This document shows positions 1 to 56,740 of a stretch of DNA of 56,740 bases, in pieces; within the stretch, counting starts at the first letter, position 1, and every line of letters starts with the position of its first letter. The stretch lies in assembly GCA_021789695.1 (NCBI GenBank), contig JAJYJH010000014.1, forward strand, positions 1-56,740, read 5' to 3'. The notes beneath the pieces are model-generated. The model saw only the letters and a program-made list of their open reading frames with translations. It did no database searches and had not been told where the DNA came from. The stretch comes from a bacterium (GTDB lineage Bacteria; Elusimicrobiota; Elusimicrobia; Elusimicrobiales; UBA9959). A program made the translations under genes and the position numbers.

Positions 1-1078
1 TGTCGAAAGAGGCCTGCAACTCGGCCCTTTCCTTCTCCCAGCCGGCGACGCGCCTGGAAATGGACTCGGTGAGTTCGCGTACCTGGGCCTCCTTGGCGGC
101 CTTCTCCTTCTCCAGCTCGGCCAGCTGGGCCCTGAAAGCGGTCTCCTTCTCCGAGATCAGCCTGAGCAGTTCGTTATGGTGGGACTCCTGCTGCGAGGCC
201 AGATTGTTCTCTATCTCCTTTATGCGCGCCTGGGCGGCCATGAATTGCGCCTCGCGCACGCGCTGCTCCTCAAGCAGCCTGGAGCGCTCGGCCTGCCACG
301 AGGCCTCCAGTGAGCTTATCTGCGCGGCGTGGTCAGAATCCATCGCGCGCAGCTTCTCCTCCAGATCGGTCTCGAGCATGTTGCGCAGCTTGCGGAAGTT
401 CTCCTCCAGCTCGCGCTTGCGGCCCATGAACTCGGCCTCTACCTCACGGCGGCGCGTCTCAACCTTCTCGCCCGACTCCCTGACGCTCCCCTCCAGGAAG
501 GCTATGCGCCCGGAAAGCTCCACCTCCTTGCGGCGGAACGAGGTCTGCAGCTCCGTCAGGCGGGCCTGGTGCTCGGCTTCCAGCTCTGAACGGAGAGAGT
601 CGTACTTCTTCTGCGCCTCCGCCAGGCGCCCGGCGTACTGGCCCTCCACGTCCAGCAGGCGGGAATTCCAGCGTTCCACGATGGAGCGCTGGCTGCGGTC
701 CAGCTCGGCGAACTTCTCCTCGTACTCGGTCTCCAGGCTCTTGCGCAGGCCGTCCAACTTGGCCTCCTTCTTGAGCAGCTGCTGTATGTCCAGCTTGCCC
801 TCGCCCAGCAGCGACATCGTGGCCTCAAGCTTGGTGTAGAAATCCTCTTTCTCCTCCAGAGTCTTGTTGCGGGAGGAATAGGCGTCCTGCAGAGAGGCCT
901 CCTTGGCCTGCAGCTTCTTGGCGGTCTCCTCGGCCAGGGTCAGGCCCTTTTTGAGGTCGGCCCTCTCCTTCTCGATCGTGTTGAGCCGTTCCAGGGCCCA
1001 GCGCAGCGTCATGCGGGCCGTATCCAGGCTCGTCACATCGTTCACCATCTGTTCGAGTTCGCCGTATTCGTTGGCCAT
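1..1078 (-). CDS. Long coiled-coil protein, 3' end outside the window
   Basis: The minus-strand frame from the ATG at 1078 stays open for 359 codons and runs off the left edge, so only the N-terminal part is seen. It begins MANEYGELEQMVNDV and is then almost entirely charged heptad sequence rich in Glu, Lys, Arg, Leu and Ala, as in a long parallel coiled coil. I see no signal peptide, membrane segment or nucleotide-binding motif. An AAAGGA Shine-Dalgarno lies about 8 bases before the ATG. It diverges from the HD-GYP gene at 1249. It could be a structural, polar or motility-associated protein, or an SMC-like arm without the ATPase heads; the sequence does not decide. The function is unknown. 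Confidence 0.8.
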   Translation of the reverse strand, partial: MANEYGELEQMVNDVTSLDTARMTLRWALERLNTIEKERADLKKGLTLAEETAKKLQAKEASLQDAYSSRNKTLEEKEDFYTKLEATMSLLGEGKLDIQQLLKKEAKLDGLRKSLETEYEEKFAELDRSQRSIVERWNSRLLDVEGQYAGRLAEAQKKYDSLRSELEAEHQARLTELQTSFRRKEVELSGRIAFLEGSVRESGEKVETRRREVEAEFMGRKRELEENFRKLRNMLETDLEEKLRAMDSDHAAQISSLEASWQAERSRLLEEQRVREAQFMAAQARIKEIENNLASQQESHHNELLRLISEKETAFRAQLAELEKEKAAKEAQVRELTESISRRVAGWEKERAELQASFD

Positions 1079-1248
1079 AGTTGTTCCTTTTTCAGACTCT
1101 ATATCAAGTCTAATATACGCCCCCCCCTTCAGGCAATAAAAGGAATGTTAAATGATTATTAACAGAATGTGTCCCGCAACCGCCGCCATTCCCGCGTATT
1201 TTTGGTATCATAACCTGGTAAGCCGAGTTTTTCAGTTAGCCCTCCCGG

Positions 1249-2835
1249 ATGAAAACGAATACGAACATACGCGGTCTCCTTCAGGAAGCGGAGGTCTTGA
1301 GAAAGGATTTCCAGAGCGAAGGCTATTATACCTGGTACAGGTACTCAAAGCGGCATACGGCAGAATACGCTTCCTGGAAGAAAAACGTTCTGAGCCTCAT
1401 CACACGGGTCCGGGGCGAAGAAAGCCGGTTGTACACGGACCTGGTGGGGACGGAGAAGAACTACTCCGAGATTATGCCCTGCTCTGTTTTCCTGGCTTTC
1501 CTGAATACGCTGGAAGAACTTTCGGGGCAGGATGAGGCGGGCGCGGGCCGGCAGGTGACAGGGACGTCCTCCGAAAGATCCCCGGAGCCGCGCCAGGCCG
1601 GGAGCCCGGAACCGGGGCCGGCAGCGGTGGATGACGCCCCACAGCCCTTCCACGCCCTCTACGCCGCAGAGGAAGGCGCCGGGAAGGGCCTAAAAACCGA
1701 AGCTCAGACCGAGGCCGCTCCGAGGCCCTCTCCGCCTGCCACGGCGAAGCCGTCGCAAGAGCGCCAGGCCGGCCATCGCGGGCCGGCAGCAGCGGCCGGA
1801 CCGCGGGGAAATACGGAGCAGCTGCGCGCCATGCGTTTGGAAGCCCTGAAGACGTACTCCGTTCTCATAGATATCTCCAGGGAACTGCTGACTCCCCGAC
1901 GAGGGTTCCCCGAGGCCGGCGGGAAGGCGGCCGGGGTCTGCAGCCTCGCCGCGAAAAACCTGCGGGCCGACCCGCTGCTTCTCAACTGCGTGACTTTCGC
2001 CACCCGTGACGACTATATATACGCGCACACGGTCAACGTGCTCATCCTCAGCCTGGCGATGGCCCACAGGCTGGCATTGACGGAAAGCGATCTGGAGCTG
2101 CTTTCCTTCTGCGCTCTGTTCCACGACATCGGGATGCCGAGGTTCAGGGAACTTTACGCCAAGGACAGGCAGCTGACAGACAGGGAGTTCTCCCGGCTTT
2201 CGCTTCACGTGGAAGAGGGGATTTCCGCCGTGGAAGAGCTTTCGTGGATGGAGCCGGACTTCAAGGCTAAAGCCCAAAAGATAATCGGGCAGGTGCACGA
2301 GAGAACGGACGGCAAAGGCTATCCTTCGGGGCTCAAGGCCGACGGGATAGAGCCGCTGGCGCAAATAATAGGCGTTGCCGACGTGTACGAGGCCCTCACC
2401 CACCCGAGGCCCTGGCGCAAGGCGATACATCCGTACGAAACTTTCCGCCAGCTGATAGAGAAGCCACAAAAAGGATTTCGGCCCGATATACTCAAAGCCC
2501 TGATCCAGGCGCTTTCCATCTACCCCCCCGGCTCCCTGGCCAAGCTCTCGCAGGGCGAGATAGCGCGCGTGCTGAGGACGCACGAAGGGGCTTTTACCAA
2601 GCCTCTGGTGGAGGTGCTTATAGAGGCCGACGGCTCCCTGGCGGACGGCCGCCTGGCTGACCTTTTTGAAAACCCCATCAAGCAGTCGATAAAGTCCCCC
2701 GTCTCTCTTGCCGATCTTGCCGTGAAATACCCGGAGTTCGCAAAAGCCCTAGAAGAGGAACTCTGGTGGGACCCCGTGAAAGCGCTTGACCGGCTCCACG
2801 ACGGGCCAGCAGTTGCGCGCGGCGGTATTTTGTAG
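1249..2835 (+). CDS. HD-GYP domain signalling protein (putative c-di-GMP phosphodiesterase)
   Basis: The 528-residue protein has an N-terminal segment of about 95 residues, a Pro/Ala/Glu-rich linker (about 96-188) and an HD-GYP domain (about 195-420). Visible motifs are H260 in AHTVNV, HD at 292-293 (FHDIGM), H320 in SLHVEEG, VHERTDGKGYP at 349-359 and D378 in GVADVYEA. HD-GYP proteins hydrolyse c-di-GMP or cGAMP with a metal centre. Two consensus positions differ here: HDIGK reads HDIGM and the HHE metal motif reads VHE, so activity may be altered. There is no signal peptide. No clear Shine-Dalgarno precedes the ATG at 1249; the start is the first ATG of the frame. Its stop codon overlaps the promoter-like box of the next gene. 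Confidence 0.85.
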   Translation: MKTNTNIRGLLQEAEVLRKDFQSEGYYTWYRYSKRHTAEYASWKKNVLSLITRVRGEESRLYTDLVGTEKNYSEIMPCSVFLAFLNTLEELSGQDEAGAGRQVTGTSSERSPEPRQAGSPEPGPAAVDDAPQPFHALYAAEEGAGKGLKTEAQTEAAPRPSPPATAKPSQERQAGHRGPAAAAGPRGNTEQLRAMRLEALKTYSVLIDISRELLTPRRGFPEAGGKAAGVCSLAAKNLRADPLLLNCVTFATRDDYIYAHTVNVLILSLAMAHRLALTESDLELLSFCALFHDIGMPRFRELYAKDRQLTDREFSRLSLHVEEGISAVEELSWMEPDFKAKAQKIIGQVHERTDGKGYPSGLKADGIEPLAQIIGVADVYEALTHPRPWRKAIHPYETFRQLIEKPQKGFRPDILKALIQALSIYPPGSLAKLSQGEIARVLRTHEGAFTKPLVEVLIEADGSLADGRLADLFENPIKQSIKSPVSLADLAVKYPEFAKALEEELWWDPVKALDRLHDGPAVARGGIL

Positions 2836-2838
2836 AAT
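2833..2838 (+). promoter_or_regulatory. TAGAAT box six bases before the start of the 2845 gene
   Basis: TAGAAT is followed by TTCTCA and then the ATG. A -10 element here would start the transcript at or next to the initiation codon; there is no Shine-Dalgarno. The box overlaps the TAG stop of the HD-GYP gene. Confidence 0.35.
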
Positions 2839-2844
2839 TTCTCA

Positions 2845-3276
2845 ATGCGGCTGAAGAAACGATATCTCTGGCCGGCGCTGCTGACCGCGGCCGGCTTTCT
2901 GTCCTGGCAGCTTGGCTACCAGGCCGCGCTGAAATACTTCTTCAAGGTCTCAGGCACGGTCATGATCTCCGGGGACCTGCTGCAGGACCTGCCAGGCCCC
3001 AACGCGATGCTATTCGTGATTGCCAAGAACGGCAACGGCATGCCTGTGGCCGTCAGCAAGATAATAAACCCGATTTTTCCGGCCAGGTTCCGGCTTACCC
3101 CCTCCGACCTCATCATGCCAGACCTGCTAGGCCGGAATGTCCGGCTGGAGGCCCTGCTGAGCAGGGACGGCAGGCTGGAGGACTTCAAGAGCGGCGACAT
3201 GAAGGGCGCGCGCCCCGAGCCCTCCTATTTCATCAGCAAGGACCAGGACATCACGCTCACCGAACTGGGGAGATAG
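2845..3276 (+). CDS. Small membrane-anchored protein, unknown function
   Basis: The 143-residue protein starts MRLKKRY and has one hydrophobic segment at about residues 8-30 with positive charges before it, so it is probably anchored with its C-terminus outside the cytoplasm. The remaining 110 residues look like a mixed beta domain. I do not recognise a family. The gene begins 9 bases after the HD-GYP stop and ends at the 3' boundary of the convergent group II intron remnant. A TAGAAT box six bases upstream may allow its own leaderless transcript. Co-orientation with the HD-GYP gene hints at a shared process but proves nothing. Confidence 0.7.
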   Translation: MRLKKRYLWPALLTAAGFLSWQLGYQAALKYFFKVSGTVMISGDLLQDLPGPNAMLFVIAKNGNGMPVAVSKIINPIFPARFRLTPSDLIMPDLLGRNVRLEALLSRDGRLEDFKSGDMKGARPEPSYFISKDQDITLTELGR

Positions 3277-3317
3277 GGATAGGGGCGGAGGCGAATGTGC
3301 CGCCGGCCCCCTCCCGC

Positions 3318-3351
3318 ACCGCCGGACGTGCGGGTAAGCATCCGGCGGTTC
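3318..3351 (-). other. Group II intron domain V
   Basis: Exactly 34 nt on the minus strand, beginning GAACCGCCGGATGC and ending GCACGTCCGGCGGT. The outer strands CCGCCGG and CCGGCGG pair and the inner TGC/GCA step fits the domain V fold. The first bases overlap the TGA stop of the reverse transcriptase remnant, the usual arrangement in class C elements. Confidence 0.75.
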
Positions 3352-3703
3352 AGAAAGCGGCTTTAACCTCCGCCGGCCGGAAGTATTCCTCCCAGCCGCT
3401 CAGATACGCATCCAGCTCCTTCGCCATCTCTTCCAGACTTCGTCCGCCGTTGCGCGACGTTATCCGCCTCACACGCTCCTTCATCACCTTCAGGGCTTCC
3501 CGGCTCACGCAGTGCCTGACAATTCCCCTGGCCGCCCAAAAACCGTAGCCGAGGTACCGACTGTCCCGCGCACGTTTAACCCCGCTCTTGCCCCCGTTGA
3601 TTTTCAACCGAAGTCCGGCGCATAAGCGCTTCGACGTTTCCGTCACTCCCGGCTCAGCCGCCTCCGACCGGACGGACACATCCCCGTCCTCGGCGTACCG
3701 CAC
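3350..3703 (-). pseudogene. ltrA: Group II intron reverse transcriptase/maturase remnant
   Basis: About 117 residues remain. They start at FVRYAED, the position of the catalytic FVRYADD motif with the second-to-last D changed to E. They continue through LKINGGKSGV, RYLGYGF and GRSLEEMAKEL to YLSGWEEYF of the maturase X region, and stop before the usual X-domain tail. The in-frame sequence extends a few codons upstream of the GTG at 3703 (RGRAF) but the N-terminal reverse transcriptase domains are absent. The polymerase cannot be active. Both the N-terminal deletion and the early stop indicate a dead element. Confidence 0.8.
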
Positions 3704-3830
3704 GAACGCGCGGCCACGCTTCTTTCAGCGTGTGCCTCGCGCCACACTGCCTTGCGCTTCGCCCGAGTTTCCTGCGCCCTGTCTCCCCGGAGGACTTTCA
3801 CCTCAAAGTTTGGTTTCATGCCGGGCGCAC

Positions 3831-3862
3831 ATAAAAAACCGGGGCCCTGGAGGGCCCCGGTT
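3831..3862 (-). terminator. Intrinsic terminator of the 3882 gene; group II intron insertion site
   Basis: An 11-bp perfect stem (3837-3847 with 3852-3862) encloses a TCCA loop and is followed on the minus strand by six T residues. The intron 5' end begins two bases after the T tract. The hairpin resembles the terminator at 30105-30132. Confidence 0.85.
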
Positions 3863-3881
3863 CCTGCCGCGTACTGGAGAA

Positions 3882-4049
3882 CTATCTCTTCGGCTTCGGT
3901 CTGCTGCTGGAAAGAGAGAAAAGCCAGATAAGCTTGTCCGTGGACCTCACCAACTCGTCCCAGTTCTTTTCCAGTTTAGGAAGCCTCCTGTCCGGCCTCT
4001 CCGTCTTCGTATCCTGTTCGTATTTTCTGCCAATCTCTTCCCATGTCAT
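3882..4049 (-). CDS. Small conserved-looking protein, unknown function
   Basis: The 55-residue protein begins MTWEEIGRKYEQD and is highly charged with one amphipathic helix and a basic tail (SRPKPKR). I chose the ATG at 4049 because GGGGGG lies four bases upstream; an ATG at 4076 would add nine residues but has no ribosome binding site. A promoter at 4109-4136 and the terminator at 3831-3862 make it a complete monocistronic unit. The opening resembles short proteins that predict no known domain. The function is unknown. Confidence 0.65.
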   Translation of the reverse strand: MTWEEIGRKYEQDTKTERPDRRLPKLEKNWDELVRSTDKLIWLFSLSSSRPKPKR

Positions 4050-4108
4050 ATTCCCCCCACCCCGCCGACCCGGCATTTTTTAGATCTTCAAGATCTTCCC
4101 CTGCCCAT

Positions 4109-4136
4109 ATTATACAACACGAAAAGAATACGCCAA
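4109..4136 (-). promoter_or_regulatory. Sigma70-type promoter for the 3882 gene
   Basis: On the minus strand TTGGCG (4131-4136) and TATAAT (4109-4114) are 16 bases apart. Between the expected start of transcription and the gene lies AGATCTTGAAGATCT (4082-4096), two copies of the palindrome AGATCT, a possible operator or leader hairpin. Confidence 0.65.
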
Positions 4137-4212
4137 GGGCATTCAGCGCAGTCCCGAATGGGACTTTAGACCTATACGCGCGACAAAAAATATTTAAGGA
4201 ACAAAGGATGTT

Positions 4213-4443
4213 TCACCACCCGCGGAGCCTGGCCAGGCCCATGTAGATCAGCAGCACGCCCAGGAGCAGCAGCAGTAATCCCCAGTGCCTGCGGTGCAGA
4301 GCGACATAGGAATCGTTAAGGAAGGTCTCTTTTATAAGGCGATTGATGCGTTCTATGGCCTCCGGCTTGTAGATATAGCCGAGACCGAGCAGGGCCAGGA
4401 GCAGGCCGAAGAACAGTTTAATGTACGGGTTTATCTCCGTCAT
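4213..4443 (-). CDS. Small two-helix membrane protein
   Basis: The 76-residue protein has hydrophobic segments at about 8-26 and 53-70, separated by an amphipathic basic stretch (residues 30-50). Both termini probably face the same side. It overlaps the 3' end of pth by 26 bases and should be translated from the same message. I do not recognise a family. The tail ends ARLRGW. Confidence 0.65.
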   Translation of the reverse strand: MTEINPYIKLFFGLLLALLGLGYIYKPEAIERINRLIKETFLNDSYVALHRRHWGLLLLLLGVLLIYMGLARLRGW

Positions 4444-5017
4444 AATTGTAGCGGTTCATAGCGCTTTCCACCCCGTCCCTGAACGCCGCCTCCAGCGCGT
4501 CGCAGGCGCGGGACAGGAAGTCGGGAAGCCGCTCACCCTCCTCTTTCGAGAATCTCCCCAGCACGAAATCCTTGCCCTCTATCCGGGCCGGGCGCGGGCC
4601 TATACCGATGCGCAGCCTCGGGCACGAGGGGCCGACCGCGGAAACTACGGAGGCCATGCCGTTGTGCGAGCCGGCCGAGCCATCTTTGCGCAGGCGCAGT
4701 TTGCCGAAGGGCAGCGCCATGTCGTCGTAGGCCGCGAGTATGCGGGAGGGAGGCACCTTGTAGAAGCCTCCGAGGCTGCCGACGGCCTGGCCGGAGAGGT
4801 TCATATAGGTCTGCGGCTTCAGCAGAAAGGCCTTCTCCCCGCCGTTGTCGAACTCCACATACAGACCGATGCCTTCCCAATCTCGCCAGCGCTCCCCGGG
4901 AGCCAGGCGCGAAGCGGCCAGATCGGCGAGCATGAAGCCGACGTTGTGCCTGGTGCGTTCGTATTCCACCCCCGGGTTGCCCAGTAGGGCGGCGAGTTGT
5001 ACGCGGTCCTTCCCCAA
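4418..5017 (-). CDS. pth: Peptidyl-tRNA hydrolase
   Basis: Pth cleaves the ester bond of peptidyl-tRNAs released from stalled ribosomes. The family signature LGNPGVEYERTRHNVGF sits at the N-terminus with the catalytic His in RHN. PQTYMNLSG (substrate Asn), YDDMALPFG (catalytic Asp) and GSHNG follow in the standard order. The frame has no early ATG; I place the start at the TTG at 5017, which has GGGGAGGA four bases before it and gives 199 residues. A TTG at 5032 is also possible but lies inside the rplY terminator T tract. pth follows rplY, prs and glmU, a common bacterial neighbourhood. Confidence 0.93.
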   Translation of the reverse strand: MGKDRVQLAALLGNPGVEYERTRHNVGFMLADLAASRLAPGERWRDWEGIGLYVEFDNGGEKAFLLKPQTYMNLSGQAVGSLGGFYKVPPSRILAAYDDMALPFGKLRLRKDGSAGSHNGMASVVSAVGPSCPRLRIGIGPRPARIEGKDFVLGRFSKEEGERLPDFLSRACDALEAAFRDGVESAMNRYNYDGDKPVH

Positions 5018-5030
5018 AATTCCTCCCCGC

Positions 5031-5079
5031 AAAAAACAGGGAGCAGAAGCCGAACGTTAAAAGTCCAACTTCTGCTCCC
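5031..5079 (-). terminator. Intrinsic terminator between rplY and pth
   Basis: GGGAGCAGAAG (5039-5049) pairs perfectly with CTTCTGCTCCC (5069-5079) around a 19-base loop. On the minus strand the stem is followed after one base by TTTTTT. The T tract abuts the pth start, so pth expression depends on read-through or a promoter not seen here. Confidence 0.8.
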
Positions 5080-5095
5080 GTGAACAGCTGCCCCG

Positions 5096-5854
5096 TTACT
5101 TCTTGTGGGCTTCCGCTTTCTTGTCCGCGGCGGGGCCGGTTCCGGCGGCGGGCTTGGCACCCGCGGCTGAGGCGGCACCGGCGGCGGGCTTGGCACCCGC
5201 GGCTGAGGCGGCGCCCTCGGCGCCCTCCTCCTTCTTGCCCTTCGCGGCCACGACCTCGGGCTCCGCGGCGGCGGCACCGGCGGCCGGGGTCTCGGCCTTC
5301 TCCTCCTTAGGAGCGGTAACGCTGACCACTATCTGCTCAGGGGCGTCCAGCAGCTCGAACTTGCCGAGCTTGATGTCCTTAATGCGCAGCGAGTGGTTGA
5401 TATGCAGGTCGGTGATGTCCACCGTGACCTCGTGCGGAATCTCGGTTGGCAGGCAGGAGACGTTGACCTCGCGCATCGTGTGCTCGACGAGTCCGCCCTG
5501 GGTCTTGGCGCCGTAGGATTCGCCAACGAGCTTCACGTGCACCTTGACCTTTATCCTCTCGGTCAACGAGATGCGCTGGAAGTCGAAGTGGGTGTACTTG
5601 TCGGTGACCGGGTGGCGCTGGATGGCCTTTATGATGACCACGTCCTCGCCCCCGGGATGCTGTACCGTGAGGACGGCGTTGGGATCCGCCTTTATGACGG
5701 CGGTTATGGCCTTCTCGTCCACGGTCACGTTCACGGGCTTCTTGTCCATTCCGTAGATGACGGCGGGGACGCGCCCGGAGGCCCTGAGGGCGCTCAGTTC
5801 GCCGCGGACTCCGGCCTTGTTCCGGGTCTCGGCTGAGATCTTGGTCTGTTGCAT
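5096..5854 (-). CDS. rplY: Large ribosomal subunit protein bL25, CTC/TL5 type
   Basis: bL25 binds 5S rRNA. The 252-residue protein is the long CTC form: the L25 domain (about 1-95, MQQTKISAETRNKAG...) is followed by the TL5 C-terminal beta domain (about 96-190). A final Ala/Lys-rich tail of about 55 residues contains the 12-residue unit AASAAGAKPAAG twice. GGAGGA precedes the ATG. It lies between prs and pth, and is the last gene before the terminator at 5031-5079. The tail is low-complexity and probably disordered; it is longer than in most family members. Confidence 0.93.
   Translation of the reverse strand: MQQTKISAETRNKAGVRGELSALRASGRVPAVIYGMDKKPVNVTVDEKAITAVIKADPNAVLTVQHPGGEDVVIIKAIQRHPVTDKYTHFDFQRISLTERIKVKVHVKLVGESYGAKTQGGLVEHTMREVNVSCLPTEIPHEVTVDITDLHINHSLRIKDIKLGKFELLDAPEQIVVSVTAPKEEKAETPAAGAAAAEPEVVAAKGKKEEGAEGAASAAGAKPAAGAASAAGAKPAAGTGPAADKKAEAHKK
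5144..5215. repeat. Two 36-bp tandem repeats in the rplY tail
   Basis: Units 5144-5179 and 5180-5215 differ at one base. In frame they encode the Ala-rich dodecapeptide in the bL25 tail, so loss or gain of a unit keeps the reading frame. Confidence 0.85.
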
Positions 5855-5884
5855 ACTTCCTCCTGCTGAATTACGTCCGAGGCG

Positions 5885-6838
5885 TCACCTGAAGAGTTCG
5901 CTTATGGACTCTCCCATGTGATTGCGTTTGATGGCCTCCGCCAGCAGCGGCGCCACGGATACAAGTTTAATTTTAGCACTTTTTGAGGTGTTTACGGGAA
6001 CCGTATCCGTCAAAATCAGCTCCTCTATAGGGGATCTGTCGATTTTATCGACGGCGTCGCGGGAGAGGATGCCGTGGCTGGCGGCGGCTATTATCTTGGC
6101 CGCCCCCTGGTCCTTTATGGACTGCGCCACCATCGTCAGCGTGCCGGCCGTGTCCACCAGATCGTCGAATATGAAGCAGGTCTTGTCTTTGACGTCGCCG
6201 ATGATGTTATAGACCATGGCCTCGTTCGGGCGCGGGCGGCGCTTGTCGATGATGACCAGGCCCATGTCCAGGCGCTTGGCGAAGGAGCGCGCGCGCTCCA
6301 CGCTGCCCACGTCCGGAGACACGACCACGGTGTTCTCGAAATTGCGCCCCTTGATATAGTCCAGCACGGCCGGGCGCGCGTACAGATGGTCCAGCGGGAT
6401 GTCGAAGAAGCCCTGGATCTGCGCCGCGTGCAGGTCTATCGTAATCACGCGGTTGGCGCCGGCCTCGGTTATCAGGTTGGCGATGAGTTTCGCCGTGATG
6501 GCCACTCGCGGGGCCGGCTTGCGGTCGGCGCGGGCGTAGCCGTAATAGGGGACCACGGCCGTGATGCGGGCCGCGGAGGCGCGCCTGAGCGCGTCCATCA
6601 TAATCAGGAGCTCCATCAGGTTGTCGTTGACTGGCGGGCAGGTTGGCTGCACCACGTAGCAGTCCTCGCCGCGCACGTTCTCAAGGATATGTACGTCGGT
6701 CTCTCCGTCGGCGAACTTGGACACCTTCGCTTCGGAGAGCGGCACGCCCAGGATGTCGCAGATCTTCCTGGCCAGCGCAGGATTGGCGTTGCCGCTGAAT
6801 ATCTTGAAGTTGCCGCGCTTCCTCATTTCGGGGGTCAT
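5885..6838 (-). CDS. prs: Ribose-phosphate pyrophosphokinase (PRPP synthase)
   Basis: Prs makes phosphoribosyl pyrophosphate from ribose 5-phosphate and ATP for purine, pyrimidine, His, Trp and NAD synthesis. At 317 residues it has the class I length. Visible motifs are YGYARADRKPAPR (ATP loop), DLHAAQIQGFF (catalytic region) and the PRPP-binding DDLVDTAGT. The ATG at 6838 overlaps the glmU stop as ATGA, which supports this start and translational coupling; a second ATG four codons on is possible. Confidence 0.97.
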   Translation of the reverse strand: MTPEMRKRGNFKIFSGNANPALARKICDILGVPLSEAKVSKFADGETDVHILENVRGEDCYVVQPTCPPVNDNLMELLIMMDALRRASAARITAVVPYYGYARADRKPAPRVAITAKLIANLITEAGANRVITIDLHAAQIQGFFDIPLDHLYARPAVLDYIKGRNFENTVVVSPDVGSVERARSFAKRLDMGLVIIDKRRPRPNEAMVYNIIGDVKDKTCFIFDDLVDTAGTLTMVAQSIKDQGAAKIIAAASHGILSRDAVDKIDRSPIEELILTDTVPVNTSKSAKIKLVSVAPLLAEAIKRNHMGESISELFR

Positions 6839-8229
6839 TTGGTCCTCTTTTTCAGCTCCTTAACCACCTGCCGCGCGCGCGCTATCGCGAGCCGCCCGCC
6901 CGGGACGTCCTCCGTTATCGTGGAGCCCGCGGCCGTGTAGGCGCCGGGCCCCACCTTGACCGGGGCCACCAGGTTGGTGTTGGAGCCGATGAAAGCGCCG
7001 GCCCCCAGCACGGTCCTGTTCTTATGTACCCCGTCGTAATTGCAGGTTATAGTGCCGGCGCCGATGTTGACCTTCTCCCCCATATCGGTGTCGCCGACGT
7101 AGCTGTGATGATGCATCTTGGATCCGCGCCCTATGCGCGACTTCTTAACCTCCGCGAAATTGCCTATCTCCGCCCCCGGGCCGATGTCCGATAAGGGCCT
7201 CAGACGCGCGAACGGGCCGATGACCGCGCCCTCGCGCACCCGGCTGCCCTCCAGCGCGCAGGAATACTTTACCACCGCGCCGTTGTCTATGCGGCAGTTC
7301 TCTATCACTCCGGCCGGGCCTATCCTGCAGTTGCGGCCTATCACGGTGTCGCCCTTCAGAAAAACGCCCGGCTGTATGACCGTGTCGCGCCCGATCTGGA
7401 CGCTCTCCTCTATATAGGTGTTCTCCGGGTCCGTCACGGTCACGCCCGAGGCCATCAGGTCTGCGGCCTTGCGGCGGCAGAGCATCTTATAGGCGGCGGC
7501 CAGGTCCGCGCGGGAGTTTATACCGGTCATCTCGGTGGCGTCGTCCAGCTTGAAGGCGGCGGCCCGGCCGCCGGCCGCTATCACGTTCTCCACGGCGTCG
7601 GTCAGGTAATACTCGCCCTTGGAACCCTTCCTCTGCAGGTCCTTCACCGCGGCGGCCAGCGCCCGGACGCGAAAAAAATAAGTGCCGGAATTCACTTCCC
7701 GGATGGCACGCTCCCACTCGTCGGCTCCGTCGGCCTCTATGATGGCCGCCACGGTGCCGGCGTGGTCGCGCTTGATACGGCCGTAGGAGCCCGGAGTCTC
7801 CAGGTCGGCCGTCATCACCAGGCAGTCGGGGGCGGTCCTGAAATAGAGGTCGCGCATCTTCCTGACGGTGGCGGCCCGGAACAACGGGGCGTCGCCGCAG
7901 AGCACCAGCGCGTGTTCGTGACGGCGTATTAGCCCCATGGCTTCCTGCACCGCACGGCCGCTGCCCTTAAGCAGCTTCTGGCGGATGAAGACGGTCTTCG
8001 CCAGTATGCCGGGGGCAAGCCTCTTGGAGAGCTCGGCCTCCACAAGCTCGGCCATGTGGCCGGTGATGACGATAATCTTCTCCGGCCCGAGCGGAGCGAT
8101 CTTGCGTATGGCGCGCTCCACCAGCGACATATCTCCGAGGTAATGGAGCACCTTAGGCAGGTCGGACTTCATGCGGGTGCCTAGACCGGCCGCAAGCACC
8201 ACCGCCGCGAAATTTTTATTCTTCAGCAT
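6835..8229 (-). CDS. glmU: Bifunctional GlcNAc-1-P uridylyltransferase / GlcN-1-P acetyltransferase
   Basis: GlmU acetylates glucosamine 1-phosphate and couples it to UTP, giving UDP-GlcNAc for peptidoglycan and LPS. The N-terminal pyrophosphorylase domain shows LAAGLGTRMKSDLPKVLH. From about residue 250 the protein turns into left-handed beta-helix hexapeptide repeats with NFAEVKKSRIG and GAGTITCNYDGVHK of the acetyltransferase site. The ATG at 8229 gives 464 residues, the family length; upstream in-frame codons are non-homologous. GlmM and GlmS, the preceding pathway steps, are encoded at 20428 and 17740. Confidence 0.96.
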   Translation of the reverse strand: MLKNKNFAAVVLAAGLGTRMKSDLPKVLHYLGDMSLVERAIRKIAPLGPEKIIVITGHMAELVEAELSKRLAPGILAKTVFIRQKLLKGSGRAVQEAMGLIRRHEHALVLCGDAPLFRAATVRKMRDLYFRTAPDCLVMTADLETPGSYGRIKRDHAGTVAAIIEADGADEWERAIREVNSGTYFFRVRALAAAVKDLQRKGSKGEYYLTDAVENVIAAGGRAAAFKLDDATEMTGINSRADLAAAYKMLCRRKAADLMASGVTVTDPENTYIEESVQIGRDTVIQPGVFLKGDTVIGRNCRIGPAGVIENCRIDNGAVVKYSCALEGSRVREGAVIGPFARLRPLSDIGPGAEIGNFAEVKKSRIGRGSKMHHHSYVGDTDMGEKVNIGAGTITCNYDGVHKNRTVLGAGAFIGSNTNLVAPVKVGPGAYTAAGSTITEDVPGGRLAIARARQVVKELKKRTK

Positions 8230-8288
8230 AGTCACCGTAAAACCTAAAAAATACGGAGCGGAAGGACTACTCCCCAATTTTACTAAAA

Positions 8289-8367
8289 AAATAGGGACAG
8301 GCCCCCATTTACATCCCATTTTCCGCCCATAAACCTCCGCTGACGAAATGGGGATCTGTCCCTGTTT
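8289..8367. repeat. 22-bp inverted repeat with a 35-base spacer
   Basis: The left arm at 8289-8310 (AAATAGGGACAGGCCCCC) matches the reverse complement of the right arm at 8346-8367 at 20 of 22 positions. The GGGACAG...CCCATTT style resembles REP-like arms found beside RAYT/IS200-type transposases. It lies in non-coding DNA upstream of glmU. Confidence 0.6.
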
Positions 8368-8620
8368 TTCGCCGCGAATCTGTCGCGCTTGGAGAACAGG
8401 TTGGATACGCCGCAGTTGTCATGCGCTATCATCGCCGCGTACCGCTTATGCCTACCGCGCAGGATACCTTGAACTCGCTGTATCGGATGTTGCCGCCGCC
8501 GGCGCGCCGTTTGTTGAACGGGCGCACAGGTCGTAGCACGTCAGAAACTCGCCGAAAGGCGTCTTCCTGAGAGACCTGGCATATCCGAAACCGAACGCAC
8601 CGCTTTAAGCGGCCGCTTGC
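8368..8620. other. Non-coding patch, probably decayed sequence
   Basis: No frame is open over most of this stretch on either strand and no RNA gene is recognised. Short minus-strand open pieces are broken by stops. With the inverted repeat at 8289-8367 it may be what is left of a small transposable element, but no transposase motif survives that I can name. Confidence 0.35.
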
Positions 8621-8899
8621 TTATGTTCTTCTTCCTCCCGCAATCAGTTCGTCCTTCTCTCCGCGTGAAAGCCTCTTTATGGCGGCCTCCAGTTTAAGCG
8701 CGGCGGACTTGTCCTTCCCCCGCCTCTTCCAAGCCAGTTCCACCGGCCCGAAAGAGGCCGTGTACTTAGCGCCCTTCCCCTGGTTGTGCGCCTTTATGCG
8801 CCCTTTCAGGTCCTTCGTAATCCCTGTATACAGCGCCCCGTTGGCGCAGCGGACGATGTATACGGTCCATGTTCCGGCGGAAGTGACTCGTCGTTCCAT
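8621..8899 (-). CDS. GIY-YIG nuclease superfamily protein (UPF0213/YhbQ type)
   Basis: A single GIY-YIG domain of 92 residues: VYIVRCANGALYTGI contains the two signature tyrosine/glycine strands, followed by DLKGRIKAHNQGKGAKYT, the conserved Arg helix and the YT strand. Stand-alone members of this type are common, and their cellular role is unclear. The ATG at 8899 overlaps the stop of the upstream frame as TGATG; a TTG one codon earlier is the only other nearby option. Confidence 0.85.
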   Translation of the reverse strand: MERRVTSAGTWTVYIVRCANGALYTGITKDLKGRIKAHNQGKGAKYTASFGPVELAWKRRGKDKSAALKLEAAIKRLSRGEKDELIAGGRRT

Positions 8900-9261
8900 C
8901 AAAGCTCCAGTGCGGTCATGTCGGCGCAGGCTTCTATGCCCAGCGCGTGGTAACTGCCGTCCACGCGGGCAAGCCGCGCGTTCTGGCGGTTAGCCTGCAG
9001 AGCGGGGCATTTCCCGGATATCAGGCCGGCAAGCGCTTCTCCGTAAAGCGCCGGCTGGACACAACCTCTATCGGCATATCGGCCGGCTTCGGGGCCCTGC
9101 TTATCCGCCCCAAGCCTCGGGTAAGGAGCGGCGCCTTTTTGCGCGGCCCGGAGGCCAGGCAGGAAGCGTGGATACCGTGCGTGATCGACATCTTTTGTTA
9201 CGGCGGAGTCTCCCCCATATGGCCCGGGCAATGAGAGCGCCACTTTATGCTCCCGCGCCAT
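8899..9261 (-). CDS. Doubtful hypothetical protein
   Basis: An open frame of 120 residues between the unknown membrane protein and the GIY-YIG gene. Both junctions are tight (17-base overlap upstream, TGATG downstream), which favours a real gene. Against it, there is no clear ribosome binding site, composition is Gly/Ala/Pro-rich without obvious secondary structure, and I recognise no domain. It may be the decayed end of a larger gene. Confidence 0.35.
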   Translation of the reverse strand: MAREHKVALSLPGPYGGDSAVTKDVDHARYPRFLPGLRAAQKGAAPYPRLGADKQGPEAGRYADRGCVQPALYGEALAGLISGKCPALQANRQNARLARVDGSYHALGIEACADMTALEL

Positions 9262-10192
9262 CCGTCTCGCTCCCGGCCCCGGCCGCGTCTTTGGGCGGAA
9301 CCACGGAGGCGGGAACCAGCGGCAGCAATATGCCGATATTTACGGCCGTCTCCGGAGAGACGATCCCATAGCGGGCCACGGCGAAGAAAAAAACCGCCTG
9401 TAGCGCAAGAAAAGAGAACATTACGGCCTTCGGCAGCGGCGCGCGCTCGTCGTAGCCGGCCAGCGCCAGGTCCACGAACAGGTCCCGCTCTACGGCGTAA
9501 TGAACGTGCCAGCGGCCGCTAGGCACCCAGAGCGGGTTCAGCATGAAAAGGTAGAGGAGGTAAATCAAGCCCATGCAGTAGGCCATGCCCGAGAACAGCA
9601 ATGAGGAGGGGGCCGCGGGCGCGAAATGCCCTGTGAAGAAAGAGAACAGACGGCCAAAGGAGAACTGCCAGCCCACCAGGAGCGCCAGCAGGGTCAGATA
9701 CCAGGAGAAAAAGAACACCTTCCAGCCCCTCTTCAGATAGGCGGGGTTGAAGGCTAGGAAAACGGTGGCGACGGTGGGCGCCAGCAGCACGGCCAGCAGC
9801 AGTCTGTCGGTGCCGGTTCCGCGGTAAACGAAAGAGAGGAAGGCGTACCAGACGGTTATCACGCAGGAAAGCAGCGTCAACTCGTTCATACGCGGCAGCA
9901 GCCGGTCGCGAAAGCTCCAGGCCAGGCCTAAGGAAAACCCCGTCAGCGTCAGCAGTACATAGACCCCCGCCGCGCTGAGCGGGAACAGGCCTTTGGCCTG
10001 GTACCAGATCAGCCCTGTCGGGAACAGCAGCGAGGCTGCGCTGTAAAGAAGTATCTTGAACACCGGGGCCGGACGCCATTCGGCGCGCAGCAGCATGACC
10101 GACTGGGCCAGCACCCCAACCGAAAAGAAAAACCCGCCTCTCAAGAACAGTTCGGTCGTCTTCACGGTAAAAATCCATCCTCCGTGTGTCAT
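9245..10192 (-). CDS. Polytopic membrane protein, unknown family
   Basis: The 315-residue protein has about eight hydrophobic segments spread from residue 15 to 290, with short loops and a C-terminal Ala/Gly/Pro tail. Between helices, SGRWHVHYAVERDLFVDLAL is the most polar stretch and could be functional. The open frame continues upstream through the tRNA-Gln gene, so those codons cannot be the start. The ATG at 10192 is chosen; a GTG at 10165 with GGAGG 13 bases before it is an alternative. I cannot name a family. Confidence 0.7.
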   Translation of the reverse strand: MTHGGWIFTVKTTELFLRGGFFFSVGVLAQSVMLLRAEWRPAPVFKILLYSAASLLFPTGLIWYQAKGLFPLSAAGVYVLLTLTGFSLGLAWSFRDRLLPRMNELTLLSCVITVWYAFLSFVYRGTGTDRLLLAVLLAPTVATVFLAFNPAYLKRGWKVFFFSWYLTLLALLVGWQFSFGRLFSFFTGHFAPAAPSSLLFSGMAYCMGLIYLLYLFMLNPLWVPSGRWHVHYAVERDLFVDLALAGYDERAPLPKAVMFSFLALQAVFFFAVARYGIVSPETAVNIGILLPLVPASVVPPKDAAGAGSETDGAGA

Positions 10193-10243
10193 ATCTTTAT
10201 GACCCGCGACCCCTAAACAGGCCTGCCGTTTTCTGAGAACTAT

Positions 10244-10314
10244 CTCCCGGGCATGGATTCGAACCATGTCTAACCGAGTCAAAGTCGGTTGTGCTACCGT
10301 TACACCACCCGGGA
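10244..10314 (-). tRNA. tRNA-Gln (anticodon TTG)
   Basis: The acceptor strands TCCCGGG and CCCGGGA pair fully. The anticodon stem ACCGA/TCGGT holds the loop CTTTGAC, giving anticodon TTG. The T arm is CATGG-TTCGAAT-CCATG and the D arm is GTG...CAC with GG in the loop. CCA is not encoded. It lies between spoVG and the membrane protein gene, on the same strand. Confidence 0.96.
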
Positions 10315-10332
10315 AAAACCTGTAAACACGAA

Positions 10333-10360
10333 GACCCGTCCCGCCGGAGCGGGAAGGGTC
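10333..10360 (-). terminator. Hairpin after spoVG, probable terminator or processing site
   Basis: GACCC and GGGTC, then TCCCGC and GCGGGA, pair around a TCCG loop with one internal mismatch. The following minus-strand sequence (TTCGTGTTT) is only moderately T-rich, so termination may be partial and allow read-through into tRNA-Gln. Confidence 0.5.
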
Positions 10361-10381
10361 TCAGTTCTCCCGTCTCTCGGC

Positions 10382-10678
10382 TTAGAAGCCTTCTGTTTGC
10401 GTCGGAGCCGCCAGAGGCCCGGCCTTCGCCAGTTCGGCCTCGTACTCCTTGAGAATGAGCTGTTCCAGCTTGCCGCGGAACTCGTTGTGTATCGGGTGCG
10501 CTATGTCTTTGTACGTGCCGTCCTTTATCTTCCTCGACGGCATACACACGATGAGGCCGTTGTTGCCGTTGACGACCTTCATGTTGTGCACCACGAACGC
10601 GTTGTCAAAGGTCACGGTGGCGAAAGCCTTCAGCCGGGCCTCGTTGCGCAGATGTATCCTCACTTCGGTGATTTCCAT
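10382..10678 (-). CDS. spoVG: SpoVG family RNA/DNA-binding regulator
   Basis: SpoVG proteins are small nucleic-acid-binding regulators, known from Gram-positives and spirochaetes. The 98-residue frame begins MEITEVRIHLRNEARLKAFA and contains FVVHNMKVVNGNNGL and VCMPSRKIKDG, followed by DIAHPIHNEFR, all family hallmarks. The ATG at 10678 has GAGGGGGA upstream and replaces a longer frame without a binding site. It follows ispE on the same strand, the neighbourhood (ispE-purR-spoVG) also seen in Bacillus. Confidence 0.95.
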   Translation of the reverse strand: MEITEVRIHLRNEARLKAFATVTFDNAFVVHNMKVVNGNNGLIVCMPSRKIKDGTYKDIAHPIHNEFRGKLEQLILKEYEAELAKAGPLAAPTQTEGF

Positions 10679-10749
10679 ACGTCCCCCTCTTACCGCCCCC
10701 CACACAGAACACCCCTGTACGGACTACTCCTGCAAGGCAGCGTCACATG

Positions 10750-10755
10750 ATTGTA
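10750..10755 (-). promoter_or_regulatory. Possible -10 element for spoVG
   Basis: TACAAT on the minus strand would start a transcript about 65 bases before the spoVG ATG. No good -35 is seen, so this is tentative. Confidence 0.3.
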
Positions 10756-10768
10756 CTTCACTGCAATT

Positions 10769-11650
10769 CTAGCAAAATTTAGTAGAAAATATCCTGTATT
10801 TCCGTTCATGCTCCAGGGCGCCGGCTATTTTCTCCGCAGCGGCCCGGCCGCGGCAAAGTCCGAACACGGTGGCGCCGGAACCGGACATCAGCACGGCTTC
10901 CGCCCCCAGCTCCTCCAGCCTTTCCCTCGCCAGCTTTACCGCCTTATGCCGCGGCAGCACAGGGTCCTCCAGCCTGTTAAAGAGCTTTCCGGCGCGGCCT
11001 GGCGCGAAGCCCCCTTTCCTTATGAGGCCGCAAAGTTCCCTAAACTCCCTCAACCTCCGCCTGACCTCCGGGGCAGGAGCAATCTTCAGGTCCCCGTACG
11101 CCTCTTTCGTATAGACCGGCTCTCCCGGGTAGACCAGCACAGCGTAAGGCAGGCGGCCAACCGCCTTGAGCGGCTTGAGCTTCTCCCCGCGGCCGCGGCC
11201 CTCCGCGAACACCGTGTCCAGCATGAAGAACGGCACGTCCGAGCCCACCGAGGCCGCTATCCTCATCAGCTTCGGGAAAGAGGCGCGCGGCAGCCTGTAA
11301 AGCCTGGCCAGGCCGCGCAGGGCCGCGGCCCCGTCGGAAGAACCGCCGCCCAGGCCCGCGCCCACGGGGATGCGCTTCCTGAGCGTGAACGCGGCGGCCG
11401 GCCTCAGCCTGAAAGCCTCGAAAAACTTCTCGGCCGCTTTGTAGACGATGTTCTCCTCGGGCCTGCAGAGGCCTTTTGGCCCGCCGAGCACCCTGAGCGC
11501 TATCCCCTCCGACTTCGTTTTCCTGAGGGAAAGTTCGTCGGCCAGGCCGACCCGCGCGAACAGCGTGGCCAGCTCGTGATAGCCGTCCGGCCGCCGCCGC
11601 GTGACCTCCAGGAAGAGATTTAACTTGGCCCGCGCCTTAATTCTGATCAT
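10769..11650 (-). CDS. ispE: 4-diphosphocytidyl-2-C-methyl-D-erythritol kinase
   Basis: IspE phosphorylates CDP-ME in the non-mevalonate isoprenoid pathway. The 293-residue GHMP kinase starts MIRIKARAKLNLFLEV, contains RPDGYHEL and the ATP-binding PVGAGLGGGSSDGAA, and near the C-terminus LMSGSGATVFG. The start overlaps the end of the TPR/LolB-like gene by 14 bases. The lolB-ispE pairing is also found in enterobacteria. Confidence 0.95.
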   Translation of the reverse strand: MIRIKARAKLNLFLEVTRRRPDGYHELATLFARVGLADELSLRKTKSEGIALRVLGGPKGLCRPEENIVYKAAEKFFEAFRLRPAAAFTLRKRIPVGAGLGGGSSDGAAALRGLARLYRLPRASFPKLMRIAASVGSDVPFFMLDTVFAEGRGRGEKLKPLKAVGRLPYAVLVYPGEPVYTKEAYGDLKIAPAPEVRRRLREFRELCGLIRKGGFAPGRAGKLFNRLEDPVLPRHKAVKLARERLEELGAEAVLMSGSGATVFGLCRGRAAAEKIAGALEHERKYRIFSTKFC

Positions 11651-13922
11651 TTATCACTGGACGCTTGGCCGGCAGGACCGGGGCTTGCGGCCGGTCCGCG
11701 GCGCCTGGCAGTTTCAGCGTGTTGACCCCGGAGAATCTCATCTGGTCACGGTCCAGCGTTATCTTCAGCGAGACGTGCGGCAATTCGAAAACGAAATCCC
11801 CGGGGAACAAGTACAGGTCCCTCAGAAAATAGTTCTCCGGCGTCAGCTTCAGGCCCCGCTCCCCATTCGGAGTTATCTTGTCTGGCCAGGCCAGAGAGTC
11901 GGCCAGGCAGACCTCATCCAGAGTGCCGCTGAAGCAGGGGTCGTCCCAGCCGGCCGCGCCGGCCAGATAATCACCCGAGAACCAGTCCTTGAGCTCCCCC
12001 AGCATCAGAGAGGCCCAGTAATTGAAGGCAGAAGGATCTATACCCTTCAGCGAGACGGTGTCCAGGTCCATGACCCCGCCGGAGACCGCCCCCTTCCACA
12101 TCGGCGCCATCAGCGGTCCCAGCACCGTCAGGCTGAAGTCGGAGGGAGGCGAATAATGGACTATGGCGTCCAACTTTATGGTCTTGCCGCGCAGCTTGCC
12201 CTCCAGCTTGGCGAAGGAGGAGAACTCCTGCCCGGCCGGGCTGAAGGCCTTCAGGTATTCCAGCTCCAGCTTGGGCAGTTCGGCCTTGTCCAGTTTTTTG
12301 GCAACCTCTTTCAGGCGTTTCTGCTGCGCGCCGCGCTTGTCCGGCTTCTCCAGCAGCCAGGAGTTCTTCCAGCACAGCCAGGCCTTGGCGTAATCTCCGG
12401 CGGCGGCGTAGATATCGCCGGCATGGCCCCAGACCTCGGGGTCGTCGTAGAGGACCGCGATGGCCCTCTTCATGGCCTCCTCGGCGCCAGGCAACTCGCC
12501 GCGCTTGTAGCGCACCCAGGCCAGCGAGTCCAGAAAAGCCCCGTTGTTCGGCTCCTTCGCCACGGCGCTGGAGATAAGAACCTCCGCCTCCTGGAGCTTC
12601 ATGCCGCGGTCGGCCAGCGAATAGCCCAGGTAGTTCATCACGTTGGCGTTGCTGGGGTCTTTCTTGAGCAGATAGCGGAAGTTCTCCTCCGCCGTCTTCA
12701 TGTCGTTCTCGCGTTCGCTGATCACCGCGTATTGCATACGGGCCTCGGCGTCTTCCGGGTGACGGGCGACTATTTTCCCGAGCATCGCGAGGGCCTTGCT
12801 GGTTCTGCCCGTGTCGTCATAGCCGAGCGCCAGAAAGTAGGCTATCTCGCCGTTGTCCGGCCACTTGGCCGCGGCCTTTTCCAGGAGCGCGATGGCCCTG
12901 GGATAGCCGCCCGCCTGCGTGTAATAATACGCCAGGCGCAGAACCTGCGACGGGTCGTTTTTCAGGGCGGCAGAACCCTCCAGGTAGGAGGCAGCCGCCT
13001 TGAAGTCCTGTTTCTGTTCGCTCATCACGGCCAGCCAGAAGCAGGCGGTGGGGTCCGTCTTATCCAGCTCCCAGGCCTTTAGGAAATACTTCTCGGCCCC
13101 GGCCGGATCGTTGACCGCCGGGCCGGCGTACAGCTCGCCGACATGATCGAACAACTCCGTGTTCTTCGGGTCCATCGGCGTCAGGTCGGAATACTGCGCG
13201 ACCGCCGCCGCCGTATCGTTCACCATCTCGTAATAGTTGGCCAGCATATAGCGGGGCTGCAGGTAGTACTGGTCCTCGGCGATGGACTTGAGCAGATTCC
13301 CCTTTACGCCGTCCAGGTCCTGCTGGTAGCTCCCGGCGTTCTTCGAGTCCCTGGCTATCTTCGCGTTATAGAGCAGGGCCATCTGGTAGTAGGTCTCCGC
13401 CGCGTCGTCGGGCTTGAGCTCCAGATACTTCTTAAGGTAGGAGATGGACCTGTCCTGGTCGCGCGAGCTCCACAGGCTGGCCAGCTGATACACGGCCTCC
13501 GGGTCCGACGGGTCCAGCGCGGCCGCTTTCTCGTAGGCCTTCTGCGCCCCGTTCAGGTTATTCTTGGCCCAGAGCACGTTGCCGTAGAGCACCCAGTTGT
13601 CCGCGGAGGACGAATCCTTTTTCACCACGTACTCGGCCCACTTCTCGGCCTCGTTCACCTTGCCTATGCGCAAAGCCAGGTTCAGCGCCTGCTTGTGGAC
13701 GTACACCGATGAGGGGTCCAGTTTCAGCGTGTTCTTGTATTCCTGCAGCGCGGTGTCGTACTCCCCGCGCCGCTCCAGTACGAGGCCGTTCATGAAATGA
13801 AGGTAGGATTGCTCCGTGGTGCCGTTCAACAGGTACAGGTAGGACTGGTCATCCGCAGAGGCGCCCGCGCCGGCGGCCAGGCAGACCGACAGCAGGATGA
13901 AAAACATAAGTTTCTTGGTCAT
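11637..13922 (-). CDS. Exported TPR protein with a LolB-like C-terminal domain
   Basis: The 761-residue protein has a signal peptide (MTKKLMFFILLSVCLAAGAG, probable cleavage after ASA) without a clear lipobox. From about residue 35 to 540 it is a chain of roughly twelve TPR units (for example WVLYGNVLWAKNNLNGAQKA and NVMNYLGYSLADRGMKLQEA). The last 200 residues change to beta-rich sequence (FSSFAKLEGKLRGKTIKLDA, PPSDFSLTVLGPLMAPMWKG) that looks like the LolB/LolA or DUF4292 half-barrel. A role in outer-membrane lipoprotein handling or envelope assembly is inferred from that fold and from its place directly before ispE, where E. coli has lolB. The stop of rimI overlaps its start as ATGA. Confidence 0.75.
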   Translation of the reverse strand: MTKKLMFFILLSVCLAAGAGASADDQSYLYLLNGTTEQSYLHFMNGLVLERRGEYDTALQEYKNTLKLDPSSVYVHKQALNLALRIGKVNEAEKWAEYVVKKDSSSADNWVLYGNVLWAKNNLNGAQKAYEKAAALDPSDPEAVYQLASLWSSRDQDRSISYLKKYLELKPDDAAETYYQMALLYNAKIARDSKNAGSYQQDLDGVKGNLLKSIAEDQYYLQPRYMLANYYEMVNDTAAAVAQYSDLTPMDPKNTELFDHVGELYAGPAVNDPAGAEKYFLKAWELDKTDPTACFWLAVMSEQKQDFKAAASYLEGSAALKNDPSQVLRLAYYYTQAGGYPRAIALLEKAAAKWPDNGEIAYFLALGYDDTGRTSKALAMLGKIVARHPEDAEARMQYAVISERENDMKTAEENFRYLLKKDPSNANVMNYLGYSLADRGMKLQEAEVLISSAVAKEPNNGAFLDSLAWVRYKRGELPGAEEAMKRAIAVLYDDPEVWGHAGDIYAAAGDYAKAWLCWKNSWLLEKPDKRGAQQKRLKEVAKKLDKAELPKLELEYLKAFSPAGQEFSSFAKLEGKLRGKTIKLDAIVHYSPPSDFSLTVLGPLMAPMWKGAVSGGVMDLDTVSLKGIDPSAFNYWASLMLGELKDWFSGDYLAGAAGWDDPCFSGTLDEVCLADSLAWPDKITPNGERGLKLTPENYFLRDLYLFPGDFVFELPHVSLKITLDRDQMRFSGVNTLKLPGAADRPQAPVLPAKRPVINDQN

Positions 13923-14368
13923 TTGTCCCTCTCAGGCAGCGCCTTGCGCATCAGCAGGGCGGCGTCAGTGTTATTATAGAATTTAGGCCTCTTGCCTACC
14001 ACTTCGAAGCCGTTGGCCCTGTAAAGAGCTATCGCGGCCGCGTTGCGCTCGTTGACCTCCAGGTCCACTTCGCGGCAGGCGCTCTTGGCCGCGTACTCGT
14101 ACAGCTTGCCCAGCAGGGCCGTAGCGGCGCCCCGGCGCAGGACGCCGGCCGCCACGGCCAGCGTATTGAGCTGCACCTGCGGGCGGAGTAGCCAGAAATT
14201 TATAAAGCCGGCCACCGCGCCCTCGGCCTCGGCGGCCAGCGTGACAGAGTGGCGGTTGCGCTCCTCTTCGGCGAAGCCCTTCTCGCCCCAGGCCGGATAA
14301 CCAGGGTGCTGCGCCTCTATGGCAGCGAAGGCGCCGTAATCCTCTTTCCTCGCGCGTCTCACCAGCAT
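13919..14368 (-). CDS. rimI: GNAT acetyltransferase, RimI-like
   Basis: A 149-residue GNAT-fold protein. It has the acetyl-CoA-binding core (NTLAVAAGVLRRGAATALL, with a degenerate RxGxA) and the motif B region LEVNERNAAAIALYRANGFE, typical of RimI-type N-terminal alanine acetylases. RimI is classically tied to ribosomal protein bS18, but its target cannot be read here. It lies directly after tsaB, as in many bacteria where tsaE-tsaB-rimI form a unit, and overlaps the TPR gene by four bases. Confidence 0.82.
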   Translation of the reverse strand: MLVRRARKEDYGAFAAIEAQHPGYPAWGEKGFAEEERNRHSVTLAAEAEGAVAGFINFWLLRPQVQLNTLAVAAGVLRRGAATALLGKLYEYAAKSACREVDLEVNERNAAAIALYRANGFEVVGKRPKFYNNTDAALLMRKALPERDK

Positions 14369-14370
14369 GT

Positions 14371-15081
14371 TCAGCGGCGCGCGGCCCTGGGGCGCACGTT
14401 GTTCTCCAGCTCGTACTTGGCCGGCTTCAGGTAGAGCGGCTTCAGCGTGCCGGAGCGGCCGGCCAGCGCGGCCTTTATCACGTAGTCCGGCAACACGCGG
14501 GAGACGGATGCCGGCGCCCGGACCGCCCCCTCAGGGAGCAGCGAATATATTCCCGGGGCCTCCTCCGCGTCGGCCACCGCGTAAGGAGGGCGCCTGACGG
14601 CAAGCAGGGCGCGCATTTCCGCCTCCCTGAGCCAGACCGGCCCCCCGTCCGCGCGCGGTCCGCCGCCCGCGGTGGCAGAGAAGAACTGACAGAAATATTC
14701 GTCTTTGAAGGCGTGCAGCAGCACGGCCAGGCGCCCGGCTCCGGAGCGCCGGTAATGCGCGCAGCCGGCCGCCTGAAGCGCCAAGACCTCGAAGAGCGTC
14801 GCCGTGCGGACCGCCGCGCCGGACAGGGCCCCGAGCGTGCCGGCCAGCGTGAGCGCAATGCGTATGCCGGTAAAGCGTCCCGGCCCACGCGCCGCGCAGA
14901 CGGTGCCGACGCCGCGCAGGCTCCCGCCAGCTTCCGCCAACAGCCGGTTCACCGCTCCGAACAGTTCCGTCTCCTGATTAAAGACCTTCTTCTGGGCGCA
15001 GAGAAAGCGCTTACCGTCGAACACGGAGACCTTCAGCCTGGAGCCGGAGGTGCAGATACCAAGCGTCAGTTTTTTAGCCAT
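14371..15081 (-). CDS. tsaB: tRNA t6A biosynthesis protein TsaB
   Basis: TsaB is the non-catalytic ASKHA partner of TsaD in threonylcarbamoyl-adenosine (t6A) synthesis at tRNA position 37. The protein (236 residues) begins MAKKLTLGICTSGSRLKVSV and carries the family motif GPGRFTGIRIALTLAGTLG. The ATG at 15081 lies inside the end of tsaE (16-base overlap); a longer upstream frame is a tsaE shadow. The Ala/Arg-rich C-terminal half is less conserved. tsaD is not in this window. Confidence 0.9.
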   Translation of the reverse strand: MAKKLTLGICTSGSRLKVSVFDGKRFLCAQKKVFNQETELFGAVNRLLAEAGGSLRGVGTVCAARGPGRFTGIRIALTLAGTLGALSGAAVRTATLFEVLALQAAGCAHYRRSGAGRLAVLLHAFKDEYFCQFFSATAGGGPRADGGPVWLREAEMRALLAVRRPPYAVADAEEAPGIYSLLPEGAVRAPASVSRVLPDYVIKAALAGRSGTLKPLYLKPAKYELENNVRPRAARR

Positions 15082-15548
15082 TTTCGTTCTATCCTCAGCA
15101 GCGCGCCGGCGAAGCCGGCTCCGGGCCGCACTTTTATCCTCCGTCTGTCGCCGCCGGCAAGCAGGAATTCCAGCCTGATAATCCCGCCGCCAATCGGGTC
15201 CGCGGCCGCCGGCCATTCCACAGCCGTTACGCCGTCCGCCCTGCCCAGGTACTCGTCCAGGCCTATATTTTCCATGTCCGCTTCCCCGGCGCGGAACAGG
15301 TCGAAATGGTAGAGCTTCAGCCGGCCGCGGTAGGAGCGCATCAGGTTGAAGCTGGCGCTAACCGGGAGCTTCTTCGCTCCGAGCGCCCTGGCGAGCTCCC
15401 TGACGAAGAAGGTCTTGCCCGAGCCTATCGGCCCTTCCAGGAAGAGCACGTCCCCGCCCTTCAGCTCGGCGGCGAAAAGCCCGGCCAGCCGGGCCGTCTC
15501 CTGCGGCGCGGAGCTGTCAAAAATGCTCAAAGACGCTGAGCTTGCCAT
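15066..15548 (-). CDS. tsaE: tRNA t6A biosynthesis ATPase TsaE
   Basis: TsaE is the small P-loop ATPase of the t6A complex. The 160-residue frame shows FLEGPIGSGKTFFVRELARA (Walker A), YRGRLKLYHFDLFRAGEAD and the Walker B-like VTAVEWPAAAD. I chose ATG 15548, which aligns with the family start; it overlaps thiL by 32 bases and the upstream in-frame extension to 15584 is unlikely. Order thiL-tsaE-tsaB-rimI supports the call. Confidence 0.92.
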   Translation of the reverse strand: MASSASLSIFDSSAPQETARLAGLFAAELKGGDVLFLEGPIGSGKTFFVRELARALGAKKLPVSASFNLMRSYRGRLKLYHFDLFRAGEADMENIGLDEYLGRADGVTAVEWPAAADPIGGGIIRLEFLLAGGDRRRIKVRPGAGFAGALLRIERKWLKN

Positions 15549-16482
15549 CGAAATTCTCCATCTCGAAGCCGGACCCCTTCTCAATCCTGCCGACCACGAA
15601 AGCCGCCGGCAATAGCCTCTTTATCGCCGCCAGCTTGCGCGCCGGGGCCGCGAAGATGAGCCCGAAGTCCTCGCCGCCGTTGACGGCGTAATGCCGCCAC
15701 GGCCTGCCCTTGCGCTCCGCGTAGGCCCGCAGGTCCGGGGAGCAGGCCCCCTCCCCCACGCTGACCATGACGCGGCAGCGCGAGAGCCCCGAGAGTATGG
15801 CGGCGCTGCGGGCCAACCCGTCGGAATTGTCCAGCATGGCCGAGGCCAGCCCACCGCGGCCTATCAGCGCGCCAGCGGCCAGCATCGGCTCCGGCCTCCA
15901 GAAGGCCCCCACCAGCCCGGGGAACAGCTTCTTCTCGGAGGCCGAGCCGCCCATCAGTATCTCCAGGCCCGCGGCGGCCCGGCCGAGAGGGCCCGCGTTG
16001 AGGAGCAGGTCCCCCGGCCTGGCGCCATAGCGCGTGACCAGGCGCGACCCGGCCGACTCCCCCCAGACGGTCATGTAAAAATGGTTTTCCCTGGCGCCGG
16101 CCAGATTGCCGCCCGCAATCGAGATGCCGAAGCGCAGCGCCTCGGCCTTCAGCGCCCTCATGAAGCGCAGCGTGAAGGCGCGCGGCGTATCCCTGCGCAG
16201 ACCCGCCCCGACCACGCAGGAGACCGGCTTCACCTCTCCCATCGAGGCCAGGTCGCTGAGGTTGATGCGGACCAGCTTGCGCGCCAGGTCCTCAGGGGTC
16301 GCGAAGCGGGACAAAAAATGCGTGCCCTCGACTATCTCGTCGGTGGTTATCACAAGGTCTCGGCCTGGCGCGTGACGCAGCACGGCGCAGTCGTCGCCGG
16401 GACCGAGCAGCAGCCGGCGGTCGCCCGGAAACCGGAAAGTCTTCTCTATATGCTCCAGCAGCCTGGCCTCTCCGCGTTTCAT
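15517..16482 (-). CDS. thiL: Thiamine-monophosphate kinase
   Basis: ThiL phosphorylates thiamine monophosphate to the active diphosphate cofactor. The 321-residue protein has the PurM/ThiL fold with GPGDDCAVL (metal and ATP), TTDEIVEGTHFL, LSDLASMGEVKP and MLDNSDGLARSAA in the usual order. The ATG at 16482 overlaps the nnrD stop as ATGA, so this is the start. No other thiamine gene is nearby. Confidence 0.93.
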   Translation of the reverse strand: MKRGEARLLEHIEKTFRFPGDRRLLLGPGDDCAVLRHAPGRDLVITTDEIVEGTHFLSRFATPEDLARKLVRINLSDLASMGEVKPVSCVVGAGLRRDTPRAFTLRFMRALKAEALRFGISIAGGNLAGARENHFYMTVWGESAGSRLVTRYGARPGDLLLNAGPLGRAAAGLEILMGGSASEKKLFPGLVGAFWRPEPMLAAGALIGRGGLASAMLDNSDGLARSAAILSGLSRCRVMVSVGEGACSPDLRAYAERKGRPWRHYAVNGGEDFGLIFAAPARKLAAIKRLLPAAFVVGRIEKGSGFEMENFDGKLSVFEHF

Positions 16483-17372
16483 CTTTTGCCTCCGGCCCGC
16501 CGCATGGCTGCGGGCAGAAAATCCAGCAGCTCCCCGGCCAGGACGCAGCGTTCCGTGAGCTTTTTCGCGGCCAGACCGCCGCACAGGCCGTGTAGATGAA
16601 CGGCGAGCGCGGCGCTCTCGAAGGCCGCCGCCGTAGTGAAGCCGCGCGCCCGGCCCGCCTGGGCGAAGAAGCCGGCGCACAGTCCGGCCAGCACATCGCC
16701 GGAGCCGCCCTTGGCCAGCTCGGGCCCCCCGGTGGCGTTCCTCAGCAAAACGCCGCCGGCGCAGACCAGCGTGCCCGCTCCCTTGAGCACGGCCGCGCCT
16801 CCGGAAACGAATGCCAGCTCCCTGGCGGCGGCCTTCCTGTCGGTTATTTTTTTATCCAGCAGCCTGGCGGCCTCGCCCTGGTGCGGGGTGAGGATGAAAG
16901 GGGCCCGGGGAAAAGAAAAAGAACGGAACCCGGCTGAGGCCACGGCGTTAAGGGCGTCCGCGTCTATCACGGCGGGGATGTCGAGCCGCTCCAGCAGCCC
17001 CAGCGCGAAAGCGCGAGCGCCGGGAGAAGAGCCGAGCCCGGGGCCGGCGAGCACGACGTCAGCGCCGCTTTCTGCGGCGAAGGCCCTCACCCGGGCAGCG
17101 GCGCGCGCCGAGAAGGCCCCGCCGGAGCAGGCCGCGCCGAACGTCATGGCTTCGGGCAGCGCGCAGGCTATGACTGCGCGCTCGCTCTCCGGGCAGGCCA
17201 CCGTCACCAGCCCGGCCCCGGCCTTCAGGGCCGCGCGCGCCGCCAGCACCGCGGCGCCGGTCATACCGCGCGAGCCGGCCGCCACCAGCACCCTGCCGTA
17301 GTCGCCCTTGTGCGACACCGGTCGGCGCGCAGGCAGCAGCGGCCTTACGAATCCGGCCGTTATGGTCCTCAT
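16479..17372 (-). CDS. nnrD: ADP-dependent (S)-NAD(P)H-hydrate dehydratase
   Basis: NnrD repairs hydrated NADH and NADPH with ADP as energy source. At 297 residues it has only the dehydratase (ribokinase-like) domain; the NnrE epimerase domain that is often fused to it is absent. Motifs visible are GRVLVAAGSRGMTGAAVLAA, AGPGLG, DADALN, LTPHQGEAARLL and GGSGDVLAGL with the catalytic Asp. Start and stop overlap acpS and thiL by four bases each. Confidence 0.94.
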   Translation of the reverse strand: MRTITAGFVRPLLPARRPVSHKGDYGRVLVAAGSRGMTGAAVLAARAALKAGAGLVTVACPESERAVIACALPEAMTFGAACSGGAFSARAAARVRAFAAESGADVVLAGPGLGSSPGARAFALGLLERLDIPAVIDADALNAVASAGFRSFSFPRAPFILTPHQGEAARLLDKKITDRKAAARELAFVSGGAAVLKGAGTLVCAGGVLLRNATGGPELAKGGSGDVLAGLCAGFFAQAGRARGFTTAAAFESAALAVHLHGLCGGLAAKKLTERCVLAGELLDFLPAAMRRAGGKR

Positions 17373-17737
17373 TTGAAAACTATGACAGCGGCAAAAGCTG
17401 CGTAGGAGGTGTGCGTTATGGAAACCAGCAGGCGCAAACCCGGCATCCCCTTCACCCTCACCTCCGGACGGCCGCTGGCGGTGTTCTCCACCTCTATGTC
17501 CCTGAGCGGGAGCCTTCTGGCGTCCAGCGCTTTTATGACCGCCTCTTTTACCGCGAAGCGCGCGGCGAGGCGCTCGTACCTGTTCCTGCTTTTAAGGGAG
17601 TAAGCCAGCTCCCCGGCGGTGAAGGTCCTCTTCAGGAAGGCCGGCGCGCGCTCTGCCAGGCGGCGCACCCGGCCCACCTCGGCCAGGTCCACTCCCAGGC
17701 CGGAAACGCGTGTAGCCGCGGCCCTTTTTTTAGGCAT
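17369..17737 (-). CDS. acpS: Holo-[acyl-carrier-protein] synthase
   Basis: AcpS transfers 4'-phosphopantetheine from CoA to acyl carrier protein. The 122-residue trimeric-type enzyme shows GLGVDLAEVGRVRRL (metal-binding Asp) and RFAVKEAVIKAL (catalytic Glu/Lys region), then SITHTSYAA near the end. I start at ATG 17737, two bases after the glmS stop; the N-terminus has a short basic extension (MPKKRAAATRV). It overlaps nnrD by four bases. Confidence 0.94.
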   Translation of the reverse strand: MPKKRAAATRVSGLGVDLAEVGRVRRLAERAPAFLKRTFTAGELAYSLKSRNRYERLAARFAVKEAVIKALDARRLPLRDIEVENTASGRPEVRVKGMPGLRLLVSITHTSYAAFAAVIVFK

Positions 17738-17739
17738 CG

Positions 17740-19614
17740 TCAGCGCACCGTTACGCTCTTGGCCAGGTTGCGCGGCTTGTCTATGTCGCATTTTTTTGCG
17801 AGCGCCACGTAGTAGGCGAAGATCTGCAGCGGTATCACCGTAAGCAGCGGGCTGAAAAGTTCGGGCACCTCGGGCAGGGTTATGTATCGGGAAGCCTTCA
17901 CCAGCTTGCGCGAGGAGGAGTCCACTACGGCGACGACGTCCGCGCCGCGCGCCTTTGCTTCCTCTATATTACCTGCCATAAGCTCCAGCGCCCGGCCGGT
18001 GGGCGCTATAGCCAGCACCGGCATGCCCTTATAGATGATGGCTATCGGACCGTGCTTCATCTCTCCGGCCGGATAGCCCTCGGCGTGCACGTACGCGATT
18101 TCCTTGATCTTAAGCGCCCCTTCCAGCGCTATCGGGTAGTTCACGTGGCGGGAGATGAATAGGAAATGGTCGCTGGAAGAGAAGGCGTCCGCCACCTTAG
18201 CTATCTCCTCCTCCTTCTCCAGCGTCTCCTCTATAAGGCGCGGGACCTTCAGCAGGTCTTCGGCGTAGCTCCGGGCGTCCCCCCCGGTCAGCCCGCCGCG
18301 CGCGGCGGCGAAATGCCCGGCCAGCAGGTAGATGGCGGCCAGCTGCCCCAGAAAAGCCTTGGTGGAGGCCACGCCTATCTCCGGACCGCAGTGCGTGTAG
18401 AGCACGTAGTCAGATTCGCGCGTCAGCGTGGAGCCCACGGTATTGGTTATCGCGAGGACTTTGGCGCCGGAGGCCTTGGCCTCGCGCACGGCGAACAGTG
18501 TGTCGGCGGTCTCTCCGGACTGGGAGACGGCCACCACCAGCGCGCCCTTGCCCGTCAGTTTGGCGCGGGCTGAAAACTCCGAGGCCACGTCCGCATAAGC
18601 CGGGATCCCGAAATTCTCGAACAGCGCGCGCCCGACCAGGCCGGCGTGGTGGGCCGTACCGCAGGCCAGGAACTGCACCGAGGAGAAAGCCTTCAGATCG
18701 GCCGCTGAAAGCCCGACCTCCGTCCTCAGGATATCCCCGCCCAACGGCAGGAGACGGCCGCGCAGCGTGTTCTCCACGGCTTCCGCCTGCTCATGGATCT
18801 CCTTGAGCATGAAGTGCTTGTAACCGCCCTTCTCGGCCATCGTGGAGTCCCACTGTATAGTGACCGAATCCTTGGCCGTCTTTTTGCCCGCGAAATTGTA
18901 ATAATCCACTCCGTCCCGGCGAACGGCGGCTAGCTCCCCATCGTTAAGGAAGACGACGCGCTTGGTGTACTTCAGGAAGGCGGACACGTCGGAGGCTATA
19001 AAGTTCTCGTCCTTACCCAGGCCTACCACCAGCGGGCTGTGCATGCGCGCGGCCAGCAGCATTCCCGGACAGTGGGACCAAACGGCCGAGAGAGCGAAGG
19101 AGCCCTTCAGGTCGCAGACAGTGCGGCGGAAGGCCTCGAAGAAGACCGGCTCCAGCAGGTCCGAGCGCACGGCGGCGGCTTGCACGTTCAGGTTCCCGAG
19201 CTTCTCCTCCAGCAGGTGCGCTATGACCTCGGTATCGGTCTCGGATCGGAACTTGTGGCCAGAAGCCAGCAGCCCGTCCTTCAGCGCCAGGTAGTTCTCG
19301 ATGATGCCGTTATGCACCACGACGACCTGGCCGGAGCAGTCGGTGTGGGGGTGCGCGTTGTCCTCTGACGGCGCCCCGTGCGTGGCCCAGCGCGTGTGGC
19401 CAACGCCGGCGCAGGCCCCTTTCACGGGGTCCTCCGCCACAAGTTTGTCCAGCGCGTCCACGCGGCCGCTGACCCGCTTAAGATAGAGAGAGTTCTTAGA
19501 GTCCACGGCGGCGAGGCCGCAGGAATCGTAGCCGCGGTACTCCAGGCGCCGCAGCCCATCGATAAGCACGTCGGTGGTCTTGTCGCCGCCTATATAGCCG
19601 GTTATGCCGCACAT
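17740..19614 (-). CDS. glmS: Glutamine-fructose-6-phosphate aminotransferase (isomerizing)
   Basis: GlmS makes glucosamine 6-phosphate, the first committed step to UDP-GlcNAc. The 624-residue protein begins MCGITGYIGG with the catalytic Cys directly after the start Met. It has the glutaminase signature VGHTRWATHG, then two SIS isomerase domains (ACGTAHHAGL, VSQSGETADTL), and ends in DKPRNLAKSVTVR. No glmS ribozyme-like leader is apparent: only 22 bases separate it from pdxJ. Confidence 0.97.
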   Translation of the reverse strand: MCGITGYIGGDKTTDVLIDGLRRLEYRGYDSCGLAAVDSKNSLYLKRVSGRVDALDKLVAEDPVKGACAGVGHTRWATHGAPSEDNAHPHTDCSGQVVVVHNGIIENYLALKDGLLASGHKFRSETDTEVIAHLLEEKLGNLNVQAAAVRSDLLEPVFFEAFRRTVCDLKGSFALSAVWSHCPGMLLAARMHSPLVVGLGKDENFIASDVSAFLKYTKRVVFLNDGELAAVRRDGVDYYNFAGKKTAKDSVTIQWDSTMAEKGGYKHFMLKEIHEQAEAVENTLRGRLLPLGGDILRTEVGLSAADLKAFSSVQFLACGTAHHAGLVGRALFENFGIPAYADVASEFSARAKLTGKGALVVAVSQSGETADTLFAVREAKASGAKVLAITNTVGSTLTRESDYVLYTHCGPEIGVASTKAFLGQLAAIYLLAGHFAAARGGLTGGDARSYAEDLLKVPRLIEETLEKEEEIAKVADAFSSSDHFLFISRHVNYPIALEGALKIKEIAYVHAEGYPAGEMKHGPIAIIYKGMPVLAIAPTGRALELMAGNIEEAKARGADVVAVVDSSSRKLVKASRYITLPEVPELFSPLLTVIPLQIFAYYVALAKKCDIDKPRNLAKSVTVR

Positions 19615-19636
19615 ATAAAGGTCCCCGCCGCCGCGC

Positions 19637-20356
19637 CTACTGTATAAGCCGCTTCATCTCGGCCACGGCGTTCTTCAGGCCGATGAAAAGGGCGCGAGAG
19701 ATTATAGAGTAGCCGATGTTCAGGCAGTCCATCCCGTCGATGCGGGCGACCGGGGCCACGTTGTAGTAGTCCAGACCATGTCCGGCGTGCAGCTCCATAT
19801 CCAGTTCCTTCACCAGAAAGCTGGCCAATTGCAGCTTCTCCAGTTCGCGGGCCTGCAGCTTCTTGCCCCAGGCCTCGGAATAGGCGGTGGTGCACAGTTC
19901 CACGCTGTCGGCGCCCAGGTTATGCGCCGCCCTTATGGCGCCGGGTTCCGGGTCCACAAACAGGCTCACGCCTATGCCGGCGTCGGAAAGGCTCTTGATA
20001 ATCCTGGCCAGCTCGGGGTTCTTCCCCTCCACCTTCATGCCGCCCTGCGTGGTGACTTCGCGCTGGCTCTCTGGCACCAGGCAGACCGAGTCTGGGCGCA
20101 GCTTCAGGGCTATTTTTTCCATCTCCGGGATGGCCGCCAGTTCCACGTGCAGCAGGCCCTTCACGTCCTGCCGGACGCGCTCCAGATCGGCTTCCTGCAC
20201 GTGACGGCGGTCCTGGCGCAGGTGCATCACAATCATATCGCCGCCGGCGCCGAGTACCACCCGAGCAGCTTCCACCGGATCCGGGTTTTTTTCCTTGCGG
20301 GCCTGGCGCAGCGTGGCCACGTGGTCGATATTCACTCCAAGCTTTACGCGACTCAT
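19637..20356 (-). CDS. pdxJ: Pyridoxine 5'-phosphate synthase
   Basis: PdxJ condenses 3-amino-2-oxopropyl phosphate with deoxyxylulose 5-phosphate, the last ring-forming step of DXP-dependent B6 synthesis. The 239-residue TIM barrel starts MSRVKLGVNIDHVATLRQAR. It carries MIVMHLRQDRRHVQE, LEMLALHAGHGLDYYN-like sequence (ELHAGHGLDYYNVAP) and NIGYSIISRALFIGL. AAGGAG precedes the ATG. pdxJ beside acpS is a frequent arrangement in Gram-negatives. Confidence 0.96.
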   Translation of the reverse strand: MSRVKLGVNIDHVATLRQARKEKNPDPVEAARVVLGAGGDMIVMHLRQDRRHVQEADLERVRQDVKGLLHVELAAIPEMEKIALKLRPDSVCLVPESQREVTTQGGMKVEGKNPELARIIKSLSDAGIGVSLFVDPEPGAIRAAHNLGADSVELCTTAYSEAWGKKLQARELEKLQLASFLVKELDMELHAGHGLDYYNVAPVARIDGMDCLNIGYSIISRALFIGLKNAVAEMKRLIQ

Positions 20357-20427
20357 AGTTTCTCCTTAATCTGGGGATACAGCGCGAATTTTTCCACTGA
20401 AAAAAATCAACGCCGTGTTCCCGGCTC

Positions 20428-21792
20428 TCAATTTACCACCACGGCCCCGGAATACCTCCTGTAGTGGGACAGCAGCTCGTCGGCGATGCCCCTTATCTCG
20501 GAGCGGGACCGGCCCTCCACCAGCAGCCGCAGCAGCGGCTCGGTGCCGGAATAGCGGATGAAGATGCGCCCATTGCCCCTCAGCGTCCCCTCCAGCCGGG
20601 AGAGCTTCTCGCTGAAACCGGCCACGTCCTTAAAATCCGGCTTGCTGGAGACCTTGACCTTCTCCAGAACCTGCGGGTAGCGGTTCCAGTGCCGCCGGAA
20701 CCAGCTGAACGGCCTGCCCATCTCCAGCACGGCGGCGAGCGTCTGCAGGGCCGTCAGAAGGCCGTCACCGGTCGGGGCGAACTCCCTGAATATGATGTGG
20801 CCGCTCGACTCGCCGCCGAGCTTCAGATCGCCCTTCTCCATGGCGTCGGTAACGTTCTTGTCCCCGACAGGGACCTGAGCCACGCCTATACCCTGGCCTT
20901 CCAGGTATTTCAGCAAGCCGTAATTGGACATGAAGGTCAGGGACACGCCGTCGTTGGTGAGGCGGCCTCGCTCTTTTAGGTACGGCGCCGTCATGGCGAT
21001 GATATCGTCACCGTCCAGCTGGACGCCCTTCTCGTCGGCGAATATACAGCGGTCGGCGTCGCCGTCAAAGCTGATGCCGCAGAAAGCTCCCCAGGCCGCT
21101 GCGGCTTTCGCCATCCTCTCCGTGTGCAGAGCGCCGCAGCCGACGTTGATGTTCCTGCCGTTCGGCCTGTCGCCAATGACCTTCACCCTGGCCCCGAGGT
21201 CGCGGAAGATCCGCGGGGCTATCTTGTAGGCCGCGCCGTTGGCGCAGTCGAGCAGAATCTTCAGCCCCTTGAGGGTGAAACCTGGCGGGAGCGTGGATTT
21301 TAGGAAGGCCGCGTAGTCCCGCGTAAAATCCTTCCTGTGCAGGGCCGCGCGCGAAGGCCGGAACCGCAGCGGCTTCCTGCCGAGCAGCAGTTTCTCCATC
21401 CTGGCCTCTATGGGGTCGCTCAATTTCAACCCGTCCGCCGAAAAGAACTTTATGCCGTTGAACTCAGGCGGGTTGTGGCTGGCGGAGATGACTATCCCGA
21501 AGTCGGCGTTCTCCCTTTTCACCAGGTAGGAGACGGCAGGCGTGGGGATTATCCCCAGGTCCACGACCCTGAACCTGCCGGCGCCGAGCCCTTCCACCAG
21601 GTATTTCTTTATCAGTTTCCCGGAGGCGCGGGAATCCATGCCGACCAGGACCACCGGCCTGTCATGGCCCTTCTTCTTGTACTTCGGCAGCACCAGCGAG
21701 GCGGCGTAGCCTATCCTGCGGATGAAATCCGGAGTGAACGGGTAATCCCAGGTTATGCCGCGTATGCCATCAGTGCCGAAAAGTTTTCCCAT
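20428..21792 (-). CDS. glmM: Phosphoglucosamine mutase
   Basis: GlmM converts GlcN-6-P to GlcN-1-P. The 454-residue alpha-D-phosphohexomutase begins MGKLFGTDGIRGI and contains the phosphoserine loop ISASHNPPEFNGIKFF, the metal loop DGDADRCI and the sugar loop GGESSGHI, with RYSGTEPLLR near the end. In many bacteria glmM sits directly after cdaA-cdaR; here mgtA and two tRNA genes separate them. It leads the long minus-strand run down to spoVG. Confidence 0.97.
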   Translation of the reverse strand: MGKLFGTDGIRGITWDYPFTPDFIRRIGYAASLVLPKYKKKGHDRPVVLVGMDSRASGKLIKKYLVEGLGAGRFRVVDLGIIPTPAVSYLVKRENADFGIVISASHNPPEFNGIKFFSADGLKLSDPIEARMEKLLLGRKPLRFRPSRAALHRKDFTRDYAAFLKSTLPPGFTLKGLKILLDCANGAAYKIAPRIFRDLGARVKVIGDRPNGRNINVGCGALHTERMAKAAAAWGAFCGISFDGDADRCIFADEKGVQLDGDDIIAMTAPYLKERGRLTNDGVSLTFMSNYGLLKYLEGQGIGVAQVPVGDKNVTDAMEKGDLKLGGESSGHIIFREFAPTGDGLLTALQTLAAVLEMGRPFSWFRRHWNRYPQVLEKVKVSSKPDFKDVAGFSEKLSRLEGTLRGNGRIFIRYSGTEPLLRLLVEGRSRSEIRGIADELLSHYRRYSGAVVVN

Positions 21793-21881
21793 TTTCCAGA
21801 GTCCATTGGCCTTCTAAACACAATATTTAATTTTATATTATATCCCATGAAGTTTGAAAGGCCCGCCGCTGGAGCGGCGAC

Positions 21882-21969
21882 GGAGGGATGGCCGAGCGGT
21901 TTAAGGCGCCGGTCTTGAAAACCGGTGTACGGTTAATCCGTACCGTGGGTTCGAATCCCACTCCCTCCG
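21882..21969 (+). tRNA. tRNA-Ser (anticodon TGA)
   Basis: A class II tRNA of 88 nt. Acceptor GGAGGGA pairs with TCCCTCC, the loop CTTGAAA gives anticodon TGA, a long variable arm (GTACGG...CCGTAC) follows, and the T arm is GTGGG-TTCGAAT-CCCAC. CCA is not encoded. It is on the opposite strand to its neighbours. Confidence 0.97.
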
Positions 21970-21981
21970 CGGATTTAAGAG

Positions 21982-22010
21982 AAAGACAGCCCGAAGGCTG
22001 TCTTTTTCTA
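21982..22010 (+). terminator. Intrinsic terminator after tRNA-Ser, probably bidirectional
   Basis: AAAGACAGCC (21982-21991) pairs with GGCTGTCTTT (21996-22005) around CGAA, followed by T residues on the plus strand. The reverse strand also ends in T-rich sequence (TTTCTCTT), so it can serve the EIIA-like gene that ends at 22027. Confidence 0.85.
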
Positions 22011-22026
22011 TTTCCGGAAAGCCGGC

Positions 22027-22803
22027 TCAACGCTTGATGGCCAGGCAGTCGTACATGACGCGCGAAGCCTTGTAGTTGGCGCGGGAGCGCACGAAGATTT
22101 TATATGCCCCGGCCTCGAAATCCTGCCTGTCCCCTATCGGCCCGAGTTCCGAGGTCTCCACGGCGCGCACCAGCTCTTCGTCCTGCGCCAGGGCTATGGC
22201 CTTGGCGCCGGTTCCGGCTATCAGGTAGAGCGGCACCAGGCGCTCCAGCCCCTGCGGCGTGACTATCGCCTGTTCAGCGACCAGCGCGTGCTTGGCCTCC
22301 AGCTTTATCATCCGCGCCTTGGCCTGCGGCATCATGGTGTCTATGGAAGCGGAGACCCAGTTCAGCAGTTCGTTGCGCACGTCGTTGAGCGAGGCAGCCT
22401 TTTCTATGTTCGCTATCCCCTGCCCCGCCTGGATGGCCTTGGCGAGTCCCGAAAGTTCCTTCAGATAGGTCATGCGCTGGTTCCCCGGGATATAGTACAT
22501 AACCAGCAACCGCACCTTCACGCCGTCGGAAGAGCCGTAGTCTATGCCGGTCGGGCTCCAGCCTATCACCGAGAACAACTCGCCGTCGCCGTCCACGCGG
22601 ATGTGCGGGCAGGCCCAGCCGCGGCCTATGCCGGTATTGGCCGACCGCTCGCGCTCCAGCACTCCCTCGGCCACGTCCACGTTGACGCTCACGTCAGGGA
22701 TGGCCTCCAGTATGGTGGCCATGTAGCGCAGCGCCTTCTCTTTGTCCGTCTCCGGCAGTTCTATCAGCCTGCCGTCCTGAAGCGCGGTAAGTATGCTTTT
22801 CAT
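22027..22803 (-). CDS. PTS EIIA-like (type 2, PtsN/fructose family) protein coupled to mgtA
   Basis: The first 150 residues match the PtsN/EIIA-fructose fold: ERERSANTGIGRGWACPHIR has the phospho-acceptor His of the family PHxR motif at about residue 67. FSVIGWSPTGIDYGSSDG and LKELSGLAKAI follow at the expected spacing. About 105 further residues form an extra C-terminal region that I cannot assign. Its ATG shares a base with the mgtA stop (TAATG), so the two are translated together. PtsN-type proteins in enterobacteria regulate ion transport by protein contact. A regulatory role on the Mg2+ pump is inferred from that and the coupling; no EI or HPr gene is in the window. Confidence 0.75.
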   Translation of the reverse strand: MKSILTALQDGRLIELPETDKEKALRYMATILEAIPDVSVNVDVAEGVLERERSANTGIGRGWACPHIRVDGDGELFSVIGWSPTGIDYGSSDGVKVRLLVMYYIPGNQRMTYLKELSGLAKAIQAGQGIANIEKAASLNDVRNELLNWVSASIDTMMPQAKARMIKLEAKHALVAEQAIVTPQGLERLVPLYLIAGTGAKAIALAQDEELVRAVETSELGPIGDRQDFEAGAYKIFVRSRANYKASRVMYDCLAIKR

Positions 22804-25454
22804 TAGTCGTCTCCGAATTTTTTATAAAACCAAACCTTCATGCCGTGCGTCAGCACCGCGTAGGCCAGCATGAAGCCCGTCATCCAGAGCCAGTATACGG
22901 CCGGCAGGGGAACGAAACCGAATTTATCGGAAAAGCGCGAGTACGGCAGGAAAATCCCGACCAGGATCACCAGCACGGTCGTGAAGACCATCGGCATCGC
23001 CGGCACGCTCTGGAGGAACGGGATCTTCTTCGTGCGGATGATGTAGACAATGAACGTCTGCGTCAGCAGCGATTCGACGAACCAGCCGGTGTGGAACAGT
23101 TTCTCCAGATAGGGGCCGTTCGGCCCGCCCGTCTTGAACGCGATGCAGCCGAAGAAGTACAGCATCAGGAAGTAGGTGGCGTAGTCGAAGATAGAACTCA
23201 TCGGCCCGATGAAGAGCATGAACTTCTTGATGTTGTCTATGTTCCACTTCTTCGGCTTGGCAATGTACTCGTCGTCGACGTTATCCATCGGGATGCCCGT
23301 CTGCGAGATGTCGTAGAGCAGGTTGTTCATCAATATCTGTATCGGGGCCATCGGCAGGAACGGCAGGAAGTAACTTCCGCCGACGACGCTGAACATATTG
23401 CCGAAATTGGAACTCGCGCCCATCTTGATGTACTTAACGATGTTGCCGAACACGCGGCGCCCCTCGATGATGCCGTCCTCCAGCACCATCAGGCTCTTTT
23501 CGAGCAGGATGATGTCTGCCGACTCTTTTGCCACGTCCACGGCCGTGTCCACCGAGATGCCGACGTCGGCCAGGTTCAGCGCCGGCGCGTCGTTGATGCC
23601 GTCCCCCATGTAGCCGACGACGTGTCCCGCTTTCTGCAGCGAGGAGATGATCTGCTCCTTCTGCGCCGGCGAAAGCCGCGCGAAAACGGTGTGCTCCTCC
23701 GCCGCCTTCCCCAGAGCGGCCTCGTCCAAGCCGGTCAACTGGCCGCCTGTGATCACGTTCTTCGCGTCCAGCCCGACGTCGCCGCAGATCTTCTGAGTCA
23801 CCAGCTCGTTGTCGCCGGTGAGGATCTTGACCGCCACGCCCATGCGCCCCAGCGCGGCCAGCGCCTTGGCAGAGGAGTCCTTCGGCGGGTCGAAGAAGGC
23901 CAGGTAGCCCAGCAGCACCAGGTCCTCCTCGTCCTTAGTGCTGAAGACGGTCTTGTCTTTTGGGAATTCCTTGTAAGCCACCGCGAGAACGCGGTAACCG
24001 TTCTTGGAGAGCCTCTCGTACTCCTCCATCAGGTCTCGCTTTATCACGTCTATCAGCGGCAGCACCTCGTCGTCAAGCTGGTAGGAGCCGCACGCGCTGT
24101 AAATATCCTCCACAGAGCCCTTCGTGATCATCACGTGCGAACCCTCATACTCTATAATGACCGACATCCGCTTGCGCTGGAAGTCGAACGGGATCTCGTC
24201 CACCTTGCTGCAGCTGCGCTCCACGTCGAGGTCCGTGTGCGAGAGGATGGAGCGGTCCAGCAGGTTGCGCAGTCCCGTCTGGTAATAGCTGTTCATGTAC
24301 GCGTAGCGCAGCACGTCGTCGCTGGGCCTGTTCGTCACGTCGACGAACTTCTCCAGCACGATGCGGTCCTGCGTTATCGTGCCGGTCTTGTCGGTACAGA
24401 GGATGTCTATAGCTCCAAAATTCTGTATCGAGCTTAGGCGCTTGACGATGACCTTCTTCTTGGACATCACCAGCGCGCCCTTGGAGAGGTTGACGGTCAG
24501 GATCATCGGCAGCATCTCCGGCGTAAGCCCGACGGCCACCGACATCGCGAATACCAGCGCGTCCAGCCAGTTGTGCTTGGTGAGCCCGACTATCAGGAAC
24601 ACGAGGCTCACCATCACCACCATGAACTTGATCATCAACCACGTAAAACCCTCGATACCGCGGTCGAAACTGGTCTGCGTCTTCTCCCCGGAAAGTTTCG
24701 CCGAGATCGAGCCCAGGTAGGTGCGCTCGCCGGTGTTGACGGCGACGCCGCGCGCGGTGCCGCTGACCACGTAGCTGCCCTGGAAGCAGGCGTTGGGCAG
24801 CTCTATCACGCTCTTCGGCGGCTCGCCTGCGAGCTCGGCGGTCTTCTCTATCGGCATGGATTCGCCGGTAAGCGCGGACTGGCTCAGGAAGAAGTCCTTG
24901 GCGGAGATCACGCGCAGGTCCGCCGGGATTATCGCGCCGGCCTGCAGCACGACGACGTCTCCGGGCACCAGCTCCACCGTCGGGATCTCCGTCTCCTTGC
25001 CGCCGCGGATCACCAGTGTGTTAGACTGCACCATCTTCTGCAGTTCTTCCACGGCCTTGCCGGAGCGCGTCTCCTGTACGTAGGAGAGTATCACGCTCAG
25101 CAGCACCATGCCGCCCACCACAACGGCGGAGCGCACGTCGCCCATCCACAGCGAGATGCCGCCTATCACCAGCAGCTGTATGGCCAGCGGGTTCTTGAAA
25201 CGGCCTATGATATCGAAAACGAAGAACTTCTTTTCTTTTTTGGTCAGCGCGTTGAAGCCGTACCTCTTGCGGACGGCCTCGGCCAGTTCTATCGAAAGCC
25301 CGTCCCTGGAGGAGTCCAACCCGGAAAGAGCCGCGTCCGGAGACGCCGAGCAGACGTCTATCAGCCGCTTGTCGCTCTCCGAAAGCGCTGCGGCCTGGGA
25401 TTTGACGCCCTGCCTGACCAAGGATGGGACCAACTTCATGAAGGGCAGCCTCAT
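22803..25454 (-). CDS. mgtA: Magnesium-transporting P-type ATPase (MgtA family)
   Basis: A P3B-type ATPase importing Mg2+ at the cost of ATP. In order it shows the TGES actuator loop, the family motif GLTPEMLPM in the fourth membrane helix and the phosphorylation motif DKTGTITQD. Further on are KILTGDNELVTQKIC and the hinge GYMGDGINDAPAL, with about ten membrane segments. The ATG at 25454 gives 883 residues and sits seven bases after a TATAAT box, suggesting a leaderless message; an ATG at 25439 with GAGG nine bases before it is the alternative. No long Mg2+-sensing leader exists here: the box abuts the gene. Confidence 0.93.
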   Translation of the reverse strand: MRLPFMKLVPSLVRQGVKSQAAALSESDKRLIDVCSASPDAALSGLDSSRDGLSIELAEAVRKRYGFNALTKKEKKFFVFDIIGRFKNPLAIQLLVIGGISLWMGDVRSAVVVGGMVLLSVILSYVQETRSGKAVEELQKMVQSNTLVIRGGKETEIPTVELVPGDVVVLQAGAIIPADLRVISAKDFFLSQSALTGESMPIEKTAELAGEPPKSVIELPNACFQGSYVVSGTARGVAVNTGERTYLGSISAKLSGEKTQTSFDRGIEGFTWLMIKFMVVMVSLVFLIVGLTKHNWLDALVFAMSVAVGLTPEMLPMILTVNLSKGALVMSKKKVIVKRLSSIQNFGAIDILCTDKTGTITQDRIVLEKFVDVTNRPSDDVLRYAYMNSYYQTGLRNLLDRSILSHTDLDVERSCSKVDEIPFDFQRKRMSVIIEYEGSHVMITKGSVEDIYSACGSYQLDDEVLPLIDVIKRDLMEEYERLSKNGYRVLAVAYKEFPKDKTVFSTKDEEDLVLLGYLAFFDPPKDSSAKALAALGRMGVAVKILTGDNELVTQKICGDVGLDAKNVITGGQLTGLDEAALGKAAEEHTVFARLSPAQKEQIISSLQKAGHVVGYMGDGINDAPALNLADVGISVDTAVDVAKESADIILLEKSLMVLEDGIIEGRRVFGNIVKYIKMGASSNFGNMFSVVGGSYFLPFLPMAPIQILMNNLLYDISQTGIPMDNVDDEYIAKPKKWNIDNIKKFMLFIGPMSSIFDYATYFLMLYFFGCIAFKTGGPNGPYLEKLFHTGWFVESLLTQTFIVYIIRTKKIPFLQSVPAMPMVFTTVLVILVGIFLPYSRFSDKFGFVPLPAVYWLWMTGFMLAYAVLTHGMKVWFYKKFGDD

Positions 25455-25461
25455 ATCTGAA

Positions 25462-25467
25462 ATTATA
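25462..25467 (-). promoter_or_regulatory. TATAAT box seven bases before mgtA
   Basis: On the minus strand TTGTGG, 18 bases, then TATAAT, then TTCAGAT and the ATG. The spacer includes the palindrome CGGCGCGCCG, a possible operator. A start of transcription at the ATG would leave no leader. Confidence 0.6.
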
Positions 25468-25536
25468 TACCTTACCGGCGCGCCGCCACAATTCAAATTC
25501 CGCGCAAAAACCGTGCAGGGCGCGCCGGCGATTTTA

Positions 25537-25542
25537 TATAAT
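25537..25542 (+). promoter_or_regulatory. -10 element of the tRNA-Ser (CGA) gene
   Basis: TATAAT lies 16 bases before the first base of the tRNA. No convincing -35 is seen. It diverges from the mgtA promoter 70 bases away. Confidence 0.5.
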
Positions 25543-25558
25543 CAAGATTTACGATAGT

Positions 25559-25643
25559 GGAGAGGTGTGTGAGCGGTTGAAACAGCAGGTCTCGAAAACC
25601 TGTAGGGGTAATACCCTCGAGGGTTCGAATCCCTCCCTCTCCG
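25559..25643 (+). tRNA. tRNA-Ser (anticodon CGA)
   Basis: An 85-nt class II tRNA. Acceptor GGAGAGG pairs with CCTCTCC. The anticodon stem CAGGT/ACCTG holds CTCGAAA, giving CGA. The variable arm is TAGGGG...CCCTCGA and the T arm is GAGGG-TTCGAAT-CCCTC. CCA is not encoded. A second serine isoacceptor sits at 21882. Confidence 0.96.
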
Positions 25644-25925
25644 AACTTTTTTGCTTTTTAAAAATTCTGCAAAAAAATCCGAATTTTCTGCGCCAGAATT
25701 AAAATTAAATATAAATCCCCAAGACCTGCGTCGGTGCCGTATCAGGAGCTATGCTCATCAAACGGCCAAGTGTCCTGTCCAGTTTAATCTGAAATATTTT
25801 TTCACCTAGTTCTGTTGACAAACTCTAGCATCTTCCGGTCCTGCTTCCCATTCCTCTAACAGCGTCCACTTCTTTAACACGGCTCTTACCACCCTGCGGT
25901 AGGCTTTTTCCGTTCCGGACCGCAC
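25644..25925. other. AT-rich gap after tRNA-Ser, possible decayed insertion
   Basis: This 282-base stretch is clearly more AT-rich than its surroundings. On the minus strand about 35 codons read as plausible coding sequence (EKAYRRVVRAVLKKWTLLEE) before a stop, but no start, family or complete ORF is present. The tRNA end followed by foreign-looking DNA suggests the trace of an inserted element. No direct repeat of the tRNA 3' end was found within the gap. Confidence 0.35.
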
Positions 25926-26669
25926 TCAGAGGTATTTGAGCGCCATCGGTACGTCGTCGGTCCAGACGGCCCGCGCCCCCATTTCCGCCAGTCTCCTGAC
26001 GTCGCGCGGATTATTAGCAATACCCGCCGAAACCTCTACACCCTCGGCCGCCAGCATATCGGCCTGCGCCCTGAAATCGAAGGCGGCCGCACCGGAATAG
26101 AAGAGCTCCCTGGCCAGCGGCCAGTGCACCCAGCCGGCGCAGATTTTCGAGGCCCCCGCCTTCTCGGCTACAGCCTTCATCCGGTACGGGAAAAGCGGCA
26201 TGACCGCGCAGCCTATTCCCGGCACGGCCTCCCGCGCGGCCTTCAGGAAAGAGGTCCTGTGCTGGAAAGCGAGCAGATAGGACCTGGCCTGCACCCCGGC
26301 CCTGCTTATCTGGCTGGCCAGGTCCGCCGCGTCCGAAGGGCGGCCGAGCGCCAGTTCGAAATAGACCTCCGCGGCGGGGCTGAGTATCATCAGGTTCAGG
26401 ATGTCATCCAGGTGGGCTATGGGCTCGCCGCCGTTCAAGCGCAGGTTTTTCAGATGGTCCCAGGAGGTTTCGGAAACGCGCCAGCCGCGCCCGCAGAGGC
26501 GCGCCGTAGTGGCGTCGTGGAACACCGCGAACTGCCCGTCCGCCGTGCGGCGGATGTCGCATTCCACCGCCGAGGCGCCGTCGGAGAAAGCGCGCCGAAA
26601 GGCGACCAGCGTGTTCTCCGGGGCTCTCGACATGCCCCCCCTGTGGGCGTATACGGATATTCTAGGCAT
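25926..26669 (-). CDS. ugpQ: Glycerophosphodiester phosphodiesterase
   Basis: GDPDs hydrolyse glycerophosphodiesters to glycerol 3-phosphate and an alcohol. The 247-residue TIM-barrel protein opens with ISVYAHRGGMSRAPENTLVA (catalytic His-Arg and metal Glu-Asn), then AVECDIRRTADGQFAVFHDA (second Glu/Asp and catalytic His). It ends ARAVWTDDVPMALKYL. It has no signal peptide, so it is a cytoplasmic UgpQ type. It follows the CdaR-like mini-gene on the same strand. Confidence 0.92.
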   Translation of the reverse strand: MPRISVYAHRGGMSRAPENTLVAFRRAFSDGASAVECDIRRTADGQFAVFHDATTARLCGRGWRVSETSWDHLKNLRLNGGEPIAHLDDILNLMILSPAAEVYFELALGRPSDAADLASQISRAGVQARSYLLAFQHRTSFLKAAREAVPGIGCAVMPLFPYRMKAVAEKAGASKICAGWVHWPLARELFYSGAAAFDFRAQADMLAAEGVEVSAGIANNPRDVRRLAEMGARAVWTDDVPMALKYL

Positions 26670-26705
26670 CGCGGCGACCCTTGAAACGTCCGGAAGGCCG
26701 CGGCT

Positions 26706-26807
26706 TCAGGGCCGGCCGCCGGTGATAAAATACCAGATTAGCAGCGCCACTATCAGGGACAGCAGCTTTATCTGCCAGTTGCGCGAAACGAGTTCGGGAA
26801 TCTTCAT
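26706..26807 (-). CDS. 33-residue CdaR/YbbR-like membrane anchor (micro-protein)
   Basis: ATG at 26807, TGA at 26706. The product has a polar N-terminus (MKIPELVSRNW) and one hydrophobic helix (IKLLSLIVALLIWYFI) ending in TGGRP. This matches how CdaR (YbbR) proteins begin: an NW-x-LKLLSL helix ending in LW. The extracytoplasmic YbbR repeats that should follow are absent. It begins five bases after the cdaA stop, exactly where cdaR sits in cdaA-cdaR-glmM operons, so it is read as a reduced CdaR. It could instead be a truncated pseudogene. Confidence 0.6.
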   Translation of the reverse strand: MKIPELVSRNWQIKLLSLIVALLIWYFITGGRP

Positions 26808-26812
26808 CTTGT

Positions 26813-27628
26813 TCAAGGCTGGGAGGCGGCGTCCCCGGCCGGAGGCGGAGGCTCGTGGCGAGGGGAACGGCGCAGCAGCGTCTTCTCCGCCTTGGAGCGG
26901 TACAACTGATAAAGCATGGCCTCCAGATCCTTGGGGTCCACGGACTGTTGAAGTTTACCGTTGCGCGCCACCGCCAGCGCCCCCGTCTCTTCGGAAACTA
27001 TCACTATTATCGAGTCCGCCACCTCGCTGAGACCCAGCGCGGCGCGATGCCTCATGCCCAGTATTTTGGAAAGCTCCTGCTGTTCAGTCAGCGGCAGGAT
27101 GCAGCCTGCCGCGACAAGCCGGTTGTTGGCGATTACGGCGGCTCCGTCGTGCAGCAACGTGTTCTCGTGGAAGACGGTCAGCAGCAGCTCCTTGGAGATC
27201 TCGCCGTTGATGCGCACCCCGGTCTCCACTATGTCGCGCAGGGCCATATCCTGCTCCAGCACAATCAACATGCCCATCTTCTCGCCCATCGCCTGGCGCA
27301 CCGCCTCCATCATCTCGCCGATGAAGCGGTATTCCTGGGACACCATCATGCGGCCCAGCGGGTTTGAGCCTATGTTGGCCAGCGCAAAACGTATCTCCGG
27401 CTGGAAAACGACTATCAGCAGCACCATACCGGCCACCCAGAACTGCTGCATCAGCCAGACCGTGGCAGAAAGGTGAAGGAATTGGGCGACGGCGGTGACG
27501 ACGGCCAGAATGGAGACGCCCCAAATGACCTGCATGGCGCGGGTGCCCTTAATCAGCAGTATCAGGCGGTATACGATATAGTACACCACCGCGATATCCA
27601 CTACGGTCCTGAGGTAGTTAAGGTACAC
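26813..27628 (-). CDS. cdaA: Diadenylate cyclase CdaA
   Basis: CdaA makes c-di-AMP, which controls osmolyte and potassium transport and links to cell-wall synthesis. The 271-residue protein has three N-terminal membrane helices (residues about 7-78), then the DisA-N catalytic domain with LLHDGAAVIANNRLVAAGC (DGA motif) and GMRHRAALGLSE (RHR motif), and a disordered Pro-rich tail. Translation starts at a GTG at 27628 with GAGAGGA just upstream. ftsH lies before it and a CdaR-like anchor after it; glmM, the usual third gene, is 5 kb downstream. Confidence 0.95.
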   Translation of the reverse strand: MYLNYLRTVVDIAVVYYIVYRLILLIKGTRAMQVIWGVSILAVVTAVAQFLHLSATVWLMQQFWVAGMVLLIVVFQPEIRFALANIGSNPLGRMMVSQEYRFIGEMMEAVRQAMGEKMGMLIVLEQDMALRDIVETGVRINGEISKELLLTVFHENTLLHDGAAVIANNRLVAAGCILPLTEQQELSKILGMRHRAALGLSEVADSIIVIVSEETGALAVARNGKLQQSVDPKDLEAMLYQLYRSKAEKTLLRRSPRHEPPPPAGDAASQP

Positions 27629-27667
27629 GTTCCTCTCCGGGCCGCAAGCGCGGCCCGCGCACTTCCG

Positions 27668-29494
27668 CTAGGCCTTCGCGGCGTCGGGCGCGGCCTTGGA
27701 GGCGGCTATCAGGGAGTCTATCTCCTCAGCCTCCACCACCTCTTTTTCCATCAGCCTGCCGGCGATGGCGTCCAACGCGGCGCGGTTGCCGGTCAGGGCG
27801 GCCTTGGCCTTCATATAACAGTCGTTGACAATGCGCTTAATCTCTTCGTCCACGCTGCGTGCCGTCTCGTTGGAGTAGCCGGGCTGGCGCACGATGTCGC
27901 GGCCAAGGAAAACCTCGCTTTCGTCCTTCTTGAGCGTCAGCGGCCCGATTCTGTCGCTCATGCCGAATTCCAGCACCATCTTCTGAGCGAAACTCGTGAC
28001 CTTGGACAGGTCGTCGTGCGCGCCGGTGGTTATCTCGCCGATGACTATCTCCTCGGCGGCGCGGCCGCCCAGCAGCACGCAGAGGCGGTTGAGGATCTCC
28101 GTCTTGGAGGTCAGATATTTGTCCTCGAGCGGCATCTGCATCGTGTAGCCGAGCGCGGGTCCGCGGGGGATGATGGTGACCTTGTGCACCGGGTCGCAGC
28201 CGGGCAGAACCTTGGCCACCAGCGTATGGCCGGCCTCGTGGTAGGCCACTATCCGCTTTTCCTGGTCAGAGATGATGCGGGACTTGCGCTGAGGGCCGGC
28301 CATCATCTTCTCGATGGCCTCCTCGAGGTCCTTCTGGTCCACGGACTTTTGCTCCTTCTTGGCCGCTATGATGGCGGCCTCGTTGACGATGTTGGCCAGA
28401 TCGGCGCCGACGAAGCCCGGGGTGTGCCGGGCTATGACGGCCAAATCGGTCCCCTCGCCCAGCTTCACCTTGGCGGAATGGACGTTCAAAATCTCCTGGC
28501 GGCCCTTGATGTCGGGTACCGGCACATTGATTCGCCTGTCGAAGCGGCCGGGGCGCAGCAGCGCGTTGTCCAGCACGTCGGGCCGATTGGTAGCGCCTAT
28601 CAGGATGATGCCTTCCTTGGACTCGAAGCCGTCGAGCTCGACCAGCAACTGGTTAAGCGTCTGCTCGCGTTCGTCGTGGCCGCCGCCTATGCCGGCGAAG
28701 CGGGAGCGGCCGACGGCGTCGAGTTCGTCCAGAAATACTATCGCCGGGGCGCTTTTCTTGGCGCGCTCAAACAGGTCGCGCACGCGGCTGGCGCCCACTC
28801 CCACGAACATCTCCACGAACTCGGAGCCGGAAGAGGTGAAGAAAGGCACACCGGCCTCGCCGGCCACCGCCCGGGCCAGCAGCGTCTTGCCGGTTCCCGG
28901 GGGACCGTACAACAGCACGCCCTTGGGCAGTTCGCCGCCCAGCATCTGGTATTTCTTCGGGTTCTTGAGATAATCCACTATGTCCCGCAGTTCCTCCTTG
29001 GTCTCTTCGCAGCCGGCCACGTCCTTGAACGTGACCTTCTGCTTCTTGAGGTCCTGCAGCCTGGCGCGCGACTTGCCAAAGGACATCGCCTGTTTGCCGC
29101 CCATCTGCGCCTGGCGGATGAACAGGAACCACCAGATAAAGATGAACGCCGCCACCCAGCCTATATTGAGCAGCAACGAGGCTATCCAACTGCGGTCGGC
29201 CTCGGAGGAGAACTTGGCGACCCCGGCGGTTTCCATGTCCGAGATCAGGTTGGGATCGTTCATAGGGATCGTCCTGAAGTGGACGCTCTTCCCGTTATCG
29301 GTCATTTCGCCTTTTATCAGGTCCTGGCTCACGGAAACGTCCTGCACCTGCTTGTCCTTCAGCCTGGCCTTGAACTCGGAATAGGGAATCTCCTGCTCGG
29401 TCTCCCCCCCCTTCATGCTCTGGTAGACGGCGATGAAGAGCGTGAACGCCAGCAACCAGAAGAGAAGTTGTCTTAAATTCTTTTTCAGCGGCAT
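27668..29494 (-). CDS. ftsH: ATP-dependent zinc metalloprotease FtsH
   Basis: FtsH degrades membrane and regulatory proteins. The 608-residue protein has two membrane helices (about 8-25 and 108-126) around a periplasmic loop, the AAA+ domain with [19 protein letters not shown] (Walker A) and [12 protein letters not shown] (Walker B), the second-region-of-homology RPGRFDRR and the protease HEAGH. AAGGAA precedes the ATG at 29494 inside the end of hpt (10-base overlap). hpt-ftsH pairing is widespread. Confidence 0.97.
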
Positions 29495-30036
29495 GTTTTG
29501 TTTCCTTCGATTATTTCCCGTTTCAGCACCCCGACGTAAGGCAGATTGCGGTAGATGCCGTTATAGTCGAGGCCGTAGCCCACCACGAACTTGTCCGGGA
29601 TGGTGAAGCCCGTGTACTTTATCGGCACCTCGGCCCGGCGACGGCTGGGCTTGTCCAGCAGCGTACAAACCTCGAGGGAACGCGGGCGGCGGGTCCCCAG
29701 GTTCTGCAGCATATAACTCATCGTCAGACCCGAATCCACGATATCCTCTACTATCAGCACGTCCGATCCCTCTATACTTTCCTTAAGGTCCAACAGTATA
29801 CGCACCACCCCTGTGGAACGCTCTCCGGAGTAGGAGGACAGCATCATGAAGTCCAGGCGCACGTCGGACGTGACGCGCCTGGCCAAGTCCGTAAGGAAGA
29901 AGACGCTGCCCTTCAGCACGCCGACCAGCGTGAGGCAACGGCCCTCGTAGTCCGCGGAGATCTTTTCGCCCAACTTCTCTATGCCGGCGGAAAGCTCCTC
30001 CGTGGAGATGAGCACCTCCTGCAGGTCCTTGTGCAT
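29485..30036 (-). CDS. hpt: Hypoxanthine phosphoribosyltransferase
   Basis: Hpt salvages hypoxanthine and guanine with PRPP. The 183-residue type I PRTase has VGVLKGSVFFLTDLARRV (PPi loop), MMLSSYSGERSTG (flexible loop), VLIVEDIVDSGLTMSYML (PRPP motif) and PDKFVVGYGLDYNGIYRNLP (base site). The ATG at 30036 follows a TAAAAT box by seven bases and has no Shine-Dalgarno, suggesting a leaderless start. ftsH overlaps its end. No tilS precedes it in this window. Confidence 0.95.
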   Translation of the reverse strand: MHKDLQEVLISTEELSAGIEKLGEKISADYEGRCLTLVGVLKGSVFFLTDLARRVTSDVRLDFMMLSSYSGERSTGVVRILLDLKESIEGSDVLIVEDIVDSGLTMSYMLQNLGTRRPRSLEVCTLLDKPSRRRAEVPIKYTGFTIPDKFVVGYGLDYNGIYRNLPYVGVLKREIIEGNKTCR

Positions 30037-30043
30037 CTTGTCT

Positions 30044-30049
30044 ATTTTA
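30044..30049 (-). promoter_or_regulatory. TAAAAT box seven bases before hpt
   Basis: On the minus strand TAAAAT, AGACAAG, then the ATG. A poor -35 (TGGTAA) lies 17 bases further up. The region is AT-rich and free of other genes. Confidence 0.45.
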
Positions 30050-30104
30050 GATATTTTAAATGCGTTTTACCATATGGGAAGGGGGCCCGGCTTTCCGGGG
30101 GGGA

Positions 30105-30132
30105 CAAAAAACCGGGGCCTGGAGGCCCCGGT
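30105..30132 (-). terminator. Intrinsic terminator of the PLD-like gene
   Basis: ACCGGGGCC (30111-30119) pairs with GGCCCCGGT (30124-30132), loop TCCA, followed on the minus strand by six T residues. It is nearly the same hairpin as at 3831-3862. Confidence 0.88.
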
Positions 30133-30157
30133 CGAAACTGCTAAGCGCAGGCGCCTC

Positions 30158-31726
30158 TCAGCGCCCGTTCAGCAGCGCGCCGGCCCCGGCGCTCTGGTGG
30201 TCGAGCTGCGCGTAGAAGTAGTCCGACATTATCGAGGAGACCACGCCTGGTTTGGTCTCAAGCTCCTTGGCCGAGGTTATCCTCTTGGCGACAGCCAGGT
30301 CGTTGGCGTAGGCCGCGTCCAGCTGCGCCACCTCCCGGCCGCCGAGCACGTTGACGTTCATCTCGCTGTCGGAGCGCTCGCCGCGCGGGTGCAGGTTGTA
30401 GGAGCCGACGCTGGCGAACTCCCCGTCAACGGTCATGAACTTTGAATGCAATGTCTGCTGGTCGCCCTGCTTCAGGTAGATGTTGACGCCGGCCTGGTAA
30501 AGCGGGACCAGGCACTTGTTCATCGCGTCCACTATCGGCTTGCCCTCCGAGTCTATGCTCTCGGCGGAGTTGGTCAGGATGTTGACCTCCACGCCGCGGG
30601 CGCGGGCGTCCAGCACGGCCTGCGTCACCGCGGGGATCGCCACGAAGTAGGCGTTCTCTATGTTGATAACGTGGGTAGCGGCGTACATGGCCTTCACTAT
30701 GCTTATCAGAATCGGGGACTGCTTGGGCGGGTTCTCCAGCAGCACCGCCACGCGGGCGTCGCCCCCGCGGTAGCCGTCCGCCTCTGAGCTGTTGACGTCC
30801 ACCAGGCCGTAACCGAGGTTGCGGGACTTCACCTGAGAGTTCCATTCGCGGCCGAGCAGTCGCTTGGCGTCCATCACGGCGGGGCCGGAGTAGATAACGT
30901 CGGTGTCGCGCCACTTGATGCTGCCGGAGCCCTTGTGCGAGTATACGTCGCCGAAGTTCATGCCGCCGGTAATCGCATAGGTGTCGTCTACGATCATCGT
31001 CTTAACGTGCCAGATGTCGGAATAGCGCTCCGGGTCCTTGTGCAGAACCACCGGCACGCCGGCCTTGCGCATCATGTCTATAACCTTGAACCCGTGGCTG
31101 GCCTCCACGATGTTGTCCACCATCACCTTGACGTCAACGCCGCGCCTGTGGGCGGCTATAAGCATCTGCGCGGCCTCGTAGCCGGTCGTGTCGTCGTAGA
31201 AGGCCCAGCTGGAGACAAAGATGCTCTTCCTGGCGTGCTGCAGCAGGTAGTCCTTCTGCGCGAAGGAGGCCTCGCCGTTTATAAGGAAATAGGCGTAATT
31301 ACCGTTGGTGAACCTGGCGCCGGTGGCGCGCTCGAACTCGGCTACGAAGCCTGGGTCGGTGAAGAGGGAGGCCTGGCCGGCGCGCCGCGCCGGGTAATAA
31401 CGCGACTTGGCGGCATTCAGCACGCGCTCGGAGATCTGCTCGAAAGAGGGGGCGTCGCTGCTCGGCAGCAGGTCGCCCACCTGCTGGGCTATGGCGTGCC
31501 AGATAGTCACCGCGGTCCCGCTGTAGGAAGTGGACTCTTCTCCGGAATATTCCTGCGGCACCGCCATCGGCCGGGAGGCGGCCGGGACGGCCGCGGCTAC
31601 CGGAGACGCCTTCACCCCACTCTCGGAGTAAAGCTGTTTCAGCGCCCCCATCGACTGGGCGGAAGAAAGAGCCGGAAACATTACGCAGGAAACCAGGACC
31701 GAGAGGGCAAGTTTTTTGTTCGTCAT
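30158..31726 (-). CDS. Exported phospholipase D / cardiolipin synthase-like protein
   Basis: The 522-residue protein has a signal peptide (MTNKKLALSVLVSCVMFPAL, cleavage after SSA). It carries two HKD domains: WHVKTMIVDDTYAITGGMNF (HxKxxxxD, about residue 275) and LHSKFMTVDGEFASVGSYNL (about 440). PLD-family enzymes cleave or transfer phosphodiester bonds in lipids or nucleic acids. The two-HKD layout resembles cardiolipin synthases, but those are membrane proteins and this one looks periplasmic, so the substrate is open. The ATG at 31726 lies six bases after TATACT; a frame start at 31759 lies upstream of that box. It has its own terminator. Confidence 0.85.
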   Translation of the reverse strand: MTNKKLALSVLVSCVMFPALSSAQSMGALKQLYSESGVKASPVAAAVPAASRPMAVPQEYSGEESTSYSGTAVTIWHAIAQQVGDLLPSSDAPSFEQISERVLNAAKSRYYPARRAGQASLFTDPGFVAEFERATGARFTNGNYAYFLINGEASFAQKDYLLQHARKSIFVSSWAFYDDTTGYEAAQMLIAAHRRGVDVKVMVDNIVEASHGFKVIDMMRKAGVPVVLHKDPERYSDIWHVKTMIVDDTYAITGGMNFGDVYSHKGSGSIKWRDTDVIYSGPAVMDAKRLLGREWNSQVKSRNLGYGLVDVNSSEADGYRGGDARVAVLLENPPKQSPILISIVKAMYAATHVINIENAYFVAIPAVTQAVLDARARGVEVNILTNSAESIDSEGKPIVDAMNKCLVPLYQAGVNIYLKQGDQQTLHSKFMTVDGEFASVGSYNLHPRGERSDSEMNVNVLGGREVAQLDAAYANDLAVAKRITSAKELETKPGVVSSIMSDYFYAQLDHQSAGAGALLNGR

Positions 31727-31732
31727 ACTTAT

Positions 31733-31738
31733 AGTATA
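31733..31738 (-). promoter_or_regulatory. TATACT box six bases before the PLD-like gene
   Basis: TATACT, ATAAGT, then the ATG on the minus strand; there is no Shine-Dalgarno. The predicted start of transcription falls on the A of the ATG. Confidence 0.5.
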
Positions 31739-31781
31739 CGGCCCCGGCGTCTTTCCCAAAAGGGCCGAAAAGGGAGCGAAC

Positions 31782-31815
31782 TTAAAAAAAAGGGCCCAGG
31801 TTTTTCTGGGCCCTT
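31782..31815 (-). terminator. Intrinsic terminator after the 31855 gene
   Basis: AAGGGCCCAG (31790-31799) pairs with CTGGGCCCTT (31806-31815) around AAAAAC, followed on the minus strand by a run of T residues. Confidence 0.88.
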
Positions 31816-31854
31816 CGGTCGGGAGGATCCGCCGCCATTATGCCGTTCCCGGTG

Positions 31855-32160
31855 TCAATCGAGGTCGAATGGGTTCTCCGGCCGAGAAGTGTCCCCTGAT
31901 TCCTCTATCCTTTTCTTCTCCTTTTGGAACTTCTCTTCCAGTTCCTTCTTCTTCTCCTCCATGGACTTGCCGGCGCTGCTGAAATAGCTGTCCAGGCGCT
32001 CCTTGTCCTCTTTCATCTTCTTCATGGCCTCAGCCATCAGGTCCCCCCCTTCCTTGACCTGAGGCTTCTCCCAGTGCCTGAGCACCTTGCCAGTCTTTCT
32101 GTCCACCTCTATCCGCGCCTTGCAGCACGGGCAGTCGATCAAAAAAGTCCCTTCGCTCAC
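31855..32160 (-). CDS. Zinc-ribbon plus coiled-coil protein, unknown function
   Basis: The 101-residue protein starts at a GTG at 32160, with GGAGG four bases before it. The N-terminal 30 residues form half a zinc ribbon (CPCCKARIEVDRKTGKVL). The rest is a Lys/Glu-rich coiled coil (MEEKKKELEEKFQKEKKR) with an acidic end. With only one CxxC pair it may bind zinc as a dimer. I do not recognise a named family. It is the last gene before a terminator, after queC and queE. Confidence 0.75.
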   Translation of the reverse strand: MSEGTFLIDCPCCKARIEVDRKTGKVLRHWEKPQVKEGGDLMAEAMKKMKEDKERLDSYFSSAGKSMEEKKKELEEKFQKEKKRIEESGDTSRPENPFDLD

Positions 32161-32255
32161 GGAGCCTCCGTTCCCTTTCTCCCTTCACCTGCCACAGGCC
32201 GCACCCGGCGCCGGACCGACAGCGCAACTCGCCGGAGAGACCGCTGGGCAAAGAC

Positions 32256-32957
32256 TCACTTCACTCCCCACAGCGGGTGCTGCTGCGGGAGTATCATTAC
32301 CCGCCGGAGCCGTTCTGCGGCCAGCGCGGCGGCCTCCGCAATGAACCTGTCCGAAGGCGGGCGCACCCCACGGCGCGGCGTGGCCGGCTGTATGAAGAAC
32401 GGCACGTCCGCCTTCGCGCCGGCGGCCAGCTCCGCGGCCCTGGCTATCTCGACCAGGCTGGACCTCGAAGTGACCACCACTTTTATGAAGGTTTTTGCGG
32501 GAACCACTGCCAGGAACCTGCTGTGATCCGCCCAGCGCGCGCGCTGGCCGGTGGCCGAAGGCAGTTTAATGTCCATGGCCACCACGTCGACAAGACCCTT
32601 CACGCGGTCCAACTCCCGCCAGAGCACGCCGTTGGTCTCCAGATGAAGGCGCAGACCGGATTTTATGAGCTCCGGCGCCAAGGCCCGGATGAAGCGCCAG
32701 CGCAGCAGGGGTTCCCCGCCGGTGAGCGAAACGTCACGGGCCTTGCCGGAACAGGCCAGCATCCTGACCGCCGCGGCCGCCTGCTTTACTTCCAGTTCTG
32801 ACCCGGCCGAAGGGGCCAGGGAAGCGGGCTCATCGCAATAGGCGCAGCGCAGATTGCAGCCGGAGAAGCGCAGGAACACCTGCCTCTGTCCGGCGTAAAG
32901 TCCCTCGCCCTGAAGCGAGCGGAAGATCTCCGCCACATGCGCCTTCAAATTTCCCAT
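32256..32957 (-). CDS. queE: 7-carboxy-7-deazaguanine synthase (radical SAM)
   Basis: QueE rearranges 6-carboxytetrahydropterin to 7-carboxy-7-deazaguanine on the queuosine pathway. The 233-residue protein shows [20 protein letters not shown], then the cluster motif CNLRCAYC (CxxxCxxC variant), [10 protein letters not shown] and LHLETNG, the family order. queC lies directly upstream (9-base gap). queD and queF are not in the window. Confidence 0.92.
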
Positions 32958-32966
32958 ATCTGGCTC

Positions 32967-33692
32967 TCAACCCCTTCCGGGCGGCGCGGGCTTTGCGCCG
33001 CGCCGGAACGGGGCGCGCAGAGCCGGGTCCTCTAGACCCGCCTGCGCGAAGCCCCGGGCCCTTAGTTTGCAGGAGTCGCAGCGCCCGCATGGCCTGCGCC
33101 CACCGCCGTAGCAGGACCAGGTCAGTTCAAGCGGAGCCCCCAGCCTCGTCCCGAGGAGAGCTATCTCCGCCTTGCTGAGCTTTATCAGCGGAGTGAGTAT
33201 CTTGATCGGCCTGCCGCCGGCTCCGCTGCGGGTGCCGAAGGCCGCCGCCTTACCGAGCGCGCGGTAGAACTCGGGGCGACAGTCCGGGTAACCTGAGTAG
33301 TCCACCATGTTCGGGCCTAGAACTATGGCGCACGCGCCTACGGCGTCGGCCAGCGAGAAGCCGACGGAGGCGAACACCAGGTTGCGCCCCGGCACGTACG
33401 TGGACGGAATATTCCCCTCACGGCCTATTTTCGAGGCCCTGACGTCCGGCAGCTTCAACTTCCTGTTCACCAGCGAGCATAAGTTCAGCCACGGGAAGTC
33501 CAGTTTTATCCCGTAAAGCTTCACGCCCAGCCGCCGGGCTATGGCGCGCGCGGCCGCGTTCTCGCGCGCATGGCGCTGGCCGTAGTAAAAGGAGACCGCC
33601 AGGCACTCATAGCCTTTCTTCATGGCCCAGGAAAGCGCGGTGGTGGAGTCCAGCCCGCCCGAGAACAGAACTACGGCTTTGTCTTTCTTCAT
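32967..33692 (-). CDS. queC: 7-cyano-7-deazaguanine synthase
   Basis: QueC converts 7-carboxy-7-deazaguanine to preQ0 with ATP and ammonia. The 241-residue protein shows the PP-loop FSGGLDSTTALSWAMKKG, SFYYGQRHARE, PGRNLVFAS and the zinc site CYGGGRRPCGRCDSCKLR. About 15 extra residues (FRRGAKPAPPGRG) extend the C-terminus. It starts five bases after the restored comB-like stop at 33698, so the two are likely co-translated. Confidence 0.94.
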   Translation of the reverse strand: MKKDKAVVLFSGGLDSTTALSWAMKKGYECLAVSFYYGQRHARENAAARAIARRLGVKLYGIKLDFPWLNLCSLVNRKLKLPDVRASKIGREGNIPSTYVPGRNLVFASVGFSLADAVGACAIVLGPNMVDYSGYPDCRPEFYRALGKAAAFGTRSGAGGRPIKILTPLIKLSKAEIALLGTRLGAPLELTWSCYGGGRRPCGRCDSCKLRARGFAQAGLEDPALRAPFRRGAKPAPPGRG

Positions 33693-33697
33693 AAAGA

Positions 33698-34404
33698 TTA
33701 AGCTGACGCCGCGGCATCGTCCACTCTGCCGGTGCCTGCGCGGAAGCGTATCCTTGGCACTACCGCGTACGAGCCCTTCCTGAGTATCAGTTCCAAATCC
33801 CGCCTGCCGGTCTCCGGCCTGAAAGCCAGGAAATCCATGACCCGGCCGCTCGCATGTATCTCCCGCAGCGCCTCCGGGAAGGCCTCCCCCCCCCCAGTTC
33901 GGCCTCCAGCGCCCGCGCGCAGATCAGGTCCTCCACGTGCGAGGCGTCGTAAAAAAGGCAGGCAGGCACGATGAGCGTGGGCATGGGCGAGGCCCCGCAG
34001 TACGCCGCCAGCGCCGTGGAGTTGGCGAAGCAGCCGACAAGGATCTCCTCGGCCAGTAACAGCGCGCCGGCGGCTTTGGAACCGGACTTAGTGACGGAGA
34101 ACGCCGGACGGAACAAGTCGGCGGCGCGGAGAGCCTCGTAAGGAGAATTGTCGTAATGTTCAACCGGCAGGTCCATTTCCGAGAAGATGTCGTGCCCGCC
34201 GGAGCGGCGCGAGGCTGACAGGGCCAACTCCGGGGTCGGGTAGACCCGCACGTCCCGGCGTCCGCTCTGAAGCAGGGCGCAGATGGTGTTGGAAAAACGG
34301 AACAGGTCCACCACTATGCCGCGGCCGCGCCAGGTAAGCGCCTCCCCGCGCGAACGGGCTATCTTTACGTTATTTCGCGGTTCCAGTGGAGACTGCGGTG
34401 ACAT
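33698..34404 (-). pseudogene. comB: ComB-like 2-phosphosulfolactate phosphatase, frameshifted at a G10 tract
   Basis: The frame from ATG 34404 reads as a ComB-family protein: IVVDLFRFSNTI, NSPYEA, VTKSGSKAAGALLLAEEILV, GCFANSTALAA and HVEDLICARAL. At a run of ten G on the minus strand (33886-33895) the frame goes wrong and ends with an unrelated tail at 33787. One more G (or two fewer) restores ...EAFPEALREIHASGRVMDFL and RDLELILRKGSYAVVPRI, the expected ComB C-terminus, to a TAA at 33698. ComB removes phosphate from phosphosulfolactate in coenzyme M synthesis, but many bacterial members have unknown roles. Sequencing error, decay and slippage are all possible. Confidence 0.8.
33886..33895. 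repeat. Ten-base G (minus strand) homopolymer inside the comB-like gene
   Basis: CCCCCCCCCC on the plus strand. It marks the exact point where the reading frame is lost. Confidence 0.9.
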
Positions 34405-34792
34405 ATTTTATCGCGAGGGCGCTGAGGTAGCGCTCCGGTTCCTGCACCACTCCCATGTCGTCTCCGGCCGGAACGTCATTGAAAGTGATTATGACGGCGT
34501 CGGCGCCTATGGCCGCGGCCCGGCGCCGGGCCTGGCGCTCCAGCTTCTCAAGACTGGAGGTGTCGGCCGAGGCCGGGATATGTGAGGCGTGTATGATGGC
34601 TATGCCGCCCCAGGGGCGCGCGGCTTGGTCGCGCGAGGTAAAGACCTGCACGCTGCGCCAGTCGCGCGGGGCGAACCAAGGCCCCACCTGGATCACGTCG
34701 AGCTTGGAGGAATAACAGGCGCAGGCGGCCAGCAGCAGCGCGGCCGCCGCGGCCAGCCTCGTCAGGGCTGCTCCACGCCAAGGTCCCGGCAT
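34370..34792 (-). CDS. Putative lipoprotein, unknown function
   Basis: The 140-residue protein has a signal sequence with the lipobox LLAAC (cysteine near residue 24), so it should be lipid-anchored. The mature part is an alpha/beta domain with WGGIAIIHASHIPASADTSS and AAAIGADAVIITFNDVPAGD, reminiscent of small exported proteins with a YbjQ/DUF-like fold, but I cannot assign it. The ATG at 34792 overlaps the end of the HicA gene by 31 bases, and its own end overlaps the comB-like start by 35. Confidence 0.65.
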   Translation of the reverse strand: MPGPWRGAALTRLAAAAALLLAACACYSSKLDVIQVGPWFAPRDWRSVQVFTSRDQAARPWGGIAIIHASHIPASADTSSLEKLERQARRRAAAIGADAVIITFNDVPAGDDMGVVQEPERYLSALAIKYVTAVSTGTAK

Positions 34793-34947
34793 ATCTTCCG
34801 CACGGTAAAGTCCGCTATTTCGTTGTGGCGGGTTACCGGCACTTCCTTGTTGGTGACAGGATTCATGAAAACCGAATACTTGCCGCCTTCGCGCGACAGC
34901 ACGCAGCCCTTGTTAGTCAGGTGTCTAACCAGATCCTTGCGTTTCAT
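34762..34947 (-). CDS. hicA: HicA-like toxin (mRNA interferase family), no HicB seen
   Basis: The 61-residue protein MKRKDLVRHLTNKGCVLSRE continues with GGKYSVFMNP, VPVTRHNEI and ICRDLGV, the HicA double-stranded-RNA-binding fold with the catalytic His in VTRHNEI. HicA toxins cleave mRNA and are normally paired with HicB antitoxin in the next gene. No HicB-like frame occurs on either side. GAGG precedes the ATG by five bases. It may be a domesticated or orphan member. Confidence 0.85.
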   Translation of the reverse strand: MKRKDLVRHLTNKGCVLSREGGKYSVFMNPVTNKEVPVTRHNEIADFTVRKICRDLGVEQP

Positions 34948-35029
34948 ATATACCTCGCTGCCGGCGGACAGGAACAGCCTTGCCGGCGCATATATTTTAG
35001 CAATTCCGGCCAGGAGAAGAGAAGCGGGC

Positions 35030-35438
35030 TCAATCGGAACTGCGCGGGATGCGTCCTATCAACTTCCAGGAGACGTCCGATTTCCCCACCGTCACCTGCA
35101 CGAACGAAAGCGCGCCGTCCTCCGGGCTTTCCAGCACCAGCACGCTGCGCCCTCCCTCGTTCACCACGCCCTTGCACTGCCCGTAAGAGGAAGGCAGACC
35201 GCCGACGCCGGAAGGCTCGGCGTAGACCTCCGCGCCGTTAGGGGCGCTGTAGTCCTGATCCCCGGAGGCGTCCCCGGCGTCCCCTTTGGAATCTATCATC
35301 ACCCCGGCCTCATCGGAATCGTCCTGGACTTTCGCGGAGGCGGACGACGGCGCCGGCGCCTGGGCTGCGTCCGGACCCTTGGCCAGCAGCACTCCGGCAA
35401 AGGCCAGCACTATCACGACTATCGCTATTTCCTTCATA
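35030..35438 (-). CDS. Small exported or anchored protein, unknown function
   Basis: I start at ATG 35438 (GGTAGGGGAT directly upstream), giving 135 residues. The N-terminal helix (IAIVVIVLAFAGVLLA) is a signal or anchor. Residues about 25-80 are low-complexity and acidic (SDEAGVMIDSKGDAGDASGD). The last 55 form a beta-rich piece (SVLVLESPEDGALSFVQVTV). No family is recognised. It is followed by hicA and preceded by murI on the same strand. Confidence 0.6.
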
Positions 35439-35467
35439 TCCCCTACCTCCATAACGCCGGCGGGTTC

Positions 35468-36262
35468 TCAGAAACGCTTGATCTCTACCCTGCCGGTCCT
35501 TATCCCTAGCAGCCTGTGCGCCAGCGCCGAAAAACGCTCCGGCGCGTCGCTGACCACGAACTCGGAACGCCCACGACGCCCGGGGTTCAGCAGGCCGCGC
35601 GCGGCCAACTCGTCGCGTGCCGCCTGCGCGGCGGTCCGCGCCGAATCCACTATCCTGGTGCGCGGCCCCATCACGCGGGCAATCACCTTCTTTAACAGCG
35701 GGTAATGGGTGCAGCCCAGTATCAGGGCGTCTGCACGGCCCCTGAAAGGGGCCAGGTATTCCCTGGCCACCTGCAGGGCCACCGGCTTGGAGCACCAGCC
35801 CTCCTCCACCAGCGGAACAAAGAGCGGACAGGCCCTCTCGGCCACCTTCACGCCAGATCCGGCCAGGGCGCGGGAATAGGCCCGGCTGTTGACGGTGGCC
35901 GTCGTCCCCGTCACTAGCACCCTGCCGCCGCGCGGGGCCGCGGCCAGCGCGGCGGCTGCCCCCGGCTCTATCACCCCCAGCACCGGCACCGGCGAGATCC
36001 CGCGTACCTCCTCCAGGGCCAGCGAGGAGGCGGTGTTGCACGCCACGACGAGCAGCTTTATCTTCCTGGCAAGCAGGAAGGAGGTTATCTCTTTTGAAAA
36101 AGCTATGACGGCCTCGGCGGACTTGGTGCCATACGGCACGCGCGCGGTGTCGCCGAAATAAATCAGGTTCTCTCCCGGCAACATCGAGCGGAGCTCCCTG
36201 AACACGGTGAGCCCGCCCAGCCCGGAATCAAATATGCCTACAGGCTTCTCAACTTCCTTCAT
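35468..36262 (-). CDS. murI: Glutamate racemase
   Basis: MurI supplies D-glutamate for peptidoglycan. The 264-residue protein shows IGIFDSGLGGLTVFRELR-like sequence (VGIFDSGLGGLTV), FGDTARVPYGTK, VVACNTASSLAL with the first catalytic Cys, and ILGCTHYPLLK with the second. It follows the amidase gene by 16 bases on the same strand, so two cell-wall genes are adjacent. Confidence 0.95.
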   Translation of the reverse strand: MKEVEKPVGIFDSGLGGLTVFRELRSMLPGENLIYFGDTARVPYGTKSAEAVIAFSKEITSFLLARKIKLLVVACNTASSLALEEVRGISPVPVLGVIEPGAAAALAAAPRGGRVLVTGTTATVNSRAYSRALAGSGVKVAERACPLFVPLVEEGWCSKPVALQVAREYLAPFRGRADALILGCTHYPLLKKVIARVMGPRTRIVDSARTAAQAARDELAARGLLNPGRRGRSEFVVSDAPERFSALAHRLLGIRTGRVEIKRF

Positions 36263-36278
36263 GCACCCGCCCCCGCGC

Positions 36279-37958
36279 TCATTTCCATTTTTTCATTTTC
36301 GCGTAGTCGACGATGCCGCGATAGATAGAGTTGGCTATCTCGGCGCGGACCTTCTTTTTGTTGAGGTCTCTCTGGTCGTGGGAGTTGGTCATAAAGCCCA
36401 TCTCTACCAGTATGCCGGGGGCGTAAGTCCCCCTGAGCACGTAGAAAGCTGCCTGCTTTACACCGCGGTCGACGAAGGGAGTGTGTTTCTCCATCTCCTT
36501 GCTGACCAGCCCCGCCAGCCGGCTGCCCTCGTTGAGGTACTCATTGCGCGCCATGGAATGCAGCAGCATGGCTGCGGCGTCGTTCTCGCTCTGCCCGCCG
36601 TTATCCTCCAGGCCGACGACGGAGTTTTCGTAATCCGCCACCTCCGCCGCGCCGGGGTCAGAGGCCTTCTCGGACATAAAATACACCTCAAAGCCCTTCT
36701 CCCGGCGGTCGCGCGAAGCGTTAGCGTGCAGCGAGATGAACAAGTCGGCCTTGAAATTGTTGGCCATGTTCGAGCGGTCGGACAGCGGCACGAAGGTGTC
36801 GTCGTCGCGGGTCATCATGACCTCGAACTCAGAGTCCTTCTTAAGCAGCTTGTAGAGGTCCTTGGCCACGGCCAGGTTAAGCTCCTTCTCCCTCATGCCG
36901 AAGAGCCTGTTGCCGCCGGCGTCCTTGCCGCCGTGCCCCGCGTCTATTACAATCCGTTTCCTGCCCGCCCCCCCCACCTGCAGTTTGTCCGGGATGTTGA
37001 GAGCGGCAGCGTCGGAGGCCGCGGGCTGCGCGCCCCCCGGGACCGGCGCGGCGGAGGACGGAAGTATGACCGCGACGTTACGGCTATCGGCCTGAGGGGC
37101 AGGCTGGCCTGCTGCCGAGGAGGAGGAAGGGTCGGCGCCGGAGGCAGGCGCGGCCCCCGCGGAGGGCGTCACGAAGGCGCCGGGATCGCCGCTTATGGTC
37201 TGGCGCACGGTGGAGGCCTTCTTTGAGACGTCTATCACCAGCCGCTCCGGGCCGGAGAGGGAGAACACTTTGGCCTCCCCGAAATTGTCGCCCGGGTCCA
37301 CGATAAGCCGCGCTGCCTTGTTGTCCTGCAGCAGGTCGACACTGCGCACCACCCCGTCGCCGATGGCCAGCTTCTCCTCGTGGTCTATTATCCCTCTGAA
37401 GATATTAACCCTGAAGAGGTTGTTCTCCTTCTGCGTGGCCTGCCACTGGAGCGGCTCCTCCATGTACACGACTATGCGGGTCTTGTCCGGGTACGAGAAG
37501 TAGTTGACGGAGGTAACATTGACGGCGTGCTTGGCGGACAGCACGCGTGAGGACTTATCGTAGTTCAGGCTGAACCCGAACGCCTCCGAAAAGTGGTCCG
37601 ATACGAAGAACTTCAGCGCGAGGAAGGCGCGCCCGCCGCGCACTATCAGCGGGTCCGGGAAACTGACATCCTCGTCGTTTATCCGTATAGTGTCGGACTT
37701 CATGCTGAAGAGGACCCGCTTGCCTTTTATCTGCATCAGCAGCTTGCCGGACACCGGGTACCAGTAGATCTTGCCGCCGACGAGTTTAGCGGTCTGTCCG
37801 GCGTCCAGGTAGGGCTCCCCGCCCAGGGAATAGGTGCCTATCTTCCCGGAGTAGACGCCGTTCTTCATATACGCGACCTGGTCCACCCTCGCCTGCGCGG
37901 GGGCGCATACGGAGGCCAGAAACAGCAGCAACGACAGACGTTTTAACATATGGCTCAT
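36279..37958 (-). CDS. amiC: N-acetylmuramoyl-L-alanine amidase (Amidase_3, AmiC-like)
   Basis: This exported enzyme cuts the amide bond between MurNAc and the stem peptide. The 559-residue protein has a signal peptide ending in ARA or AQA, a copper-amine-oxidase-N-like domain (about 40-125) and an AMIN-like domain (about 135-245, SVNYFSYPDKTRIVVYMEEP). A Pro/Ala/Ser linker leads to the catalytic domain (about 335-555) with VIDAGHGGKDAGG, MREKELNLAVAKDL, FISLHANA and GILVEMGFMTN. The ATG at 37958 lies six bases after TATAAA; ATG 37949 with AAGGA upstream is also possible. Confidence 0.92.
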   Translation of the reverse strand: MSHMLKRLSLLLFLASVCAPAQARVDQVAYMKNGVYSGKIGTYSLGGEPYLDAGQTAKLVGGKIYWYPVSGKLLMQIKGKRVLFSMKSDTIRINDEDVSFPDPLIVRGGRAFLALKFFVSDHFSEAFGFSLNYDKSSRVLSAKHAVNVTSVNYFSYPDKTRIVVYMEEPLQWQATQKENNLFRVNIFRGIIDHEEKLAIGDGVVRSVDLLQDNKAARLIVDPGDNFGEAKVFSLSGPERLVIDVSKKASTVRQTISGDPGAFVTPSAGAAPASGADPSSSSAAGQPAPQADSRNVAVILPSSAAPVPGGAQPAASDAAALNIPDKLQVGGAGRKRIVIDAGHGGKDAGGNRLFGMREKELNLAVAKDLYKLLKKDSEFEVMMTRDDDTFVPLSDRSNMANNFKADLFISLHANASRDRREKGFEVYFMSEKASDPGAAEVADYENSVVGLEDNGGQSENDAAAMLLHSMARNEYLNEGSRLAGLVSKEMEKHTPFVDRGVKQAAFYVLRGTYAPGILVEMGFMTNSHDQRDLNKKKVRAEIANSIYRGIVDYAKMKKWK

Positions 37959-37964
37959 CCTTAA

Positions 37965-37970
37965 TTTATA
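37965..37970 (-). promoter_or_regulatory. TATAAA box six bases before the amidase gene
   Basis: TATAAA, TTAAGG, then ATG 37958 on the minus strand. If transcription starts at the ATG, translation could also begin at the second ATG (37949), which has AAGGA upstream. Confidence 0.4.
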
Positions 37971-38054
37971 GCAAGAAAGCCGGAGAGCGGGAAAGCAGCG
38001 CTGGGCGGCCCGACGACCACCCCCCCGCCGCCACCGGCGGACGGACCTCCGGAG

Positions 38055-39503
38055 TCACTCCAGTATTATCCGGTAATCCTCCCACGTCAACTGCGGGTCG
38101 GAAACCACCTTCACGCTGCGGTGCACGTTCTTCTCCATAGTGGCCTGCTTCTTCTTCAGCAACTCGCACAGTATCGGGTGCGTCACCACGCGCAGGTTAC
38201 CGCCGGGCCGGCCCAGCGTGAGGTTGTGTATCTCCCTCTGTATCTTTATACGGATGCTCTCGCTGGACAGCACACGGCCGGAGCCATGGCATTCGGGGCA
38301 CTCCTCGGTCAGCAGGCTGAAGGTGCTTTCGCGCTTGCGCTCGCGCGTCATCTCCACCAGGCCCAGGCGCGTTATCGGCAGGATACGAATCTTCGCCCGG
38401 TCGCGCGCCACGGCCGCCTCGAGCGCGCTGACCACCTTGTTGCGGTTGGAGGCCTTTTTCATGTCGATGAAGTCTATCACGATGATGCCGCCGATGTTGC
38501 GCAGACGCAGCTGGCGGGCCACCTCTCCCGCGGCCTCTATGTTGGTGGCGGTCACGGTCTCCTCCTGCGACTTGCTGCCGGTGAAGCGGCCGGTGTTGAC
38601 GTCTATCGCGCACAGCGATTCCGCCTCCTGTATGATAATGGAACCTCCGTTCGGCAGCGGAACCTTGATGCGGCGCAGCTCCTCTATCTCCTTCTCTATA
38701 TTGAAGGCCTTGAAGATGGGCGTCTTGCTGTCGTAGAACTTCACGCGGTCCTTTAGTTCAGGGGAGATCTTGGCGGCGAGCTCCACCACGTTGTGGTAGT
38801 CGTCGTGGTTGTCCAGCATGTAGATCGTCGTCTCCTCGGAGAGGATGTCGCGCGCCACCTGCATCGTCATATCCATGTCCTTGTGCAGCAGCGCCGGCGG
38901 GCGCGAACTGTCGTAGCGGGCCTGAATCGTCTCCCACATCCGCAGCAGGTACTTGACCTCGCGGTCGAGCTCCTCCTCGGTGGCGCCCTCGGCCTCGGTG
39001 CGCACTATGCAGCCCTTAGTCCCCAGCATCTTGGAGTCGGAGATCTTCCGCATAATCTCGGACAGGCGGCGGCGCTCGCCAGCGTCCTCGATGTTCTTCG
39101 AGACTCCGACGAAGTCCTGGAACGGCGTCAGCACCAGGAACCGGCCGGGCAGCGAGACGTCCATCGTCACCTTCATTCCCTTCGTGCCGATTGCGTCCTT
39201 CGTGACCTGTACCATGACCTCCTGGTCTTTTTTCAGCAGCTTGTCGATGCCGTCCTTCTGGTTGCCGAGCACGTCGGAGATGTAGATGTAGGCGTTCTTG
39301 TCGAGGCCTATGTCCATGAACGCGCTCGAGATGCCCGGCAGCACGTTCTCGACGCGGGCTTTGTAAATGTTGCCCACGATGTTGCCCGAACTGCGGCGTT
39401 CCCAGAACAGTTCGACGAGCTTGCCGTCCTCCAGGATGGCTATGCGCGTCTCCTCAAAAGAGGTGTTCGCAAAAATTTCTTTCTTTACCTTGTGATTTGA
39501 CAT
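38055..39503 (-). CDS. rng: Ribonuclease G/E family endoribonuclease
   Basis: RNase G trims 5' ends of 16S rRNA and decays mRNA. The 482-residue protein begins MSNHKVKKEIFANTSFEETR and has the S1 domain (GNIYKARVENVLPGISSAFM, DIGLDKNAYIYISDVLG). The RNase-H-like catalytic core contains GGIIVIDFIDMK (metal Asp) and SLCAIDVNTGRFTGSK. The zinc-link CPECHGSG follows. It lacks the long C-terminal scaffold of RNase E. AAGGAGAG precedes the ATG. It is followed by the amidase gene and preceded by the DUF2344 gene. Confidence 0.95.
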   Translation of the reverse strand: MSNHKVKKEIFANTSFEETRIAILEDGKLVELFWERRSSGNIVGNIYKARVENVLPGISSAFMDIGLDKNAYIYISDVLGNQKDGIDKLLKKDQEVMVQVTKDAIGTKGMKVTMDVSLPGRFLVLTPFQDFVGVSKNIEDAGERRRLSEIMRKISDSKMLGTKGCIVRTEAEGATEEELDREVKYLLRMWETIQARYDSSRPPALLHKDMDMTMQVARDILSEETTIYMLDNHDDYHNVVELAAKISPELKDRVKFYDSKTPIFKAFNIEKEIEELRRIKVPLPNGGSIIIQEAESLCAIDVNTGRFTGSKSQEETVTATNIEAAGEVARQLRLRNIGGIIVIDFIDMKKASNRNKVVSALEAAVARDRAKIRILPITRLGLVEMTRERKRESTFSLLTEECPECHGSGRVLSSESIRIKIQREIHNLTLGRPGGNLRVVTHPILCELLKKKQATMEKNVHRSVKVVSDPQLTWEDYRIILE

Positions 39504-39523
39504 ATACGCTCTCCTTGAAACCC

Positions 39524-40201
39524 TTAAAATACCTCGAGCTTACCGCCCGAGCCGAACCAATAAAGTTCCTTCCTTACTATGCGCCTGAAGGCCGGCCTGG
39601 CGCCGGCCATCAGCTCCGCCACCGTTTCCGGCTTGACGTTCTTGCCGGGCTCCATCTTCAGCGTGACCTTGAGCAGCGAGGCCGCAGAGTCGTACGAGGC
39701 CGACAGCACCGGGGACCTGGCGTCCAGAATCCTGCTCTCGCCTGAGGGCTTGACCTTTTCCCACGGTACGCTCTTCTTCGCCATAAAGGCGTCCACAGAA
39801 CCGTCGGAAAAGCCCTCCGGGAACCCCGCCTCCATAAAATACTCGGCGGCGTTCACCGCTGCCTCTATCGACGGGAAGAACACCGGGATGCGCCTCGCCG
39901 AAATCAGCGTGAATCTGGCGTCGTCCAGCGGCCGCATCTTCTCCGCCGCGGACTCCTCGCGCGCGAACTCCTCCAGGTACAGGTCAGCGTACTCGCAGAG
40001 GCTTTCGTGACCCACGGAGACCGCCGGCCCGAAGGCCATCCTGGGCACCGTCTGTCCTCCCACTTTGGCCGGCCAGAACCTGAGCCCGCTGGCGGCTGCG
40101 CGCGAACGCAGCGCCTTTATCTGCTCCAGGTGGGTCATCTCCCTGGCCGGCGCCAGGCGCGCGAACTTCAGCCTTATCCGCGATTTTGGTCCTTCGTTCA
40201 T
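39524..40201 (-). CDS. DUF2344 (radical SAM-linked) protein without its radical SAM partner
   Basis: The 225-residue protein MNEGPKSRIRLKFARLAPAR continues with HLEQIKALRSRAAASGLRFW, ARGPAVSVGHE-like sequence (AFGPAVSVGHESLCEYADLY) and a second half, matching the domain found fused to or next to a B12-binding radical SAM protein, often beside rng. Its function is unknown. Here it stands alone between rodA and rng; no radical SAM companion is in the window. The ATG at 40201 has only a weak binding site. Confidence 0.75.
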   Translation of the reverse strand: MNEGPKSRIRLKFARLAPAREMTHLEQIKALRSRAAASGLRFWPAKVGGQTVPRMAFGPAVSVGHESLCEYADLYLEEFAREESAAEKMRPLDDARFTLISARRIPVFFPSIEAAVNAAEYFMEAGFPEGFSDGSVDAFMAKKSVPWEKVKPSGESRILDARSPVLSASYDSAASLLKVTLKMEPGKNVKPETVAELMAGARPAFRRIVRKELYWFGSGGKLEVF

Positions 40202-40238
40202 ACTTTCGTCAACGGCGCGGTCCCGGGGCGTCCCCGCG

Positions 40239-41582
40239 TCAGACCAGCGCGTACCTCCTGGCGTAGACCGACTGCGCTATCCCCAGCGCCATCATCGTGG
40301 CCACCAGATTGGAGCCGCCGTAAGAGAGTAGCGGCAACGGCACTCCCGCCACCGGGGCCAGGCCCAGCAGCATGCCGAAATTTATACTGAAATACACCAG
40401 GAACATGCCGAAGATACCGCAATTGGTCAGGTAACCGAAGCGGTCGCGCGCTAGGCGCGCGCCCTGGATCAGGCGCCGCATCAGCAGCGCGTAGAGCCCC
40501 GTCACGGCCAGCATGCCCCAGAAGCCCATCTCCTCTCCGACCACGGCCAGGATGAAGTCGGTGTGGCGCTCCGGCACGAAGCCCAGCCTGGACTGGGTAC
40601 CCGAAAAAATGCCGCGGCCGAGTATGCCCCCGGAGCCTATAGCTATCCTGGCCTGCAGCAGGTTGTAGCCCGCCCCGCGGGGGTCTGTCTCCGGGGAAAG
40701 GAACACCTCAAGTCGTTTCTCCTGATATTCCTTCATCTGCCGCTTCACCAGCACTCCCGAAAAGAAACCGAACATCAGCACCACGGCAGCCCCGGCGAAG
40801 TAGATGCCGGAGAGGTTGGCGTAGAGCCGCACGGACAGGCGCCACAGCAGCCAGAACCCGAAAACCACGGCAGCCACGAAAATGAGGGCGCTGGCCCAGG
40901 AATCGGAAAGGTGAAAGAAATAGGAGATCAGCGCGTTGTCCATCAGCTCCGGGTTCAGCTTGATGATGGTCCAAAGGATAGGGAACAACCCGGAGATCAG
41001 GGCGTAGCCGACGATGATCGAGAGGTGGAACACGCTGGCCCCGGCCGCGAAAAGCATTATAAGCGCCAGCGGGAACGTCAGCAGCACCCCGGAGAAGTCC
41101 GGTTGCTCTATCATCAGGATAAAGACAGGCACGCACAGCGCGAAGGCCCCGAGCACGGTGCGCAGCTCCTTAATCTTGCCCATCCGCTTGTCCAGAAAGT
41201 TGGCCAGCACCAGGATCAGCCCTACCCGCGCGAACTCCGACGGTTGCACAGAGAAGAACGGCAGGCGGTACCACGAGCGGGAACCTTTATCCACCACGCC
41301 GAAAACGAGTACGCCGGCGAGTATAGCGAGCAGGAAGCCATAGACAAACTTCCACTGGTCCTGGTAGACCTGGTAGTTCAGGCTCCAGGCGGCCCCGAAG
41401 ACGAGCATGGCCAGCGGGATGGCCGTCAGCTGTATCCTGACGATGCGCGCCTGATTCGGCAGCGCGGACACGGACGAAATGACCGCGAGCGTTCCTATCG
41501 CGAGCAGCGCCAGCGCGGCGAAGAAGAGCACCCAGTCTACCCTGCCCTTCCTAAGGCCGGCCCCCGGAGTAGTGAGGCTCAT
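40239..41582 (-). CDS. rodA: Peptidoglycan glycosyltransferase RodA
   Basis: RodA polymerises glycan strands during lateral wall growth together with PBP2. The 447-residue SEDS protein has about ten membrane helices and the family stretches RSWYRLPFFSVQPSEFARVG, GRGIFSGTQSRLGFVPERHTDF (catalytic loop region with E and H), and GVPLPLLSYGGSNLVATMMA. The ATG overlaps the mrdA stop as ATGA. Confidence 0.96.
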   Translation of the reverse strand: MSLTTPGAGLRKGRVDWVLFFAALALLAIGTLAVISSVSALPNQARIVRIQLTAIPLAMLVFGAAWSLNYQVYQDQWKFVYGFLLAILAGVLVFGVVDKGSRSWYRLPFFSVQPSEFARVGLILVLANFLDKRMGKIKELRTVLGAFALCVPVFILMIEQPDFSGVLLTFPLALIMLFAAGASVFHLSIIVGYALISGLFPILWTIIKLNPELMDNALISYFFHLSDSWASALIFVAAVVFGFWLLWRLSVRLYANLSGIYFAGAAVVLMFGFFSGVLVKRQMKEYQEKRLEVFLSPETDPRGAGYNLLQARIAIGSGGILGRGIFSGTQSRLGFVPERHTDFILAVVGEEMGFWGMLAVTGLYALLMRRLIQGARLARDRFGYLTNCGIFGMFLVYFSINFGMLLGLAPVAGVPLPLLSYGGSNLVATMMALGIAQSVYARRYALV

Positions 41583-43447
41583 ATCGTCGCCTCCCCTGCT
41601 GCGGGCGCGCCCGCGGGCGGTCCTTTCGGGGTATCAGTGGAGATAGCGGAGCCGCCAGGCGGAGCGGCCGGCTTCTTCCGAGACAGGTCGTTGCGCAGCA
41701 CCGCCTCTATTACGGCCTTGGCAATCGGCGCCGCGGCCGAGGCGCCGTGTTCGCCGTGCTCCACCAGCACCGCTACGGCCACGCGGGACGGCTGCCCGTC
41801 CACCGTTGCGTAGGCCACGAACCAAGCGTGGTCCTTGCCGTGCGGGTTCTGCGCTGTGCCGGTCTTGCCGTAGACCTCGACGCCCTTTATCTGGGCCGCG
41901 CGGCCTGTCCCTTCGTCCACCACGCTAAGCAGACCCTCTTTTATAAGGGCCCAGGTGGAGGGCTTAAGTTTCACTGTGCCGTAGACCTCCGTTTTCGCGC
42001 GGCGCACCACCTGTCCATCGGGGCGCGCAATGTAGTCCACGTAGTAGGGCCTGTAAAGCGTCCCGCCGTTGGCCACGGCGGAGATCAACTCCGCGGCCTG
42101 GATGGGGGTGACCAGCGTCTCTCCCTGGCCGATAGCCAGGTTGAGCGTGTCGCCGATGAACCAATAACTCTTCTGGTCCGCCCTTTTGCTGGGACCGAAA
42201 ACGTTGCCGGCCTTCTCTCCGGGCAGGTCGATGCCGGTGGGTTTGCCGAGGCCGAAGGCCCTGGCGTACTTCTCTATGGCCAGCGCGCCGGTGCGCAGGC
42301 CGGCGTTGTAGAAATAGACGTCACAGGAGTTCGCCAGGCCGTCTATGAAGTTCACGTAGCCGTGTCCTTTTTTGTCCCAGCACTTGAAGATGCGGCTGCC
42401 GGCGTCGAACCAGCCGGGGCAGTAGAACTTCTCGTCGGGGCTCACGCGGCCGCTCTCCAGGACGGCCGCCCCTGTGATTATCTTGAAGATGGAACCTGGC
42501 GGATAGGTGCCCTGCAGGGCCTCGTCGAACTCCGGCAGTACGGAGCCTTCCGGCAGCGCCTCCCGCTCGGGGCCGGACAACACGAATATGTTGGGATCGT
42601 ACTCGGGAACGGAGGCCAGCGCCAGCACGGCGCCGGTCCTGGGGTCGAGCGCCACGACGGCCCCCTTGCCGCTGATGGATTCCTTCAGCCCTTTTTCGGC
42701 CGCGGCTTGCGCCTCAGAGTCTATCGTCAGGTGGATATCGTCGCCGGGGGACCACTTGCGGCTTTCCAGCACGCGGTTCAGTTTGCCGCGCGAATCCACC
42801 TCCAGATAAATGCCGCCGTCCTTCCCCTTCAACTCGCTCTCAAACATCTTTTCCATCCCGGTCTTGCCTATGCGCGAGTCTATCGTGTAGTCGTCTTCTC
42901 CGGAATAGAAAGCCCAGTCCTTTGGGTCCATCCTGCCTATATAACCTATCAGGTGACTGAGATAGGAGCCGAACGGATAGTAGCGCCTTGCCTCCACGAT
43001 TATGTTGATGCCGGGATATACGGCCTTCAGCTCGGAAAGCGCCAGCATTATCTTGGGAGGCAGGTTTTCGGCCAGGCGCACTGGCTTCTCGTGCGTGACC
43101 GCGAGGAAGAGCGTCCTGCGCAGCTGGTCGTAGTCAGAGCCCAGAGGCTTTGCCAGCACGCGAGCCAGGCGGTCCAGCTCGGGTCCCGGCTTCGTCTGGC
43201 CGGGGAAATAAACGAGGCTGAAGGAAGGACGGCTGGTGGCTATAGAGACCCCGTCGGCCGAGATGATCCGGCCGCGCGGGGCCGTTTGGCTTATAATCTG
43301 CGTCCGGTTCTTCTCAGCCAGGGCCCTGTAATGCGAACCGCCTATAATCTGCAGGCTGACCAGACGGAAAAGGAAGATCATCGCCGCCGCGCCGGCTATA
43401 ATCCATAGGAAGTCCAGCCGCTCCTGTGGCATCTGGCGGTCGATCAT
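41579..43447 (-). CDS. mrdA: Penicillin-binding protein 2 (PBP2)
   Basis: PBP2 is the transpeptidase of the elongasome. The 622-residue class B PBP starts MIDRQMPQERLDFLWI with one membrane anchor, has a dimerisation domain (TAPRGRIISADG) and the catalytic motifs PPGSIFKI (SxxK), SCD (SxN type) and YGKTGTAQ. The ATG at 43447 overlaps the mreD stop as ATGA; the open frame further upstream only shadows mreD. The C-terminal tail is Pro/Ala-rich. Confidence 0.96.
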   Translation of the reverse strand: MIDRQMPQERLDFLWIIAGAAAMIFLFRLVSLQIIGGSHYRALAEKNRTQIISQTAPRGRIISADGVSIATSRPSFSLVYFPGQTKPGPELDRLARVLAKPLGSDYDQLRRTLFLAVTHEKPVRLAENLPPKIMLALSELKAVYPGINIIVEARRYYPFGSYLSHLIGYIGRMDPKDWAFYSGEDDYTIDSRIGKTGMEKMFESELKGKDGGIYLEVDSRGKLNRVLESRKWSPGDDIHLTIDSEAQAAAEKGLKESISGKGAVVALDPRTGAVLALASVPEYDPNIFVLSGPEREALPEGSVLPEFDEALQGTYPPGSIFKIITGAAVLESGRVSPDEKFYCPGWFDAGSRIFKCWDKKGHGYVNFIDGLANSCDVYFYNAGLRTGALAIEKYARAFGLGKPTGIDLPGEKAGNVFGPSKRADQKSYWFIGDTLNLAIGQGETLVTPIQAAELISAVANGGTLYRPYYVDYIARPDGQVVRRAKTEVYGTVKLKPSTWALIKEGLLSVVDEGTGRAAQIKGVEVYGKTGTAQNPHGKDHAWFVAYATVDGQPSRVAVAVLVEHGEHGASAAAPIAKAVIEAVLRNDLSRKKPAAPPGGSAISTDTPKGPPAGAPAAGEATI

Positions 43448-43923
43448 AGTATGCCGAACCGCCGCTTGAGCCTGCGGAACGCGTAGAACACCGCCGGAAC
43501 GGCCAGCGCGTTCAGGAACGGCTCCACCAGAAAGATCTTTACGCTCCCGGGATTGATCCTGGAAAAGATCAGGCTCAGGCCCATGTAGAAGAGCATGGAG
43601 GCCCAGGAGAGCGAGAGCGCTGCGACCAGCTGGGAAAAGAAGCTGTCCATGTCGAACTGCCGCTTGACCAGGTAGACCGCGTAAGCCATCAGCGTATAAG
43701 TAAGGGCGTACCCGCCGAAAACCCCGGAACCGAGCAGGTCCGCGTAAAGACCGAGGAAAAACCCCCAGGTCATGGCCTTGACCGGGCCGGACAGGATGGC
43801 CGCGCTGAGAGCGGCGGCGAAGACGATGTCCGGGGCGAGTCCGAAGAAGGAGAGGTTCTGCGTCCACCACCAGTAGAAGGCGCCGGTCGCCAGGTAGAGG
43901 AGCGCTTCCAGCAGGAAGGTCAT
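43444..43923 (-). CDS. mreD: Rod shape-determining protein MreD
   Basis: A 159-residue membrane protein with about five helices, charged ends and the short loop pattern of MreD, for example WGFFLGLYADLLGSGVFGGY in the middle. It is recognised mainly by its place between mreC and mrdA, with four-base overlaps on both sides. Confidence 0.9.
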   Translation of the reverse strand: MTFLLEALLYLATGAFYWWWTQNLSFFGLAPDIVFAAALSAAILSGPVKAMTWGFFLGLYADLLGSGVFGGYALTYTLMAYAVYLVKRQFDMDSFFSQLVAALSLSWASMLFYMGLSLIFSRINPGSVKIFLVEPFLNALAVPAVFYAFRRLKRRFGIL

Positions 43924-44777
43924 GGCATCACCTCCCCGGCCTCGGAAATCTCCCTGGGCAGACTGCGGTGCACGACGTAGACTTCCTTCAGCGTATTGAC
44001 GTTCACCAGCGGCGCCACATCTGCCATGATGAAGTTCATCGAAGATTCCTTCGGATAGACCTTTGTCACCCGGCCCACCGGGACCCCGGCCGGGAACAGC
44101 AGGCCGCCCTTGGAGGTCTCCAGCTCCGCTCCATCCTGCAAGCCGGAATCCTCCGGCACGTAGTTCATCTTCAGCAGCCAGGTGCCCCGCCCTTCCACCA
44201 GCGCTTCAACTCCGGACGGGACTATCGAGCAGACAGCGGAGGCCGCGGCGTTGGTCAGCAGCAACACCTTGGAGAACTTTGGATAGACCTCGAAGACGCG
44301 GCCGGCCAGGGCCGCGCTGTCGCCCTGCATACCGAGCACGGTGTCGTTGACAGCTATACCGTCGTCAGAGCCTTTATCTATGAAGATGGAGCCGTACCAG
44401 TCGGACGGGGTCTTGTTGATTACCCTGGCCCAGGACCCGGTCCATGGCAGGTAACGGGAAAGTTTCATCTCCGCGCTGAGCCTGGCGTTATCCTCCGCCA
44501 GCACGGAGAGGTTCTGCAGCTTGAGCTCCAGGTCGCGGTTCTTCTCCCTGAGCGCCCGGTTCTCCTGATCTGTCTCCAGCAGCGCCAGCACGTTGGCCGG
44601 AACGTTGCGGATAAAATGGGTATAGTCCGCCCCGTAATGGAGCGACGGGTAGAGGCTGTAACTGGCTATTATGCGAACGGTGTGGGCTACGCGGGAGGAC
44701 GGAAAAAGCAGCAGCAGAACCGAAAGAACGGCAAAGAAGATCAAAGCGTAATTTGCGGCGTCTTTCTCTCTGCTCAT
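43920..44777 (-). CDS. mreC: Rod shape-determining protein MreC
   Basis: MreC links MreB to the periplasmic wall machinery. The 285-residue protein has one anchor helix (ALIFFAVLSVLLLLFP), a coiled coil (about 65-100, ENRALREKNRDLELKLQNLS) and the beta-barrel MreC core with INKTPSDWYGSIFIDKGSDD, GIAVNDTVLGMQGD and PAGVPVGRVTKVYP. mreB lies 52 bases upstream; mreD overlaps the end. Confidence 0.95.
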   Translation of the reverse strand: MSREKDAANYALIFFAVLSVLLLLFPSSRVAHTVRIIASYSLYPSLHYGADYTHFIRNVPANVLALLETDQENRALREKNRDLELKLQNLSVLAEDNARLSAEMKLSRYLPWTGSWARVINKTPSDWYGSIFIDKGSDDGIAVNDTVLGMQGDSAALAGRVFEVYPKFSKVLLLTNAAASAVCSIVPSGVEALVEGRGTWLLKMNYVPEDSGLQDGAELETSKGGLLFPAGVPVGRVTKVYPKESSMNFIMADVAPLVNVNTLKEVYVVHRSLPREISEAGEVMP

Positions 44778-44829
44778 CGCCTGTCCCCGCCCGGGACCCG
44801 GCTGAAAGAGGGCTGGGCCGGCGCTCCGG

Positions 44830-45864
44830 TCAGCGGTAGGTGTTAAGGGTCTCTGGCCGCTGGATCTTGTCCAGCTCTTCCAGGTACTTACCGCAGCCCA
44901 AGGCGACGCAGCTCAACGGATCGGCAGCCCTGTGGACGGGCAGTTCGGTTTCCTGCCGGATAAGCTCCGGGAAACCGCGCAGCAGCGAGCCGCCGCCTGC
45001 CAGCACCATGCCGCGGTCCACAAGGTCGGAGGAAAGCTCCGGCGGGGTGGCCTCAAGCACCTGCTTTATCACGTCCACTATCAACTGCACAGGCTCCATA
45101 AGGGCCTGTCTGATCTCTTCCGAAGTCACAAGAATCGTCTTGGGCAGGCCCTTGGCCTGGTCCCTGCCTTTAACTTCTATCGTCTTCTCTTCTTTCAGCG
45201 GGAAAACCGAACCTATCTGTATTTTTACCTCTTCGGCGGTGGTCTCGCCAATGACGAGGTTATGCTTGCGCCGGAAGTACTGCACTATGCAGTCGTCCAT
45301 CTCGTCGCCGGCCACGTCGAGGGACTTCGCCACCACGAGGCCGCCCAGCGAGATAACCGCCACCTCGGTGGTGCCGCCGCCTATGTCGCAGATCATGCTG
45401 GCGTGCGGCTCCGAGACCGGCAGGTCGGAGCCGATGGCGGCCGCCATCGGTTCCTCTATCAGCGCGACCTCGCGGGCGCCGGCCTGCTCCGCCGACTCCT
45501 GCACGGCCCGCTTCTCCACTTCGGTTATGCCTGACGGGATGCCTATCACTATGCGGGGGTGCAGCAGGCTTCTCCTGTTGTGCACCTTGCGGATGAAATA
45601 CTTTATCAACTCCTGCGTCAGCTCGAAGTCGGCTATCACACCGTTCCTGAGCGGCCGCACGGCCGTTATGCTGGACGGGGTACGGCCGAGCATCAGCTTG
45701 GCCTCGGCCCCGACGGCCAGCACCTTCCTCCTGTTCTTGTCTATCGCGACGACCGAAGGCTCGCGCAGCACAATACCCCTGCCCTTTACGTAGACGAGGG
45801 TGTTCGCGGTGCCGAGGTCTATGCCGATGTCGTTGGAGAACAGGCTGAAGAAGTAGTCGAACAT
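44830..45864 (-). CDS. mreB: Rod shape-determining protein MreB
   Basis: MreB is the actin-like filament that positions wall synthesis. The 344-residue protein shows [20 protein letters not shown] (phosphate 1), [18 protein letters not shown] (phosphate 2), [20 protein letters not shown] and [14 protein letters not shown] (adenosine). It starts four bases after the rplQ stop and has no Shine-Dalgarno (the upstream bases are A residues), so initiation probably depends on translation of rplQ. Confidence 0.97.
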
Positions 45865-45868
45865 TTTT

Positions 45869-46210
45869 TTAGACCAGTTTCACCAGCGCCGTCTCCGTGG
45901 CGTCTCCCTTGCGGAGGCCGAGCTTGAGTATCCGCGTGAACCCGCCGGGACGCTCTTTATAGCGAGGGGCGATCACATCGAACACCTTGTGGTAGACGGC
46001 CTTGTCTTTTACGACGCGCCTCACTTCTACGCGGCGGTTGTTCTTCGCGTCGGCTATCACTCGCTCCACTACGCGGCGCAGCTCCTTGGCCTTCGGCAGC
46101 GTGGTCTGCACCTTCTCGTGCAGCAGCAGACTGGAAGCCATATTGGAGAACATCGCGCGGCGATGGGAGCCGGTCTTGGAAAGTTTCCTTGCGCCTAAGT
46201 TTCTTATCAT
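45869..46210 (-). CDS. rplQ: Large ribosomal subunit protein bL17
   Basis: The 113-residue protein starts [20 protein letters not shown], then [20 protein letters not shown], the bL17 signature, and ends with the [10 protein letters not shown] strand. AAGGAAA precedes the ATG. It is the last gene of the alpha operon and runs straight into mreB. Confidence 0.97.
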
Positions 46211-46239
46211 AGCGTTTCCTTAAAGAGTTAGTCTCGGGG

Positions 46240-47214
46240 TCAGTCCCTCTTCATCCCGAGGCCAAGCCCCATTTCCTTGAGCTTTTCCTTTATCTCGTCC
46301 AGGGACTTCTGTCCGAAATTCTTGACCGCCAGCAGGTCGTCCTCGGTCTTGCCGACCAGTTCGCCTATCGTGCGGATGCCGGCGACCTTCAGGCAGTTGG
46401 AGGCGCGCGAGGAGAGTTCTATCATCTCCACGCCCTGCTCCAGCTTGGAGGCGTTCTCGCCGGAGGATTCGCTCTTGGCGGATTCCGCCTTCGCGGGCTC
46501 CTTGGCGGCCTCCTCGGCGGGCAGGAACGGCATAATCGAGCGGCGCAGCAACCCCGCGGTGTCCTTGACGGCCTCATCGGGGGTCATTGTCCCGTCGGTC
46601 CAGACCTCGAGAACGAGTTTGTCATAGTCGGTGCGCTGGCCCACGCGGGCGTTCTCCACGGTGTAATGGACCTTCTGTATCGGGGAGAAGATCGCGTCCA
46701 TAGGGATGAACTCCATGGGCAGATTCATGCGGCCGCGAATCTCCTCGGAGGTCAGGTAGCCGGAGCCCCTGGCAATCTCCAACTCGGCCTCGAACTCGGC
46801 GCCGCTCTCGACGTTCGCTATCACGAGGTCCTTGTTGATAATTTCCACGTTGGAGTTCTCGCGGATGTCGGCGGCGGTAATCTCTTTCTTGCCCTTCACG
46901 CTGATTAGCAGGGTCTCGGGGCCCTCGCCCTTAAGGCGCACGCGCAGTTTCTTGAGGTTCAGAACGATATTGACCACATCCTCCTTCACGCCGTTGACGG
47001 CGGCGTACTCGTGGCGCGCGCCCTTGATACGCACGGCCACTACTGCCGCGCCCTCAAGGGACGACAGGAGGATGCGGCGCAGCGAGTTGCCTATCGTGTG
47101 GCCGTAGCCCTTCTCGTAAGGTTCGGCAGTGAACTTCGCGTAGTTATCGGTCTTGGTCTTTTCCTCGACGCCCAGGGCCTCGGGGATAACGAGCTGTTTA
47201 GAAAAAGTTGACAT
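46240..47214 (-). CDS. rpoA: DNA-directed RNA polymerase subunit alpha
   Basis: The 324-residue alpha subunit has the N-terminal assembly domain (GYGHTIGNSLRRILLSSLEG) and the C-terminal promoter-contact domain (RASNCLKVAGIRTIGELVGK, NFGQKSLDEIKEKL). A linker of about 25 residues enriched in Ala/Glu/Lys/Ser joins them. Gene order rpsD-rpoA-rplQ is standard. Confidence 0.98.
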   Translation of the reverse strand: MSTFSKQLVIPEALGVEEKTKTDNYAKFTAEPYEKGYGHTIGNSLRRILLSSLEGAAVVAVRIKGARHEYAAVNGVKEDVVNIVLNLKKLRVRLKGEGPETLLISVKGKKEITAADIRENSNVEIINKDLVIANVESGAEFEAELEIARGSGYLTSEEIRGRMNLPMEFIPMDAIFSPIQKVHYTVENARVGQRTDYDKLVLEVWTDGTMTPDEAVKDTAGLLRRSIMPFLPAEEAAKEPAKAESAKSESSGENASKLEQGVEMIELSSRASNCLKVAGIRTIGELVGKTEDDLLAVKNFGQKSLDEIKEKLKEMGLGLGMKRD

Positions 47215-47227
47215 TCGGTCTCCTCGC

Positions 47228-47875
47228 TTACTTGGAATAGAATTCGACTATCATCTGCTCATCGGCGGAGATGCTCGACTCGGCGCGGTCCGGCCAGCGG
47301 ACGAGCTTGCCCTTCTTGGCGCCGGCGTCCCAGGACAGGAAGCTAGGCCTGAAAGCCGTCTTTTCAGCGTGCTCCATACCCTGCTTTACCAGCAGCGTCT
47401 CGCCTATTTTCCGGCTCGCCGGGTTCATGCTGACCTCGTCTCCGGGCTTCAGCATCGCGGAAGGGATGGAGAGCACGCGGCCGTTGACGCAGACATGGCC
47501 GTGGTTGACCAGCTGGCGGGCGGCCTTCAGCGAGACCGCGAAACCGAGCCTGCGCACGATGTTGTCGAGCCTTACCTCCAGGAAGCGCAGCAGCGCCGCG
47601 CCGGTCTGCCCCTTGTCCTTGGAAGCCTTGGCGAAGAAGCGGCGGAACTGAGCCTCGTTCACCTGGGCGGAGAGGCGGGCTATCTGCTTCTCGCGCAGGT
47701 GCTTGCCGTAATCGGACATCTTGTTCGGACGGCCGCCGGAGGAAAAACGCTTCTCCTTCTCGGCGCGCTGCGCCTTGTCCACCAGGCAGTTCGTGTGGCA
47801 CTTGGTGCCCTTGAGGAACAGCTTCTGGTTCACTTTCCTGCACTTCTTGCAGCTGGGTCCGGTATATCTCGACAT
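47228..47875 (-). CDS. rpsD: Small ribosomal subunit protein uS4
   Basis: The protein (215 residues from ATG 47875) has the zinc-binding N-terminus CKKC...KCHTNC, then SDYGKHLREKQIARL, and the S4 RNA-binding domain (RRLGFAVSLKAARQLVNHGH, VNGRVLSIPSAMLKPGDEVS). The longer open frame upstream overlaps rpsK and is not coding. uS4 commonly represses the alpha operon. Confidence 0.97.
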   Translation of the reverse strand: MSRYTGPSCKKCRKVNQKLFLKGTKCHTNCLVDKAQRAEKEKRFSSGGRPNKMSDYGKHLREKQIARLSAQVNEAQFRRFFAKASKDKGQTGAALLRFLEVRLDNIVRRLGFAVSLKAARQLVNHGHVCVNGRVLSIPSAMLKPGDEVSMNPASRKIGETLLVKQGMEHAEKTAFRPSFLSWDAGAKKGKLVRWPDRAESSISADEQMIVEFYSK

Positions 47876-47904
47876 TTTAAAGGTCTCCTTAGCTTGTGTT
47901 GCTG

Positions 47905-48336
47905 TTACACGCGGCGGGCTTTCGGGGGCCTGCAGCCGTTGTGCGGTATAGGGGTCACGTCCTTGATGGATACGACGTGGATGCCGCTCTGCGAGACAGC
48001 GCGTATCGCGGTCTCGCGGCCGGGGCCGGGGCCGCTGACGAAAACCATGGCCTGGCGCACGCCGTACTCGGCGGCGCGGGCCGCCGCCTTGGAAGCGGTG
48101 ATCTGCGCGGCGAAGGGAGTGCCCTTCTTCGTGCCGCGGAAGCCGTTGCCGCCGGAGGTGGACCAAGCTATCACACCGCCCTTCTCGTCGGTGAAGGTGA
48201 TGATCGTATTATTGAACGAGCAGTTCACATACACGCGGGCGAACGCTACGGTGCGGAGGCGGCGCCTGGGGGCGGCCTTCTGCTCGGGTTTCTTTGCCCC
48301 ATCCTGGGGCTGCTGGTTTTTGTTCTCTTCAGCCAT
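47905..48336 (-). CDS. rpsK: Small ribosomal subunit protein uS11
   Basis: 143 residues: a disordered basic N-terminus (MAEENKNQQPQDGAKKPEQK) then the S11 core ARVYVNCSFNNTIITFTDEK, GFRGTKKGTPFAAQ and the end DVTPIPHNGCRPPKARRV. The N-terminal extension is longer than usual. AGGAAGAT precedes the ATG. Confidence 0.97.
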   Translation of the reverse strand: MAEENKNQQPQDGAKKPEQKAAPRRRLRTVAFARVYVNCSFNNTIITFTDEKGGVIAWSTSGGNGFRGTKKGTPFAAQITASKAAARAAEYGVRQAMVFVSGPGPGRETAIRAVSQSGIHVVSIKDVTPIPHNGCRPPKARRV

Positions 48337-48365
48337 GGTCTTTGATCTTCCTTTTCGGTTTATTT

Positions 48366-48389
48366 CCCCCCCCGCCTTCGCGGAGGGGG
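48366..48389 (-). promoter_or_regulatory. Strong hairpin between rpsM and rpsK
   Basis: On the minus strand CCCCCTCCGC (48389-48380) pairs along ten positions (one T-G) with GCGGGGGGGG (48375-48366), loop GAAG. It is not followed by a T tract, so it is more likely a processing, stability or protein-binding element than a terminator. Confidence 0.5.
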
Positions 48390-48395
48390 CTGGCC

Positions 48396-48797
48396 TTACT
48401 TACCGCCCGGAGCGGCGGCGGCCGCTTTGCCGGAGGACCCCACAGTGCGGCGGCGGCCGCGGCGGGTGCGGGCGTTGGTGCGGGTGCGCTGGCCGCGCAC
48501 CGGCAGGTTCCTGCGGTGGCGGTATCCGCGGTAACTGTTAATCTCTACGTAGCGCTTCAGGTTCGCGGTGATCTCCCTGCGGAGCTCGCCCTCAACCTTG
48601 TACTCTTTGGAAATCACGGAGTTCAGCAGACCAACCTGGTCCTCGGTCAGGTCCTTGACCCTCATGTCGGGATTTATCTGATCGGCGAGGCCGGCCAAAA
48701 TCTTCTTCGCCATCGGCCGCCCTATGCCGTAGACATAAGCCAAAGCTATGATTATTTTCTTCTCTCTCGGTAAGTCCACACCTGCTATACGTGCCAT
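48396..48797 (-). CDS. rpsM: Small ribosomal subunit protein uS13
   Basis: 133 residues: [57 protein letters not shown] and [12 protein letters not shown], the S13 pattern. The C-terminus is Ala/Gly/Lys-rich. AAGGAGAAAG precedes the ATG. Confidence 0.97.
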
Positions 48798-48825
48798 ACT
48801 TTCTCCTTGCTGCTGTAATCGGTCA

Positions 48826-48850
48826 CCGGCTGACGCTGGTCACCAGCCGG
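48826..48850 (-). promoter_or_regulatory. Stem-loop between rpmJ and rpsM
   Basis: On the minus strand CCGGCTG (48850-48844) pairs with CAGCCGG (48832-48826) around an 11-base loop. The palindrome GGTGACC occurs twice nearby. No T tract follows. It could be a leader structure for ribosomal-protein control. Confidence 0.35.
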
Positions 48851-48854
48851 GGGC

Positions 48855-48968
48855 TCAGCCCTGGCGCTGCTTGTGGCGGGGATCGCCGCATATCACGCGC
48901 ACGACGCCCTTGCGCCTGACTATTTTGCACTTATTGCAAATCTTCTTAACGCTGGCTCTTACTTTCAT
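48855..48968 (-). CDS. rpmJ: Large ribosomal subunit protein bL36
   Basis: A 37-residue frame: [20 protein letters not shown] followed by [17 protein letters not shown]. The C-x2-C...C...H zinc ligands are all present, so it is the zinc-binding form. It lies between infA and rpsM, its usual place. Confidence 0.97.
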
Positions 48969-49006
48969 CGAAGCACCTCTGATCTTAATCGCGCCGCGGC
49001 GGCGGC

Positions 49007-49228
49007 TTATTTTTCTCTATAAACTATTCTGCCCTTACTGAGATCGTAAGGAGAAAGTTCCAGTTTCACCTTGTCGCCCGGCAGTATCTTGATGTGGTGT
49101 ATACGCATCTTGCCGGAGATGATGCCGAGTATAGTTTTGCCCGGTGCTATCTCCACCTTGAAAGTGGCGTTCGGAAGAGACTCCTTGACCACGCCTTCAA
49201 GCTCTATCTTGTCGCTGTTCTCGGCCAT
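49007..49228 (-). CDS. infA: Translation initiation factor IF-1
   Basis: 73 residues of OB fold: [40 protein letters not shown] and [23 protein letters not shown] box lies eight bases before the ATG and no Shine-Dalgarno is present, so infA could have its own near-leaderless transcript besides read-through from map. Confidence 0.97.
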
Positions 49229-49236
49229 ATTTATAT

Positions 49237-49242
49237 ATTATA
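49237..49242 (-). promoter_or_regulatory. TATAAT box eight bases before infA
   Basis: On the minus strand TTTTGTATAATATATAAATA leads to the ATG. It would give an internal promoter for infA-rpmJ-rpsM and the alpha operon, with at most one or two leader bases. Confidence 0.55.
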
Positions 49243-49267
49243 CAAAATGAGACCTTCTTCTCAGAAA

Positions 49268-50017
49268 CTATATCCTGCTAAGAATCTCGCAGCCATCCTC
49301 CGTAACGGCCACCGTATGCTCGTAATGGGCGGCCAGGCTCCCGTCGGCGGAGACCGCGGTCCACCCGTCGTTCTTCACCACCACTTCGGCACGCCCCAGG
49401 CATATCATCGGCTCTATCGCCAGCGTCATGCCGGACTTCAGGAGCGGCCCCGTCCCGGATCTGCCGAAGTTGGGAATCGAAGGCTCCTCATGCAGATGGC
49501 GCCCTATGCCGTGGCCCGTGAACTCGCGCACCACCGACATACCGTTGGCCTCCGCGTGCTCCTGCACTGCGTGGGAGACATCGCCCAGCCTGACCCCGGA
49601 CCTGACCTTCGAAAGCGCCAGTTCCAAAGAACGGCTAGTGACCTCCATCAGCTTCCTGGCTTGCGGGCTTATCACGCCGGCCGCCACAGTGAGGGCGGCG
49701 TCGCCGTAAAAACCGCCGCAGACGGCCCCCATGTCCAGGCTGACCACGTCTCCGTCGCGGACCACCCTCTTGGGAGTGGGGATGCCGTGCACTATTTCCT
49801 CGTTGATGGACACGCAGAGCGTGGCCGGATAACCACGGTAACCGAGAAAGGCCGGCACGGCGCCCAGCTCGCGCACGCGCCGCTCCGCGAACCTGTCGAG
49901 CTCCGCCGTGGTGACCCCCGGTTTCACGAGGGGTTTCAGCTCGGCGAGGACCTCCGCCACGATGCGCGAGGCCCGCCGCATGACCTCTATCTCCGCCAGA
50001 GTCTTAATCTCTATCAC
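49268..50017 (-). CDS. map: Methionine aminopeptidase, type I
   Basis: Map removes N-terminal Met from new proteins. The 249-residue enzyme shows VSLDMGAVCGGFYGDAALTV (metal Asp pair), GHGIGRHLHEEPSIPNFG (metal His) and MTLAIEPMI, and a final Glu in VAVTEDGCEIL. Its ATG overlaps the adk stop as ATGA. Confidence 0.96.
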   Translation of the reverse strand: MIEIKTLAEIEVMRRASRIVAEVLAELKPLVKPGVTTAELDRFAERRVRELGAVPAFLGYRGYPATLCVSINEEIVHGIPTPKRVVRDGDVVSLDMGAVCGGFYGDAALTVAAGVISPQARKLMEVTSRSLELALSKVRSGVRLGDVSHAVQEHAEANGMSVVREFTGHGIGRHLHEEPSIPNFGRSGTGPLLKSGMTLAIEPMICLGRAEVVVKNDGWTAVSADGSLAAHYEHTVAVTEDGCEILSRI

Positions 50018-50655
50018 GGCCGGCGCAGCATGGAGGAAAGTTTTTCCGCCACCGTCTCCGGCGGCAGGGAACCGTCCGCCTCGTAGAAATTGCCGGAGGC
50101 CCTGTAGTAGGCCAGCAACGGTTCGGTCTGGTCCCTGTATACCTGCAGGCGCCGCTCGATCACGGCGGGCTTGTCATCGTCGCGCGTCACCAGTCCCTTG
50201 CCGCAGGCGTCGCAAACGCCTTCCTTCGCCGGCGGGGCCGAGATGACGTTATAGATCCTGCCGCAGCCGGAGCAGGTGCGCCTGGCGCTCAGGCGCCGCC
50301 CCACCTCCGCCTCCGGCACGTTGAGAAAGAGCACCGCATCTATCGCCTGACCACGCGTACCGAACCAGCTGTCCAGCCCCTCGGCCTGTTCCACCGTGCG
50401 GGGAAAGCCGTCGAACAGCAGTCCGCGAGTCTCGGCGCCGAGCCTGGCCTTGAGCACATCGAGCACCAGCCTGTCCGGGACTAGGCGGCCGGCGTTAAGG
50501 TAACCCGCTACCTCCTGCCCGAGGGCGGTCTTCTTCGCCAGCTCCTCGCGGAAGATGTCGCCGGTGGAGACGTGGAACATGCCGAGTTTCTGAGAAAGAA
50601 CCTTCGCCTGAGTCCCCTTGCCGGAACCCGGATACCCCAATAAAATCACGTTCAT
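50014..50655 (-). CDS. adk: Adenylate kinase, zinc-LID type
   Basis: Adk interconverts ATP+AMP and 2 ADP. The 213-residue protein shows LLGYPGSGKGTQAKVLSQKL (P-loop), STGDIFREELAKKT, LFDGFPRTVEQAEGLD, and a LID with a CSGC...CDAC zinc site. It sits between secY and map, the common position. Confidence 0.96.
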   Translation of the reverse strand: MNVILLGYPGSGKGTQAKVLSQKLGMFHVSTGDIFREELAKKTALGQEVAGYLNAGRLVPDRLVLDVLKARLGAETRGLLFDGFPRTVEQAEGLDSWFGTRGQAIDAVLFLNVPEAEVGRRLSARRTCSGCGRIYNVISAPPAKEGVCDACGKGLVTRDDDKPAVIERRLQVYRDQTEPLLAYYRASGNFYEADGSLPPETVAEKLSSMLRRP

Positions 50656-50691
50656 GCTTTTCTCCGGACCTCCGGCCGCGCGAGGCCCCGC

Positions 50692-52023
50692 TCAGCTGCC
50701 CACGTTAAACCAGCGGCCCTTTATCTTGGAGTTCTTGTAGAAGCCCTCGTAGTTCCGCATCACCAGGTGCGCCTCCGTCTGCGCGATCGTATCGAGGGCG
50801 ACGCCCACGACAATCAGCAGCGAGGTCCCGCCGAAGTAGAACGGCACGTTGAACTTGGCGCGCAGGTAGTCCGGCAGCACGGCTATAGCGGACACGAAGA
50901 TGGCGCCACCCAGCGTTATCCGGTTCAGCACCCATTCTATGTGGGAGGCCGTCGGCTCTCCCGGCCGGATTCCGGGGATGAAACCGCCCCACTTTTTCAT
51001 GTTATCCGCCAGGTCCTTCGGGTTGATGCTGACGGAGTTATAGAAGTAGCAAAAGAAGATAATCAGCGCCACGTAGATTACTTGGTAGAGCATACTGGTG
51101 CGGTTCAGCCAGTTCATCATCGTCTGCGCCCAGACCGCCTGCGGGTTGAAGGAGCCGATCGTATACGGAACGCTGAGCAGCGACACCGCGAAGATGACGG
51201 CGATGACTCCGGACTGGTCCACCTTCAGCGGCAGGAACGTGGAGGCGCCGCCGTACATCTTACGGCCCACCATGCGCTGCGCGTATTGCACCGGGATCTT
51301 GCGCTGCGCCGTTTCTACCCAGACCACGAAGGCCATAATCAGCAGCACCATCGCGAAGATGGCCAGACCGGAGAGCAGGCTTATTTCGTCTATCTGGATC
51401 AGCTTGATCATGCCCATCACGGCGCCGGGCAGGCGGTCGACAATCCCGGCGAAGATAATCAGCGAGATGCCGTTGCCTATGCCGCGCTCGGTCATCTGCT
51501 CGCCGAGCCACATCACGAAAACCGTGCCGGTCACAAGCGTCAACACCGTCGTAAAGTAGAAGGAGAACGTCGGGTTGATGACCACCTGTGGGCCGTTTCC
51601 GCCGGCGCCCATCTTGGTCAGCGCTATCGTCAGGCCCAGGGACTGGATGATGGCCAGCAGCAACGTGAACCAGCGCGTGTACTGCGTTATCTTCTTCTGA
51701 CCTGTCTGCCCTTCCTTAGCCAGGCGGTCGAGAGCCGGGAACACATGCGCGCCCTGCACCAGGCTGACGATGATGGAGGCGTTGATGTACGGCATCACGC
51801 CCATCGAGAAGATGGAGAAGCGGCTCAGGGCCCCTCCGGAGAAGATGTCCAGGAAGCCCAGCAGCGAGCCTTTCTGCGCCTCGAAGAAGGCCTGCAGAGC
51901 CGCAGTGTTGATGCCGGGAATCGGTATGGAGGCGCCCAGCCTGTAAACGGCCAGCGCGATCATCACGTAGATTATCCGCTTTTTAAGGTCTTCTATCTTA
52001 AAAATGTCGGTTATCTGCTGCAT
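50692..52023 (-). CDS. secY: Protein translocase subunit SecY
   Basis: SecY is the channel of the Sec translocon. The protein (443 residues from ATG 52023) has ten membrane helices with SIPIPGINTAALQAFF, GGALSRFSIFSMGVMPYINA and IIVSLVQG in the first half, IRPGEPTASHIEWVLNRITL in the second, and a basic C-terminal end. The ATG overlaps the rplO stop as TAATG; the longer open frame only shadows rplO. Confidence 0.97.
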   Translation of the reverse strand: MQQITDIFKIEDLKKRIIYVMIALAVYRLGASIPIPGINTAALQAFFEAQKGSLLGFLDIFSGGALSRFSIFSMGVMPYINASIIVSLVQGAHVFPALDRLAKEGQTGQKKITQYTRWFTLLLAIIQSLGLTIALTKMGAGGNGPQVVINPTFSFYFTTVLTLVTGTVFVMWLGEQMTERGIGNGISLIIFAGIVDRLPGAVMGMIKLIQIDEISLLSGLAIFAMVLLIMAFVVWVETAQRKIPVQYAQRMVGRKMYGGASTFLPLKVDQSGVIAVIFAVSLLSVPYTIGSFNPQAVWAQTMMNWLNRTSMLYQVIYVALIIFFCYFYNSVSINPKDLADNMKKWGGFIPGIRPGEPTASHIEWVLNRITLGGAIFVSAIAVLPDYLRAKFNVPFYFGGTSLLIVVGVALDTIAQTEAHLVMRNYEGFYKNSKIKGRWFNVGS

Positions 52024-52493
52024 TATTTCGTATCCGTTTTGAGAGCCTCTATCAGGGCGGCCTTGCCGCCGGCCTTCTCTATCTTCTCCTTGGCGGAAGC
52101 GGAGAAAGCGTGCGCCTTCACGGTCAGGGCCTTCTTCAGCTCGCCGTCGCCGAGCACTTTTATCAGTTCCGGCTTCTTCACCAGGCGGGCTTTGACCATG
52201 GCCTCGGGGGTGACCTCGGCGCCGGCCTTGAAAATCTTCTCCAGCGACGAGACGTTCACCCACTGGTACTCGGTGCGGAACTGCACGTTGTTGAAGCCGC
52301 TCTTCGGGATGCGGCGGAGCAGCGGCAACTGGCCGCCCTCGAACCCGTCCGGCTTGGAGCCGCCAGAGGTGGAGTTCTGGCCCTTCTGGCCGCGCGTGGA
52401 GGTCTGTCCGTGACCGGAACCCTGTCCGGTGCCGAGGCGCTTCTTTCTGTGAGAGGAACCGGGCTTAGGCTTGAGATTGTTCAGTCCGACCAT
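52023..52493 (-). CDS. rplO: Large ribosomal subunit protein uL15
   Basis: 156 residues: VGLNNLKPKPGSSHRKKRLG, TGQGSGHGQTSTRGQKGQNS, FEGGQLPLLRRIPKSGFNN and a C-terminal domain with AHAFSASAKEKIEKAGG. It directly follows rpsE; rpmD, which normally lies between them, is absent (43-base gap). Confidence 0.97.
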   Translation of the reverse strand: MVGLNNLKPKPGSSHRKKRLGTGQGSGHGQTSTRGQKGQNSTSGGSKPDGFEGGQLPLLRRIPKSGFNNVQFRTEYQWVNVSSLEKIFKAGAEVTPEAMVKARLVKKPELIKVLGDGELKKALTVKAHAFSASAKEKIEKAGGKAALIEALKTDTK

Positions 52494-52536
52494 AATGTTT
52501 CTCCTGTTCGCTTCTGGATCGTTTACGGCTGGCGGC

Positions 52537-53088
52537 TCACTCGCGGCCGCGGATCTTCATGACCTCGTCCCTGGTCTTGAGCCTCTTCAGCGCGTCGACG
52601 GTGGCGTAAACGGCGTTGAAAGCGTTTCGGGTGCCAAGGTTCTTCGTCAGGATGTTCTTGACGCCGGCGGCCTCGAGGACCGCGCGCACTCCGCCGCCGG
52701 CTATCAGTCCGGTGCCGCCCACGGCGGGCTTCATCCAGACCTTGCCGGAGCCGAACTTGCCCTCCACCTCGTGCGGGATTGTAGAGTTCTCTATCGGGAA
52801 CTGGAACATGTCCTTGCGGGCGCCGGCGGTGCCTTTCTGTATGGCCCCCTGCACTTCGTTGGACTTGCCCAGACCCACGCCGACCTTGCCGTTGCTGTCG
52901 CCGACGACCACCAGGGCGTTGAAAGAGAAGCGCTTGCCGCCCTTGACAACCTTGGTCACGCGGTTGATGACTACGGTCACTATCTTTTCCTCTTTGACGT
53001 CCTTCAGGTCGAGTTCCATCGGCTCGGGGGACTTGCCCTGGGCGTTGAGTTCCTTGCTGGTCTTGAGCTGTTTCTGGTTTCTGAGCAT
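52537..53088 (-). CDS. rpsE: Small ribosomal subunit protein uS5
   Basis: 183 residues: [40 protein letters not shown] and [20 protein letters not shown], the S5 signatures. An N-terminal basic stretch of about 30 residues precedes the core. Confidence 0.97.
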
Positions 53089-53101
53089 TTTGGCTTCCCC
53101 C

Positions 53102-53464
53102 TTAGAATTTCAGGCCGGCCTCGCGGGCCGCGTCGGCCAGCGCCTTGATGCGGCCATGGTAAATCCGGCCGCCGCGGTCGAAGCAGACCTCGGTCACGCC
53201 CTTCGCGATGGCGCGCTTGGCCAGCAGCCCTCCCACCACCTTGGCGGAATCGATGCTTTTGCCGGACTTCAACTTGCCCTTCAGCTCCTTGTCCTGGCTG
53301 GAGGCGGCCGCCATCGTTACGCCCTTCACGTCGTCAACGACCTGCGCGTAGATGTTCTTCGCGCCGCGGTAGACGCTCAGGCGCGGCCTCTTGATTCCGT
53401 TCTCTAACAGATTACGGCGGGAGCGGGCCTTGCGGAATTCGTATCTTTCCTGTTTGCTTATCAT
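53102..53464 (-). CDS. rplR: Large ribosomal subunit protein uL18
   Basis: 120 residues: [40 protein letters not shown] and [20 protein letters not shown], the L18 (5S rRNA-binding) pattern. Confidence 0.97.
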
Positions 53465-53504
53465 TGGGTCTTTCCTTATTCCTCTGAATTGCTCTTAGCG
53501 CCCG

Positions 53505-54071
53505 TTATTTCTTGGCCGCGCCGGCGCTGGCGCCCGCGGCGGTCTTGCCGGCCTTGCGGATGATGTGCTCGCCCTGGTACTTTATGCCGGTGCCCTTATA
53601 GGGCTCTGGGCGCTTGATCCTCTTGATCTGGGCGGCCAGGTTGCCGACGGCCTCCCGGTCTATGCCCTTTATCGTAAGCACGGTCTGCTTTGGATCGAAT
53701 GACATCTTGATGCCGGGCGGGATGTCCATTATCACGGGATGCGAGAAGCCGAGAGTGAGCGAAACTTTGGCCCCCTCCACGGCGCCCTTAAAGCCCACGC
53801 CGCTTATCTCAAGCACCTTCTCGAACTCCTTGGTCACGCCGGCCACCATATTGTTGATGCGCGCGCGGGCGGTGCCGAACAGCGCGCCCTTGTCCTGGGC
53901 GCCCTGGGCCACGCTGACGTTGATTATGTTGCCGGCTACCGCGGCGTTGATGCCCTCCGGCAGCCCGTAGGAGAGCTTGCCGAGCGGGCCCTCGACGAGG
54001 ACGCTGCGGCCGTCGACACGGGCCTTCACCTTGTCGGACATCTGAATGGGTTTTTTTCCGATTCTGCTCAT
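53505..54071 (-). CDS. rplF: Large ribosomal subunit protein uL6
   Basis: 188 residues: SRIGKKPIQMSDKVKARVDG, GLPEGINAAVAG, GVGFKGAVEGAKVSLTLGFS and a C-terminus with RIKRPEPYKGTGIKY (L6 signature). An Ala-rich tail of about 12 residues follows. Confidence 0.97.
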   Translation of the reverse strand: MSRIGKKPIQMSDKVKARVDGRSVLVEGPLGKLSYGLPEGINAAVAGNIINVSVAQGAQDKGALFGTARARINNMVAGVTKEFEKVLEISGVGFKGAVEGAKVSLTLGFSHPVIMDIPPGIKMSFDPKQTVLTIKGIDREAVGNLAAQIKRIKRPEPYKGTGIKYQGEHIIRKAGKTAAGASAGAAKK

Positions 54072-54095
54072 GGTTTTACCTCTCGTATCTCGCGG

Positions 54096-54503
54096 TTACC
54101 ACACTTGGCAGAGCACTTCTCCGCCAAGTTTCTGCTTCTTGGCCTCGGCGTCTGTCAGCAGGCCCCTGGAGGTGGAAACTATCGTCACGCCGAACGCCGC
54201 GCGCACGCGCGGCAGTTCCTCGTGGCCGCGATAGACGCGCAGGCCGGGCTTCGACACGCGGCGCAGCCCGTTAATGACGGGCTGCTTGTCCTGCGTGTAC
54301 TTCAGCGTGATGCGGATTACTCCGCGCCGGTCGATAGTCTTGTCCAGCTTCGGGTCGAGAACTTTGAAATTGGAGACGAAGCCCTCGTCTTTGAGCAGTT
54401 TCACCAGCCCGGCCTTGATGCCGGAGAACGGCACGTCCACTCGTTCCTTCTTCTTGGCGGTGGCGTTCTTGATTGCCGCGAGCATATTAGATATCGGGTC
54501 CAT
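54096..54503 (-). CDS. rpsH: Small ribosomal subunit protein uS8
   Basis: 135 residues: MDPISNMLAAIKNATAKKKE, VLDPKLDKTIDRRGVIRITL and FGVTIVSTSRGLLTDAEAKK, then GGEVLCQVW, the S8 end. In E. coli S8 is the spc operon repressor. Confidence 0.97.
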   Translation of the reverse strand: MDPISNMLAAIKNATAKKKERVDVPFSGIKAGLVKLLKDEGFVSNFKVLDPKLDKTIDRRGVIRITLKYTQDKQPVINGLRRVSKPGLRVYRGHEELPRVRAAFGVTIVSTSRGLLTDAEAKKQKLGGEVLCQVW

Positions 54504-54530
54504 TAGTTTCTCTCCTTCCTTGAATTCGCG

Positions 54531-54716
54531 TTACCAGCTGGACTTCTTGAGGCCGGGGATCAGGCCCTCGTGCGCCATCTTGCGCAGGCAGATCCTGCAG
54601 AGGCCGAAGTCCCTGTAGTAGCCGCGCGGCCTGCCGCAGATCTGGCAGCGGTTGCGGAAGCGCGTAGAGAACTTCTGTGGTTTGCGCATCTTCGCCATCC
54701 AAGCGTATGTAGCCAT
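54531..54716 (-). CDS. rpsN: Small ribosomal subunit protein uS14, zinc type
   Basis: 61 residues with [20 protein letters not shown], a complete zinc-binding CxxC-x12-CxxC, and the end [14 protein letters not shown]. This short zinc form is the one expected outside proteobacterial-type C-minus S14. Confidence 0.97.
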
Positions 54717-54742
54717 TTCTTTCTCCTGTGTCCTCGGTTAAA

Positions 54743-55435
54743 TTACTTTTTCGCCTCGGGCTTCCTGAACGGCATGCCCATATACTCGAGCAGCGCCTTG
54801 CCCTTCTTGTCGTCGCCGGCGGTGGTCACGAACGTGATGTTCATGCCGCGCGCCTTCGGGGACTTCTCCATGTTGACCTCCGGGAAGATGTGGTGCTCCT
54901 TGAGGCCGATGTTGAGGTTGCCGCGGCCGTCGAAAAAGCGCGGGTCAAAGCCCTGAAAGTCGCGGATGCGCGGCACGGACAGCGAAACGAACCTGTCGAA
55001 GAACTCGTACATACGGGTGCCGCGCAGCGTCACGCGCACGCCTATCGGCATGCCCTCCCGCAGCTTGAAGTTGGAAATTGACTTTTTAGCCTTGCGTATC
55101 TGCGGGGCCTGGCCGGAAATCAGCATCAGGTCCTCTTTCGCCAGATCGATGGCCTGCACGTTCTCCTTGGCCTCGGACACGCCGATATTGATGACGATCT
55201 TCGTCACCTTCGGGCAGGCCATCGGAGAGGAAAGAGAGAAATCTTTCATCAGGGCAGGCTGCACCTTCTCGCGGTAGGCAGCGGCCAGGCGCACCGTGTA
55301 GCCCTTGGGCATAGGAGCCACCGCGCCCTTCGGGATTTCGGTCAGCTGCAGCTTCTGCTGCACGTACTCCTTCTTCGGCGCCTTCGGCGCCTTCGCCTGC
55401 TTCTCAGTTCCTTCTTTAGCGGTTTCTTTCGCCAT
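54743..55435 (-). CDS. rplE: Large ribosomal subunit protein uL5 with an N-terminal extension
   Basis: The L5 core starts near YTVRLAAAYREKVQPALMKD and shows SPMACPKVTKIVINIGVSEA, GQAPQIRKAKKSISNFKLRE, GMPIGVRVTLRG and NIGLKEHHIFPEV. Before it lies a Lys/Ala/Glu/Pro-rich tail of about 48 residues that is not part of typical uL5. The ATG at 55435 has AGAGG eight bases upstream; a GTG three codons earlier is less likely. Confidence 0.96.
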   Translation of the reverse strand: MAKETAKEGTEKQAKAPKAPKKEYVQQKLQLTEIPKGAVAPMPKGYTVRLAAAYREKVQPALMKDFSLSSPMACPKVTKIVINIGVSEAKENVQAIDLAKEDLMLISGQAPQIRKAKKSISNFKLREGMPIGVRVTLRGTRMYEFFDRFVSLSVPRIRDFQGFDPRFFDGRGNLNIGLKEHHIFPEVNMEKSPKARGMNITFVTTAGDDKKGKALLEYMGMPFRKPEAKK

Positions 55436-55447
55436 TGTGAGCACCTC

Positions 55448-55756
55448 TTAAACTATAGTTTCGCCGCACTTCTTGCAGGCGCGCAGTTTCTCGCCGCCCT
55501 GGACGACGGCCTTTACGCGGACCGGCTTGCCGCACTTGGGGCAAACCAGTTGCACGTTGGAAATGGACAGCGGGGCCTCCACCTTGTGGATGCCGCCGGG
55601 CTTGTCCTGGGTGGTCTTCTTGTGCTTGGAGACGATGTTGATCCCCATTACCACCACCTTGCGCTCGGCCGGCAGGATCTCCTTGACCTCGCCCTTCTTG
55701 CCCTTGTCCTTGCCGGCTATCACTATAACGGTGTCTTTCTTCTTGAGTTTCAGCAT
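55448..55756 (-). CDS. rplX: Large ribosomal subunit protein uL24, zinc type
   Basis: 102 residues: KKKDTVIVIAGKDKGKKGEV (KOW), MGINIVSKHKKTTQDKPGG and the C-terminal CPKCGKPVRV...CKKCG pair typical of zinc-carrying L24. Confidence 0.97.
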   Translation of the reverse strand: MLKLKKKDTVIVIAGKDKGKKGEVKEILPAERKVVVMGINIVSKHKKTTQDKPGGIHKVEAPLSISNVQLVCPKCGKPVRVKAVVQGGEKLRACKKCGETIV

Positions 55757-55769
55757 AATTTCCGCCTTA

Positions 55770-56138
55770 TCAGATAACTTCGGGCGCGAGCGAGACGATT
55801 TTCAGGAAGTTCTTGCCGCGCAGCTCGCGGGCCACGGGCCCGAAGACGCGCGTACCCTTGGGTTCGCCGTTGTCGTCTATCACGCAGGCCGCGTTGTCGT
55901 CGAAGCGTATATAGGAGCCGTCAGGCCTGCGCGCCTCTCTGCTGACACGCACCACAACGGCCTTCACAACGTCGCCCTTCTTGATGGCGGCGTGCGGGAT
56001 GGCGTCGCGGACCGAGCAGACTATCGTGTCGCCGATGGAAGCGTACTTGCGGTAGCTGCCGCCGTTGACGTGGAAGCACTGCAACTTCCTGGCGCCGGAG
56101 TTATCGGCGACGTTGAGGATGGTTCTGAGCTGTATCAT
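55770..56138 (-). CDS. rplN: Large ribosomal subunit protein uL14
   Basis: 122 residues: [40 protein letters not shown] and [20 protein letters not shown], the L14 signature order. Confidence 0.98.
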
Positions 56139-56160
56139 GTTCTATCTCCCCGGGGCCGCC

Positions 56161-56433
56161 TCAGCGGGCGGCCTTCTCCAGTATGCGCACTACGCGCCAG
56201 CGCTTCAGCGCCGACAGCGGGCGGGTGGCGGCGATCTCCACCAGGTCGCCCATCTTCGACTCGTTGGTCTCGTCGTGAGCGTAGAACTTTCGGTGGCGCC
56301 GGAGGGTCTTGTCGTAGACCGGGTGACTGATCACGTGGTTGACGCTGATTACGCGGGTCTTAGTCATCTTGTCGGACACGACCACGCCGCGCAGCAGTTT
56401 GCGCTTGGCTCTTTTTTCGGTGTTCTCGGTCAT
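56161..56433 (-). CDS. rpsQ: Small ribosomal subunit protein uS17
   Basis: 90 residues: KRKLLRGVVVSDKMTKTRVI and HPVYDKTLRRHRKFYAHDET, then GDLVEIAATRPLSALKRWRV, the S17 order. Its ATG overlaps the rpmC stop as ATGA. Confidence 0.97.
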   Translation of the reverse strand: MTENTEKRAKRKLLRGVVVSDKMTKTRVISVNHVISHPVYDKTLRRHRKFYAHDETNESKMGDLVEIAATRPLSALKRWRVVRILEKAAR

Positions 56434-56702
56434 TTTTTAACCTCGGCGTTCTTGGATTTAACCGCCTGATGAGCGTTGCTCTTGTGCGGCACTGGCATAG
56501 CCTTGGCCAACTCGCGCTCACGGAGATAGGTGTTGATAAGAGCTATCCTGCGGCGGTTGGTGCGCAGCACCAGCGGGTTCTCCACCGGCGCGGCGCTGCG
56601 CTTGAACTTAATCTGGAAGATCTGCTTCTTGAGGTCGGCGGCCTGAGCGCGGAGCTCGGCGTCGCCCATGTTCCTCAGGTTTTCCTTGTCTTTTCTTTTC
56701 AT
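56430..56702 (-). CDS. rpmC: Large ribosomal subunit protein uL29, long form
   Basis: The L29 core is MKRKDKENLRNMGDAELRAQ, LKKQIFQIKFKRSAAPVENP and TNRRRIALINTYLRERELAK. At 90 residues it is about 25 longer than usual because of a basic tail (AMPVPHKSNAHQAVKSKNAE). Confidence 0.95.
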   Translation of the reverse strand: MKRKDKENLRNMGDAELRAQAADLKKQIFQIKFKRSAAPVENPLVLRTNRRRIALINTYLRERELAKAMPVPHKSNAHQAVKSKNAEVKK

Positions 56703-56722
56703 GGTACGTTAGGCTCCTTGGC

Positions 56723-56740
56723 TCAGTTCTCGCGGCTGAC
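56723..56740 (-). CDS. rplP: 3' end of rplP (uL16), truncated by the window edge
   Basis: The last five codons plus stop read VSREN on the minus strand. rplP is the gene expected immediately before rpmC, and several uL16 proteins end in a similar way. The identification rests on gene order. Confidence 0.5.
   Translation of the reverse strand, partial: VSREN

Follow-up and report, generated by a model that had tools for sequence, protein, structure and literature searches.

c-di-AMP is a second messenger, essential in many bacteria. In the stretch of DNA analysed here, which comprises 56,740 nucleotides and is hereafter called the window, the gene of a membrane diadenylate cyclase, cdaA, is directly followed by a minute open reading frame, which the first-pass annotation had described as carrying the N-terminal helix of the CdaR regulator and nothing else. 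The question raised by this locus is whether such a short product is a minimal CdaR, as that annotation had proposed, or the result of a recent truncation, as it had alternatively considered. The genes concerned are arranged in a row, as follows.

29485 to 30036, minus strand: gene of an hpt-like phosphoribosyltransferase (PF00156, E = 1.7e-29), overlapping ftsH
27668 to 29494, minus strand: ftsH (Peptidase_M41, AAA and FtsH_ext), upstream of cdaA with a 39-base gap
26813 to 27628, minus strand: cdaA, encoding a membrane diadenylate cyclase of 271 aa, GTG start (PF02457, E = 7e-39; PF19293, E = 2e-5)
26706 to 26807, minus strand: gene of the helix-only, CdaR-like microprotein of 33 aa, ATG start and TGA stop (ORF and stop conserved in the genus, dN/dS 0.079, present phylum-wide)
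26724 to 26780, minus strand: predicted membrane helix of the microprotein, N10 to I28 (from hydropathy and per-position conservation over 182 helices)
25926 to 26669, minus strand: gene of a GDPD-family glycerophosphodiester phosphodiesterase, gdpD-like (PF03009, E = 1e-23), next downstream of the microprotein

Downstream of the GDPD gene lies an 897-aa ORF (22803 to 25496, minus strand), by its sequence apparently a P-type ATPase of the magnesium-transporting type.

CdaA of the window is composed of an N-terminal membrane domain (PF19293) and a DAC domain (PF02457), and its translation contains LHDGAAV and GMRHRAA, which hold the DGA and RHR motifs of the DAC domain. The short helix-only ORF directly after cdaA is confirmed: it encodes MKIPELVSRNWQIKLLSLIVALLIWYFITGGRP, 33 aa followed by a stop, and its ATG is separated from the cdaA stop by 5 nt. 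An alternative TTG start, overlapping the cdaA stop, would give a product of 36 aa; the ATG is favoured, because the proteins of relatives mostly begin with M-N-I-P-E-L-F. Only 36 bases separate the stop of the microprotein from the ATG of the GDPD gene, and a decayed YbbR domain therefore cannot fit there.

The first-pass annotation had predicted that a real microprotein would show, in related genomes, a conserved stop after the helix and purifying selection, and both are found. In the genus, the count being limited to the genomes whose region downstream of cdaA is readable, the identical ORF follows cdaA in 31 genomes out of 31, the window's own included, and the position of its stop varies by at most two residues, the proteins ending 6–9 residues past a conserved W. 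The gap to cdaA is larger at a few of these loci (27 nt at L022, 74 nt at L008), with an unchanged peptide. The dN/dS ratio of the microprotein is 0.079 (pS 0.516, pN 0.066; 27 codons and 465 pairs, which are non-independent), with a pN/pS bootstrap range over codons of 0.06–0.23. A 130-codon piece of cdaA, taken for comparison, gives a value near it (0.096), and the two wrong frames of the microprotein give ratios above 2. Changes affect 36% of third positions versus 3% of second positions. Mean identity is 84% within the ORF, whereas it drops to 27%, i.e., to chance, over the 81 nt past the stop. The peptide is clearly under purifying selection, and its stop is a fixed boundary.

These results bear directly on the fate of the missing outer domain, whose absence could suggest that the microprotein is the remnant of a decaying CdaR gene. 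Such an origin is hardly tenable, as it is contradicted by the dN/dS of 0.08 and by the excess of third-position changes, and as the stop is constant across the genus and helix-only forms occur in two phyla. The recent truncation first envisaged is likewise rejected, the same ORF and stop being present in all 31 genus genomes under strong selection. A decayed YbbR sequence after the ORF, which would have spoken against a microprotein, is excluded both by the shortness of the intergenic gap and by the downstream DNA, unrelated between species. The reading as a minimal CdaR is supported by the conserved stop, the low dN/dS and the absence of any YbbR remnant in the 36 bases.

The relationship to CdaR itself was addressed by a helix-only scan of the genome_contigs collection (84,980 species), made with a narrower alignment set and disregarding the sequence downstream of the helix. 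It gave 32 loci, every one of them directly downstream of cdaA. At the 19 loci outside Elusimicrobiota, which come from Bacillota, Thermodesulfobacteriota, Acidobacteriota and Aminicenantota, Rokuibacteriota, Omnitrophota, Peregrinibacteria and Armatimonadota, the ORF runs on into CdaR in all cases (stop-to-stop frames of 223–614 aa, nearly all of 223–437 aa), and at the 13 Elusimicrobiota loci it stops, again without exception, only a few residues past the helix. The helix is therefore the anchor of CdaR, and the stop is the rule in the phylum. The profile of the microprotein, for its part, recovers CdaR N-termini adjoining cdaA in other phyla, with identical conserved positions. Its match in the window's own genome is far beyond chance (E = 2.5e-15), a value to be read with the fact that the window's own sequence is among the 30 rows of the profile. 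A YbbR domain in frame after the same helix had been put forward beforehand as a refutation; such genes do exist, but only outside the phylum or, within Elusimicrobiota, in a separate CdaA lineage; they do not refute the microprotein and show instead its homology to CdaR.

One-helix proteins are easily confused, and the microprotein falls under no Pfam or NCBIfam model (the window ORF has no Pfam match, and the set has chance-level matches only). It could thus be argued that what lies after cdaA is there by chance, being either a small membrane protein with no relation to CdaR or a leader ORF in which the peptide is irrelevant. We regard this as very improbable, since the helix profile picks the CdaR N-terminus beside cdaA in other phyla in 19 cases out of 19, and since residues are conserved, beyond the mere reading frame. 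For divergent relatives, the homology of a one-helix peptide rests on few residues.

The anatomy of the helix is common to the microproteins and to full CdaRs. In the microprotein of the window, hydropathy is maximal (2.25) over residues 13–29. Over 182 helices, full CdaRs included, five positions are conserved, namely N10 (94%), K14 (97%), A/S17 (99%), A/S21 (98%) and W25 (96%), and they lie on one side of the helix in both kinds of protein; in the window this face reads N10, K14, S17, A21 and W25. The helical periodicity of conservation is supported by permutation in the larger sets (p about 0.005–0.01) and is not significant in the smaller sets of fused helices alone. As for orientation, the helix is deduced to run from inside to outside, as in CdaR, because natural fusions attach it after the cytoplasmic DAC domain.

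Whether an outer domain could be provided by another gene was considered as well. PF07949 (YbbR) is not found in the window's own genome, and a YbbR encoded elsewhere in that genome is thus rejected; it is found neither in any genome of the window's family nor in 336 of the 341 Elusimicrobiota genomes, only five having a recognisable YbbR. As a positive control, the same model detects YbbR in all 19 genomes taken from other phyla, which were selected for having the helix. It remains possible, but unlikely, that the helix serves to dock an unrecognised extracytoplasmic protein encoded elsewhere, which would act as a sensor in trans: CdaR normally has an outer domain, a highly diverged YbbR-like protein could escape PF07949, and some Omnitrophota proteins are intermediate in size, with a reduced outer part. 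The success of PF07949 in the controls and its silence in the whole family of the window argue otherwise, as do the ends of the genus proteins, 6–9 residues after the conserved W, which leave almost nothing outside to dock on. As its ORF stops after the helix, the microprotein does not meet the YbbR-domain criterion of CdaR; it is accordingly not classed as a CdaR but as a helix-only variant with the anchor of the CdaR family.

At the scale of the phylum, a DAC domain is present in 221 of 341 Elusimicrobiota genomes, and 161 CdaA loci were read. A separate one-helix gene is found at 119 of them, encoding a protein of median length 32 aa (mostly 26–44 aa); its start lies within −20 to +30 of the cdaA stop in 106 of these 119 cases and overlaps that stop by 4 bases in 41. 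In families f7 and f8, the helix gene encodes an additional short tail (about 20 residues). Elsewhere the helix is fused in frame to the CdaA C-terminus, either ending there (19 of 161 loci; family f15, also genomes G036 and G138) or continuing as a single CdaA-helix-YbbR protein (11 of 161), and the fusions of f5, f6, f12, f14 and f27 retain an outer part of the YbbR type.

No nearby helix is found at 11 of the 161 loci, and one more is cut off by a contig end. The helix-less loci are those of f10 and f11 (five loci), of f19 (five loci) and of genome G303 in f21 (one). The helix is thus not strictly required, as f10, f11 and f19 keep cdaA without it nearby. In f10 and f11, cdaA is followed by a glmM-like gene and in f19 by a gyrB-like gene; the names glmM, gyrB and pdxJ given to neighbour genes here and below are based on motifs recognised in them and not on a search. 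These three families could be useful as natural controls (L094–L097, L043, L046, L100–L102, L202). In G303, a helix gene exists away from cdaA, before pdxJ- and glmM-like genes.

The link between the helix and cdaA extends to their co-occurrence. When the 341 genomes are searched with the microprotein profile, strong matches are obtained almost only in CdaA-containing genomes. In the sister family f2, which belongs to the same order, no DAC domain is found (G037–G060 and other f2 genomes), and helix matches are at noise level except in G124, whose helix gene lies at a contig end, so that its upstream neighbour could not be read, and precedes pdxJ- and glmM-like genes. c-di-AMP synthesis may have been lost in f2. 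In two reduced genomes of Endomicrobium type (G250 and G256, loci L194 and L195), cdaA is a pseudogene with frame breaks and the helix ORF is also broken; this joint decay is how a partner of CdaA should behave.

The neighbouring ftsH, which in the window lies upstream of cdaA at a distance of 39 bases, raises the possibility of a function in protein quality control, in which the helix would guard CdaA from FtsH or present it to this protease. We give little credit to it, because the same anchor follows cdaA within full CdaRs in many phyla, and because the helix gene of G303 sits beside pdxJ- and glmM-like genes.

Helix-only genes are not confined to Elusimicrobiota. In Omnitrophota, the helix is found in 144 of 193 genomes, and the 148 open frames listed with it are of 100 aa or less in 75 cases, of 101–200 aa in 20 and longer in 53. 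Forty of these loci, picked by frame length, were sampled: cdaA is directly upstream in all 40, and most are helix-only. Once three more loci are added, the aligned set comprises 33 helix-only and 10 longer genes. Four Omnitrophota loci (L271, L272, L274 and L275) encode CdaR-like proteins of about 150–160 aa with a short outer part, between full CdaR and the helix-only form. Among the matches sampled in Acidobacteriota (51) and Patescibacteria (14), no frame shorter than 170 aa was found.

To trace the history of these forms, 201 CdaA domains were placed on a quick FastTree tree, in which the deep branches have weak support. The separate microproteins belong to the main Elusimicrobiota clade (113 rows, support 99); a second Elusimicrobiota lineage (27 rows, support 100) gathers the CdaA-helix-YbbR fusions and the helix-ending fusions of f15; the third group is that of Omnitrophota (43 rows, support 99), whose first branch contains full CdaRs. 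Three separate, well-supported CdaA groups thus include helix-only forms. Fusion of CdaA to the helix arose again inside the microprotein clade, in G036/G138, in L129 (with a long open frame in G321 as well) and in L133. At least 13 state changes are needed on this tree; their exact number and direction are not fixed by it, given its weak deep support. Genome G331 carries two cdaA genes, one with a separate helix microprotein and the other as a CdaA-helix-YbbR fusion (L067/L118/L196 on G331:C12, and L117 on G331:C3), a pair that corresponds to the two deep lineages of CdaA in Elusimicrobiota.

What the microprotein does has to be inferred from the published work on CdaR. In a review and in later articles, CdaR is described as contacting CdaA through the membrane segments (PMC10243994, PMC8573169, PMC6368335), and a further article cites that CdaR co-expression in E. 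coli can raise c-di-AMP (PMC8316131). No conclusive regulatory role of YbbR was obtained in S. aureus (PMC6368335), and published accounts call the mode of action of CdaR on CdaA unclear or unknown (PMC8573169, PMC10243994). No solved membrane complex of CdaA and CdaR was found, the longest CdaA chain (9g69) being described as a CdaA-DAC/GlmM complex, and our literature searches found no paper on a YbbR-less CdaR.

The microprotein shares homology with the anchor helix of CdaR, is linked to cdaA and is under strong purifying selection. That it is a real, selected, lone CdaR anchor, inferred to pack on CdaA as an intramembrane subunit, is the best explanation and one that we consider likely, in the absence of binding, expression or c-di-AMP data. 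The microprotein would insert with its N-terminus in the cytoplasm, as the natural fusions suggest, and the face formed by N10, K14, A/S17, A/S21 and W25 would pack against the membrane helices of CdaA. It could then be a constitutive intramembrane subunit setting the assembly or the activity of the cyclase with no sensor outside the cytoplasm, a role inferred because CdaR is reported to bind CdaA via membrane segments (PMC10243994). The helix-helix contact is itself an inference, drawn from the published CdaR work, the natural fusions and the conserved helix face; binding to CdaA, an effect on c-di-AMP and translation of the microprotein are also inferred.

When compared with the CdaR/YbbR family, the microprotein shares the slot directly after cdaA, the helix motif N-W-x-L-K...A/S...A...W and the N-in topology implied by the fusions; it differs by lacking the YbbR domain and by its size (mostly 26–44 aa versus 223–437 aa for CdaR). 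CdaA-CdaR fusion proteins have been reported in some streptococci (PMC10243994). CdaA is similarly joined to the CdaR membrane segment in G036, G138 and f15, but these fusions end right after the helix, without YbbR. A tiny single-helix subunit working on a larger membrane protein would also resemble known cases. CydX, KdpF and AcrZ are one-helix membrane microproteins riding on a larger membrane partner. The CdaA-linked helix differs from them in being traceable to a larger regulator, of which it is the anchor, and in having a second-messenger cyclase as partner.

The retention of the bare helix across nearly the whole phylum and in a second one suggests that it is the working core of the CdaR regulator. 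With CdaA kept throughout, the loci form a natural deletion series (full CdaR, CdaR with a reduced outer part, the helix by itself, its fusion to CdaA, and no helix), which separates the helix from the sensor and supplies natural constructs for finding out which of the two acts on the cyclase. They also reveal a widespread microprotein family, devoid of any Pfam or NCBIfam model and tied to c-di-AMP. We lean, with some reserve, towards a broader view: in at least two phyla CdaA would be a membrane enzyme made of two parts, the second being just a helix of about 30 residues, the evolutionary core of CdaR would be intramembrane, with a YbbR sensor that is optional and was lost several times, and c-di-AMP synthesis in these phyla would be set by a microprotein family.
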